A stretch of DNA of 42,505 nucleotides from a virus. The notes below the pieces were generated by a model. That model made no database searches and was not told where the DNA came from. It worked only from the letters and a program-made list of their open reading frames with translations. This document shows, in pieces, positions 1 through 42,505 of the stretch (its first letter is position 1; each line of letters begins with the position of its first letter). The DNA lies in IMG/VR virus record IMGVR_UViG_3300034106_001640, positions 1 to 42,505 of that record; one strand, 5' to 3'. Made by a program: the position numbers and the translations under genes.

Positions 1-654
1 TTTACTTTACAGACTCAGATGCAAGCTAAGGCGGCTGGCAATTGGACTCCAATAGTTCCTACAGTTATTGGTCAGGCTTTTGGTGGGGGGTATTACGCAG
101 GTCAAATTGGCGTGTCTGGTGTTGCCACTCACTATTTAATTATTGGGCCTGTTTCATCTGGTCAAACTTCAAATCAATGGAAAAATGCCCAATCAGCTAC
201 TGCGGGTGCAGATAGCGTCATAGATGGCCCACAAAACACTGCTGATATGGTTGCTGATGGAAATTCGACTGTTTACCCATGTGCTCACTTTTGTAATGAT
301 GCCGTGATCGGTGGGTTTAGTGATTGGTATATGCCCGCTAAGAACGAGCTTGAGGTTTGTTACTTTAATTTAAAACCTACAACTACAACAAACAATACAA
401 GTTCTGGCATAAACCCAAATGCAGTACCCGCTAGAGCAAGTAACTACACATCTGGTGACCCTGCTCAAACTACAGTTACCAATTTTATAACAGGTACTGG
501 AGCAGAAGCGTTTTCTGCAAGTCCAAGTTATTGGGCTAGTACGGAAAATTCTGCGGCACAAGCATCGGATACTGTGTTTGGCGACGGTGGTCAGGGGGGT
601 ACTTTTAAAAACTACACCCGCTTTGTCCGGGCAGTTCGCAGAATTCCAGTTTAA
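1..654 (+). CDS. Tail fibre protein with DUF1566 (Lcl C-terminal) domain, 5' partial
   Basis: The reading frame is open from the first base, so the true start lies upstream of the window. An in-frame ATG at 19 exists, but the residues before it (FTLQTQ) align with the N-terminal WTLDQAMQLKKQGLW segment of the next gene, so the ATG is probably internal. The body carries the DUF1566/Lcl_C signature GGFSDWYMPAKNEL and ends in VRAVRRIPV, the usual end of this domain, found in many phage fibres and bacterial surface proteins. The domain is thought to bind surface ligands. I infer a receptor-binding fibre or fibre tip. The next gene is a paralogue that adds a fibronectin-like module. Confidence 0.8.
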   Translation, partial: FTLQTQMQAKAAGNWTPIVPTVIGQAFGGGYYAGQIGVSGVATHYLIIGPVSSGQTSNQWKNAQSATAGADSVIDGPQNTADMVADGNSTVYPCAHFCNDAVIGGFSDWYMPAKNELEVCYFNLKPTTTTNNTSSGINPNAVPARASNYTSGDPAQTTVTNFITGTGAEAFSASPSYWASTENSAAQASDTVFGDGGQGGTFKNYTRFVRAVRRIPV

Positions 655-663
655 AGGACAACC

Positions 664-1659
664 ATGAGCCAAAAATATCCGGGCGGGTTTATTACAAAGT
701 CACCACCAGCACTGACAGGTTCTGCGGCTAAAGGTGTGTGGACACTTGATCAAGCCATGCAATTAAAGAAGCAAGGTCTGTGGTCTCCATTTGTACCCGA
801 TGCGCCTACGATTGGCACGGCAATAGTTACAGGTTCTACTACAGCCACAGTTGCTTTTACAGCCCCTGCAAGCGATGGTGGCTTACCAATTACTTTATAT
901 ACAGCCACTTCATCCCCCGGAGGTGTTACAGGTACATTGAGTCAAGCAGGGTCTGGAACAATTACTGTTTCTGGTTTAACGGCTAGTACTGCGTATACCT
1001 TCACGGTTAAAGCAACTAATGCAGTTGGGCAAGGGGCAGCAAGCGCGGCCAGTAACTCAATAACAACACTACCTGTTGCGCCAGCAATAGGTTCTTCTTT
1101 AGGTGGCGGGTATTACTCTGGACGAATAAACCAAAGTGGAACTATTTACAACTTAATTACCGCCCCAAAAGCATCTGGCCAATCTTCGCTTGCGTGGAAA
1201 ATAAACACTACTGGTGGCGACCCAACCTCGTTAATTGACGGCCCTGCCAACAGTGCTTTTATGAACAGCGCAACATATCCTGCTGCACAGTTTTGTGAGG
1301 GCTTAACAATTGGCGGATTTAGTGATTGGTATATGCCCGCAAGAAACGAATTATCGGTGCAGTATTATTTCTTAAAGCCTACAACGGCATCAAATAACGT
1401 AAATGCGGGAAGTAACGCTAATGCTGTATCACCACAGCCTGTTAGTACTAATTACTCATCAGGTAGCCCTGCGCAAACTTCTGCATCGACATTTCAATCA
1501 GGAAATAGCGAAGCATTTACAGATAATATTTATTGGTCAAGCACACAAGATGGTTATGCGGGTGCAGGCAGAACCGTAAACTTTAGCGATGGGGCACAAT
1601 ATTCGTCGTTTAAATACGCGGTAACTCCTGTTCGCGCAGTTCGCAGAGTAACAGCTTAA
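664..1659 (+). CDS. Tail fibre protein: fibronectin III-like module plus DUF1566 domain
   Basis: 331 residues, with AAAGGA-type spacing before the ATG (taaaggacaaccATG). An N-terminal segment (about 1-45) is shared with the upstream fibre. Residues about 46-135 form a fibronectin type III-like module (PDAPTIGTA ... GLTASTAYTFTVKATNAVG). Residues about 145-331 are a DUF1566/Lcl_C domain (GGFSDWYMPARNEL, final VRAVRRVTA). The DUF1566 part is a paralogue of that in the preceding gene; over 20 bases around the GFSDWYMPA codons are identical in both. Likely a host-recognition fibre or adhesin attached to the tail. Which of the two is distal cannot be told from sequence. Confidence 0.8.
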   Translation: MSQKYPGGFITKSPPALTGSAAKGVWTLDQAMQLKKQGLWSPFVPDAPTIGTAIVTGSTTATVAFTAPASDGGLPITLYTATSSPGGVTGTLSQAGSGTITVSGLTASTAYTFTVKATNAVGQGAASAASNSITTLPVAPAIGSSLGGGYYSGRINQSGTIYNLITAPKASGQSSLAWKINTTGGDPTSLIDGPANSAFMNSATYPAAQFCEGLTIGGFSDWYMPARNELSVQYYFLKPTTASNNVNAGSNANAVSPQPVSTNYSSGSPAQTSASTFQSGNSEAFTDNIYWSSTQDGYAGAGRTVNFSDGAQYSSFKYAVTPVRAVRRVTA

Positions 1660-1679
1660 ATTTTATAAGGAGCATCAAA

Positions 1680-2114
1680 ATGTACATTTGCATCACTGAA
1701 GTAGACGCAGTCACCAAAATAGTCTGCACAGCCGAGCCACAGCGCACAGGCCCATCAATGCCTGCTGTCAAGGGTTGGACTCATATCTGGCACGACAGTT
1801 CTACATGGCCCGTATCCACAGCGCCTGATGGCACATACCTGAGAGCACCAAGATACTACGGTACTTGCGATGACGATGCCGACACGACCATTGCTGGTGT
1901 CTTGCAAGTCTTAACTGAGGCTGAGTTCAACGCCGCCAAAGTTGCCGAGCATGAAGCCCGTAAACCTTATCCATCATGGATTGGCTACTTGGACACAATG
2001 ACATGGGCCGCACCTGTTGCAAGACCTGCTGATGCCGTTATGAATGGCGGAAATGTGCGCTACCAATGGGATGAGGCCACAGTTAACTGGATTCCACAGG
2101 CCATCCCAGCATGA
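1680..2114 (+). CDS. Fibre-associated phage protein (possible fibre assembly factor)
   Basis: 144 residues, preceded by a good Shine-Dalgarno (aaggag). The C-terminus has the pattern PYPSW...W.AP...YQWDEATVNW, which recurs at the ends of small proteins next to tail-fibre genes in many aquatic phages. Position directly after two fibres supports a role as a fibre-tip or assembly protein. The stop codon overlaps the next start (ATGA at 2111-2114). No catalytic motif is seen. The function is inferred from context and the tail motif only. Confidence 0.6.
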   Translation: MYICITEVDAVTKIVCTAEPQRTGPSMPAVKGWTHIWHDSSTWPVSTAPDGTYLRAPRYYGTCDDDADTTIAGVLQVLTEAEFNAAKVAEHEARKPYPSWIGYLDTMTWAAPVARPADAVMNGGNVRYQWDEATVNWIPQAIPA

Positions 2115-2932
2115 AAGAGTTTTTCTTCATCTCTGGTTTACCAAGGTCAGGCTCAACCCTGCTCTCGGCTATTCTGCGCCAGAACCCCGAGTTCTACGCG
2201 GACATCTCTTCACCCGTACAAGGCTTGGTGGCATCTACCATTAGTGTCATCACGGGCAGTGAGAGCAACCACTTAATAGATGAAGACAGACGAAAGCAGA
2301 TACTCAAAGATGTCATTGATGCCTATTACAAAGCAGTTACGCCAAGCACAGTGTTTGACACTAGCAGAGGCTGGACATCCAAGACATCGCTTTTAAAAGA
2401 CCTGTACCCACAGACAAAAATTATTTGTTGTGTGCGCGACTTACCTTGGATATTGGACAGTTTTGAACGTATCTCGGCTAAAAACTCACTTTATGGTGCG
2501 GCACTAACAGATGACGAAGCTAGGCAGACAGTCACAACAAGGTGCGATGCCTTGATGGACGTCAAAAAAGAAGGCCAAGTGGTCAAGCCCTACTACTTCT
2601 TAGAAGAAGGTATGCTGTTAAACCCAGACATGATTATGTTGGTAGAGTATGAATCTCTGTGCAAGAAGCCTGAGAGCGTGATGCGGGAACTGTACGGCTT
2701 CATCAACAAGCCATATTACGACCATGACTTCAAGAATGTTGAGTACGATAACGAAGTGTTTGACAAAGCGTTGAACATGAAGAGCCTGCACACAGTACGC
2801 AAAGAAGTAACATGGCAAGAGCGCCCATCCATCCTACCAAAGTCAGTGTGGGAAAAGTACAGCGGTAAAGAGTTCTGGCGCACACCAGCACCAGAGTTTT
2901 CAATGAAGCAACTCTATAAGGTCAAGGGATGA
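2111..2932 (+). CDS. Sulfotransferase family protein
   Basis: 273 residues. The N-terminus FFFISGLPRSGSTLLSAIL is the 5'-phosphosulfate-binding loop of PAPS-dependent sulfotransferases (SGxPRSGSTLL), followed by a strand and a conserved Arg segment (IICCVRDLPWILDSFERI) that fits the 3'-phosphate-binding region. Such enzymes move sulfate from PAPS to hydroxyls or amines. The start overlaps the previous stop (ATGA), and the 3' end overlaps the next gene (2929-2932). The next gene encodes APS kinase and nucleotidyltransferase domains, so donor synthesis and transfer may be encoded together. The acceptor is unknown; host surface sugar or a phage fibre are both possible. Confidence 0.85.
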   Translation: MKEFFFISGLPRSGSTLLSAILRQNPEFYADISSPVQGLVASTISVITGSESNHLIDEDRRKQILKDVIDAYYKAVTPSTVFDTSRGWTSKTSLLKDLYPQTKIICCVRDLPWILDSFERISAKNSLYGAALTDDEARQTVTTRCDALMDVKKEGQVVKPYYFLEEGMLLNPDMIMLVEYESLCKKPESVMRELYGFINKPYYDHDFKNVEYDNEVFDKALNMKSLHTVRKEVTWQERPSILPKSVWEKYSGKEFWRTPAPEFSMKQLYKVKG

Positions 2933-3714
2933 AACGCATATTGATTATGGGCTTGCCCGGCGCTGGTAAAACCTACCTTGCACAACACGTTCTTGAGCAC
3001 TTACAAAGCAACAAAAAAACAGTCATGTGGCTTAACGCTGATGATGTGCGCAAGAAATACAACGATTGGGACTTTTCCCATGAAGGCCGTATTCGCCAAA
3101 GTTTGCGTATGCGTGAGTTGGCTGACAGCTACGATGTGGATTATGTGATCTGCGACTTTGTTGCTCCGCTAGTTGAGATGCGTAACAACTTCAAGGCTGA
3201 CTGGACTGTTTGGGTTGACACCATCAACCAAGGTCGTTTTGAAGACACCAACAAGGTGTTTGTTGCGCCAGAGCAGTATGACTTTAGGATTACAGAGCAG
3301 AACGCTGAGAAATGGGGCGAGTTTATTGCCGCGCACATCTTGGACAACCGCCAGCGCCCTGTCTTTGATTGGCAAAAAGAAACCGTGCAGATGCTTGGCA
3401 GATGGCAACCTTGGCATGAAGGCCACCGTAAGTTGTTTGAAAGAGCACTGGCTAAGACTGGTCAAGTTGTTATTCAGATTAGAGACTGTCAGGGTTGGAA
3501 CGGCTCAAACCCGTTTGCCGCTAATCAGGTAAAAGACTTTATCAAGCGTGATTTAGACCCGTTGTATCAAGGTCAGTATGAGATTCAGCTTGTGCCTAAT
3601 GTGGTGAATATCACCTATGGTCGTGATGTGGGTTACAAGATTGAGCAAGAGTCTTTTGACGATGCCACACACGCTATCTCTGCCACCAAGATACGTAAGC
3701 AAATGGGTGTGTGA
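2929..3714 (+). CDS. Fusion of APS kinase-like P-loop domain and HxxH nucleotidyltransferase domain
   Basis: 261 residues. Residues 1-140 look like adenylylsulfate kinase (CysC): Walker A GLPGAGKT at 8-15, LNADDVRKKYNDWDFSHEGR matching the LDGDNVR...N.DLGFS..DR block, then VICDFVAPLVEMR matching the FISPxxxxR block. Residues about 148-261 form a small nucleotidyltransferase of the HIGH superfamily: GRWQPWHEGH near 163 and the C-terminal ISATKIR motif. ATP sulfurylase belongs to the same superfamily, and eukaryotic PAPS synthases have the same domain order, but this second domain is far shorter and may have another substrate. Start overlaps the sulfotransferase stop by ATGA. Confidence 0.8.
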   Translation: MKRILIMGLPGAGKTYLAQHVLEHLQSNKKTVMWLNADDVRKKYNDWDFSHEGRIRQSLRMRELADSYDVDYVICDFVAPLVEMRNNFKADWTVWVDTINQGRFEDTNKVFVAPEQYDFRITEQNAEKWGEFIAAHILDNRQRPVFDWQKETVQMLGRWQPWHEGHRKLFERALAKTGQVVIQIRDCQGWNGSNPFAANQVKDFIKRDLDPLYQGQYEIQLVPNVVNITYGRDVGYKIEQESFDDATHAISATKIRKQMGV

Positions 3715-3806
3715 TGTGGGACTGGGCTGAAGCATTTATTGCTGCAGCCTGTATAGTGGCCTTTGTTATCTATGGCACGTACGTGATTGCGTGGACTTTG
3801 GTGTAA
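3714..3806 (+). CDS. 30-residue single-span membrane protein
   Basis: ATG at 3714 overlaps the preceding stop (TGATG), and the stop TAA overlaps the A of a following ATG. The peptide starts MWDWAEAFIAAACIVAF and is almost wholly hydrophobic, one transmembrane span. It sits at the head of the lysis block. It may be a small holin-like or accessory membrane protein. No homology is recognised; support is the coupled start, the lack of any other reading frame here and the clear membrane character. Confidence 0.5.
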   Translation: MWDWAEAFIAAACIVAFVIYGTYVIAWTLV

Positions 3807-3809
3807 TGA

Positions 3810-3965
3810 ATGCGTTGGCTGTTGATGCTCTTTTTGGTGTTTCTACCGGGAGCCGCCAGCCAAGATAGGAAGACTGAATACCGCTGTGTGCGGTGGGCTT
3901 GGACGGGTGATGTTTATAACCGCAAAGTTGTTTGCCTACAGTGGGAAAAGGTTGTACGGAAATGA
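3810..3965 (+). CDS. Small secreted or membrane-anchored protein in the lysis block
   Basis: 51 residues. The N-terminus MRWLLMLFLVFLPGAASQ is a signal peptide with a likely cleavage after ...GAAS. The mature part (about 33 residues) is basic and Trp-rich with two Cys (YRCVRWAWTGDVYNRKVVC). Position before the holin and lysozyme would fit a periplasmic spanin-like partner, but there is no lipobox cysteine, so it is not a standard o-spanin. The stop codon TGA (3963-3965) overlaps the next ATG at 3962. Confidence 0.5.
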   Translation: MRWLLMLFLVFLPGAASQDRKTEYRCVRWAWTGDVYNRKVVCLQWEKVVRK

Positions 3966-4456
3966 TTGATCCGATCACGGCGCTAGAAGGATTGCAAACT
4001 GCAATCAGTGTCGTTAAAAAAGCTAGTAAAGTCGCTAGTGATCTGGCAGGTCTAACTCCGTCAATAGCCAAGCTTTTTGATGCAAAGAGCACCGCTACAA
4101 AAGCCATGCTTCATGCCAAGCGTACAGGGGGTAAGTCTAACCTTGGTGCGGCCCTGCAAATTGAGATGGCTTTGGATGAAGCCAAGCGGTTTGAAGAGCA
4201 GTTAAAGATGCTTTTTATGCAAGCTGGGCGCATAGATGTATGGAATGCAACCAAAGCCCGTCAAGCTGAAATGGACAGGGATGATGCCAAAGAGATGGCG
4301 GCCTTACACGCTGAAGAAAAAAGGCGCAAAGAGGCTGAAGCCGAACAGATGCAATGGGCGGCTGCCATTGTTATTATTGTGATGTTTATTGGTGCTGTTG
4401 GTTGGGGTATTAATGAAGTCTCTGATCTGTGTGCTAGATCAAGGTGTGGTCGGTGA
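3962..4456 (+). CDS. Coiled-coil protein with C-terminal transmembrane segment
   Basis: 164 residues using the ATG at 3962, which makes an ATGA overlap with the preceding stop; a longer form from 3932 would overlap the secreted-protein gene by 34 bases and is less likely. Residues 1-60 are amphipathic and Ala/Lys-rich. Residues about 75-130 are charged and predicted coiled coil (AEMDRDDAKEMAALHAEEKR). A membrane span follows at about 132-150 (WAAAIVIIVMFIGAVGWGI), with a short Cys/Arg tail. A lysis or membrane-tethered structural role is inferred from the neighbours. No family is recognised. Confidence 0.6.
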   Translation: MIDPITALEGLQTAISVVKKASKVASDLAGLTPSIAKLFDAKSTATKAMLHAKRTGGKSNLGAALQIEMALDEAKRFEEQLKMLFMQAGRIDVWNATKARQAEMDRDDAKEMAALHAEEKRRKEAEAEQMQWAAAIVIIVMFIGAVGWGINEVSDLCARSRCGR

Positions 4457-4602
4457 ATGAGTACCAAAAGCAATTTGACCTTTTCCTTAAAGTCTTTGTG
4501 CGGTTATGCATTGCATGGTGGGTGCTTGGACTGCTTCGGTTTCTGCCAGATGAGTTGGCGGGAAAGATTGTCGATAAACTACTTGGAATGATTGGACTGT
4601 AA
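4453..4602 (+). CDS. 49-residue membrane protein with GTG start
   Basis: GTG at 4453 overlaps the preceding stop (GTGA), and the TAA stop overlaps the next ATG at 4602. The peptide has one hydrophobic span (VRLCIAWWVLGLLRFLP) and an amphipathic tail. It lies directly before the holin gene. It may be a holin accessory or antiholin. Support is from tight coupling on both sides and gap-free packing. Function unknown. Confidence 0.5.
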   Translation: MNEYQKQFDLFLKVFVRLCIAWWVLGLLRFLPDELAGKIVDKLLGMIGL

Positions 4603-5105
4603 TGCTATCTCTATTCTCAACACTTGGCGGTTTGCTCATATCGGGCTTACCCAAACTACTGGACTTCTTCCAAAACAAGGCAGACCAAAAGCATGAATTG
4701 GCTCTTGCCCGTGTCCAAGTAGAACTACAGCTACAGATGATGGCGCAAGGCTTTGCGGCTCAAGAGCGTATGGAAGAGATCAGAACTGATCAGATCGCCA
4801 TGCAGACAGACGCAGAGATGACTGTTGCCGCCTATGACCACGACAAGAAGATCATGGAAGAAGCCAGCCGCTGGGTGGTCAACTTTGTAGGCACTGTGCG
4901 CCCGATGGTCACTTACATCTTTGTGCTTGAACTATGCGCTATTAATGCTTGGATTGCCTATTACGTCTACAGCAACCCACGGCTTGTACTGAGTATGGAA
5001 GACTTGATTCGTGTTTCTGACATTATCTTCTCCACAGATGAGATGGCCATGCTTGGGGGCATCATTGGTTTCTGGTTTGGCTCACGTAGCTGGAGCAAGA
5101 AATGA
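4602..5105 (+). CDS. Holin, GTA 3TM type (PF11351-like)
   Basis: 167 residues. An N-terminal hydrophobic helix (LFSTLGGLLISGLPKLLDFF) is followed by a long charged helix (about 25-90). Then come two membrane spans, at about 103-125 (RPMVTYIFVLELCAINAWIAYY) and 148-162 (MLGGIIGFWFGSRSWSK). The RPMVTY and GIIGFWFGSR segments match the holin family of gene-transfer agents and many phages. It would permeabilise the inner membrane so that the lysozyme encoded next, overlapping by ATGA (5102-5105), can reach the cell wall. Confidence 0.75.
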   Translation: MLSLFSTLGGLLISGLPKLLDFFQNKADQKHELALARVQVELQLQMMAQGFAAQERMEEIRTDQIAMQTDAEMTVAAYDHDKKIMEEASRWVVNFVGTVRPMVTYIFVLELCAINAWIAYYVYSNPRLVLSMEDLIRVSDIIFSTDEMAMLGGIIGFWFGSRSWSKK

Positions 5106-5608
5106 AATTAAGTGAGGCTGGTGCTACTTTAATGCATCAATATGAAGGGTACAGAACTAAGCCGTACCTTTGCCCAGCCCATATTTGGACGATTGGTTAC
5201 GGCCATGTGCTGTACCAAGATCAAATCCGCTTGCCTGTCGTCAGGGTAGAAGGAAAAAATACAGCAATGATTCGTAAAGAAATGCCACTGAAACCGGAGG
5301 ACAATCGTGTCTGGACTAAAGAAGAGATCGAGAAACTATTCGCAGATGACGTCGCTAGTTTTGAACGTGGTGTTCTTAGACTTGCTCCCGTTGTACTTGA
5401 TCGTCAAGGGGCTTTCGATGCGTGCGTCAGTTTTTCCTTTAACGCTGGATTGGGCAATTTTCAGCGGTCTACTATTAGGATGAAAACTAATAGACGTGAA
5501 TGGGAAGCTGCAGCAGACGCTTTTATGCAATGGACAAGAGGCGGTGGCAAGGAATTGCCGGGTCTTGTTAAGCGTAGAAAAGCCGAAAAGGCATTGTTTT
5601 TATCATGA
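5102..5608 (+). CDS. Endolysin, glycoside hydrolase family 24 lysozyme
   Basis: 168 residues. YEGYRTKPYLCPAHIWTIGY places catalytic Glu15, then Cys24 where T4 lysozyme has Asp20, then Thr30, giving the E-8x-C-5x-T spacing; the Cys variant is known in the family. GYGH follows, and FNAGLGNFQRST is the conserved second block. It cleaves peptidoglycan between MurNAc and GlcNAc. There is no signal or SAR segment, so release should depend on the upstream holin. A short insertion (RLPVVRVEGKNT) separates the catalytic part from the rest. Confidence 0.92.
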   Translation: MKLSEAGATLMHQYEGYRTKPYLCPAHIWTIGYGHVLYQDQIRLPVVRVEGKNTAMIRKEMPLKPEDNRVWTKEEIEKLFADDVASFERGVLRLAPVVLDRQGAFDACVSFSFNAGLGNFQRSTIRMKTNRREWEAAADAFMQWTRGGGKELPGLVKRRKAEKALFLS

Positions 5609-5643
5609 AAATTCTATATCTTTATTTTTAAGAGGTGATTAAA

Positions 5644-5814
5644 ATGGCATCAAGTAAGCCTGTTTGGGAAAAACAACGGCCAAAATCTTTAGGTAAGCCT
5701 AAGCCTCTTACGCCGCAGAAAAAGTCTGCAGCAAAAGCAAGAGCCAAAGCAGCAGGCCGACCCTACCCTAATTTGGTTGACAATATGGCTATGGCTAGGA
5801 AGCGGAGCAAGTAA
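5644..5814 (+). CDS. 56-residue basic phage protein
   Basis: ATG at 5644 with a strong Shine-Dalgarno (agaggtg, 6-8 bases upstream). The peptide is Lys/Arg/Ala/Pro-rich (KKSAAKARAKAAGRPYPNLV), ending DNMAMARKRSK. Similar short basic proteins with the AKAAGRPYPNLVDN segment occur in phages near adaptor genes. It could bind nucleic acid or act in head completion. The next gene starts 2 bases after its stop. Confidence 0.7.
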   Translation: MASSKPVWEKQRPKSLGKPKPLTPQKKSAAKARAKAAGRPYPNLVDNMAMARKRSK

Positions 5815-5816
5815 GC

Positions 5817-6452
5817 ATGGCAACTGCCGCAGTAATGACCTACGACTCCCTAGTGGAGAACATCCAGTCTTATCTGGAGCGTACTGACGCCGCCACCATT
5901 GCGAAGATTCCGCTCTTCATTATGTTGGCGGAGCAGATCATTGCTAGCCAGATTAAGTTCCTTGGTAACTTAACGGTCAACACAAGCACAATGGTATTAG
6001 GCAATGGCGTCATTGCCAAGCCCGCACGTTGGCATAAGACTGTTTCCATGAACGTAACGGTAAGCGGTGAACGTCAGCCTGTGCTGCTTCGTAAATATGA
6101 GTACCTTCGCAATTATTGGCCAGATTCAACTGCCACCGATGTGCCTTTGTATTATTGCGACTATGACTACTCCAATTGGTTGATAGCGCCAACGCCAAAT
6201 GCAAACTACGCGTTTGAGGTACTCTATTATGAACGAGTACAGCCTCTGGATTCATCAAACCAAACCAATTGGTTTACTATTTACGCGCCACAAGCTTTGC
6301 TCTACGGGTCCCTCATGCAGGCCATGCCGTTCCTTAAGAACGATGAGCGTATGCCAATGTGGCAGCAAAATTACGATTTGATCATGCAAACATTGATGGC
6401 TGAAGATAAGCTTCGCATTGCTGATCGTCAAGCCGTAGCGGTGGATTCATGA
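5817..6452 (+). CDS. Head-tail adaptor protein (SU10/T7 gp11-like)
   Basis: 211 residues. It starts with a helical domain (YDSLVENIQSYLERTDAATI...MLAEQIIASQIKFLG), then a beta segment (ARWHKTVSMNVT), the pattern LRKYEYLRNYWPD and LYYCDYDYSNWLIAPTP, and a C-terminal helical pair. This is the layout of podovirus adaptor proteins that sit beneath the portal. It lies in an ATGA-coupled row with a fibre-like protein and a nozzle-like protein, as expected for a tail module. Confidence 0.75.
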   Translation: MATAAVMTYDSLVENIQSYLERTDAATIAKIPLFIMLAEQIIASQIKFLGNLTVNTSTMVLGNGVIAKPARWHKTVSMNVTVSGERQPVLLRKYEYLRNYWPDSTATDVPLYYCDYDYSNWLIAPTPNANYAFEVLYYERVQPLDSSNQTNWFTIYAPQALLYGSLMQAMPFLKNDERMPMWQQNYDLIMQTLMAEDKLRIADRQAVAVDS

Positions 6453-7684
6453 GCTATGTAAGCCCATTCACCGGTGATGTTATCCAGCCAACGGATGTTA
6501 GCTTTCGCGCCGTCACGCTAGCTGCCAACACGCAACTAAACTGGCCTTCCAACAGCACGACCAACGCTGACTACGCTGCTCGTATTATGCAGGTGACTGC
6601 AAGTACTGCGGGTTTAAGCATGTACATGCCGCCTGCGGATCAAACATCTGTTGGCAATGACGCGTTAATTCGCAACATTGGCGCCAATACTTTCACCGTT
6701 AAGGATTATGCAGGCACAAATACCATCGTCTCAGTGTCTGCTGGAGAATCCAAGTATATCTATATAACAACTAATTCAACCAGTCAAGGCACTTGGGGTG
6801 TAATTGCCTTTGGTGTTGGAACATCTGGTGCTGATGCGGCTACTTTGGCAGGTTATGGATTAGTTGCAAGTGGCGCAACACTGAATCAAAGCCATCCGTC
6901 AGCAGCAATTACGACAGGCACTACATTTGCAGCTGCAGATAGAGCACAAACCAGAGTATGGAGTGGCGGTGCAGGAACTGCAACACTACCGGCCGCAGCT
7001 ACACTAGGTAATAACTGGTTTACACTGTTTAAGAATAACGGCACAGGGTCATTCACAATCTCTTGCACCGGTGCTGAGTTGATTGATGGCAATAGCACTA
7101 AGACATTTAATCCAACCGAGTCTGCGTTTATTGTTTGCACAGGCACAGCTTATGTCACCATTGGCTATGGCGTAAGTACATCTTTCGTGTTTACCGCTTT
7201 AACTAAGAGTGTTACCGGTGGCGCGGTTTTGCTAACCAATAACGAGGCGGCAAATAACATTCAGGAGTATGTTGGCAGTCTAGTCAGCAATGTAACCGTA
7301 ACATTCCCGCCTATTGTTAATTTGTATGTTATTTCAAACCAAACAACAGACAACGGCTTTGGTCTTACTGTTACTACAGGGTTAGGCTTTTCAGCAACTA
7401 TTCCACCGGGACAGCAAGCTACACTGATTTGTGATGGCGTTAACTTTTTAAATGCCAATACAACACAAGCCGGCGCGTCAACCGTAAGTTTATTGGATGG
7501 CAGCGTAGGCACTCCCTCACTTAACTTTGCTGCAGAAACAAGCACTGGTGTATACCGACCTGCAGCAGGTGAGTTTGGAATTTCAGTGCTTGGCACACAA
7601 AGGCTTAAAGCAACTGCTACAGGCGTAACGGTTACAGGCTCTGGTGTATTTACCACCGGCATTGCTGGAGGCACCTTTACATGA
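6449..7684 (+). CDS. Fibre-like or head-decoration structural protein
   Basis: 411 residues, Ser/Thr/Gly/Ala-rich with predicted beta structure throughout. The N-terminal part (about 20-115) has a pattern of small beta repeats (ALIRNIGANTFTVKDYAG). The C-terminus (GTPSLNFAAETSTGVYRPAA, then GTQRLKATATGVTVTG) is the trimeric-fibre type ending common in phage fibres. Start overlaps the adaptor stop (ATGA), stop overlaps the nozzle start (ATGA). A short tail fibre or head fibre are both possible. Confidence 0.65.
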   Translation: MSYVSPFTGDVIQPTDVSFRAVTLAANTQLNWPSNSTTNADYAARIMQVTASTAGLSMYMPPADQTSVGNDALIRNIGANTFTVKDYAGTNTIVSVSAGESKYIYITTNSTSQGTWGVIAFGVGTSGADAATLAGYGLVASGATLNQSHPSAAITTGTTFAAADRAQTRVWSGGAGTATLPAAATLGNNWFTLFKNNGTGSFTISCTGAELIDGNSTKTFNPTESAFIVCTGTAYVTIGYGVSTSFVFTALTKSVTGGAVLLTNNEAANNIQEYVGSLVSNVTVTFPPIVNLYVISNQTTDNGFGLTVTTGLGFSATIPPGQQATLICDGVNFLNANTTQAGASTVSLLDGSVGTPSLNFAAETSTGVYRPAAGEFGISVLGTQRLKATATGVTVTGSGVFTTGIAGGTFT

Positions 7685-9669
7685 CTAAAAAGGTTTTTGC
7701 CTTAGATACAAAGCCTGGAATTCAGCGTGACGGCACTACTTTTGATGCCGACGCTTATACTGACGGCCGCTGGGTAAGGTTTCAGCGCGGTCGCCCACGT
7801 AAGATGGGTGGTTACAGAGAGATTGTAAATGACTTGGCAGGCCCAAGTCGTGGCATTTATTTGAACCCGCAACAAAGCTTTAACAACGTTTTTAATGGCT
7901 ATTCAGGCGGGTTGCAAGTGCTGCCAATTAGCAATAGTGGTATTGGCTCAGGCATTACTGATATGACTTTGACAGGGTTTACGGCCAACGCCAATAACCT
8001 TTGGCAATTTGATGCATTTTTTGATGGCACGGGATCGGGCAATAACTTATTACTTGCACACCCAGGGCAAAACCTTACGCTGATTGACAATAATACTAAT
8101 ACACCTGTTCTTGGCGGGTCAATTACAGGCACAAGTTTGTCGCCTATTGGTGTATTTACAGCAGTTGCTGCCACTATTACTAGTGGATCAGCCTCTATTA
8201 CAATGTCTGCTGTCAATACGCAAATTGGAGCAGGTCAGTTGGTAACAGGCACAGGCATACCGGCTGGCGCTACTGTAGTATCGATTGCATCCACCACGTT
8301 AATTATTTCAGCACCTGCAACAGCCAACGGCTCTAGCATTACGCTGACATTTGACAATCAAGTCTCAGTGTCTGGTGGTGTAGTTACTTTGCACCCTTAC
8401 GTGTTTGTTTATGGCAATGATGGCCTAATTAAGAACTGCTCGGCTGGAAATGTAAATGATTGGGTATCTGCTGATGCCAACGAGGTCTCAGTGGCCACCG
8501 GCAAGATTGTCCAAGGATTACCTGTACGTGGTGGATCAAATGCACCATCGGGCCTCTTTTGGAGCTTGGATTCTTTAATTCGAGTATCTTATATTGGCGG
8601 CGCAGGCACGCCTCCACAGTTTTGGCGGTATGACTTAATCTCTAGCCAGTCATCTATTCTTTCAAGCCAGTCGGTGATTGAGTACGACGGCGTGTATTAC
8701 TGGTGCGGCGTTGATAGGTTCTTGCTTTATAACGGTGTTGTAAAAGAGATTCCTAATAACTTTAATCAAAATTACTTTTTTGACAACTTAAACTACGCTC
8801 AACGCGAAAAAGTTTGGGTAACTAAAGTTCCACGTTTTGGTGAGATCTGGTGGTTTTACCCATCAGGCAATGCCACAGAATGCAATAACGCTGTTATCTA
8901 CAACACACGTGAAAACGTATGGTATGACGCAGGTTTTGCTGTAGGGGCACAGCGATCTGCAGGCTTCTTCTCTCAAATCTTCCAGTTTCCAGTTTCATCT
9001 GACTGGAACGTCAATGCAACCGGCGGTATCTTAACTGCCACTATTACCAATGCAGGATCTGGTTATACCAATGGTACGTATAACAACACGCCACTAACAG
9101 GTGGCGCCGGTACTGGTGCTACGGCTAATATTACTGTGGCTGGCAACGTTGTTACATCAGTTGTGATTAACGGGCATGGAATTAACTACGCGGTTGGTAA
9201 TACTTTATCTGCAGTGATTGCAGGTGGAGCAGGCTTTGTTTTAACAGTTAACACACTAATGAGCTTTGTGTCGTTGTACCAAAATGAGATTGGCACTGAT
9301 AAAGTTAGTGGGGCGCTTTCCACAGCCATTGAGTCATACTTTGAAACTAGTGATCTAGGATTGGTTGCAGGCGGGCCTTCGCAGCCTAGTCCTATTGGTG
9401 AGAATAGATGGTTAAGACTAGAGCGTGTAGAGCCTGACTTTATTCAATCTGGTGACATGGATCTATATATTACAGGTCGACCATTTGCGCAGATTGCTGA
9501 TGAGACAACAGGCCCCTATACGTTTGGACCTAGCACAGGTAAGATTGACATGCGTGAGCAACGTCGTGAGTTGCGATTAAAGTTTGTATCCAATGTGGCA
9601 GGTGGTAACTACCAAGTAGGCAAGGTCTTATTGGATGCTGATGTTGGAGATTCAAGACCTTATGGCTAA
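7681..9669 (+). CDS. Tail nozzle/hub protein with inserted Ig-like modules
   Basis: 662 residues. The N-terminal GRWVRFQRGRPRKMGGYREI and the later WFYPSGNATECNNAVIYN and ENVWYDAGF blocks are typical of podovirus nozzle or P22 gp10-like hub proteins built on a beta-propeller. Two inserts interrupt the core: residues about 160-226 (ITSGSASITMSAVNTQIGAG...) and about 445-527 (TITNAGSGYTNGTYNNTPL...), both like surface modules that move between phage structural proteins. It follows the adaptor and fibre genes in one transcription unit. Confidence 0.7.
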   Translation: MTKKVFALDTKPGIQRDGTTFDADAYTDGRWVRFQRGRPRKMGGYREIVNDLAGPSRGIYLNPQQSFNNVFNGYSGGLQVLPISNSGIGSGITDMTLTGFTANANNLWQFDAFFDGTGSGNNLLLAHPGQNLTLIDNNTNTPVLGGSITGTSLSPIGVFTAVAATITSGSASITMSAVNTQIGAGQLVTGTGIPAGATVVSIASTTLIISAPATANGSSITLTFDNQVSVSGGVVTLHPYVFVYGNDGLIKNCSAGNVNDWVSADANEVSVATGKIVQGLPVRGGSNAPSGLFWSLDSLIRVSYIGGAGTPPQFWRYDLISSQSSILSSQSVIEYDGVYYWCGVDRFLLYNGVVKEIPNNFNQNYFFDNLNYAQREKVWVTKVPRFGEIWWFYPSGNATECNNAVIYNTRENVWYDAGFAVGAQRSAGFFSQIFQFPVSSDWNVNATGGILTATITNAGSGYTNGTYNNTPLTGGAGTGATANITVAGNVVTSVVINGHGINYAVGNTLSAVIAGGAGFVLTVNTLMSFVSLYQNEIGTDKVSGALSTAIESYFETSDLGLVAGGPSQPSPIGENRWLRLERVEPDFIQSGDMDLYITGRPFAQIADETTGPYTFGPSTGKIDMREQRRELRLKFVSNVAGGNYQVGKVLLDADVGDSRPYG

Positions 9670-9922
9670 TCTACTTAACGTTGCACAGGTTTATGACCCT
9701 AGGTATCACACCTTTGAGTCATGGGCTTGCCTTATGGTTGAGTTATACTCGGCACAACAGCTATCAATTCCAGATGCTAATACTGACTGGAAAGAGTGGG
9801 GTGCAGGCTTGAAAGCTATCGATGTGTTTAGCAATGAAGGTATCCCCGGACCGTATCAATATGATGATTGGCAAGAGTGGGCTGAGCAGCTTGTCAACGC
9901 AGTTAACCCAGCAACGAGCTAA
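9662..9922 (+). CDS. Small conserved tail-region protein, function unknown
   Basis: 86 residues using ATG 9662 (MANLLNVAQVYDPRYHTF); a start at 9635 would overlap the nozzle gene by 35 bases. The sequence is acidic and Trp-rich (WKEWGAGLKAIDVFSNEGIPGP, WQEWAEQLVNAV), with no membrane span. It lies between the nozzle-like gene and the giant internal-protein gene, so a virion or assembly role is inferred. Confidence 0.6.
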   Translation: MANLLNVAQVYDPRYHTFESWACLMVELYSAQQLSIPDANTDWKEWGAGLKAIDVFSNEGIPGPYQYDDWQEWAEQLVNAVNPATS

Positions 9923-9924
9923 AT

Positions 9925-12900
9925 ATGGCACGATTTTCAGACGAACAAATTGCGGACTTTGTTGCAGCAAACATAGGCAATCCTGAAGCAATTGCCTCAG
10001 CTGCTGCCACGTATGGCATTTCAGTTGCGGATATTTCACGTGCAACTGGTTACGCGCCTAGCGCCGTTAACACATACTTTGAAACTGCAAGTGTGGCACC
10101 GCCTACACCTGTTTACACCCCACCACCAGCACCAGCCCCAGCATACGTTCCGCCGCCAACAACTGTTAGAGCTTCTGCGCCTACTAGTGGTCGTGTATTA
10201 GAAGATACAGACGAAGCTTCAATTGAGCAGCAAGTTGCAGCCGCACCAGTTTTGCACTCATACTCACAAGTAGACCCAAATAATCCTGCAATTGTTAGGC
10301 AAATTTCGTATTCAACTGGTGAAGTTTTAGGCACTCACATATTAGCTGGTGGCGGCGATCAAGGGTTAGCCAAAGCTGCAATGCCAGTTATTGGCATGGC
10401 GTTGAACATCATTGCCCCTGGCGCTGGCGCAATTATTGGAAACGCGTTAGGCGTGTCGGCAACTACAGGCGCTGCTATTTTGCAAGCGGGTTTAAATGTT
10501 GCAGGTGGTGCCTCGGTTGAAGATGCCATTAAAGGCGTAGCGCTTTCTCAAGTTGGCGGGGCAGCCACAAGCGCTTTAAATTCTGCAATAGGCCCTATTT
10601 CAAGCAACCCACTTGTTAACAACATTGTTAGCAACGTTGCTTCCAGTGTAGTTAATAGCGTCGTAACAAATCAGCCTATAACTAATTTGGCAACCACAGT
10701 TCTTGGCACAGTTGTTAACACTACAGTTACTGCTGAGACAGGTAATAGCGCAATTGGCGCAGCTGCGGCAACTTTAGTTACAACAGGCGGAAACACCACT
10801 GCTGCGTTTAATACGCTTGTTAATTCTGCAGCAGGCTCATTTAAAGCTACAGACGCAGCCAATATAATTAACCAACTGCAAAACTCAACTGCTGTAACAA
10901 CAGGCACAGAAGTAGCAGCAACAGTTGCAGATGCAGCAGGTTCAACAACAGGCACAACAGGTACTGGCGCGCTTAGTACAGTGGGTACTGGTACCGGCGG
11001 ATCGTTTGATGACTTTAATCTTACCGACAATTCCACTGTAGATACAACAGTTGCAGATACCACAGGCACTACAGTTGCAGATACCACAGCAACAACTACT
11101 ACAGGCACAGGTACGCCTAGCGTCTTAGCAAGTGTCAACAATAACGTAGTATCTGATGCCGGAAACGGCGTAACACTAACCGGTGTTGATGCTAATACAC
11201 AAGCAACTCTTGACGCTATTCAGAATGTTAATAACATTGGTACAGGCACAGGCGCTCTCAGCACAGTAGGCACCGGTACAACGGTTGCAGATACAAGTGG
11301 CGCAGGTACAACAGTTGCAGATACATCAGGCACAGGCGCCCTTGGCACAGTTACTACCCCTGTTGTTGATACTAATACATACGTTGATACTGAGTTTGGC
11401 GATTTGCAAGGCGCAATAGATCGAAACGCCGCAACAACTACTAAACCACTAACGTTTAATGAGGCTTTTGCTGCTAACCGCTTAGCGTTCGGCCCTAACG
11501 CCACCTTTGAGTGGAACGGGAAGTTATATAATACTGGCACTGCAGCTGAGGCCGCTGCGGCAGCTGATGCTAAGATTAACGCGTTAAACAAGACTAACTT
11601 GTCTACAGTAACAAACGCATCGCAAACAGTTGCTGCGCAAAATGATACCGCTGCGAGAGATGCAGGTACAAGCAATCAAAGCGATGCAGAAACTAGAAGA
11701 CTTACTGCACTAAATAACACTTTAGTCTTAGGCAACGCGCCAAATGAGTCAAACGCTGAAACACAAAGGCTAATGGAGTCCGGTCAGCGATCGGCAGCAG
11801 ACAATTTAAGCGCCATGGGTGCACAAGCACTAGGCACTACCATTAGAGGCGCAGGCAGTTTAATTACCAACATTGGCAATACATACGCGCAACTAACTGG
11901 TGATTTTGACTATAGTAATACTGCCACAAAAATCGGACAAGAGCTTGCCGAGCTTGCACAAAGCAAAGATGGTTATGGCATTGATGTGCAAAAAAATCGG
12001 ATTATGCAAGCAGTAAAGCAATCAGAGTCTGCTGATTTTTGGGATAAGCCTAAGATTATTGGCGCAGCAATTATTAAGAACCCTATTGGCTTCTTTGATA
12101 TTGCGGGCACAGAAGCTGTTGAAGAACTTCCTGAAACTGCAATTCAAATTGGCGCCGCATTAATGACAGGTGGTGGTTCTTTAGCTCTTAGTAGCGCAAG
12201 ACTAATCCAAGGTACTGCAAGCGTTGTTGGTTCCTTCATGGAAGTCTTTGGCTCATCAGGCAAAGAAACGTATCAAAAGTCAATTGCGCAAGGCGACAGT
12301 AAACAAGTTGCGCAAGATAAGTCATACATTAGTGCTGGCTTAAACGCATTGGCGGAAATGGGGCCTGACTTTATTGCTGATAAAGCACTTGTTGCGCCTT
12401 TAATGAAGAGCTTGGTTGATAAGACGCTTACATCCGTCGGTGCAGGTTATGCAACCAATACTGCAGCAGGTATATTGTCTAACTTTGTTGCAGGTGCAGC
12501 GCAAAACTACATTACTGCTTACACGGTAAACCCCAATACTGCAAACTGGAGTACGGCTTTATCTAATGGCGTGTTTGAAAGCTTTATTGGCGGCACAGTA
12601 CAAACAGCAATGTCCACACCCGGCACTGTCATTGATACCGGTGCAGTAATTGGTAGAGATTATTCAGGCAACCCTGTTACTGTTCAGCAAGTTTTAGATG
12701 GCAATAGCAATATTGATCTATCCACTGTAGATTCTAGCACGCCTATTGCAACATCAAGTAATGGCGATAGCGTCACGGTCGGCGCCTCCATGCTTTATGG
12801 CGATTCTGTAGGCTTAGGCAGTGATGTTACAGGCAGCATTTTGCCTAGCAACTTAACCGGTACAGGCAATGTTGTAGCAACAAGTGCAGACGGCACTGAT

Positions 12901-14361
12901 CTTACATTTGAACAAGTATTCTCAGGCGAAACTACTAGTGAGCAAGATACAAGCTTAACAAACTATGTCAATAGTGTTTTAGGCCCTGCAAAAATTGAGC
13001 CTACTTTTGGTACAGGATCGCTTATAGGTACTACACCAACTGGTGCGCTTACAACAACACCAGTAAGTACAACGTCTACAACCACAGGTGCGCTTTCTAC
13101 AACACCCGCAAGTACAACACCAGTAAGTACGACACCAGTAAGTACGACACCAGTAAGTACGACACCTGCAACTACAGGCGCGCTTACTACAACACCTGCT
13201 GTTACGACTACGCCTAATGGCGCAGTAATAACAAATCCTTTGTCAACGGTGACTCCAGCTGTGACCCCAGCGGTTACTCCTGCTGTTACGCCAGCTGTAA
13301 CGCCAGCGGTTACTCCTGCTGTTACGCCAGCTGTGACCCCAGCGGTGACTCCAGCTGTGACCCCAGCGGTTACTCCTGCTGTTACGCCAGCGGTGACTCC
13401 TGCTGTAACGCCAGCTGTAACTCCAGCTGTGACTCCTGCTGTAACTCCAACAACTACGCCTTTGGTTGGCGTTGACTGGATTGATAGAACACCACCACCT
13501 GTAGTACCACCTGGGGCTTTGCCTGTAGTACCATCTGAGCCTCCAGTAGTGCCGCCTGTTGTACCACCTGAGCCGCCTGTAGTACCACCTGAAGTTGTAC
13601 CACCTGTTGATGACGTTACGACAACAGACCCTACAAAGACAACAACTACAAAGACGCCAACTACGAAGACGCCGCCTAAAAAAGAACAGCAGTCAGGCGC
13701 GCTTGGCGCGGTTACAATGCCAACAAGCACTGGCGCGTTGCCCGGGACTTTGACCCCTACAATGCTGGCTGGCGCATCTATTAAGGACAACTCTGGAATG
13801 GCGCAACTCACGCAACTTTACCCGCAACTGGCTAATGTGGACCCCACGCTGTTACAAGTCTTGACAGGCCGCATTAAACCTAATATGGCTACGGCCGCTG
13901 AAACTGAAGAAGGCACAAGCTTTGTTGGCGCCAAGCTTGCAGGCGCCCCATCTCCCGGGAATCCTGTAAGCGGCAACGACAATAGCACTGTAATTCCTGG
14001 GTACGACACAGGCAATATGACAGCAGCAGGATTAAAATACCTTGGTGGAAGCCCGTTAGCAGGTTACGCTAGAGGCGGCCAAGTAGAGCATATTCCCGAG
14101 TTCATCACAGGAAAGACAGGCAATTACGTGCAAGGTGCAGGTGATGGCCAATCAGACAGTATTCCTGCCATGTTGGCGGATGGCGAGTACGTATTTGATG
14201 CGGATACGGTTGCAGCATTGGGTAATGGCTCAAATAAGGCTGGTGCCCAAGTTTTGGATAAAATGCGTGAAAGCATTAGAAAACATAAAAGATCAGCCCC
14301 AGTGGGTAAAATACCACCTAAAGCTAAGTCACCCCTGTCGTATTTGAAAGGCATGAAATGA
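9925..14361 (+). CDS. Giant repeat-rich internal virion (ejection or tape-measure-like) protein
   Basis: 1478 residues. Residues 1-45 form a small helical domain (FSDEQIADFVAANIGNPEAI). A Pro-rich linker follows, then long Ala/Thr/Gly low-complexity stretches with TVADTSGTGAL-type repeats. Residues about 680-870 are helical and hydrophobic (GAALMTGGGSLALSS, ILSNFVAGAAQNYI) and could contact membrane. Then come STTPV repeats, 16 VTPA units, and Pro- and Thr/Lys-rich linkers. The C-terminus (RGGQVEHIPEF, GQSDSIPAMLADGEYVFDA, VAALGNGSNKAGAQVLDKM) recurs in large internal proteins of aquatic phages. I infer a protein ejected into the host or lining the tail; the tape-measure label is uncertain. 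Confidence 0.65.
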   Translation: MARFSDEQIADFVAANIGNPEAIASAAATYGISVADISRATGYAPSAVNTYFETASVAPPTPVYTPPPAPAPAYVPPPTTVRASAPTSGRVLEDTDEASIEQQVAAAPVLHSYSQVDPNNPAIVRQISYSTGEVLGTHILAGGGDQGLAKAAMPVIGMALNIIAPGAGAIIGNALGVSATTGAAILQAGLNVAGGASVEDAIKGVALSQVGGAATSALNSAIGPISSNPLVNNIVSNVASSVVNSVVTNQPITNLATTVLGTVVNTTVTAETGNSAIGAAAATLVTTGGNTTAAFNTLVNSAAGSFKATDAANIINQLQNSTAVTTGTEVAATVADAAGSTTGTTGTGALSTVGTGTGGSFDDFNLTDNSTVDTTVADTTGTTVADTTATTTTGTGTPSVLASVNNNVVSDAGNGVTLTGVDANTQATLDAIQNVNNIGTGTGALSTVGTGTTVADTSGAGTTVADTSGTGALGTVTTPVVDTNTYVDTEFGDLQGAIDRNAATTTKPLTFNEAFAANRLAFGPNATFEWNGKLYNTGTAAEAAAAADAKINALNKTNLSTVTNASQTVAAQNDTAARDAGTSNQSDAETRRLTALNNTLVLGNAPNESNAETQRLMESGQRSAADNLSAMGAQALGTTIRGAGSLITNIGNTYAQLTGDFDYSNTATKIGQELAELAQSKDGYGIDVQKNRIMQAVKQSESADFWDKPKIIGAAIIKNPIGFFDIAGTEAVEELPETAIQIGAALMTGGGSLALSSARLIQGTASVVGSFMEVFGSSGKETYQKSIAQGDSKQVAQDKSYISAGLNALAEMGPDFIADKALVAPLMKSLVDKTLTSVGAGYATNTAAGILSNFVAGAAQNYITAYTVNPNTANWSTALSNGVFESFIGGTVQTAMSTPGTVIDTGAVIGRDYSGNPVTVQQVLDGNSNIDLSTVDSSTPIATSSNGDSVTVGASMLYGDSVGLGSDVTGSILPSNLTGTGNVVATSADGTDLTFEQVFSGETTSEQDTSLTNYVNSVLGPAKIEPTFGTGSLIGTTPTGALTTTPVSTTSTTTGALSTTPASTTPVSTTPVSTTPVSTTPATTGALTTTPAVTTTPNGAVITNPLSTVTPAVTPAVTPAVTPAVTPAVTPAVTPAVTPAVTPAVTPAVTPAVTPAVTPAVTPAVTPAVTPAVTPTTTPLVGVDWIDRTPPPVVPPGALPVVPSEPPVVPPVVPPEPPVVPPEVVPPVDDVTTTDPTKTTTTKTPTTKTPPKKEQQSGALGAVTMPTSTGALPGTLTPTMLAGASIKDNSGMAQLTQLYPQLANVDPTLLQVLTGRIKPNMATAAETEEGTSFVGAKLAGAPSPGNPVSGNDNSTVIPGYDTGNMTAAGLKYLGGSPLAGYARGGQVEHIPEFITGKTGNYVQGAGDGQSDSIPAMLADGEYVFDADTVAALGNGSNKAGAQVLDKMRESIRKHKRSAPVGKIPPKAKSPLSYLKGMK
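13249..13452 (+). repeat. Tandem 12-bp repeat coding for (VTPA)16 plus a VTPT end unit
   Basis: Sixteen consecutive 12-base units run from 13249 to 13440, each reading Val-Thr-Pro-Ala, followed by one VTPT unit (13441-13452). The units vary at wobble positions (gtgactccagct, gttacgccagct, gttactcctgct and others) in a patchwork that suggests repeated unequal exchange. A few bases upstream (about 13120-13166) a 15-base repeat coding STTPV is present three to four times. The encoded stretch should be an extended rod-like linker. Confidence 0.9.
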
Positions 14362-15410
14362 GTTTAATGCAAGGCAGCCCACTGCCGAATATCACCACGA
14401 CGCAGAATCAGGTAACGTCCGCCCCATCTTGGTACACCGACTATTTAAGTGACTTGGCAAAAGGCGTTACTGCAGGGGTTTCAAACGCGCAATACGCAAA
14501 TGCACAGCCACTGCAAACTGCGGCTTTTGAAAAGGCTGCAACAACAACCAATACGTACCCTGGGTACTTTACTCAAGCATTGCAATCAACGAGTGATATT
14601 GGAAAAGCAGATATTACTGCAAAGCCTGTAGATCCAAAGACAGGTCAGTTAATTCCTGACGGGCAAAGCAGAATTGAACAGTTCATGAACCCATACACAA
14701 CGCAGGTTGTGGATGCATTAGGTTCATTAGGTCAACGCAATATTCAGCAATTCTTAGCCCCACAGGCTACGGCATCTGCAGTTGGCACTGGCCAATTCGG
14801 TTCTAAGCGTGGCGCCGAGGTTCTTGGTCAAGCCATTAACACCGGCTTAATGAATACGCAAGCTGCGCAGTCACAGGCATTGCAATCTGGTTATACTGAA
14901 GCGTTGCGTGCTGCACAAGCTGATCAAGCGCAAAAGCTAGGTGCTGCTCAGCAATACGGGAGTCTTGCAACTGCAGGCCAAGCCGCTAACTTGGCAGACA
15001 TTAACGCGTTGGCCACCATGGGTAGTCAACAACAAACTATCAATCAAAATCAGCAACTGTTTCCATTGACAGCTGCCAACTTAGGCGCACAAGCATTGCG
15101 TGGTTACAACGTACCAACAACTGTTGCTAATACCTACACAGGCCCAATCCCTGGAGCTTACTCTGCTTCTCCATTGGCGCAGATTGCAGGCTTAGGCTCA
15201 ATCATTGGCGGCGTAAGTAATACAAACTTTGGAAAAGCGGCAGGCAATGCGCTAAGTAAGTTCTTCAGTGGCGGTACTGGAGGTGGTGATACAAGCGGTA
15301 TGGGAACTATTGATCCTAATCAAATGCCGTTTGACTATGACTGGACTCAAGACTTCCCTACTAACTTTGGTGGTAGCGGTAGTAACTCATTTGGTGAAGG
15401 CGAGTACTAA
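14358..15410 (+). CDS. Probable internal virion protein
   Basis: 350 residues; start overlaps the previous stop (ATGA). The N-terminus SAPSWYTDYLSDLAKGVTAG and the middle (QFLAPQATASAVGTGQFGSKRGAEVLGQAI, split into helical Ala/Gln-rich repeats) resemble proteins found between the giant virion protein and downstream ejection-type proteins in related phages. No enzymatic motif, no signal peptide; the C-terminus is Gly/Ser-rich. A structural or ejected role is inferred from position. Confidence 0.6.
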   Translation: MSLMQGSPLPNITTTQNQVTSAPSWYTDYLSDLAKGVTAGVSNAQYANAQPLQTAAFEKAATTTNTYPGYFTQALQSTSDIGKADITAKPVDPKTGQLIPDGQSRIEQFMNPYTTQVVDALGSLGQRNIQQFLAPQATASAVGTGQFGSKRGAEVLGQAINTGLMNTQAAQSQALQSGYTEALRAAQADQAQKLGAAQQYGSLATAGQAANLADINALATMGSQQQTINQNQQLFPLTAANLGAQALRGYNVPTTVANTYTGPIPGAYSASPLAQIAGLGSIIGGVSNTNFGKAAGNALSKFFSGGTGGGDTSGMGTIDPNQMPFDYDWTQDFPTNFGGSGSNSFGEGEY

Positions 15411-15412
15411 TC

Positions 15413-16972
15413 ATGGCAACACCAACAGGCGCATTACCTTCATCAATGCCATTTATGATTGGCGGTGATGACAAGGCTAAATCAGAATATTTTGATGCAA
15501 TTCAAAAGACTCTTGCAGCCTTGGAAGCAAGAACACAGCAAGGTCCTAACTTATTTCAAGTTGGCGCAGCCTTATTAGATCCCGGCCGCACAGGCAACTT
15601 TGGTGAGGCAGTTGGCAGAGCAGCAGGTGTTGTTGGTCAATACCAAGAAAAGCAACGTGAAGCTGAACTACCTATTGCGCAAATGCGTGCGCAGTTGGCT
15701 GGCCAAAAATATGAAGTAGAGAACCAAGGCAAGGCTTTGCAATTGCTTTCAGCAACATTAGGTGTTGCACCAGCGCAGGTTGAAGGCGTATTGTCAAGTG
15801 GCAATATGACTCCTGACGTGGCTGCAAAGCTTGCTAAGATCTACCCCATGGTTGCGCAGTTATCGCCTAAGGTTGGTGAAATTGTCAAAGGCACATTTAC
15901 CATGCAGAATGAGATGGGCAAGCTTGGGCTTGACCGCGAGAAGTTTGTTGCTGAGCAAACTCAGCGTCAAGTTACCAACGCAGTTAAAGACCGCGAGCTT
16001 GGTATGACTGAAGCAGATCTCATTGCTAAGTATGGCGCTGACATTGTCCCACTTATGCCCGGTGGCAAACGTCTTGGCGATATACCTAAGCCTGCCCCTG
16101 CGCCAACTACAGCAATGCCCGGTGCTCCAGCGGTAATGCCCGGAGCTGCTCCAGGTCCTGTACCCGGCGCTCCAGTTCCGCCGCCTGTTGTTATGCCGTT
16201 GGTTGCGCAGCAACAAGCAGGCCAACCGCCAGCACCTGCAGTTACTGCGCAGCCGCCAATGCCTACACCCGGGCAAGCGCCTAGGGCAAGTGATTTGCAA
16301 GGTATGCCTTTGCAATCACGGGCTGAAATTGAAAAGCGTCGTGTTGAAGAGGCTGATAAGTCATTCAATCTTAAGCGTGATGAGATCCTTAACTACACGC
16401 CGCAGTTATTGGAATCATCCAATACTAACTTGAAGCAGTTGAATGAGATTGCAACGCGTAGACCGCAAATCTTTGCGATAATGCAAGAAAAAGGTTTGCT
16501 TTCTGGTTTGCTGACTGCAGCGCAAGAAGGTGCACAAGCACAAGCCGGCACTTATACTGCGCGACTTGGGTTGCCAGTTAAAGACTTTTTGCAACGCGTT
16601 AAGCTTGAGCCTGAAGATCAGCAAGCAGTTCGCGACGTAAGCCGTATCTTGGGGACTGAATTCTTAGCCAACGTAAAAGCCAATAAGGGTTTGCTAGGTA
16701 TTAACCCCACGGATAACGATGCAAGACTCTTGCAGGCGCCAATGGCAAGTATTGATGACTCATCAAAGGCTGTGCAATTATGGTCACGCCAGCAATTGCT
16801 ATTGAATAAGCAGCGTGAAGCTTTGTACGGCGCCTATGATGGTTATACCCGTAGAGTTGGCCCCGCTGCTTCACCACGCCAATTCTTTAGCCCCGGCAGC
16901 GTGTATGAGAAGATCAATAAAGACTACGCCGATTATCGGATGCAGTTGTTCAGACAGTTTAACCCACAGTGA
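15413..16972 (+). CDS. Probable internal virion protein with Pro-rich linker
   Basis: 519 residues. The N-terminal half is helical (SEYFDAIQKTLAALEARTQQ, then GQKYEVENQGKALQLLSATLG). Residues about 225-300 form a Pro/Ala/Gly/Met-rich linker (APAVMPGAAPGPVPGAPVPP). The C-terminal half is helical again (FNLKRDEILNYTPQLLESSN, LWSRQQLLLNKQREALYGAY). It starts 2 bases after the previous stop. No known domain is recognised; the layout suits a large ejected or scaffolding-like virion component. Confidence 0.6.
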   Translation: MATPTGALPSSMPFMIGGDDKAKSEYFDAIQKTLAALEARTQQGPNLFQVGAALLDPGRTGNFGEAVGRAAGVVGQYQEKQREAELPIAQMRAQLAGQKYEVENQGKALQLLSATLGVAPAQVEGVLSSGNMTPDVAAKLAKIYPMVAQLSPKVGEIVKGTFTMQNEMGKLGLDREKFVAEQTQRQVTNAVKDRELGMTEADLIAKYGADIVPLMPGGKRLGDIPKPAPAPTTAMPGAPAVMPGAAPGPVPGAPVPPPVVMPLVAQQQAGQPPAPAVTAQPPMPTPGQAPRASDLQGMPLQSRAEIEKRRVEEADKSFNLKRDEILNYTPQLLESSNTNLKQLNEIATRRPQIFAIMQEKGLLSGLLTAAQEGAQAQAGTYTARLGLPVKDFLQRVKLEPEDQQAVRDVSRILGTEFLANVKANKGLLGINPTDNDARLLQAPMASIDDSSKAVQLWSRQQLLLNKQREALYGAYDGYTRRVGPAASPRQFFSPGSVYEKINKDYADYRMQLFRQFNPQ

Positions 16973-16980
16973 GTTGACAT

Positions 16981-18000
16981 ATGGCAAAAGACGATAAGCT
17001 AGACGCCATTATTTTTGGCGACCCACAGAGTGCACCGCAAACTGAAAGTTTAGGGGAACTCGACGACATCTTTACCATGCCAATTGGGCCTGCAAAGACT
17101 GCGCCAAGTACAACTAAAAAGCCAAAGACTTTGGCGCCTATGCTAGGTTTATCACCGGATGAAGAGAAGGCTGTTGCCACTGGCGTAGGTGCTGTGTCTG
17201 GCCCGCTTGTACAAAAAGGCATGTCAAAGCTATTGCCGACAAAGGAAATGCGAACAGCCGAAGGCGTTAAGAAACTACAGGAGGAGCAGCGTGTTAAAGA
17301 CATGTTGCTAAAACTACGCGATGAAGAATTACTTAAAGCAGGTATCCAACCTGAGCAATTGGCTACGCCTAAAGCTCAAACTTCTGGCACAAAATGGTAT
17401 CAAAATTGGGCAGGCGGCTCAAAAGAAATTGCAGGCGGCGTACCAGAAGCTGCAGCAACTTATCAGCGCAGTAAAGGCCAAGGCGAAGTTACCAAAAAAT
17501 TAACCAAGAAGTTTGGGCCTGACATTTATAGCGCAGGTGAGCCCGGGCAAATTAAAGAATCTTTGGTGGATAGACTTATTAGACAAGGCAAGGAAGCCGA
17601 GGCTGCCACTTCTGCAAGAGCTGCTGCTACACCAGCTGCCGAAGCGGCGGCTGCTAAACGATTGGCTGATGCAACTCCAGGGCCAATGTCTAAGTTGGCA
17701 AATGTTGCCAAAGCACCACTTGTTGGCGGTGCCTTAGGCGGTGCAGGAGCTGGTATGAGCTTTTATGAAGCTTATCAGCGGTACATGAATGGCGACCGCT
17801 CTGGCATGGTGCTATCAGCTTTGGCCGGCGCTGGTGGTTTAATGTCTATGGTCCCAGGGCTTCAAATTCCAGGGCTTGCCTTAGGCTTAGGCGCCACAGG
17901 AGCTCAGTATGCTTTGGATAAGTATAATGAGCCTGCAGCGCCTAAGGTTAACCCTATGGCTTTACCCCCACCATCGGAACCGCCGGGGTCTGTGCGGTAG
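16981..18000 (+). CDS. Probable internal virion protein with hydrophobic C-terminal part
   Basis: 339 residues, the last gene of the left rightward operon. The N-terminus is charged and unstructured. Residues about 95-215 are helical and Ala/Lys/Glu-rich. Residues about 235-315 are Gly/Ala-rich and hydrophobic (PLVGGALGGAGAGMSFYEAY, LALGLGATGAQYAL), compatible with membrane insertion after ejection. The 3' end overlaps the convergent minus-strand gene by 47 bases (17954-18000), so no intergenic terminator separates the two operons. Confidence 0.6.
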   Translation: MAKDDKLDAIIFGDPQSAPQTESLGELDDIFTMPIGPAKTAPSTTKKPKTLAPMLGLSPDEEKAVATGVGAVSGPLVQKGMSKLLPTKEMRTAEGVKKLQEEQRVKDMLLKLRDEELLKAGIQPEQLATPKAQTSGTKWYQNWAGGSKEIAGGVPEAAATYQRSKGQGEVTKKLTKKFGPDIYSAGEPGQIKESLVDRLIRQGKEAEAATSARAAATPAAEAAAAKRLADATPGPMSKLANVAKAPLVGGALGGAGAGMSFYEAYQRYMNGDRSGMVLSALAGAGGLMSMVPGLQIPGLALGLGATGAQYALDKYNEPAAPKVNPMALPPPSEPPGSVR

Positions 18001-18280
18001 GCTCCAAGATCTCCAAGACTTTCTTAAGCAAACCAATTTGCATTTGCTTAACATCGGTGACCGACATAGTCGTGTCATCATCAAAGTCTTCTGAAGAAAC
18101 CAGCCCCATGCTTGTGCGTATTTGATACGCGCAGTTCCTACGTTCCAAGATACTACCCACGTGGAAAGCCTCAATCCACACGTCATATGGATTGCTTAGC
18201 AATTCCAAATGATTAGTTTGCGTGAGTAGATCTACCCAATCTTCATAAGATAGCTTAACCATATCTATTGGTTGCTTCAT
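17954..18280 (-). CDS. Hypothetical protein, last gene of the minus-strand operon
   Basis: 108 residues from ATG 18280, which makes an ATGA overlap with the upstream stop; a GTG start 12 bases further upstream (18292) is possible. The protein is acidic and helical (DMVKLSYEDWVDLLTQTNHL, QMQIGLLKKVLEILEP) with no known motif. It converges with, and overlaps, the last virion gene of the plus strand. The middle part (GSILERRNCAYQIRTSMG) contains a single Cys. Confidence 0.6.
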   Translation of the reverse strand: MKQPIDMVKLSYEDWVDLLTQTNHLELLSNPYDVWIEAFHVGSILERRNCAYQIRTSMGLVSSEDFDDDTTMSVTDVKQMQIGLLKKVLEILEPTAQTPAVPMVGVKP

Positions 18281-18489
18281 TGCTTCTTCCACTTCTTGAT
18301 GGAGATGAACTGCGGCACCTCGATAGGTTGGTCAAGTGCTTCAATGCCTCTGGCAGACCGCGACCTAAAGTCATACCATTTTTTGACGTAGGCAGGATCC
18401 TCGGATGGAGGAACCCAGTTATAAACACGGCGCCATCTTTCGGTGACGCAAGTTGATGAAGGTGTATACACAAAATCTTCGGTTGTCAT
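18277..18489 (-). CDS. Hypothetical small basic protein
   Basis: 70 residues. ATG 18489 overlaps the preceding stop (ATGA) and its own stop overlaps the next ATG. It is basic and aromatic (CVTERWRRVYNWVPPSEDP, VKKWYDFRSRSARGIEALD), compatible with nucleic-acid contact, but no family is recognised. It is kept because the coupling on both sides leaves no other candidate frame here. Confidence 0.6.
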   Translation of the reverse strand: MTTEDFVYTPSSTCVTERWRRVYNWVPPSEDPAYVKKWYDFRSRSARGIEALDQPIEVPQFISIKKWKKQ

Positions 18490-19193
18490 AAGTCTTGTCC
18501 TTTAGTTTGTAGCCACATGCGGAGGGTTGACATGCCTCCATCTATTAAAACATGATTAGGGAATGCTTGGTACTTGTGGTACAGCGGGTGGTTGATGAAG
18601 TTCTTCATCAAAAGGTATGCATTAGCTTGTGGCGGTGACATACCCATGGCTCTGTCGGTGTCAATACATTTTACCTCGTACCGATCAGAGAATTCTTTGG
18701 TGATGGCGTGGACCTGATCACCCAGCAACCCAATGATGACTACCTTAGGCAATGTCTTGCCAGATGCGCCATACGTTGGATTGTGCTTTTCAATCTTAAA
18801 CTCATGCTCAAGCTCTTTAACAGCAACTTGCAGGCTTTCACGAAGCCCCAGAATGAATCGTTGTGTAATAGTATTCACCAACTGCTCAACGAGATCAACT
18901 GGTGCATCGATTCTAGGCATCACCAGTGGCGCTGGAGGCATTATTTCCACAGGTGTGGTAGTTTCCACCACCTTTCGCTTTGGCACATCCTGCATGGCAC
19001 GTACCTTAAGCTCTTTGATTAAGTCAGGCACTGCAGAATGACTTTGCATAGTACGACGACGATCAGGTGACAGTACAATTTGCGCTTGCCTAAGCGACGC
19101 AATTGGGCTGTAAGTGCCTGAGTTGTAATACTCCACAGCGGTCATGATAACTAGATCACGTTCACGTTTTGTCCAGCGAATTTTAGGTAACAT
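18486..19193 (-). CDS. Unknown protein with N-terminal helical segment and C-terminal Rossmann-like domain
   Basis: 235 residues from ATG 19193, chosen because GAAAGG lies 7-8 bases upstream; a TTG at 19208 is weaker. Residues 1-70 are basic and could be a helix-turn-helix (IRWTKRERDLVIMTAVEYYN, SLRQAQIVLSPDRRR). Residues about 145-220 look like a compact alpha/beta domain (KVVIIGLLGDQVHAITKEF, YEVKCIDTDRA, HVLIDGGMSTLRMWLQ), reminiscent of DUF2325-type domains. It could be a DNA-binding regulator. It begins a subunit of the operon with its own predicted promoter and leader. Confidence 0.55.
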   Translation of the reverse strand: MLPKIRWTKRERDLVIMTAVEYYNSGTYSPIASLRQAQIVLSPDRRRTMQSHSAVPDLIKELKVRAMQDVPKRKVVETTTPVEIMPPAPLVMPRIDAPVDLVEQLVNTITQRFILGLRESLQVAVKELEHEFKIEKHNPTYGASGKTLPKVVIIGLLGDQVHAITKEFSDRYEVKCIDTDRAMGMSPPQANAYLLMKNFINHPLYHKYQAFPNHVLIDGGMSTLRMWLQTKGQDL

Positions 19194-19196
19194 TTC

Positions 19197-19218
19197 AATT
19201 CCTTTCAATAGTCAATTT
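19197..19218 (-). promoter_or_regulatory. Leader motif TTGACTATTGAAAGG before the 18486-19193 gene
   Basis: Minus strand AAATTGACTATTGAAAGGAATT; GAAAGG is the ribosome binding site for ATG 19193. This copy best matches the consensus of the four. Confidence 0.5.
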
Positions 19219-19225
19219 ACAAAAG

Positions 19226-19242
19226 TATGGGGGTATCCCATA
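19226..19242 (-). promoter_or_regulatory. Stem-loop in the leader of the 18486-19193 gene
   Basis: The minus strand reads TATGGG-ATACC-CCCATA, a 6-bp perfect stem with a 5-base loop, followed by CTTTTG. It starts about 7 bases after the predicted -10 box, so it would be the very 5' end of the transcript; it could also act as a weak terminator for the gene ending at 19250. Confidence 0.45.
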
Positions 19243-19248
19243 ACGTAA

Positions 19249-19257
19249 ATTATATCA
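19249..19257 (-). promoter_or_regulatory. Candidate extended -10 promoter (TGATATAAT)
   Basis: On the minus strand TGATATAAT matches the sigma70 extended -10 consensus (TGnTATAAT) exactly. It overlaps the stop codon of the 60-residue gene. No good -35 is seen at 17 bases, as is common for extended -10 promoters. It would drive the last three genes of the operon. Confidence 0.45.
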
Positions 19258-19432
19258 CGTCTTTTGTACTTATTACATCTTGCCAAACCATGGCCGAAGC
19301 CATTTCCACTTTTAGAGCGGCCAATGCCGTCAGTATGTCCTCCATTTGATAACCGTCACGAATAAGTTCAAAAACAAATATTCTAAGTTCTTTTTGAACA
19401 GCGAATGATAAATCTACACGTTCGATAGCCAT
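19250..19432 (-). CDS. Hypothetical 60-residue protein
   Basis: ATG 19432 lies inside the end of the ThyA-family gene (19-base overlap). The peptide is helical and amphipathic (AVQKELRIFVFELIRDGYQM, EDILTALAALKVEMASAM). No family is recognised. It is the last gene before the predicted extended -10 promoter. Confidence 0.6.
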   Translation of the reverse strand: MAIERVDLSFAVQKELRIFVFELIRDGYQMEDILTALAALKVEMASAMVWQDVISTKDVI

Positions 19433-20196
19433 TTTGCAAACTCAAAAGTAGGGTTGATGGATTTGCCTGCCAAAAGGTTGGCCTCGTACCGGTTGATACG
19501 TGGGGGCTTGTCTTCAACTGGCAAATGCAAATTAGCGTTAATGATGTCATTGAACATGGTCAATCGAGACTCATAGACGTGGAAAGAACCTGCAGATATT
19601 GTCAATGTTCCCATCTCAGCGCCAACCAAGTTAGCCACAATTTCCTGCAGAAAGCTGAAAGTTGGCAAGTCATTTGCCATGCCCCAAAGAATATCTTGGC
19701 TACGCATGATAGCTCTGGCGTTCAATCTGCCATTCCTGATTCTGAACTCAATGGCCAGCGTGCATGGAACATCCTTTGCCTCTATATCCATATGGTCTAT
19801 GTCAGTGCCATACATTGGAATCACAGCACGGCGGGACATTGGATCTTGCGTAAGCAACTTTGCAATATGCAGAGCGCCGTGTTTGCCAAACCAATAACTG
19901 CCGTAGTTGCTATTCAACTTGCCGTTGGCTACGATCTTGCCCCACTGCGCAGCGTGATCAGCAATGCTAAGATCATACGGGTCAGCCTTGATGTACCAAG
20001 CCATTTCGCGCTTAAGGTACTTCACATTGAAGTTACGACCTTTGAATGAGTTGAACCTTACAAAGGGGTTGACCGTGTAAGTAAAGTTTTCAATCTCAAG
20101 GCATTTTTCGCCGCGTGGACTTGTCCAAGTGCCATGCTTTTGCAGCACGTTGTAAAGATTGATGAGCTCAGGCTCATTGCGAATCAGCATTTCCAT
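19414..20196 (-). CDS. Thymidylate synthase family enzyme, likely dCMP (hydroxy)methylase
   Basis: 260 residues; GGAAG is placed well before ATG 20196. ThyA features: NSNYGSYWF (95-103), SRRAVIP with Arg122/Arg123, DVPCTLAIEF with nucleophile Cys145, MRSQD with Arg165 and Asp168, and SFHVYE with His206 and Tyr208. At the site of E. coli ThyA Asn177 (GLPFNIASY) the protein has Asp176 (GMANDLPTF). That Asn recognises uracil; Asp is typical of dCMP hydroxymethylase and shifts E. coli thymidylate synthase toward dCMP. I infer a folate-dependent dCMP methylase or hydroxymethylase for making a modified cytosine. It overlaps the kinase gene upstream. Confidence 0.8.
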   Translation of the reverse strand: MEMLIRNEPELINLYNVLQKHGTWTSPRGEKCLEIENFTYTVNPFVRFNSFKGRNFNVKYLKREMAWYIKADPYDLSIADHAAQWGKIVANGKLNSNYGSYWFGKHGALHIAKLLTQDPMSRRAVIPMYGTDIDHMDIEAKDVPCTLAIEFRIRNGRLNARAIMRSQDILWGMANDLPTFSFLQEIVANLVGAEMGTLTISAGSFHVYESRLTMFNDIINANLHLPVEDKPPRINRYEANLLAGKSINPTFEFAKWLSNV

Positions 20197-21115
20197 AATC
20201 AGCTTCCGTAATTAAATAGGGTTGGTCGGGGTAATGTTGCATGTGATACAAAGGGGGTGGTAATTTAATTACAGGCACTTCATTGTTTAATGCCCATGTG
20301 TAGGCATTGTTGCCAAGGGCGTAAATACGTTTTGGCTTCAACTGTTTGATGAAGCTTGAATCCATAGGTGTGCCTTGGTAAGTTTGAGTGTTAACCCAGT
20401 ACAAACCAGTTTCAGGTACATTCTCACGCTCCAAGGTTTCAGCCAGCATTCTGCTAGGGCCATCATTATCCAAGAAGTTAATGAAAGGCACCACGGCTGC
20501 GGTGGACTTAACATTTGTGCGAGGCCCCTTGTCGCAAAGCATTAGTGTATTGCCTTCAACAAAGGCGCCGCCACCGGATGATTTGTTAGTCATTGTCTTG
20601 GTTGCAAGCTTAATGAACAACTCTTCTATATCATCTTTGGTATAGTCGTAGGTGATGACTGGCAGTGAGGTATCCATAGGCAGTGAGGAATAGCCTTCAT
20701 ACACTTGTTCCAATTGTTTGATATTGTCTAAGTACTCATCCTCAATGCGATCTTTGAATGTTTGCATACACACTTCAAAATCAGGTTGACAATGAATAAC
20801 CACAACGCCTCGTGCCAAGGCTGCACGCTCTAACATTCTACGGCGCGGCATATCAATGCGGTTATCGCCTTTACGATACACGCTGCCATAGATTGGCTCA
20901 GACAGCCATGACCTATCCATGATGACGTGGTCATCATAGGTCAACGCCGCTGTCATGCCGCGAAAATACGTACGGCAAAGGTCCTCGGTATTCATACCAC
21001 GATAAGGACCATGCTTTACGACATGGGTCATCTTGTCCTTTTGCAATCGTTGTCGCAAGGTCTCTGACAGGGTAGTCTTTCCCCCGCCATCAGCCCCTTC
21101 TAGAATTACGATCAT
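20174..21115 (-). CDS. Deoxynucleoside monophosphate kinase fused to a UDG-like C-terminal domain
   Basis: 313 residues. Residues 1-175 are a thymidylate-kinase-like P-loop domain: Walker A EGADGGGKTT (6-15), HVIMDRSWLSEPIYG with the DR signature, and RRRMLERAALARG in the lid region. Residues about 180-313 form a second domain: PFINFLDNDGPSRMLAETLE, YWVNTQTYQGTP, LKPKRIYALGNNAYTWALN. This order resembles the uracil-DNA glycosylase fold, but the usual catalytic and HPS motifs are not clear. The kinase would phosphorylate the product of the ThyA-family neighbour. The 3' end overlaps that gene; the start overlaps the glycosyltransferase stop. Confidence 0.72.
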   Translation of the reverse strand: MIVILEGADGGGKTTLSETLRQRLQKDKMTHVVKHGPYRGMNTEDLCRTYFRGMTAALTYDDHVIMDRSWLSEPIYGSVYRKGDNRIDMPRRRMLERAALARGVVVIHCQPDFEVCMQTFKDRIEDEYLDNIKQLEQVYEGYSSLPMDTSLPVITYDYTKDDIEELFIKLATKTMTNKSSGGGAFVEGNTLMLCDKGPRTNVKSTAAVVPFINFLDNDGPSRMLAETLERENVPETGLYWVNTQTYQGTPMDSSFIKQLKPKRIYALGNNAYTWALNNEVPVIKLPPPLYHMQHYPDQPYLITEADYGNADSQ

Positions 21116-22001
21116 TTAAGATACCCTCAAGTTTTGATAGTGTGTCTTCAAGCGACGCGGTGCGCAAGTAAGTTGCCTGCTGCGCTGCAGTCAGTTGAAG
21201 TTGGTAATCATCCATGCTTTCTAATTCATGGAGTGTGTAATCATACGATGGATCAATGACGCCAAGCTCTTTGGGGTCGCCACCAAGAACGCAGCCGGCA
21301 TGCGCTGCGTGTAAATAACGAATACGCCACCAGCCGCAGCCTGCATGCTTATACGTAGGGCAAAGAACGCCTTTATAACTGCCATACTGCCAAACAACAT
21401 CGGACTCAAGGATTCTAGGCTGACCTAGTGCCTTGCCACCTACACTATGTATAGGCCATGCAAGGTGCTGTGCCGTAGCCCAATCATGCGCCTCCTTTGA
21501 AAGGGATGCGTTGTACCACTCGGTTTTGCGACGATCCCAAGACATTTGATGCACAGCAGGCATTTCATACAGCGGGCTTGGATCCCATGCAATAATGTCT
21601 TCTACTGGCAAGCCCATGGCCTTGGTGCTGCCCCATGGAAATAATGGCGCAATCCATGTATGCTCACACAACGACTCGGGTGCAATCTTACTTTCCCATG
21701 ATGGTAGGATCTTTTGGAAAGCCCAATCATCAAGGCAAACATAAGCATCAAAGCGGCTTTCTAAGGCCCACAAGGCACCCTCGGGATCCAAAGCATTGTG
21801 ATCCAAGGGGTATAGGTACACAAACACTTTGTCGTAACGGGTGAGGTCTTCACCTGATGTAACGGCACGATGATCAACATGATGCCCCATACGGCCAAAG
21901 GCTGATGCCATCAATTCAGGAATGGAAACAAACTTGGTTGAACTGGCACGCTGCGGATGGTTGGTATGCGTCTCTGTAACGCCGGTAATTAAGATATTCA
22001 T
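21090..22001 (-). CDS. Predicted glycosyltransferase (GT-B-like)
   Basis: 303 residues; ATG 22001 overlaps the upstream stop (ATGA). The N-terminal strand MNILITGVTE and the FGRMGHHVDHRAV segment look like a GT-B N-terminal half. YDKVFVYLYPLDHNALDPEG and DAYVCLDDWAFQKIL follow. The C-terminal part (GVLCPTYKHAGCGWWRIRYL, HAAHAGCVLGGDPKELG, then a long helix) matches the acceptor/donor layout of GT-B enzymes with the R..A...G.V..G.P pattern. With the dCMP-type ThyA homologue and the kinase encoded next to it, a DNA-base glycosyltransferase is the most likely role, but the sugar and acceptor are not shown by sequence. Confidence 0.6.
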   Translation of the reverse strand: MNILITGVTETHTNHPQRASSTKFVSIPELMASAFGRMGHHVDHRAVTSGEDLTRYDKVFVYLYPLDHNALDPEGALWALESRFDAYVCLDDWAFQKILPSWESKIAPESLCEHTWIAPLFPWGSTKAMGLPVEDIIAWDPSPLYEMPAVHQMSWDRRKTEWYNASLSKEAHDWATAQHLAWPIHSVGGKALGQPRILESDVVWQYGSYKGVLCPTYKHAGCGWWRIRYLHAAHAGCVLGGDPKELGVIDPSYDYTLHELESMDDYQLQLTAAQQATYLRTASLEDTLSKLEGILNDRNSRRG

Positions 22002-22270
22002 GGCAATGCAAGCGTGATGTAGCCCTCAGCAGCATCGTGATTCACATCACCTGATCTGCCACCTGCTTGGATGTATTCAGCAACTGTCATGCCAGTGCGG
22101 TACAAAGCAAAACGTTCACGTGACAACGTGTTGTTACGCTTTGGGTTGGTTTCTGCAACCAAAGTAATGATTGCTTTTTTGTTTGCACGGGCGCGTAGCT
22201 TTGCTTCTGACATGTCAGTATCTTCCTGTTGGATGGGGTTAGGTCTTTCGACAATAGGCGTAAATTGCAT
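21998..22270 (-). CDS. Hypothetical 90-residue protein
   Basis: Start ATG 22270 is preceded by GAAAGG in the repeated leader motif; a TTG at 22285 would run back into the helicase gene. The protein has SEAKLRARANKKAIITLVAE and NPKRNNTLSRERFALYRTGM, then VAEYIQAGGRSGDVNHDAAE. The central segment recurs in phages as a small unknown protein and could be a nucleic-acid-binding helical domain. Its stop overlaps the glycosyltransferase start (ATGA). Confidence 0.6.
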   Translation of the reverse strand: MQFTPIVERPNPIQQEDTDMSEAKLRARANKKAIITLVAETNPKRNNTLSRERFALYRTGMTVAEYIQAGGRSGDVNHDAAEGYITLALP

Positions 22271-22273
22271 ATA

Positions 22274-22293
22274 AATTCCTTTCAATGGTCAAC
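22274..22293 (-). promoter_or_regulatory. Leader motif TTGACCATTGAAAGG before the 21998-22270 gene
   Basis: Minus strand GTTGACCATTGAAAGGAATT. It overlaps the last codons of the SNF2-like gene (Val-Asp-His-stop), so it is kept inside coding sequence. The modification genes follow directly downstream. Confidence 0.5.
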
Positions 22294-23679
22294 GGGATTG
22301 ATTGTATCACGATTAACGTAGTCACGCACTGCGGTTAACAAAGTTTGCTGCGTTTTATCTTTTCGCCTGATGGCCATCATGATGGCTTCATCAATGGTGT
22401 CTTTAGCCATGATGTGATGCACGACAATATGATTCTTTTGACCCTGCCTCCAGAGTCTGCGAATAAACTGCTCGTAGACCTCAAGGCTCCAAGTCAGCGA
22501 ATACCAGATGACTGCATGTCCAGTACCTTGTAAGTTAAGACCGTGACCCGCCGACATAGGGTGAGCCAAAAGAACAGGTATCTTACCGGCGTTCCAATCA
22601 TTAATAATAGAATCAAGTTTATGACCAATGACCCCACTGCCAATGATAGGCGCATCCGGAAAGGCACCTTTAAGCCTCTCGAGGTCATGTGCAAAATGAT
22701 AACCGATGATGCAAGGTTGGCCTGATAGCTCCTCGACCAGATCGAGAACCGCTTCCGTCTTCGCATCATGAAGGTGTATACTTGTTCTAGCATCGCCGCT
22801 TCCATCATCATCTAAATAAGAACCGCCATTGGCAATTTGCTGGCCTTTCATAACTGCCACGGCGGCGTTAACTGCAGTTACATTCCCGCTATTCAATTCC
22901 ACGGTCAGGTCGTTTTCAAAGGCGTCGTACAGTTTTCTAGCCTTTGGAGGTAGATCTACCATAATGTCGTTATAAGTTAACTCGGGCAAATCTAGATGGT
23001 CCAGCGCTGCCATACGAAGCACCTTGCCAGCCAAGGCTGCATGGATTCTTGCCTCGCCATCAGATTGCAGCTTCCACTCGTACCCGCCGTAGCCAGAAGG
23101 GAAGAAGTATTCTGTTCTGAATCGTGAGATGTAAGGCCCAAAGGTAGCCCCTTGGTCAAGGATCAGCTGCGGGCCAAAGATGTCAAGCAAGCTGTTTGGG
23201 GCTGGTGAGCCAGTTAAGCCCCACCTGCGGTCAAACTTATCCAACAAAGGCTTTATTGTCTTAAACCTTTGAGTTTGCGTGTTTTTCATATAAGATATCT
23301 CATCCACCGTCAGGATCTGGAAGGGCCAATCTTTGCCATTAAGTTGCGAAGACAGCCAGCCAAGGCCTTCAAAGTTGATAACGTATATGTCATGCTGCTG
23401 CTTTAAGACTTTAGCCTTGGTGCCGCCATGCAGCACGCCAACTGAGTAATCTGCAAACTGCTCCCACTTTTTGGCTTCAGGCGGCCACACGCCATGCACA
23501 GGCCTGAGCGGGGCAATGACCAACATCTTCTTGGCCAAACCTTTAAGCTTCAGGATTCTGAAAGCCGATAGCACAACAGCTGTCTTACCAAGCCCGGGAT
23601 CCAGCCATAAAGCTGCCGAGCCTTTTTCCACCAGAAACTTTACAGCTTCTTTCTGGTACTCATGCGGTTCCCAAAACAT
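22282..23679 (-). CDS. SNF2-like superfamily 2 helicase/translocase
   Basis: 465 residues from ATG 23679, preceded by AAGGAAGG. Motifs in order: PHEYQKEAV (Q-like), Walker A DPGLGKT (27-33), APLRPVHGVWPPEAKKW, DEISYMKN (Walker B DExx), GLTGSPAPNSLLDI (motif III), and the C-terminal motifs PMSAGHGLNLQGTGHAVIWY (V) and QFIRRLWRQGQKN (VI). SNF2-like enzymes of this length are common in phages next to VRR-NUC nucleases. It likely moves along DNA during replication, recombination or branch processing. The 5' end overlaps the nuclease gene by 20 bases. Confidence 0.88.
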   Translation of the reverse strand: MFWEPHEYQKEAVKFLVEKGSAALWLDPGLGKTAVVLSAFRILKLKGLAKKMLVIAPLRPVHGVWPPEAKKWEQFADYSVGVLHGGTKAKVLKQQHDIYVINFEGLGWLSSQLNGKDWPFQILTVDEISYMKNTQTQRFKTIKPLLDKFDRRWGLTGSPAPNSLLDIFGPQLILDQGATFGPYISRFRTEYFFPSGYGGYEWKLQSDGEARIHAALAGKVLRMAALDHLDLPELTYNDIMVDLPPKARKLYDAFENDLTVELNSGNVTAVNAAVAVMKGQQIANGGSYLDDDGSGDARTSIHLHDAKTEAVLDLVEELSGQPCIIGYHFAHDLERLKGAFPDAPIIGSGVIGHKLDSIINDWNAGKIPVLLAHPMSAGHGLNLQGTGHAVIWYSLTWSLEVYEQFIRRLWRQGQKNHIVVHHIMAKDTIDEAIMMAIRRKDKTQQTLLTAVRDYVNRDTINPVDH

Positions 23680-23947
23680 TGTCGATACCTTCCTTAGAGT
23701 CAATGATGTGGACGTGGTGGCCAAACTTTTCCAAGTCTTTATGCACCTTGTCCTGCAACGCTGAGGTTTTACCTCCGGGCCGCTTTAGTTCTACCCACAA
23801 AACCCCGCCGCCTTTCAACGGCACAATACGATCGGGCCAACCACGGGCATAACGTACGTTCAACTTCAACGTAAGCAAGCCGCGTTTCTTGCAAGCGGCA
23901 GAGAAGTAAGTCTCCAAATGCCGCTCAAGCAATACTTTGGTTACCAT
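23660..23947 (-). CDS. VRR-NUC family nuclease
   Basis: 95 residues from ATG 23947, overlapping the upstream stop by 7 bases; a GTG at 23986 is less likely. Motifs of the VRR-NUC nuclease fold: Glu8, GWPDR with Asp39, and WVELKRPGGKT with Glu53 and Lys55 (D...ExK), then QDKVHKDLEKFGHHVHIIDS. Stand-alone phage members cleave branched DNA such as Holliday junctions. The following gene is SNF2-like helicase, the usual partner. Confidence 0.9.
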   Translation of the reverse strand: MVTKVLLERHLETYFSAACKKRGLLTLKLNVRYARGWPDRIVPLKGGGVLWVELKRPGGKTSALQDKVHKDLEKFGHHVHIIDSKEGIDNVLGTA

Positions 23948-24576
23948 TGGCAGGGCCCGCCATTGGATTTGCGGAAGTGACACCACCTGCAGCCGTAAGA
24001 CGGCTTAGGCGCAAAGATGTCATCATTCTCAAGTTTGCCTACACGTGCTGAAAGCCAAGCTTGTAAGTCTGGGAACTCTTTGCGTGTGTATTCTGGGTAA
24101 GGTGATTGCTTGTTTAAGTCAATGTAGCAAATCTCGGTGGTTACGGTCTCCACCTCTGGGTGGCTGGCCAAGATGATTGTTGCATACAACCTTAATTGCT
24201 CACCATACTCACGCTCTTTGCCGGTTTTCCAATCAAGGACGTGGGCTCTGGCGCCATCGAAATACACAGCGTCATAGATACCCCTTACCCAAGCCTCGGG
24301 GGCCTTGAAGTCACATGGTTGCCAATCCTTGGTTACAGCAAACTCTACCTCACTGCGAGTTTTCTTTGCAACAAGCTCTTCAAGGTAAGGCAGCCAAAAC
24401 TTGCGTTCATCCGGGATTAGATTGAGATTGATCAAAGCATCTTCAAACTCGGCGTGAATCATCTTGCCACGTTCCGCGGCGTTGCCTGCCGGCTCATGGC
24501 GATGCTCGATGCGAGTCAGCTTGTACTTGTAAGGGCAATCCTCGTATGTTTTGATTGATGAGTTTGAATATGCCAT
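23941..24576 (-). CDS. PD-(D/E)XK nuclease of the Cas4/RecB type with four Cys
   Basis: 211 residues; start ATG 24576 (TGATG with the upstream stop). An N-terminal SNSSIKTYEDCPYKY block with Cys14 precedes RGKMIHAEFE (His41). Catalytic residues follow in SEVEFAV, RGIYDAVYFDG and VLDWKTG (ExK-like). The C-terminus YGCRWCHFRKSNGGPCQW gives Cys196, Cys199 and Cys209. One N-terminal plus three C-terminal Cys is the Fe-S cluster arrangement of Cas4 and AddB-type nucleases. Probable exonuclease in recombination or replication. Confidence 0.85.
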   Translation of the reverse strand: MAYSNSSIKTYEDCPYKYKLTRIEHRHEPAGNAAERGKMIHAEFEDALINLNLIPDERKFWLPYLEELVAKKTRSEVEFAVTKDWQPCDFKAPEAWVRGIYDAVYFDGARAHVLDWKTGKEREYGEQLRLYATIILASHPEVETVTTEICYIDLNKQSPYPEYTRKEFPDLQAWLSARVGKLENDDIFAPKPSYGCRWCHFRKSNGGPCQW

Positions 24577-24806
24577 CACTTATCTTTCAGAGTATCTGTG
24601 TAAGGGAAGAACGGCTTTGGGTTTGCAACAACAAGCTTTACTTGCTGCATGCCATTGCGGCTTCTAAATCTGGGGTCTTGCAAGAAGATGCTAGGGCGTG
24701 GATCGCTTTGCCATTCAAACGGGCTTAGTGAAGGGGCAGGCTTATTGCCTTTTGCAACAAAGCAACCTCTTTCGTGATCATATTTTATCAGTTCCATTAT
24801 TTGCAT
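24576..24806 (-). CDS. Hypothetical 76-residue protein
   Basis: ATG 24806, with an in-frame ATG at 24797 as an alternative; both overlap the 3' end of the upstream gene. The peptide is MQIMELIKYDHERGCFVAKG followed by Pro- and aromatic-rich sequence (LSPFEWQSDPRPSIFLQDP). No family is recognised. It lies between small unknown genes and the Cas4-like nuclease. Confidence 0.5.
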   Translation of the reverse strand: MQIMELIKYDHERGCFVAKGNKPAPSLSPFEWQSDPRPSIFLQDPRFRSRNGMQQVKLVVANPKPFFPYTDTLKDK

Positions 24807-24981
24807 CTTTTAGTTTCTCGTAGTATTGTTTAGGGAACGGGTCTTTTTTATCTAGCAATTTTCTTAACCATTCAGCCCCGCCAAGATGATTAAAAATAAT
24901 CCATTGTCTGTCTGACATTCGTACTTGCTTACCCATGACTTGTCTGCCAATGAGTGGCTCAGGAGGTTTTGGTCTTGGCAT
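24778..24981 (-). CDS. Small phage protein with SDRQW...GGAEWLR motif
   Basis: 67 residues from ATG 24981. The central pattern MSDRQWIIFNHLGGAEWLRK is a helix-turn-helix-like motif seen in many small phage proteins of unknown function. The N-terminus is Pro-rich and basic. Overlaps both neighbours, as do most genes in this operon. Confidence 0.6.
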   Translation of the reverse strand: MPRPKPPEPLIGRQVMGKQVRMSDRQWIIFNHLGGAEWLRKLLDKKDPFPKQYYEKLKDANNGTDKI

Positions 24982-25219
24982 CCTTCATGTTCCTTACGTA
25001 TACTGCAAAGCTTGAAATAGTGTCTGCGCCGAAAGCAGTCATCTTTTCAATTTCACGCGCAACTTCTTCTATTGTGTTGTTTCGACTTTCAAGGGCACCT
25101 GATTCGTAAATCTTTTTAAGCGCTGCCATAAAAGTTGTATCAGTAAATTGAATGAGGGCGCCGTCAAATAAAACTGCGCCACCCAAACTTTCAACTAAAT
25201 CTACTACGTCTTTGTTCAT
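24959..25219 (-). CDS. Hypothetical 86-residue protein
   Basis: Start ATG 25219 has a strong GGAGG 5 bases upstream and overlaps the stop of a 30-residue membrane gene (ATGA); a TTG at 25231 is rejected. The protein is mixed alpha/beta (VESLGGAVLFDGALIQFTDT, NTIEEVAREIEKMTAFGADT). No family is recognised. Confidence 0.6.
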   Translation of the reverse strand: MNKDVVDLVESLGGAVLFDGALIQFTDTTFMAALKKIYESGALESRNNTIEEVAREIEKMTAFGADTISSFAVYVRNMKDAKTKTS

Positions 25220-25308
25220 AGCGGCCTCCAAACGTATAAGTCCATCAGCACAACCATGAGTCCCAACAGGAACACAACCCTTTCAATCTTTTCCCAACGT
25301 GTCATCAT
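25216..25308 (-). CDS. 30-residue membrane protein with perfect Shine-Dalgarno
   Basis: The ATG at 25308 overlaps the DNA polymerase stop (ATGA), with AGGAGG 4 bases upstream. The peptide begins MMTRWEKIERVVFLLGLMVV and continues VLMDLYVWRPL, a single membrane span with a basic N-terminus. Its stop overlaps the next start (ATGA). Coupling at both ends and the best ribosome binding site in the operon support a real gene. Role unknown. Confidence 0.6.
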   Translation of the reverse strand: MMTRWEKIERVVFLLGLMVVLMDLYVWRPL

Positions 25309-27194
25309 TTGACCTCCTGATACGTATTGCCGATTTTGTAATCACTGACCATGGGCACATCCATTGTTATTGCATTGCACATGGACCATGTTAAGCATTC
25401 AGCCTCGCGGACCACATGCTCTTCAGGAGCTGAGATAACCAACTCATCATGCACACTAAGCAAAAGCCTACTGCCTTGCCGCTTGCTCTGGTACAACAGC
25501 ATGGCCGCCTTGGCCTGATCAGCCGCTGAGCCTTGAATCAAAAGGTTAACCCCTTTGTAATCAAATTCACGCAGACGGCCATTGATGATCTTAGGCGGTT
25601 CCATCTTGATGAGACGCCCGCCAATGGTTTTAAGCGGTTGGCCTAATTTATACCTTGTCCGCATGGTGGATTGCATCGTCTTGAGGCCCGGAGCCACCGC
25701 GGTGGTATATGCATCCATCAATGTCTTTGCCATTTCATAATCCACCTCAAGCATTTCACTGATTTTCTTAGGGCCTGCACCGTAGAGAATAGCAAATGAT
25801 ACGCCTTTTGAGTAAGTCCTTGACACCTCACGGCCGCTGGCCTCAGTCATCATCTTGGCTGCGTAGGTATGCAAGTCAGCACGAGCATCGGCTTGGTATT
25901 GCTTCATCAAATCACCGCCTTCAAAGTGCGCAAAGATACGCAACTCTTGAGCGTTGAAGTCACATGCAATTAGCTTATGCCCTTCATCGGCTAGGATGAA
26001 GCTGCGGATGAGCGGGAGGGGTGCAACTTCCAAAGCAGGGGGGAGGGTAACTTTCGGGTAACGGACAGGCGCATTTTGAAAGTTGGGTGTTGAGGAGAGT
26101 CGGCCGGTTCGTGTACCCCCACGTTCACCTCGTACACTGTTCCAGTTTGTGTAGATTCGACCTGTAGATGCAGAAGCTTGTAACCAGGGCTCAATGAAAG
26201 TTGACAAACATGTTGATAGGTTGGCTCTATATCTGAGGACATCTTTTAACTCCGCGTGTGTGATTAGTTCTTCAAATGTTTCTTTATCGGCTCTAGGCTG
26301 GCCCTTATCCGTGGTAGGCCACCCATTATCTTTCAACCAGTATTCTGTGGGATAAATACTATTGACCAGCTCTTTATCGCTGTCAAGATTCAAATCAGGA
26401 GAACCTAACAATGCGCGAACCCAAACATTACACTTTTCAATATCTATTACTGCTTGCTCTTTTGCTTTTTGCAAACCGACTCGATCAACCCTTACGCCTA
26501 ACCGGGAGTTTTCAAGTAACATTGGAATCAAAGCCACCTCACGGTGGTAAGCCTCCTGCTGTGCGGGTAAAACCTGCTCGATGAGATACTCATAAAGCTT
26601 GCTTGTAAGCCGCACGTCAGCTGCGGCGTATTTGCCAACTAATTCCACGGGGCCGCGGGAGATGTATGCACCCCATGTAGACTTTTTACGACGTGCCTCA
26701 TCAACATTAGCAAGAATCCATTCTTTCAGCTCATCCCTTTCATTAGGCGTGTCCAAGCTCCAAGTGACAACCAAATCTTTTAAAGATAAAGACTGCACGT
26801 GAGGATCGTGGAGAAAAGCAAGAATAAGAGTATCGTGTATGACTGTGGTGTTCTGTGGGATGGGTACATCCAAATGAGTTTCAGCAACATCAAGGTCAAA
26901 CATAGCGTTATGAAAACAGATGTCGCGTCCGCTATCATAGATCATCTCCATCATTGCTTTAACAGCCGCTTGTGTTGTGTTATTGCCTGTAAGGTGGCCA
27001 AAGGCGTGGTAGCCGTCTGGGTATTCACCTTCAGGGTCGTAGACGGCCAAGCCAACTGGCACTGGAGGATACTCCGGCCGTGGGCCAATAGCCATTGTTT
27101 CAAAATCAAGATAGACAGGTTTCATAATAAAGGTGGGGGTACTAACCGCTCGTCTGCAAGCTTTCAAAAAGCCTTTGCACGGCTTTCCCCCCAT
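25305..27194 (-). CDS. Family A DNA polymerase with 3'-5' exonuclease domain
   Basis: 629 residues from ATG 27194, which has AAGGA nearby; an ATG at 27125 would give 606 residues and also keeps all domains. Exonuclease: YLDFE (Asp30, Glu32), NAMFD, and KYAAAD. Polymerase: RTGRLSS, motif A ACDFNAQELR (Asp412), motif B RTYSKGVSFAILYG (Arg459, Lys463, Phe467, Tyr471), motif C SVHDELV (His582, Asp583). Phe467 is the Pol I-like residue where T7 has Tyr. This is a replicative T7-size enzyme. Its stop overlaps the start of the 30-residue membrane gene. Confidence 0.95.
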   Translation of the reverse strand: MGGKPCKGFLKACRRAVSTPTFIMKPVYLDFETMAIGPRPEYPPVPVGLAVYDPEGEYPDGYHAFGHLTGNNTTQAAVKAMMEMIYDSGRDICFHNAMFDLDVAETHLDVPIPQNTTVIHDTLILAFLHDPHVQSLSLKDLVVTWSLDTPNERDELKEWILANVDEARRKKSTWGAYISRGPVELVGKYAAADVRLTSKLYEYLIEQVLPAQQEAYHREVALIPMLLENSRLGVRVDRVGLQKAKEQAVIDIEKCNVWVRALLGSPDLNLDSDKELVNSIYPTEYWLKDNGWPTTDKGQPRADKETFEELITHAELKDVLRYRANLSTCLSTFIEPWLQASASTGRIYTNWNSVRGERGGTRTGRLSSTPNFQNAPVRYPKVTLPPALEVAPLPLIRSFILADEGHKLIACDFNAQELRIFAHFEGGDLMKQYQADARADLHTYAAKMMTEASGREVSRTYSKGVSFAILYGAGPKKISEMLEVDYEMAKTLMDAYTTAVAPGLKTMQSTMRTRYKLGQPLKTIGGRLIKMEPPKIINGRLREFDYKGVNLLIQGSAADQAKAAMLLYQSKRQGSRLLLSVHDELVISAPEEHVVREAECLTWSMCNAITMDVPMVSDYKIGNTYQEVK

Positions 27195-27199
27195 AATCC

Positions 27200-27943
27200 T
27201 TAGTACTTTGGATTGCCATCCACAGCAGGTGCTGCTTCAGAGTCTTCGTTGATAGCGCCGGCCGAGTCAATGGCCTTCTGCACTTCGGTCTTGGCACGCT
27301 CAATCAATGCGCCAATGACAGCGTTATCTTCAATAGCCTTGACCATGTTGAAGACTACCTTGAACTGTGTCTTGGCATCAGGTGCAACAGCAACTTCACT
27401 GATCACACCCAGTGGAGGACGCTTCAACGTAGCAGCAAGTGTTTGCGCGTATGTTGCGTAGTTCTTTAAGCTGGTAACAGGTGGACGCAGCGCAGCAACC
27501 TCAGCAGCCTTGACAGCATCAACACTGCCAATGCTATCAGCAGGTATCAAAAGCAAGCGGCGTGTTTCACGGCAAGCTTTACCCTTACCGCCATTCGGCG
27601 CGGAGCCCCACTCATTCTTAGGACAGCCTTCGCAGGTTGTGTGCTGAACTGCAGGCGACGCGGATGAGGGAGCCATGCCTGTTGCCGTTGCGCTGATGGC
27701 AAAGCAATCAGGGCCTGTGACCTTGGTAGGATCATAACGGCTGCTGTAGTACAGACGCTCGATGGGAGCTGCCAATACGACGCAGGCCAGCTTGTTGCCA
27801 GTGATTACATCACCACGGTATGTGAGGTTACCCCCCTTGGTGGAAAGAAATGCCGTGGCGAGGCTGCTTTGCTCGGCCTTAACCGATTCAATGGCCAAGG
27901 CGGCAAGTTGATCTTCAAACAACGCGATTTGATTTTTAGACAT
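27200..27943 (-). CDS. Zinc-knuckle phage protein, candidate ssDNA-binding protein
   Basis: 247 residues; AAGGAT before ATG 27943. The centre has TTCEGCPKNEWGSA, then KGKACRETRRLLLIPAD, a Cys pattern that could bind zinc, between a beta-rich N-terminal part (YRGDVITGNKLACVVLAAPI) and an acidic C-terminal tail. An acidic tail and location next to DNA polymerase match a T7 gp2.5-like ssDNA-binding role, but no OB-fold signature can be confirmed by eye. Confidence 0.5.
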   Translation of the reverse strand: MSKNQIALFEDQLAALAIESVKAEQSSLATAFLSTKGGNLTYRGDVITGNKLACVVLAAPIERLYYSSRYDPTKVTGPDCFAISATATGMAPSSASPAVQHTTCEGCPKNEWGSAPNGGKGKACRETRRLLLIPADSIGSVDAVKAAEVAALRPPVTSLKNYATYAQTLAATLKRPPLGVISEVAVAPDAKTQFKVVFNMVKAIEDNAVIGALIERAKTEVQKAIDSAGAINEDSEAAPAVDGNPKY

Positions 27944-27967
27944 AAGGATCCTTAGTTAAACAAGAAG

Positions 27968-28333
27968 TTATTTACGACGAACGGTAAGTTCCCAGACCTC
28001 AGATGCTTCGGTCCCGGGGATGGCCTCACCAGCTTCCCACCGCTCACGGAAGGCTGTTGAGGAAAGCCGCTTATGCAGCAATTCAAATTGGCTTGTCTGT
28101 GCGACATAGCCGTAAAAAGCTTGCCAATCTTTGATGGCAGGGTGCTTGGTCATTTTCATAGAGCATGATGCTTTATCAGATGCAGCTTGGCTAATGCCTG
28201 CATCAGACATAAGTGCCATGATGTCACCTTCAAGGCGACCAAGTTTGGCCGTCATGTCTTTGATTTTAGATGAGAGCTCTTCACGCTCGTTCTTGGTTGC
28301 GACGTAATCGTCGATCAATTCTTTAATGTTCAT
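27968..28333 (-). CDS. Conserved phage protein with coiled-coil N-terminus
   Basis: 121 residues from ATG 28333 (ATGA with the upstream stop). Residues 1-50 are coiled coil (NEREELSSKIKDMTAKLGRL). The C-terminal part has DWQAFYGYVAQTSQFELLHK and PGTEASEVWELTVRRK, a pattern seen in a widespread phage family of unknown function near replication genes. Likely a replication accessory. Confidence 0.65.
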   Translation of the reverse strand: MNIKELIDDYVATKNEREELSSKIKDMTAKLGRLEGDIMALMSDAGISQAASDKASCSMKMTKHPAIKDWQAFYGYVAQTSQFELLHKRLSSTAFRERWEAGEAIPGTEASEVWELTVRRK

Positions 28334-28737
28334 GACTTTGCTTTCTGCTGTTCTGTTTGTATGATGGCCAACATCATGGCCTCGGGGGCTTGCCAACCCA
28401 TAGGTTTGATAACGTCGTATTGTGAGCCGCGCAACGATCTGATGTAGTCATTAGCTGGTTCTTTGTTCATGTTGGCTTCGTGCACCACATTAAAAAGCTG
28501 GTCAAACGGCAACCCCATAGCATGTGCACAGCCCATGGTAACGTAGGTAAGATCAACCAAAGCATCAGCGGCGTCGACAAGGCTATTCTCCTCGCAAGCA
28601 CGAAGGTATTCACTAAGCTCTTCCATGATGAAGCGAGCAAAGTAACTGGCTTGCTCGGATGTAAGCAAGGTAGGTGTGGTGGAGACTGGCAGACCCATCT
28701 TGCGACGGAAGGCCAGTACTTTTTCTGAATTAGTCAT
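28330..28737 (-). CDS. MazG-like (PRA-PH-type) nucleotide pyrophosphohydrolase
   Basis: 135 residues from ATG 28737, overlapping the upstream stop by 8 bases. Metal-binding motif EELSEYLRACEE with DAADALVDLTYV (E-x2-E ... D-x3-D), then ANMNKEP and VIKPMGWQAPE, match the all-alpha NTP pyrophosphatase superfamily. Phage members split noncanonical or canonical dNTPs. Given the dCMP-type ThyA homologue on the same strand, it may lower the dCTP pool so that modified dCTP is used, but its substrate is not shown by sequence. Confidence 0.75.
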   Translation of the reverse strand: MTNSEKVLAFRRKMGLPVSTTPTLLTSEQASYFARFIMEELSEYLRACEENSLVDAADALVDLTYVTMGCAHAMGLPFDQLFNVVHEANMNKEPANDYIRSLRGSQYDVIKPMGWQAPEAMMLAIIQTEQQKAKS

Positions 28738-29182
28738 ATGCATAATCATTTGCTGTTGTAGTACGTGCGGCGCATTCTTTGTACATAAGTGATTCAAATG
28801 CATTGCGGTTAGCTGGGTTAAGTGTTGCTGTAATGTCTTTGCCATCCATCAACACAACGTAATCAAAGCCAAGGCGCTTTACGCTATACAACACAACAAT
28901 GTCGCGTTCAATGTCGCCATCACCCCACTCGGCTTGCCAATTGTCTAAGCCATAGTGATCTAAAGAGTATTCGTATTCATCTGGCATGGTAGGTTTTGGT
29001 GTTGTGTAGATGACGTATGCACTAAGATGGCCAAGAGCGCGTGCTGCTGCCATGCGCAATTCTAATTGCTCTTTGTATGATGCCAAGGCTGTAGCATCAG
29101 CAGGTACATTAAGAACAAAAGCCTCAATGCCTTGGTAAATTTCCTGCAGCTCGGTAAGAGGGATGCTTACAGTTTTAGTCAT
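28730..29182 (-). CDS. Hypothetical 150-residue protein
   Basis: ATG 29182 overlaps the upstream stop (ATGA). The sequence is MTKTVSIPLTELQEIYQGIE with a long helix (ALASYKEQLELRMAAARALG), followed by acidic beta segments (DDWQAEWGDG-like and DIVVLYSVKRLGFDYVVL). No family recognised. Confidence 0.55.
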   Translation of the reverse strand: MTKTVSIPLTELQEIYQGIEAFVLNVPADATALASYKEQLELRMAAARALGHLSAYVIYTTPKPTMPDEYEYSLDHYGLDNWQAEWGDGDIERDIVVLYSVKRLGFDYVVLMDGKDITATLNPANRNAFESLMYKECAARTTTANDYAYD

Positions 29183-29691
29183 ACTGCCTCCACTGTTGCA
29201 AGCAAGTCGCGAAGCCACAGCGGCTGTTGGTCTTTGCCTTTGTTGTACACAAGCGGCATGGTGGCAGCTTTGCTGGCATAGTAACGACGATAGGATTCGA
29301 TGTGGTCGTCGCTTTTGTATTCGTCAGGCATTGCAAGTGTAGGTGGAGACCATTTGGTAGGCAAGGCAAGCATGGCCGGAGGGCACACTAGTAATTCGGC
29401 ATGTAGTACATCATTGCTTTTGTGGCCATGGCCATAGCGATACTTGAATTCACGGCCAAGGAAGCGTGCAAGGTCGCTGGTCCAGTTGTAATGCAACCGG
29501 GACTGACGAACCCAGACGGCTGAGGGATGATTGGAATGTGTGGGGCGATAGGATACTTTGTCGCCGTTGCCGTAGTGGTGATGCGCAGTTGCAAGCAACT
29601 GGCAGGATTCGATAAGCATTTTGCCGACATGCTTGTCGCAATGCATAACAGCAGCAATGCTGGGCAGATGGTGTAGATAGAAGATGTTCAT
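29179..29691 (-). CDS. Conserved phage protein (DKHVGKM ... HPSAVWV family)
   Basis: 170 residues from ATG 29691, the first ATG after the leader with GAAAGG. It has MHCDKHVGKMLIESCQLLAT, then THSNHPSAVWVRQSRLHYNW and YRYGHGHKSND, rich in His and Asp, and a tail WSPPTLAMPDEYKSDDHIES. This family is widespread in phages. The His/Asp-rich conserved core suggests a metal-dependent or nucleic-acid enzyme, but the function is not established to my knowledge. Confidence 0.65.
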   Translation of the reverse strand: MNIFYLHHLPSIAAVMHCDKHVGKMLIESCQLLATAHHHYGNGDKVSYRPTHSNHPSAVWVRQSRLHYNWTSDLARFLGREFKYRYGHGHKSNDVLHAELLVCPPAMLALPTKWSPPTLAMPDEYKSDDHIESYRRYYASKAATMPLVYNKGKDQQPLWLRDLLATVEAV

Positions 29692-29693
29692 AC

Positions 29694-29713
29694 AATACCT
29701 TTCAATAATCAAA
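29694..29713 (-). promoter_or_regulatory. Repeated leader motif TTGATTATTGAAAGG
   Basis: The minus strand reads TTTGATTATTGAAAGGTATT, ending 2 bases before ATG 29691. GAAAGG is the ribosome binding site; the upstream TTGAtTATT is shared with leaders at 19197-19218, 22274-22293 and 30756-30777. Confidence 0.5.
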
Positions 29714-29743
29714 AAAACAAGTGGACTAGTAACGTGAGATTAA

Positions 29744-29749
29744 ATTGTA
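29744..29749 (-). promoter_or_regulatory. Candidate -10 box (TACAAT)
   Basis: TACAAT on the minus strand in the gap between DUF932 and the next gene, preceded by TTGTTG. A -35 box is not convincing. A start near 29737 would give a 45-base leader ending in the GAAAGG motif. Confidence 0.3.
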
Positions 29750-29761
29750 CAACAAATTTAG

Positions 29762-29783
29762 GGGCCGTATGAGGTACCCCTAA
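29762..29783 (-). terminator. Hairpin after the DUF932 gene, possible terminator
   Basis: The minus strand has AGGGG-12 bases-CCCCT, a short GC-rich stem starting just after the DUF932 stop codon and followed by AAATTTGTTG. The stem is only 5 bp and there is no clear U-run, so it may be weak or partial termination. Confidence 0.3.
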
Positions 29784-29788
29784 AAATA

Positions 29789-30751
29789 TTATGACAATGC
29801 CAAAAGGGCGTCAACCGTTTGTTGCTTAACATTGACACCGCCGCCGAACCATGCGTTGGCCAACCGAGCATCGCCGGTGCGAGCTGTTTCCCAATCCATC
29901 AGCTGAGTCACGGCATTCAAAGCGCCCCATGCCGTGCCTTTGGCAGACTCTAACTCAGCGCCGATGCCTGCACCTTCGAAGAGAGCCAATGCTCTGGCTG
30001 CTGCGCGTGAGGGATTCTTTTCATCGCCGCCAAGGATCTTGGTGAAGATGGCCTGTGCCTGTGTAGAGCCAACCTTGATGGAAGCCAAGAACTTGGCCGT
30101 TTGCTCGAACACACGGAATGTTTCGTTGCTGTTGGCCAACTCGGCCTTGATGGCCTCGGGGCGGAAGATGGAGTTATGACGAACGCTGACGTTGGCCTTG
30201 CCTTTTTGCTGTGCCAACTGCAAAGTGTTATTACATACAACACGGACGCTGGTAAGGCGTGCCTGAGTGGCCAGAGAGCCATCAGCGGAGCTGGCCAATA
30301 AGAGATATTGGTTAACCTTATCGCCTGCAATGTTGAACTCGCCATCCATCTTGGCGAGGGCCCAGTAATGAGCGCCATTACGCAGGACGCCGGCTGTTTC
30401 AAGGTGAGCAATATTGCCAACCATGTCGCGGAAGAATTCGAGGACCTCGATCGGCTGCACGATCTTGTACTGGCTAGACACCAAGCCGAGTGGCAAGTTG
30501 CTGTCTGTGCGGTACATTACTTTCTTGCCGTCGTAAGGCAAGGACTGCGCCTTGAAGCCGTTCCACACGCTGGCTGGAGGAGTGAACTGGACATCGGCGG
30601 TAGCCAATTGGAAGTCAAGGCCAGATTCCTCGGCCCATGTTTCAATGGTTGAGTCAGCAGTTAACTGCTGGCCAAGACCGTGCCAAGGAGTTTCACCAAC
30701 GTAAGCCATTGCTGCCTTGCCGGAGATTGTGTTTGCGATTAAGTGTGCCAT
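29789..30751 (-). CDS. DUF932 (phage/plasmid-like TIGR03299) protein
   Basis: 320 residues; AAAGG before ATG 30751. The N-terminus MAYVGETPWHGLGQQLTADS, the middle MYRTDSNLPLGLVSSQYKIV and VRVVCNNTLQLAQQ are hallmarks of DUF932. Such proteins are found on phages and plasmids and are thought to work in DNA maintenance or replication, though the activity is unknown. It is the first gene of the minus-strand operon, directly downstream of the divergent control region, so it is probably expressed early and strongly. Confidence 0.85.
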   Translation of the reverse strand: MAHLIANTISGKAAMAYVGETPWHGLGQQLTADSTIETWAEESGLDFQLATADVQFTPPASVWNGFKAQSLPYDGKKVMYRTDSNLPLGLVSSQYKIVQPIEVLEFFRDMVGNIAHLETAGVLRNGAHYWALAKMDGEFNIAGDKVNQYLLLASSADGSLATQARLTSVRVVCNNTLQLAQQKGKANVSVRHNSIFRPEAIKAELANSNETFRVFEQTAKFLASIKVGSTQAQAIFTKILGGDEKNPSRAAARALALFEGAGIGAELESAKGTAWGALNAVTQLMDWETARTGDARLANAWFGGGVNVKQQTVDALLALS

Positions 30752-30755
30752 GATA

Positions 30756-30777
30756 AATACCTTTCAAAAGTCAGTTT
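30756..30777 (-). promoter_or_regulatory. Leader motif TGACTTTTGAAAGG before DUF932
   Basis: Minus strand AAACTGACTTTTGAAAGGTATT; AAAGG is the ribosome binding site for ATG 30751. One of four related leaders in this window. Confidence 0.5.
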
Positions 30778-30779
30778 AG

Positions 30780-30808
30780 TTACAGCAATCTGAAGTTTGT
30801 TGCTGTAA
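30780..30808. promoter_or_regulatory. Perfect 9-bp inverted repeat, candidate operator or leader stem
   Basis: TTACAGCAA (30780-30788), 11-base spacer, TTGCTGTAA (30800-30808). It begins 4 bases downstream of the predicted minus-strand -10 and spans the likely transcription start. It could bind a repressor at the DUF932 promoter or form a 5' mRNA hairpin. Confidence 0.6.
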
Positions 30809-30812
30809 GTGA

Positions 30813-30840
30813 ATTATACGTCTGTTCTCGTGATTGAAAA
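30813..30840 (-). promoter_or_regulatory. Candidate promoter for the minus-strand operon (TTTTCA-16-TATAAT)
   Basis: A perfect TATAAT -10 (30813-30818, minus) has TTTTCA (4 of 6 matches to the -35 consensus) at a 16-base spacing (30835-30840). The start would fall near 30806 at the inverted repeat. Best promoter match in the window for the replication and modification operon. Confidence 0.5.
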
Positions 30841-30977
30841 CAGGTTTTTGCAATTATTTTCAACTTTTTTGCATTTATTTTTGAATACCTGTGTTTTCAA
30901 AAACTGCAGCGGTTAGTGCTTCTGTATACTTTTGTTTCTCGAGGTAACAGTTACTCAAAAGACCGAAAAGAAATACT

Positions 30978-31006
30978 TTTGCTGCCTACTGCAGCTGATG
31001 TATATT
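30978..31006 (+). promoter_or_regulatory. Possible plus-strand promoter (TTTGCT-17-TATATT)
   Basis: TATATT (5 of 6 to TATAAT) at 31001-31006 with TTTGCT 17 bases upstream (3 of 6 to TTGACA). The start would be near 31013, just before the hairpin at 31021. Weak -35, so low confidence. Confidence 0.35.
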
Positions 31007-31020
31007 ACTAATCCCACCTG

Positions 31021-31037
31021 TCTGCCGTAAGGGCAGA
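31021..31037 (+). promoter_or_regulatory. Short hairpin in the primase-helicase leader
   Basis: TCTGCC-GTAAG-GGCAGA, 6-bp stem and 5-base loop, followed by TTCTTATT. If the upstream promoter is real, this is a 5' stem-loop. It could also be a weak terminator or attenuator. Confidence 0.45.
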
Positions 31038-31061
31038 TTCTTATTGACAAAATGGAACATT

Positions 31062-31238
31062 ATGACTATTGACATTACACATGGCCACCATTGGCCGAGC
31101 ATATTCGCACCTGATATAGCCTGCACACAGGCAAAAAGAAAGGACCTAGAGGTAAGTCTAGATCCTTATAAAGTAGCAACTTGCAAAGAAAAGCACTATG
31201 TCATCAGGATTCGCATCACAAACAACACAGCCGAGTGA
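31062..31238 (+). CDS. Doubtful 58-residue leader reading frame
   Basis: An ATG at 31062 opens MTIDITHGHHWPSIFAPDIA and runs to 31238, overlapping the first 41 bases of the primase-helicase gene in another frame. There is no clear Shine-Dalgarno and no recognised family. It may be a leader peptide, or the start region of the primase mRNA may simply be open by chance. Confidence 0.2.
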   Translation: MTIDITHGHHWPSIFAPDIACTQAKRKDLEVSLDPYKVATCKEKHYVIRIRITNNTAE

Positions 31239-33285
31239 ATTATACACAAACTTCCTATCGGCAAGGGCATTTGAGGATACAGATATACAGGCCTTGGGCC
31301 TATCTCTCCTTGACCCCGAGGAATGTTACCAATTACTAGGCCACACTCGTGAGTGGAGCATCAAAATCCCGTATTTTGATATGCAGGGCCAAGAAACCGG
31401 CTTTAATCGGGTCAGGATACTGACACCGAAGGGCAAAATGAAGTATTCTCAGGCTCGAGCCAGCGGAAGCCACGTATACTTTCCACCAACTATCGGTTGG
31501 AAGCAGGTCGCGCAGGATGTAGATGTTCCCATCATCATCACCGAGGGTGAGTTTAAGACATGGGCTATCACCAAGCAAATCAGCAAGGACACCCTTAACT
31601 ACGCCACCTTAGGTTTAGCCGGTGTTACAAGTTGGACTGACAAATCTGGTTTACACCTGCACAAAGACCTAATGAAGATCATATGGCAGCGTAAGACCAG
31701 CTTCGCTGAGAAGCACCGCAAGGTTTACATTGTCTTTGATTATGATGGGGCCGGTGAGGATGGTGAGCCTAATGAACAGGTTGGCATGGCAGAAACAAAG
31801 CTTGCTGTCACGCTCCGTGGGCTAGGGGCTGAGGTACACCTTTGCCGTGTCGGCAGGTTCGGTGCTGGTAAGGGTAGCAAATACGCTATTGATGACCATC
31901 TACAAGCCGGCGGCAATCTTGGCCAAGTCCTCACCAGCACCAGCACGGTGATGAACGGCATCGACACCCTCGAGACCAAGCTTTATGAGTTCAAAACTCA
32001 GTACGCACTTATCAACGGCGATGTGATCAGGCTCAAAGACGGCTTAATTCTTGGTTGGAACAAGGCACGTATTGACGCCGCGCAGGATTACTTCGTGCAA
32101 GTCACGCAACGGCCAAACGGTGGCACCAGCAGCAAGACCATCTATATCTTGGATGCCTATAAGGACTGGGCAAAGCGGTGTGATCTGGATGGCGTAGGCA
32201 TGTATCCCGAGTATCAAGGCCTCACTATCACACCAACTAGGCATTACAACCTGTTCAAGGACTGGTCCAATGAGCCCGTTGTGGGTGATCCTACACCTTA
32301 CCTTGAGTTTTGTGAGTACTTTTTTAGAGATGAGCCTGCTTTTGCCGACTACTGGCATAACTGGGTGGCCAATGTTGTCCAATTCCCATGGAGAAGGAAC
32401 TACACCACACCGCAGTTCGCATCCTCCATTGAGGGCATCGGCAAATCAGCTATCGCCGAGTTTATAGCCGAGATGCTAGGCATTGGGGACGGTGGGCCTG
32501 CAGCTATCATCGGGCCTGATGAGCTGTTTGGCAACTTCAACGGTATGTTGAAGGGTAAGATCTTCATAGTCGTGAATGAACCATCGTCTGATCGTGACGA
32601 CCACTCGGCGAAGCTTAAGAACTACATCACATCTAATGAGCTCACTATCAACAATAAGTATGGCGCCCAGTACGCCATCACTAACTACATCAACTTCGTA
32701 TTCACGACAAATAAGAGCTACGTCACGCACATGGGTGATACCGCAAGGCGTGAAGCTATCTACAGTCCTGCTAGCTTGTCCAACCAAGAAACACATCCCA
32801 AGGTCATGGCTTTGATGAAGTGGGCCAAGGCGCAGCAGGGCTTTGGCATCATGCTTAACTGGTACATGAATCGTGATATATCGAGCTTTGATTGCAAACA
32901 GGCAGCACCAAAGACTCAGTATCGTGAGACTGCGATCCAGCTTTCCAAGACTCCACTTGAAGCTTTTGCATTGGAACTTAAAGCTTGGGTCAATGATCAC
33001 CTTGATGGCATGGCTGCTTTTACAGCGCCGCAGCTGCAGATTCTGTGTGAGCGTTGGGGCCACGACAGCAAGGCCAAGGCGCAATACATACGTAAAGCTC
33101 TGCAACCCCAAGGGACAATTGATCCTAGTAAGCTCATCAAAGTGCATGGTAAGCCTTCACGATATACCACGTTTATCACGTCTGAGGTAACATTAGCTCG
33201 AAGGGTCGAGCCGACTTGGTCACAGGTTGTCACGAGAACAGAGGACGCAATGCAGCGTGAATTGGAGCAAAATGGTAGCTTCTAG
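31198..33285 (+). CDS. DNA primase-helicase (DUF3854 toprim-like plus D5-type SF3 helicase)
   Basis: 695 residues. The N-terminal part has IIITEGEFKTWAITK, GLAGVTSWT and VYIVFDYDGAGED, the toprim-like core of DUF3854. The C-terminal part is an SF3/D5-type ATPase: Walker A EGIGKSA at 412-418, Walker B IFIVVNE ending at Glu461, sensor FTTNKS, and DTARREAIY. It would unwind DNA and probably prime lagging-strand synthesis with the family A polymerase. It is transcribed away from the polymerase operon and is flanked on both sides by GTTAC boxes. Confidence 0.88.
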   Translation: MSSGFASQTTQPSELYTNFLSARAFEDTDIQALGLSLLDPEECYQLLGHTREWSIKIPYFDMQGQETGFNRVRILTPKGKMKYSQARASGSHVYFPPTIGWKQVAQDVDVPIIITEGEFKTWAITKQISKDTLNYATLGLAGVTSWTDKSGLHLHKDLMKIIWQRKTSFAEKHRKVYIVFDYDGAGEDGEPNEQVGMAETKLAVTLRGLGAEVHLCRVGRFGAGKGSKYAIDDHLQAGGNLGQVLTSTSTVMNGIDTLETKLYEFKTQYALINGDVIRLKDGLILGWNKARIDAAQDYFVQVTQRPNGGTSSKTIYILDAYKDWAKRCDLDGVGMYPEYQGLTITPTRHYNLFKDWSNEPVVGDPTPYLEFCEYFFRDEPAFADYWHNWVANVVQFPWRRNYTTPQFASSIEGIGKSAIAEFIAEMLGIGDGGPAAIIGPDELFGNFNGMLKGKIFIVVNEPSSDRDDHSAKLKNYITSNELTINNKYGAQYAITNYINFVFTTNKSYVTHMGDTARREAIYSPASLSNQETHPKVMALMKWAKAQQGFGIMLNWYMNRDISSFDCKQAAPKTQYRETAIQLSKTPLEAFALELKAWVNDHLDGMAAFTAPQLQILCERWGHDSKAKAQYIRKALQPQGTIDPSKLIKVHGKPSRYTTFITSEVTLARRVEPTWSQVVTRTEDAMQRELEQNGSF

Positions 33286-33503
33286 TACACTGCAGCAGTT
33301 ACCTGTTACTCGACTGTTACTTCGCAAAGCCTTATCCAGATTGAATAGTAACAGAGTAACAGTAAGTAACAATATTTTTATAAAAGATATTAGATATAAG
33401 AATATAGTATAGCTATATAGTTTTCTGGACCATATGTTACCTTGTTACCGTTACCTGCTGAATAAAATGTACACACTTCCAACTTTATGATTACAATCCG
33501 CAC
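33286..33503. other. Candidate replication origin or operator array: nine GTTAC boxes around an AT-rich core
   Basis: Direct count: GTTAC at 33298, 33305 and 33316; GTAAC (inverted) at 33348, 33356 and 33366; GTTAC at 33436, 33444 and 33450. Between the second and third clusters lies a stretch of about 60 bases of almost only A and T (33367-33425) containing the palindrome TATAGCTATA (33408-33417). Clustered short boxes in both orientations beside an AT-rich unwinding-like stretch, directly after a primase-helicase gene, are typical of phage origins. An operator array controlling the terminase operon is the main alternative. Confidence 0.55.
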
Positions 33504-33974
33504 ATGACTACAAAGACACCATCTAAGAACGGAAAGTTCTTGGGACGTCCTTCAAAGTACGATCCCGCATACTGCGACGCCATCATGGAGCTCGGCAAAG
33601 AGGGCTTATCACGTTGGCAAATCTGTTCGCGCTTGAACATTGGCATCCACAACATGAATGCTTGGGAAGGCGCACATGAAGATTTTCGCGGTGCCTTGGA
33701 TCAAGCACGACTTGATGCGCTCTCATACTGGGAAGACTTGGCGCATGATCACATACGTGAAGCTCCTGGCGGCGTGAGACTCAACACTGGGTTGTGGAGC
33801 CGAAGCATGGCAGCACGCTTCCCCGAGCAATACCGCGAGAACTCCAAGCTTGAGGTCACAGGCAAGAATGATGGGCCTGTGCAGGTTGATGTGGTGCATG
33901 ACTTCTCACAAGCTTTGTTGGATGATCTCCTAGCTACGCGCCAAGCCGATGCTAAGCCAAGCAAGAGCAAGTGA
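33504..33974 (+). CDS. terS: Terminase small subunit
   Basis: 156 residues. A basic N-terminus is followed by the DNA-recognition helix-turn-helix of phage small terminases (GRPSKYDPAYCDAIMELG, LSRWQICSRLNIG, MNAWEGAHEDFRGALDQARL). It would bind the packaging site and load the large subunit. The gene sits directly before, and overlaps by 26 bases, the large terminase. No strong Shine-Dalgarno is seen before ATG 33504. Confidence 0.85.
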   Translation: MTTKTPSKNGKFLGRPSKYDPAYCDAIMELGKEGLSRWQICSRLNIGIHNMNAWEGAHEDFRGALDQARLDALSYWEDLAHDHIREAPGGVRLNTGLWSRSMAARFPEQYRENSKLEVTGKNDGPVQVDVVHDFSQALLDDLLATRQADAKPSKSK

Positions 33975-35376
33975 GTTCGCCGATCGGATCCGCAAGGGTC
34001 CTGATCTTAACCTCATGGCGGATGAGCGCAAAGCTGTGCACAAGGCGCGGCAAGCTTGGCTCACAATAGCCAATGATCATCAGATCCCTCCACCCGGCGA
34101 CTGGTGGACTGTATGGCTTTTGCTCGCAGGCCGAGGCGCAGGCAAGACTCGCGCAGCTGCCGAGTGGCTGTGGTACGAAGCTTGGACGCACCCTAAGACT
34201 CGATGGCTTGTCTCCGCGCCTACATCATCCGATGTACGCGATGTTTGCTTTGAAGGCGACTCAGGTCTGACAACGGTGATCCCAGAGCAGCTGATCCACC
34301 ACTACACGCGATCCTTGCATGAGATAGTCCTCATCAACGGGTCGCTGATCAAAGGCATCCCTGCTTCTGAGCCTTCACGATTCCGAGGTCCGCAGTTCCA
34401 TGGCGGCTGGTTCGACGAGCTTGCTGCATGGGACTACCTTGACGAATCCTGGGACATGATTCAGTTCGGTATGCGCTTAGGTCAGAAGCCTAAGATGCTA
34501 TGCACCACAACGCCTAAGCCCAAGCCATTAATCGTGGATCTGGTGAACAGAGATGGGGAGGATGTGATATGTACCAAGGCCAGCACGTACGACAACATCC
34601 ACAACCTCGCCCCATCGTTCAAAGCGCAGATCCTGCAATACGAGGGCACGAAGCTTGGACGCCAAGAGATCTACGCCGAGATTCTAGATCCTGAAGAGGC
34701 AGGCATCATCAAGCGTGATTGGTTCAAGCTGTGGGACAACGAGAAGCCGCTGCCTAGATTTGAGTACGTGCTTCAGTCTTATGACTGCGCGACCAGTGAC
34801 AAGACCAAGAACGACCCGACTGCCTGCACTGTGTGGGGTATCTTCAGGCCAAGTCCCGACAAAGCTATGAGTGTCATGCTCATCGACTGCTGGGAGGAGT
34901 ACATGCAGTATCCCGAGTTGCGACCCAAGGTGATCGAGGAGTCCACCGCCATTTACGGTGATGAGAACGAGTTTGGTCACGGGAAAAAGGTAGACATGAT
35001 CTTGATCGAAGACAAGTCAGCTGGCACGCAGCTTATCCAAGATCTGCAACGCGCAGGTCTGCCTGTGAGAAGCTACAATCCCGGGAACGCGGACAAGACT
35101 ACACGCCTTAACATCGTGGCTCCCATCATAGCCAAGGGCAGAGTCTACATTCCCGAGTCCTCGGTCAATGCAGGCATGGCTCGTGATTGGGCAGAGCCTT
35201 TGATTAGCCAACTATGCTCTTTCCCCGAAGTCCGGCACGATGACTTGGTGGACTCCACATCTCAAGCTTTAAGACTTTTGCGAGACTTAGGGTTAATTTC
35301 CATCGACCCGGTATACAATCCTGATGACGACTACGAAGAAGATCGTCCAAGGAGGGTAAACCCATATGCAGTATGA
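33949..35376 (+). CDS. terL: Terminase large subunit (ATPase/nuclease)
   Basis: 475 residues. ATPase: Walker A GRGAGKT (61-67), Walker B-like HGGWFDELAAWD, and coupling motif LCTTTPKPK. Nuclease (RNase H fold): QSYDCATSDK and HDDLVDSTSQAL near the C-terminus give the acidic residues. This is the Terminase_6/GTA-like type common in phages of Alpha- and Betaproteobacteria. It packages DNA into the capsid through the portal, whose gene starts at 42139. The 3' end overlaps the next gene by 11 bases. Confidence 0.95.
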   Translation: MLSQARASEFADRIRKGPDLNLMADERKAVHKARQAWLTIANDHQIPPPGDWWTVWLLLAGRGAGKTRAAAEWLWYEAWTHPKTRWLVSAPTSSDVRDVCFEGDSGLTTVIPEQLIHHYTRSLHEIVLINGSLIKGIPASEPSRFRGPQFHGGWFDELAAWDYLDESWDMIQFGMRLGQKPKMLCTTTPKPKPLIVDLVNRDGEDVICTKASTYDNIHNLAPSFKAQILQYEGTKLGRQEIYAEILDPEEAGIIKRDWFKLWDNEKPLPRFEYVLQSYDCATSDKTKNDPTACTVWGIFRPSPDKAMSVMLIDCWEEYMQYPELRPKVIEESTAIYGDENEFGHGKKVDMILIEDKSAGTQLIQDLQRAGLPVRSYNPGNADKTTRLNIVAPIIAKGRVYIPESSVNAGMARDWAEPLISQLCSFPEVRHDDLVDSTSQALRLLRDLGLISIDPVYNPDDDYEEDRPRRVNPYAV

Positions 35377-36541
35377 CGAAGAACTGGCCCGTATGCGAGC
35401 ACAGATGCTTGCTAAAGAAGAGGAAGAGCCTCCTGTCTTTGACGACGGCGCTCGATTCTTAGGGCAAAACCCCAACATGATGCAGGTTGGCTTATTCGGC
35501 CGACCAAAGAAGCCGGTAGCACCACCAACCGCGCCCCCAGTTAACTTACAACGGCGATCGATCTTAGGCCTGACGCCTTTGCCTGCTGAGTTGCCTGCTG
35601 TGATCCCACCTGCGCAGCCAAAACTAACGCCGCAGCAAATGGAGCAGGCCGTGAAGCCGCAAGCAACGTTCCCAGGTCCGCACCCTGATGTGTACGCAGG
35701 CGGACCGTTCATGAGCATGGGTGACATGGGTGATGTAATCAAACGTCACCTTGAAGAAAGAAAACCTTGGACACCTCCAGCAGAGCGCGAAGCAACGCCG
35801 CCTGCAGCGCCATCCGCAAACCCGCTTCAGACTTTGGCAGACAAGGCACTAAACGCGCCAATGTCAAGACGCGATGTACTAAAGCGCGCAGGCCAAGCAG
35901 CATTGCAACAAGTTGTGCCAATGCCTAGTGTTACAGACGTCATACCTCAGGTTATGTCGCCATTAACTGAAGCTGTTACAACTACTGCAGCAACTGCTGC
36001 GTCTGGCATGTCGCCTGCAATTGCATCTGTACTTCGCAACATGTTGAAAGAGCGTATGGATGATGTTATGGCGTACGGCGAAGATGAGGTGCCTATAACT
36101 GTTGAAAAGTTTTTGGGGTATGCGCCTGACTTTGACCCCGCGTTGAAAAAAGATATTACGCGTGAGCTCAAAGAATACAACGACTTAACGCAAGAAAAAG
36201 GGCAATACCTTGAGCGTTATGACGACATACGCGATAGAGAGTATGAGTTAGCTGAGTACCTTGAACCGCTTGTTGATCGCATGCCCGGTGATAAAGCTTG
36301 GCAAGAATTGACTAGTCACATGGAGTTTGATGACTACTTAAACGAGCACGGCGAACTAGGCTTAGCAAAACAATTCCGCAACGCAGGCGCAACCAAGCAA
36401 GAAGTGATTGACTTTTTGGATACGTATTATATGGGCTTTGACCCTGATGATAAAAACTTTGCGCGTGGTCTAAATAGGTTATACGCAAAACCTCTTGCAC
36501 AACCAAAGCCAAAAGCAAAACCTAAGTCTAAGGGCAAATAA
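35366..36541 (+). CDS. Large phage protein of unknown function after the terminase
   Basis: 391 residues; GGAGGG before ATG 35366. The N-terminal 150 residues are Pro-rich and disordered. Residues about 165-240 are hydrophobic and helical after the segment MSRRDVLKRAGQAALQQV. The C-terminal half is charged and helical (LKEYNDLTQEKGQYLERYDD, EYELAEYLEPLVDRMPGD), and the tail is Lys/Pro-rich. The SRRDVLK segment looks like a twin-arginine motif but is internal. Position between terminase and the giant virion protein suggests a virion or packaging-associated role. Confidence 0.5.
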   Translation: MQYDEELARMRAQMLAKEEEEPPVFDDGARFLGQNPNMMQVGLFGRPKKPVAPPTAPPVNLQRRSILGLTPLPAELPAVIPPAQPKLTPQQMEQAVKPQATFPGPHPDVYAGGPFMSMGDMGDVIKRHLEERKPWTPPAEREATPPAAPSANPLQTLADKALNAPMSRRDVLKRAGQAALQQVVPMPSVTDVIPQVMSPLTEAVTTTAATAASGMSPAIASVLRNMLKERMDDVMAYGEDEVPITVEKFLGYAPDFDPALKKDITRELKEYNDLTQEKGQYLERYDDIRDREYELAEYLEPLVDRMPGDKAWQELTSHMEFDDYLNEHGELGLAKQFRNAGATKQEVIDFLDTYYMGFDPDDKNFARGLNRLYAKPLAQPKPKAKPKSKGK

Positions 36542-36543
36542 TT

Positions 36544-39500
36544 ATGTATGAAGTACCGTTTGGCGAAGAAGGTGGTAGCGGTGACTTAGACAAGATGCGA
36601 TTGGCTTTGGCCAAACAGAATAGGCCTGCGCCTACGCCGCCGTCTGCAGCTTCGCAGATCCCCGGGTATGGCAAACCAGTCCCACCTGCGCAAACAAAGC
36701 CTGACCCCTTAGGCGCGGCGGCAGGTAACTTCACCGAGTTGGCTACAAAGTACAACCCGCTGATGATGATGAAGTCCATGCAGGAGTCTGTGCGCACTCT
36801 CAACCCAGTCCCACCAATTGCGGGCGCATGGGCTGACGTGGCGCAAAACGTACAGACCGCCGGCGCAGAGGCGATGTACGACATACTTGGCAATCCGCAA
36901 GGTATTATGAAGATGCAAAAGAACTATGTGCCTGTTACTACAGGACGGTTCTACCAAGCACCAACAACGCAGCTAGGCAAAGAGTTTGAGACAGATGTGA
37001 CCAAGGCGATGGACGCGTCCAAGATGCCTGCCGTTTGGCCTATGGCCTTGAACCAGCCAATTAGACCGCCAATTACCCCTAATGACGTCCGCGTTATGGG
37101 CGCTGAGGCCACAAGAATAGGCAGGCAAGTCAAGGATATACCTACAGACTTCTACAACGCGCAATCCGGCCTGCAGAAGTTAGACCCGATCACAGGTCAG
37201 CCAACGTATGGCGCCAAGCTTCAGGGCGTGGCTGAAAGCGTAGGTGACATTGCTGCAGCACGCCGAGCCGAAGGCAAGAGTCTGATCCCCGGGATTCCAG
37301 ATGTCGTAACGCCTGAGACAAGTCTGTATGCAGTACGCCCGCAAGGCTCACGCTTGGTACGACCCACAGTGCCTGAAGGCGCAAACCTTTCTCGCACTTG
37401 GGACAAAGAAGTTTTGGAAGATGTTAGCACTGGGCCAATGTCGCCTAGTGGAGCTTGGAACGTTATTGATAACACTGTGTTGGCGCAGGGCCCGCAACGT
37501 ACGGCGTTTCGAAAGTTCATGGAAGATAAGTACAAAGAGATGTATCCGGACGCGCCGTCGATTACAGAAGCCAAAGACGCGTTTCAGACAATGTATAACA
37601 ATAGAGATACAAGGGCTGCTAAGGTCTTAGAATTCTATGATGAGTTTCTCCAAGCGCCTGAAGGCGCAATTGTAGGCGCAAACAACTTACTTACACCAAC
37701 TGAAGTCAAAGCTCGTCATGACGCGGCTTCGCAATGGCTTAACAGCAATTTGCTTAACTACATTCAAAAGAACGTAGGCACAGAAGGCGACCCCTTGGTT
37801 AAAGCAGCCAGTGAAGGTCTTACTTTTTTGCCTTCTGAAAAGTATGAAAACGCGTTGCAATCAACGGGTGGTAAGTCTAACGTCGAGGAAAACAGACGCA
37901 GAGGCAACATGCCTATTGAAGGCAGCCTTGCTGAGCCTATTGCAAAGAAAGAGTCTGAGCTTGCTGAGGCGCAAAGCAAGCTTAATGAGATTGAAGCCAA
38001 GCGTCGTAACTTGTCAGACATTGCCATGAAGCAAGGTTTGCCCGATCCGGCAATGCTGCCTGAGTACGCGGCACTGACCAACCCGGTGCGCAACGCTGTT
38101 CGTGAGCGTGACAGAGTCGAAGAGCAGCTTGACAACTTAAAGCTGGGGCGTAAATATGAGGCAGCTGTTGACTATGGCGTGACTCCGCATACTGCTGAAG
38201 ACTTCCTGGGTCGTAAGTTGGAGTACAGCGAACGTCAGTTCTATCCCACGGTACTAAAGACGCCTCCACAAGAAAATGTGTACCGCACATACGGCGCGCA
38301 CTTGGATGCGCTAGGCTTTAATAAGTTGGCGCAAAGCTTTTACAGCGACGTTATGTCAGGCGACATACCGCTGGACAAAGTCGGTAAGATGACCGTAGAG
38401 AACTACGTACGCAAAACTGCCAAGGCTAGAGTTGATGAAGAAAGACTTGCTAAGGAAGCGGCCAAGGCGTATAAGCGTAATGCTGAAGCAACACTGCAAC
38501 AGCGCGCTGCAGCCATACCCAATGACAAGACCTTTGGCAATGCAGGTATGATTGAGCTTACCAAAGACACACCGGAGTACGACATCATTCGTACTATGAG
38601 TGAAGACACCGCGGTGTTGGATCATTGCGTAGGACAGGGTGGCTCAGCTAGAGGCAGTGAAGACAGGAACCCATGGTACGGCAATAGCCAACGTTCATAT
38701 GAACCTATCCTTGACTTGGTAACAGGCCAACCTAACCCACGCGCCAGTAGTGATAGAACATCGTATGTTAACTACGTGCAAAATGGAGACAAGATTATTA
38801 GTGTGCGTGACTTGACTACGGGCTTGCCGCAAGCAACATTGCATCTTGAGCAATCTCGCATCGGCAATAGCGGCCAGCAAAAGTACAGCATTGGCTACGC
38901 ATCGGGTCACCAAAATGGCGACATTGACGCCAAGTACTCAGGCGCAATTAGGGATTACCTAAACTCAATTGCTGACGAGATCGATAGCTCGGGTCATAAC
39001 TTGCAAAGCCATGCCGGTGTGTTTGACATGTATGACGGCGGCTTTCTTAATGACATGCGCAAGCAACTTAACATGAGCAAGCAGGAGCTTTCAAAGTATA
39101 ACTTGGAAGATATGCTGCCACGCTTCATGACCGTGTCCGATGCGCGCGCTGCGATCAAGGCTGCTAATCTTGCCAATGCAGAACCTGCCAAAGCTGAGCT
39201 GATTGAACTAAACGCTGCAATAGAAGATGCAATACAAGAGCATGCTGATCTTATGCGCGTGGCAAGACGCAGACCAATGGATGACGCAGACCGCAATCAC
39301 GTTGCCGAGTTGGAAGCCAATATAAATACTATGCGTCAGCGTATTAGAGATCTTGAGCAACCTGTGGTGGCACCTGTGCCTGCAACGCAGTCTAACATGA
39401 CGTACCGCACGCCTTCACTTGTTGAGGCAAATACTATCATTGGTAGTCTTGATGACGTAGGCAACTCGCAGATGATTGACTTGCGCAATGATGTCAGTGA

Positions 39501-42135
39501 AAGAGCAAGAGAACAGTTTATGAATACGTATGCAGAGTTGGCAAGACAGCAAGGTCTTACTACTGTGACCATAGACAACATTGCAGATTTTGGACGTGCA
39601 TTAAGCGGTTTACGTGACGACATAAACGCACAGATTGCGCACAATAGAACAGCGGGCTTTGAAGGTAGGGCAGTTGCCGAGGCTTTCACAAACGTTAATG
39701 ACGTACTTAATAGGCATATTGACAACTTGGCAACAGGACCGGATGAGGCTGCTGCAGTGGCTGGTGCCTTGATGGCTGACCCTGAGCTTTTTGCTAATGC
39801 GCCTGCGCCACGACAAACCGGCGCATTACCCCCTGATGAGTTTGATGCACTAACTAGGCGCGTAATGGCAGACTTTGCTGACGACCCTGTTAGAATGAGA
39901 AACTTAATTCGCAATTTGCAGCTTGGGTTTACTGATTTACAAACAATTGCAAACTTGCCTTTTGAGCAACAAGCAATAACAGCAGCTGCACTTGGCGACG
40001 CATTAGAACGCGCAACGCTTAACCCTAATGGTGTACCTGCGCCGCAACCAAACAATCAGGCTGAAGTTGCACAAACAATTCGTGACATGGCTGCGCAACG
40101 CACTGAAAACTTACGACAGATTGACCCAGACTTAGGCAATCAGATGGATACCATTGTCACTGAAACTGCTGCGTTTTATTCACCTGCAACTGCGCCTCGA
40201 AGGTTTGCGAATGCTATTCGCGGTGCAGGGATTCAGGCTGAAGCTGAAGCTTTGCGCAATGCATTAGCAGCATTGGCAAACACAGTTGACTCGATTGTTG
40301 ACCTCGCTGATCAACTTCCTGCGCAACTGCCTGCAGTTCGTGAGCCTGACGAGTTTGACCCCGAGACTTTCTTTAGCAACTATGTTGAAGATCTTAGACG
40401 CACAATGCCAACAGATGATCTCATACGCTTTACGCGTGAGGTTGAAAACATTGCCCAATTTTTGAGCATGCGCGATAACACTGCAGAATTTGTAACGCGT
40501 CTACGTAGAGCCGGTGATCTTGCGCAATCTGAAATTACTGAGCTTACGTTGTATGACCTTGCAGACCAGCTTGAGACTCGTATGCAAGAGCAACAAGAAG
40601 CGCAGCATCAACGTATGCTTGAGCCTATACGCGATCGAGAGGTCTTAAGCTTACTTGCAGACCCTGAGATAGACCCTGAAAATTTACGTGCCGTAGCATT
40701 TGCAATGGATGGTATGCCTAATGAGTATTGGTCGCCTTTATCAGAGCAGTATCGACGTGATGCAGTTATGCAATTACGTGAACGTGCCAATTACGGTGAG
40801 TTCAATGCTCGAAACTTTGCTGAGCGCCTTGCAACCGACGCAGGCTTAGACCTCGTTGAATTGCGCGATACAGTGGAAGCTTTAAATAATGAGCAGTTTG
40901 ATCACGAGGTTTTACGAGGCTTACCTTTTGCAGAACGTAATCGTTCGGCGCAACGTACTGCAATGGAATTGTCGCAACTTATAAACCAGATTCAAAATGG
41001 CGAAGCCATTATCCCTCAGCAAATTGCGCAAGCACCCGACTTAGCGCATATAGGCACTGATTTGCTTAGAGATCAAATCACGCAAATGGAAACTGATACT
41101 GGCGGCGTCTGGGATCGCGTGAATCAGTCTATTGATCGCGTGTTAGGCGTTGCAAGACGCCAAGGCGCGGACGCAGATGCTGTGGGTCGCGCAATTAGGC
41201 AAGGCGTGTACATGGATCCAGACTCTACGCCTATAGAGCGTGAATACATAGCGCGTGAGGTAGTTGCAGGTTTGCAAATGGACGCGCAACGTCCTGCACT
41301 TGCGCAAGCTGATCAACGTGAATTAGGTATTGGCAATCAACGACCTGTTGAAGTCACGCCTGCGGACCAAACTGACGCCAACATGATTGTTACGGCTTTG
41401 GATGAAGCGTACTATCAAGATGCTGATTCACCGCAGCAGGCACTGGCTCAAATTAACCAGAATCTTAGCTTGTTGCGTGATAGACCTACCGCTGCATTTG
41501 ACGCTATTGTAGGCCCTGCAGGCGATGAATTTACGTACTCACCCGCACTTGTGCAGGCCATGATCAATGAGCTTGAGATTCTTCGCAGTCAGTACCAAGC
41601 ACTTATTGCAGGTGGCAACGCCAATGGCGGTCCAGTTCGTGGTTACCAAGCCGGTGGATCAGTCAAAAAACCTGAAGTTAAAACGCCGTACCTGTTCAGT
41701 GTCCCGACTTACTCTGAGACTGTGGCCTATGAGATGTACCCCGGCCAAAAAGGGCAGAATGACCAGCGGGACGCTGCAAGACACATGTTGGCGGCAGGCA
41801 CGCTTTCACGTAAGTATGGACCTAAGACTGCTGAGTTCCTAGGCAAAGCACACGAGTTTACGACTTCTCCACTCCAATCTGTCAAGTCCATGTTTACGGG
41901 TAAAATGCCTGCTGACTATGATATGGATACCCACAATAACACGATTGGGGCAAGGTTGGGGCAACGTGCTAAGTCACAGGCAGAGCTGGAAGATCTTGTA
42001 CAAGAAGAAGCTGAGCGCGCATCTCGTACACAAACTCAGGATAAAGCCTTCATCAAGAAGGCAAATGGTGGTATAGTCCAACAAAATCCGACTACAGACC
42101 AAATGCGGTATGCACTTATGATGCGGAGAAAATAA
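36544..42135 (+). CDS. 1863-residue virion-associated protein with PcfJ-like and DUF6973-like segments
   Basis: Starts 2 bases after the previous stop. It is mostly helical and acidic with Pro-rich N-terminal linkers and a long coiled-coil region (about 460-560). Near residues 690-800 the block VLDHCVGQGGSARGS (Cys695), KIISVRDLTTGLPQATLHLE and YSIGYASGHQNGDID resembles the core of PcfJ-type proteins (HCVG ... SLRD ... Q..G..N). At the C-terminus, NDQRDAARHMLAAGTLSRKY (His1747), KAHEF (His1770, Glu1771) and DMDTHNNTIGARLG match the DUF6973 pattern with possible metal ligands. The tail ends KKANGGIVQQNPTTDQMR. Probably packed in the capsid and ejected. Confidence 0.6.
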   Translation: MYEVPFGEEGGSGDLDKMRLALAKQNRPAPTPPSAASQIPGYGKPVPPAQTKPDPLGAAAGNFTELATKYNPLMMMKSMQESVRTLNPVPPIAGAWADVAQNVQTAGAEAMYDILGNPQGIMKMQKNYVPVTTGRFYQAPTTQLGKEFETDVTKAMDASKMPAVWPMALNQPIRPPITPNDVRVMGAEATRIGRQVKDIPTDFYNAQSGLQKLDPITGQPTYGAKLQGVAESVGDIAAARRAEGKSLIPGIPDVVTPETSLYAVRPQGSRLVRPTVPEGANLSRTWDKEVLEDVSTGPMSPSGAWNVIDNTVLAQGPQRTAFRKFMEDKYKEMYPDAPSITEAKDAFQTMYNNRDTRAAKVLEFYDEFLQAPEGAIVGANNLLTPTEVKARHDAASQWLNSNLLNYIQKNVGTEGDPLVKAASEGLTFLPSEKYENALQSTGGKSNVEENRRRGNMPIEGSLAEPIAKKESELAEAQSKLNEIEAKRRNLSDIAMKQGLPDPAMLPEYAALTNPVRNAVRERDRVEEQLDNLKLGRKYEAAVDYGVTPHTAEDFLGRKLEYSERQFYPTVLKTPPQENVYRTYGAHLDALGFNKLAQSFYSDVMSGDIPLDKVGKMTVENYVRKTAKARVDEERLAKEAAKAYKRNAEATLQQRAAAIPNDKTFGNAGMIELTKDTPEYDIIRTMSEDTAVLDHCVGQGGSARGSEDRNPWYGNSQRSYEPILDLVTGQPNPRASSDRTSYVNYVQNGDKIISVRDLTTGLPQATLHLEQSRIGNSGQQKYSIGYASGHQNGDIDAKYSGAIRDYLNSIADEIDSSGHNLQSHAGVFDMYDGGFLNDMRKQLNMSKQELSKYNLEDMLPRFMTVSDARAAIKAANLANAEPAKAELIELNAAIEDAIQEHADLMRVARRRPMDDADRNHVAELEANINTMRQRIRDLEQPVVAPVPATQSNMTYRTPSLVEANTIIGSLDDVGNSQMIDLRNDVSERAREQFMNTYAELARQQGLTTVTIDNIADFGRALSGLRDDINAQIAHNRTAGFEGRAVAEAFTNVNDVLNRHIDNLATGPDEAAAVAGALMADPELFANAPAPRQTGALPPDEFDALTRRVMADFADDPVRMRNLIRNLQLGFTDLQTIANLPFEQQAITAAALGDALERATLNPNGVPAPQPNNQAEVAQTIRDMAAQRTENLRQIDPDLGNQMDTIVTETAAFYSPATAPRRFANAIRGAGIQAEAEALRNALAALANTVDSIVDLADQLPAQLPAVREPDEFDPETFFSNYVEDLRRTMPTDDLIRFTREVENIAQFLSMRDNTAEFVTRLRRAGDLAQSEITELTLYDLADQLETRMQEQQEAQHQRMLEPIRDREVLSLLADPEIDPENLRAVAFAMDGMPNEYWSPLSEQYRRDAVMQLRERANYGEFNARNFAERLATDAGLDLVELRDTVEALNNEQFDHEVLRGLPFAERNRSAQRTAMELSQLINQIQNGEAIIPQQIAQAPDLAHIGTDLLRDQITQMETDTGGVWDRVNQSIDRVLGVARRQGADADAVGRAIRQGVYMDPDSTPIEREYIAREVVAGLQMDAQRPALAQADQRELGIGNQRPVEVTPADQTDANMIVTALDEAYYQDADSPQQALAQINQNLSLLRDRPTAAFDAIVGPAGDEFTYSPALVQAMINELEILRSQYQALIAGGNANGGPVRGYQAGGSVKKPEVKTPYLFSVPTYSETVAYEMYPGQKGQNDQRDAARHMLAAGTLSRKYGPKTAEFLGKAHEFTTSPLQSVKSMFTGKMPADYDMDTHNNTIGARLGQRAKSQAELEDLVQEEAERASRTQTQDKAFIKKANGGIVQQNPTTDQMRYALMMRRK

Positions 42136-42138
42136 TTT

Positions 42139-42505
42139 ATGGCCACACAGATGCCAATCCCACCGGACTTCGATCGCTTTATCGAGCCTATGTCAGACGA
42201 AGAAGTCGAAGCCGCTGGGCCTTCTGCTCTCACCATGTTTGATGAGATGGAAGATGAGACTTCGGAAGTAGAGGAATTGCCCGATGGCTCGGCCATCGTA
42301 AGAATGGAAGATGATTCCAAAGGGCCTGAGGGTGAGCCTGACTTCTACGAGAACTTAGCTGATGTACTTACCAGCTACGATCTCAGTAAATTAGCTCATA
42401 AGTACGTTGAGCTGATTGAGAAAGACAAAGAAGCTCGTGAAGAGCGTGATAAGCAATACGAAGAAGGTCTGCGTCGTACTGGCTTAGGCCATGATGCACC
42501 GGGCG
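42139..42505 (+). CDS. Portal protein, P22-like, 3' partial
   Basis: The first 122 codons are present before the window ends. The N-terminus is acidic, then DFYENLADVLTSYDLSKLAH and IEKDKEAREERDKQYEEGLR lead into TGLGHDAPG, the recognisable start of the P22/podovirus portal family in which a helical arm with D-K-x-A-R-x-x-R-D precedes the RTGLG segment. The portal forms the ring through which DNA enters and leaves. Coding continues beyond the window. Confidence 0.8.
   Translation, partial: MATQMPIPPDFDRFIEPMSDEEVEAAGPSALTMFDEMEDETSEVEELPDGSAIVRMEDDSKGPEGEPDFYENLADVLTSYDLSKLAHKYVELIEKDKEAREERDKQYEEGLRRTGLGHDAPG

Follow-up and report, generated by a model that had tools for sequence, protein, structure and literature searches.

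A three-gene phage cassette that probably makes glycosylated 5-hydroxymethylcytosine through a glycosyltransferase family outside those of T4

Results and Discussion

The three-gene cassette

Examination of a 42,505-base virus record (hereafter the window, meaning the whole stretch of DNA analysed) revealed a cassette of three genes which, judging from the predicted functions of its products, probably makes glycosylated 5-hydroxymethylcytosine (hmC) in the phage genome by means of a glycosyltransferase (GT) family outside those of T4. The cassette occupies positions 19414-22001 of the minus strand and consists of overlapping genes coding for a GT-B-like protein (21090-22001, minus strand, 303 aa), a kinase-fusion protein (20174-21115, minus strand, 313 aa) and a ThyA homologue (19414-20196, minus strand, 260 aa). 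The overlaps are 26 bases between the first two ORFs and 23 bases between the last two.

Three scans, one per protein, matched the cassette proteins at 134 loci on 82 distinct IMG/VR contigs. All three genes occur in the same order on 74 of the 82 contigs, and the remaining 8 each end inside the cassette. When 30 representatives were aligned per protein, the lowest identity to the window protein was 62% for the 303-aa, 59% for the 313-aa and 60% for the 260-aa protein. The cassette ORFs are conserved genes, as scans and alignments show, and the first-pass annotation of this DNA, which had described three consecutive overlapping minus-strand genes, is borne out.

The ThyA homologue

The 260-aa protein matches PF00303 (5e-18). 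Its top profile matches in the PDB are CMP hydroxymethylase (5.2e-21) and T4 dCMP hydroxymethylase (1.5e-16), all matched thymidylate synthases ranking below, and comparison with T4 gp42 by hhalign gave a probability of 98.5% (E 1.9e-15). The nucleophile Cys145 (codon 19762-19764) is invariant in the 30 aligned members, as is Asp176 (codon 19669-19671), which replaces Asn177 of thymidylate synthase; the corresponding column holds Asp in T4 gp42 and Asn in true thymidylate synthases. In addition, Thr146 replaces His147 of thymidylate synthase. Positions 177 and 147 are those ranked highest for separating modified-cytosine contigs in the MetaGPA study (PMC8670742), so that Asp and Thr at these sites speak for the hydroxymethylcytosine reading. 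In a phylogenetic tree from which four intron- or frame-split thymidylate synthase entries were left out (two T4 td, two Aes508), the window protein falls in an 11-row clade with T4 gp42 and the enzymes of carbamoyl systems (support 98/94), the order within the clade being unsettled. The same clade holds the ThyA proteins of Xp15 and MD-2021a, two phages with a NodU-type carbamoyltransferase.

According to the same study (PMC8670742), Asn177Asp alone can convert a thymidylate synthase into an enzyme making 5-methyl-dCMP, and Asp176 by itself is therefore no proof of hydroxymethylation. The homologue might then make 5-methyl-dCMP (or dTMP), and the cassette would represent ordinary nucleotide metabolism next to an unrelated GT; the paper on Stenotrophomonas phage AXL3, whose authors assign its homologous ThyA and kinase genes to the dTMP pathway (PMC7504290), leans the same way. 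We consider this most unlikely, as the protein sides with hydroxymethylases rather than thymidylate synthases in both the profile ranking and the tree, the C-terminal MAV present in both thymidylate synthases of the alignment is absent from it, and a base-directed GT requires a hydroxyl acceptor.

Glycosylated 5-hydroxycytosine has reportedly been the subject of work by Lee et al. 2025. In another conceivable route, the ThyA homologue would be a 5-hydroxy-dCMP synthase as in RB69/Mosigvirus and the sugar would be attached directly to the cytosine 5-hydroxyl. The arabinosyl-cytosine pathway of these phages, as described in PMC6024577 and PMC13390438, likewise includes a ThyA homologue, a thymidylate-kinase-like gene, which in RB69 lies near the ThyA homologue, and a candidate GT-B base glycosyltransferase. 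Moreover, a relative of the window GT is carried by Providencia phage PSTRCR_127, whose Asp-type ThyA is of the RB69 type and groups with RB69p048 (another ThyA of PSTRCR_127 is absent from the alignment because it produced no match). The ThyA subfamilies nevertheless differ: RB69p048 and PSTRCR127_b have RSQN, whereas the window protein has RSQD at residues 165-168, RS-x-D being common to its family and T4 gp42. The window ThyA also lies on a branch separate and distant from that of RB69p048, in the clade of T4-type hydroxymethylases, which makes a 5-hydroxy-dCMP synthase very unlikely.

Taken together, residues and phylogeny support the predicted assignment of the 260-aa ThyA homologue to the dCMP hydroxymethylase type, in agreement with the first-pass proposal of a dCMP-type enzyme, to which the PF00303 match, Asp176, the PDB ranking and the clade with T4 gp42 all correspond.

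The kinase-fusion protein

The 313-aa protein matches PF02223 (1.5e-08, above the cut-off of that family) in a thymidylate-kinase-like part covering residues 1 to about 175, which contains the P-loop GADGGGKT. Its AlphaFold2 model (pLDDT 82.3, pTM 0.82) resembles YorR (3kb2; Z 17.8, rmsd 3.7, 167 aligned) and thymidylate kinases (Z 14-15.6). These matches, together with the C-terminal region, confirm its earlier description as a thymidylate-kinase-like protein with an extra domain. The latter (residues c.185-300; 20216-20563, minus strand) possibly belongs to the uracil-DNA-glycosylase superfamily: with the E limit set at 10, 8 of 30 scanned members of the family matched PF03167 (the best at 0.0099, under the curated cut-off), three members matching profile positions 32-125, and the window protein itself gave no PF03167 match in the Pfam scan. 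We propose that the 313-aa protein is a 5-hydroxymethyl-dCMP kinase, a substrate suggested by its operon.

The GT-B protein

The AlphaFold2 model of the 303-aa protein (pLDDT 88.1, pTM 0.88) shows the two Rossmann-like domains of the GT-B fold spanning the whole length. It matches T4 BGT (1qkj; Z 17.2, rmsd 4.0, 280 aligned), SenB, a selenosugar synthase (Z 17.0, rmsd 3.6, 272 aligned), and AGT (Z 15.1, rmsd 4.3, 274 aligned). Among the best 50 Foldseek matches listed, SenB is on top, BGT is absent and AGT appears at E 1.2e-3. The protein is thus predicted to be a GT-B glycosyltransferase, as the first reading of the sequence had suggested, with SenB fitting as well as BGT.

The 303-aa protein matches phrog_14998 (4.7e-20), a family listed as of 'unknown function'; all 13 aligned members, of which 10 come from other phages, match it as well. 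The window protein has no match in Pfam or NCBIfam, and two GT-family profiles found none in the PDB; Pfam scans of 30 and 13 aligned GT members gave weak, unrelated families only (six weak ones among the 30, none a glycosyltransferase). Comparison by hhalign with T4 BGT yielded probabilities of 0.8% and 6.3%, and no convincing match was obtained with T4 AGT, both templates being single sequences that limit the power of the comparison. Membership in the T4 beta-glucosyltransferase family (PF09198) was rejected on the basis of the Pfam and BGT results. The original remark that the cassette proteins are not recognisably T4-like in sequence consequently holds for the GT and fails for the ThyA homologue, given its 98.5% match to gp42.

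Asp92 (codon 21726-21728), a candidate catalytic base, is invariant in the 13 aligned members and sits after a strand at a place similar to that of BGT Asp100, the two being equated by motif position alone. The (G)WWRxR motif (21318-21335) is kept in the same 13 members. At the level of motifs it offers no obvious Glu counterpart to AGT Glu311, the Glu of the GT-B C-terminal domain that holds the donor ribose according to PMC6024577; Glu199 and Glu245 are invariant.

Distribution of the GT family and the question of the sugar

GTs of the phrog_14998 type occur in Straboviridae, Kyanoviridae, Gordonia and actinobacterial phages, as well as on 81 IMG/VR contigs of the window clade. Of the 22 stretches picked out by a scan of genome contigs for the GT, none codes for a relative, and no host was therefore inferred. 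Eleven representative GT-bearing phages were hand-picked from 42 records, with T4 and AXL3 added as controls; the Straboviridae among them share ancestry and are not independent. An Asp-type ThyA is present in 10 of the 11, and a match to T4 AGT or BGT in none (0/11). At another 40 GT loci, 11 flanking ThyA genes were found, all of Asp type (11/11). The GT carrier C48C1 has no PF00303 gene, and the link between the family and a ThyA-made base is thus not strict.

It could accordingly be asked whether the cassette makes hydroxymethylcytosine while the GT acts elsewhere, on a host surface glycan, a protein or a free nucleotide, leaving plain hmC in the DNA. C48C1 fits such a role, as does the near-equal fit of the 303-aa model to BGT, to SenB and to many GT-B enzymes that do not act on DNA. 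The GT gene is nonetheless an overlapping part of the ThyA/kinase operon on every contig that does not end inside the cassette, and the 10 carriers with an Asp-type ThyA are distant phages. A target other than DNA is, in our estimation, unlikely, and a base-directed GT remains the preferred reading.

The GT adjoins a UDP-galactopyranose mutase gene in 5 of the 11 representative phages, hinting at galactofuranose as the sugar in mutase-bearing GT phages. Cultured carriers in which this neighbour makes the sugar testable are Aeromonas phages 25 and Aes508, Erwinia FBB1 and Lactobacillus ATCCB. Of 21 loci with relatives of the DSL-LC01 GT, some of them incomplete, 7 have the mutase, which weakens the idea of an obligate partner. 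The mutase, the one sugar-nucleotide gene sought in window-type records, was found in 0/20 (the window and 19 related records, which may be fragments); galactofuranose was accordingly not adopted as the sugar of the window phage. The broader idea that phrog_14998 proteins are base furanosyltransferases adding galactofuranose (or another furanose) to hydroxymethylcytosine, the window phage drawing on host UDP-galactofuranose, appears doubtful. The papers listed in our literature search included no account of phage DNA modification with galactofuranose or involving UDP-galactopyranose mutase, and PMC6630229 attributes the Atu_ph04 mutase to galactofuranose of the cell wall.

Proposed pathway

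Two further genes of the window may contribute. A PRA-PH/MazG-like nucleotide pyrophosphohydrolase (28330-28845, minus strand; PF01503 2.8e-17, phrog_671 5.7e-25) is proposed, by analogy with T4 gp56, to lower the dCTP pool and supply dCMP. The family is present in 20/20 related records, a point in favour of the hmC reading; it is also common in cells, occurring in 14/14 control genomes, which we counted against that reading. A family A DNA polymerase is encoded at 25305-27194 (minus strand; PF00476 3.4e-56).

In the proposed route, the PRA-PH/MazG-like enzyme would convert dCTP to dCMP, which the ThyA homologue would hydroxymethylate from methylene-tetrahydrofolate, the step supported by residues and phylogeny. 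The kinase-fusion protein, whose fold is predicted, would bring hm-dCMP to the diphosphate. Host nucleoside-diphosphate kinase would then complete hm-dCTP. The phage polymerase would incorporate hm-dCTP into DNA, and the 303-aa enzyme, with its predicted fold and observed gene linkage, would transfer a sugar from a probably host-made nucleotide-sugar to the hydroxymethyl group of the base. The sugar would be expected to shield the DNA against restriction and perhaps also against CRISPR nucleases.

The glycosylated-hmC reading thus draws on the cassette order, on the residues, profile matches and clade of the ThyA homologue, on the match of the GT-B model to both BGT and AGT, and on the linkage of the GT with Asp-type ThyA. 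Against it stand the equally good SenB match, the lack of an obvious Glu311 counterpart in the WWRxR motif and C48C1. The modified, probably glycosylated cytosine originally put forward is therefore supported, with the hydroxymethylase, kinase and GT-B assignments all upheld.

Comparison with known systems

In T4, glucosyl-hmC is produced by the dCMP hydroxymethylase gp42, the dCTPase gp56, a dNMP kinase and alpha- and beta-glucosyltransferases. The cassette would follow the same logic, with a homologous hydroxymethylase and a GT of the same predicted fold. It differs in a GT without sequence kinship to BGT or AGT detectable against single-sequence templates, in a kinase that resembles thymidylate kinases and bears an extra domain (set beside T4 by description), in a PRA-PH domain, by annotation, instead of gp56, and in a family A polymerase on a 42.5 kb record unlike a T4-like genome.

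The 5hmC carbamoylation cassette of Xp15 and Acinetobacter MD-2021a is closer in its ThyA proteins, which at about 38% identity are the closest relatives of the window ThyA among the named phages listed in the ThyA search. In the MetaGPA study (PMC8670742), the PRA-PH domain co-occurs with such ThyA genes, and it is thus found in both systems. The NodU-type carbamoyltransferase of Xp15, in contrast, has no match in 20/20 window-type records, which may be fragments (1/1 control positive), so that the GT stands where Xp15 and MD-2021a have the carbamoyltransferase.

Phage AXL3 carries a full-length kinase-fusion homologue beside an Asp-type ThyA, alongside an NTP pyrophosphohydrolase, a helicase, a Cas4-like nuclease and DNA polymerase I (PMC7504290). 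In the same paper, 35 of 37 restriction enzymes, each with G/C in its recognition site, failed to digest AXL3 DNA, and the two that did cut it have sites of A/T only. AXL3 differs in a methyltransferase gene beside the pyrophosphohydrolase, in the presence of a dCMP deaminase and in having no phrog_14998 GT among the matches listed in the GT family search; its restriction resistance consequently supports only the ThyA/kinase half of the cassette.

Conclusions

A function is proposed here for the unannotated phage protein family phrog_14998, within a base-modification route of small phages that current annotation overlooks. The recurrent UDP-galactopyranose mutase neighbour allows one particular sugar to be tested for in existing phage isolates. 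If the proposal is correct, it would add a family of base glycosyltransferases that could be used to label hmC. Glycosylated cytosine would help phage DNA to escape bacterial restriction enzymes, and the cassette would then predict which phages resist restriction and CRISPR.

Cassette organization and conservation

The three overlapping minus-strand genes reported at 19414-22001 in the first-pass annotation were found as frames at those positions, coding for a predicted glycosyltransferase (GT; 21090-22001, 303 aa), a kinase fusion (20174-21115, 313 aa) and a ThyA homologue (19414-20196, 260 aa), with overlaps of 26 and 23 bases. Viral contigs were scanned separately with each of the three cassette proteins, yielding 134 loci in 82 distinct contigs. 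All three genes are present in the same order in 74 of these contigs and the remaining eight each end within the cassette. Because relatives recur in 82 viral contigs, the frames are not a product of chance. Identity to the window ranges from 59 to 93% in alignments of 30 representatives per protein.

On the upstream side of the GT gene, a 95-aa frame overlapping its upstream end is followed by a SNF2-type helicase, a VRR-nuclease-like frame (Pfam match below cut-off), and then a PD-(D/E)XK nuclease and a family A polymerase. Downstream of the cassette, a 240-aa protein (18486-19208, minus strand) also occurs in many related loci and gave no convincing family match in Pfam, PHROG and NCBIfam searches. 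Elsewhere, the window carries a primase-like protein with DUF3854 and DUF5906 domains (31198-33285, plus strand, opposite to the polymerase and helicase genes) and a DUF932/TIGR03299 phage-plasmid protein (29789-30751, minus strand), a family also annotated in ctUtU524 upstream of its kinase-fusion match.

A cytosine-type ThyA homologue and a kinase fusion

The ThyA homologue belongs to the thymidylate synthase family (Pfam, 5e-18). Searched against the PDB, its family profile scored better with CMP 5-hydroxymethylase (5.2e-21) and T4 dCMP hydroxymethylase (1.5e-16) than with any thymidylate synthase it matched, and hhalign aligned it with T4 gp42 (98.5%, E 1.9e-15). All 30 aligned homologues share Cys145, RSQD and Asp176. 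Relative to thymidylate synthase, Asn177 is replaced by Asp176 (hereafter Asp-type) and His147 by Thr146; positions 177 and 147 are described in the MetaGPA study as top-ranked for separating ThyA of modified-cytosine contigs from others (PMC8670742). A tree of 24 rows places the window family in one clade (support 98/94) with T4-type hydroxymethylases and the ThyA proteins of Xp15 and Acinetobacter MD-2021a. The RB69 homologue, with RSQN, is found far from this clade in the tree; its Mosigvirus type is named 5-hydroxy-dCMP synthase in PMC13390438. Residues, profile ranking and the gp42 clade thus uphold the initial assignment of a dCMP-type enzyme. ThyA is paired with a NodU-type carbamoyltransferase in Xp15 and Acinetobacter MD-2021a, an arrangement of the kind in which the MetaGPA study demonstrated a 5hmC carbamoyltransferase (PMC8670742); the Xp15 protein had no match in 20 window-related records.

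The kinase fusion fits its earlier description as a thymidylate-kinase-like protein with an extra domain. Residues 1 to about 175 form a P-loop domain (PF02223, 1.5e-08) whose predicted structure matches YorR (Z 17.8, 167 aligned, 3.7 A), and the region beyond could not be placed clearly in a family. Eight of 30 kinase-family members, the window protein not among them, weakly matched the uracil-DNA-glycosylase superfamily (best 0.0099, below cut-off), three over identical profile positions 32-125, so that membership of the C-terminal domain in this superfamily is plausible from sequence; we claim no function for it. Stenotrophomonas phage AXL3 and two others encode homologues that cover the greater part of the fusion. 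AXL3 resembles the window in combining this fusion with an Asp-type ThyA; unlike the window, it has no phrog_14998 GT among the GT-family matches in phage records. Its DNA resists 35 of 37 restriction enzymes, being cut only by two with no G or C in their site, and its authors interpret the ThyA and kinase genes as a dTMP pathway (PMC7504290). Cytosine is modified with a deoxypentose in Shewanella phage Thanatos, whose genome includes a ThyA-type gene and candidate GTs (PMC12838424).

A PRA-PH/MazG-like gene (28330-28845; PF01503, 2.8e-17), which all 20 related records contain, could by analogy remove dCTP as T4 gp56 does; cells often have the domain too (14 of 14 control genomes).

A predicted GT-B glycosyltransferase family linked to cytosine-type ThyA

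No glycosyltransferase family was assigned to the 303-aa protein by sequence (Pfam, NCBIfam, PDB). Its AlphaFold2 model (pLDDT 88.1, pTM 0.88) resembles GT-B enzymes over its full length, and the GT-B reading made from sequence is now well supported as a prediction. T4 beta-glucosyltransferase (BGT, 1qkj; Z 17.2, rmsd 4.0, 280 aligned) and selenosugar synthase SenB (Z 17.0, rmsd 3.6, 272 aligned) tie as matches of the model, followed by T4 alpha-glucosyltransferase (AGT; Z 15.1, rmsd 4.3, 274 aligned). Foldseek placed SenB first (2e-5) and AGT at 1.2e-3, with BGT absent from the 50 rows listed. The protein belongs to phrog_14998 (function unassigned in PHROG), as do all 13 aligned members, ten of them from other phages; Asp92, Glu199, Trp225-Arg226, Arg228 and Glu245, numbered as in the window protein, are invariant in all 13. 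At the level of motifs, we would guess that Asp92 follows a strand much like BGT Asp100, and that Arg226 may lie at the position of BGT Arg269.

Eleven representative phages with the GT family were compared, out of 42 records, with T4 and AXL3 as controls. BGT and AGT each matched in T4 only and in none of the eleven. A PF00303 gene was found in 10 of the 11, C48C1 being the exception, and each of the ten has an Asp-type copy (RB69-like in PSTRCR_127); the Straboviridae among the eleven carriers share ancestry and are not independent counts. Matches to the window ThyA, of any type, occur in 1,847 of 50,697 phage records (E up to 1e-5). In 40 further IMG/VR loci, retrieved by searching with the DSL-LC01 and C48C1 transferases, all 11 ThyA genes in the flanks are Asp-type. 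By these counts, the association between the GT family and cytosine-type ThyA extends outside the window's clade. DSL-LC01-like phages (loci L181-L192) have a second, diverged GT-family match directly after the GT or after a mutase, perhaps a second-sugar transferase.

Which sugar

UDP-galactopyranose mutase, rare in phages (87 of 50,697 records, E up to 1e-10), adjoins the GT in five of the 11 carriers (loci L136, L137, L138, L139 and L149) and in 24 of the 40 further loci (within L183-L218). These comprise 17 of 19 C48C1-like loci, of which the remaining two are truncated inside the GT, and 7 of 21 DSL-LC01-like loci. In C48C1 itself the mutase is annotated only as "hypothetical". Three adjacent genes of Lactobacillus phage ATCCB (L221, 2037-5092) encode an Asp-type ThyA, a homologue of T4 BGT (31% identity, 5e-49) and a mutase, and may form an operon for galactofuranosyl-cytosine DNA. 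No sequence match was found between the phrog_14998 and BGT-homologue families; the recurrence of the mutase beside base-GT candidates of both therefore suggests galactofuranose as a DNA sugar. Carrying this sugar over to the window is opposed by the absence of a mutase from all 20 window-type records and by several relatives of the DSL-LC01 transferase with no mutase next to the GT; for the window, the most economical guess is a common UDP-sugar of the host. Agrobacterium phage Atu_ph04 (L222, L223) has a mutase and, far apart in the same genome, a ThyA with RSQN and Asp (RB69-type signature). Some Rhizobium phages (AF3, LG08 and RL2RES) appear in both the ThyA and mutase match lists.

A proposed pathway

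The initial interpretation, a modified and probably glycosylated cytosine, is supported in its main line. A T4 gp42-related hydroxymethylase would provide 5-hydroxymethylcytosine (hmC), the unusual kinase fusion would phosphorylate the hydroxymethylated nucleotide, and the phrog_14998 enzyme, of a predicted GT-B family for which no sequence relationship to the T4 enzymes was detected, would most likely glycosylate hmC. This reading rests on predicted fold, residues, phylogeny and gene linkage, and all beyond these is inference.
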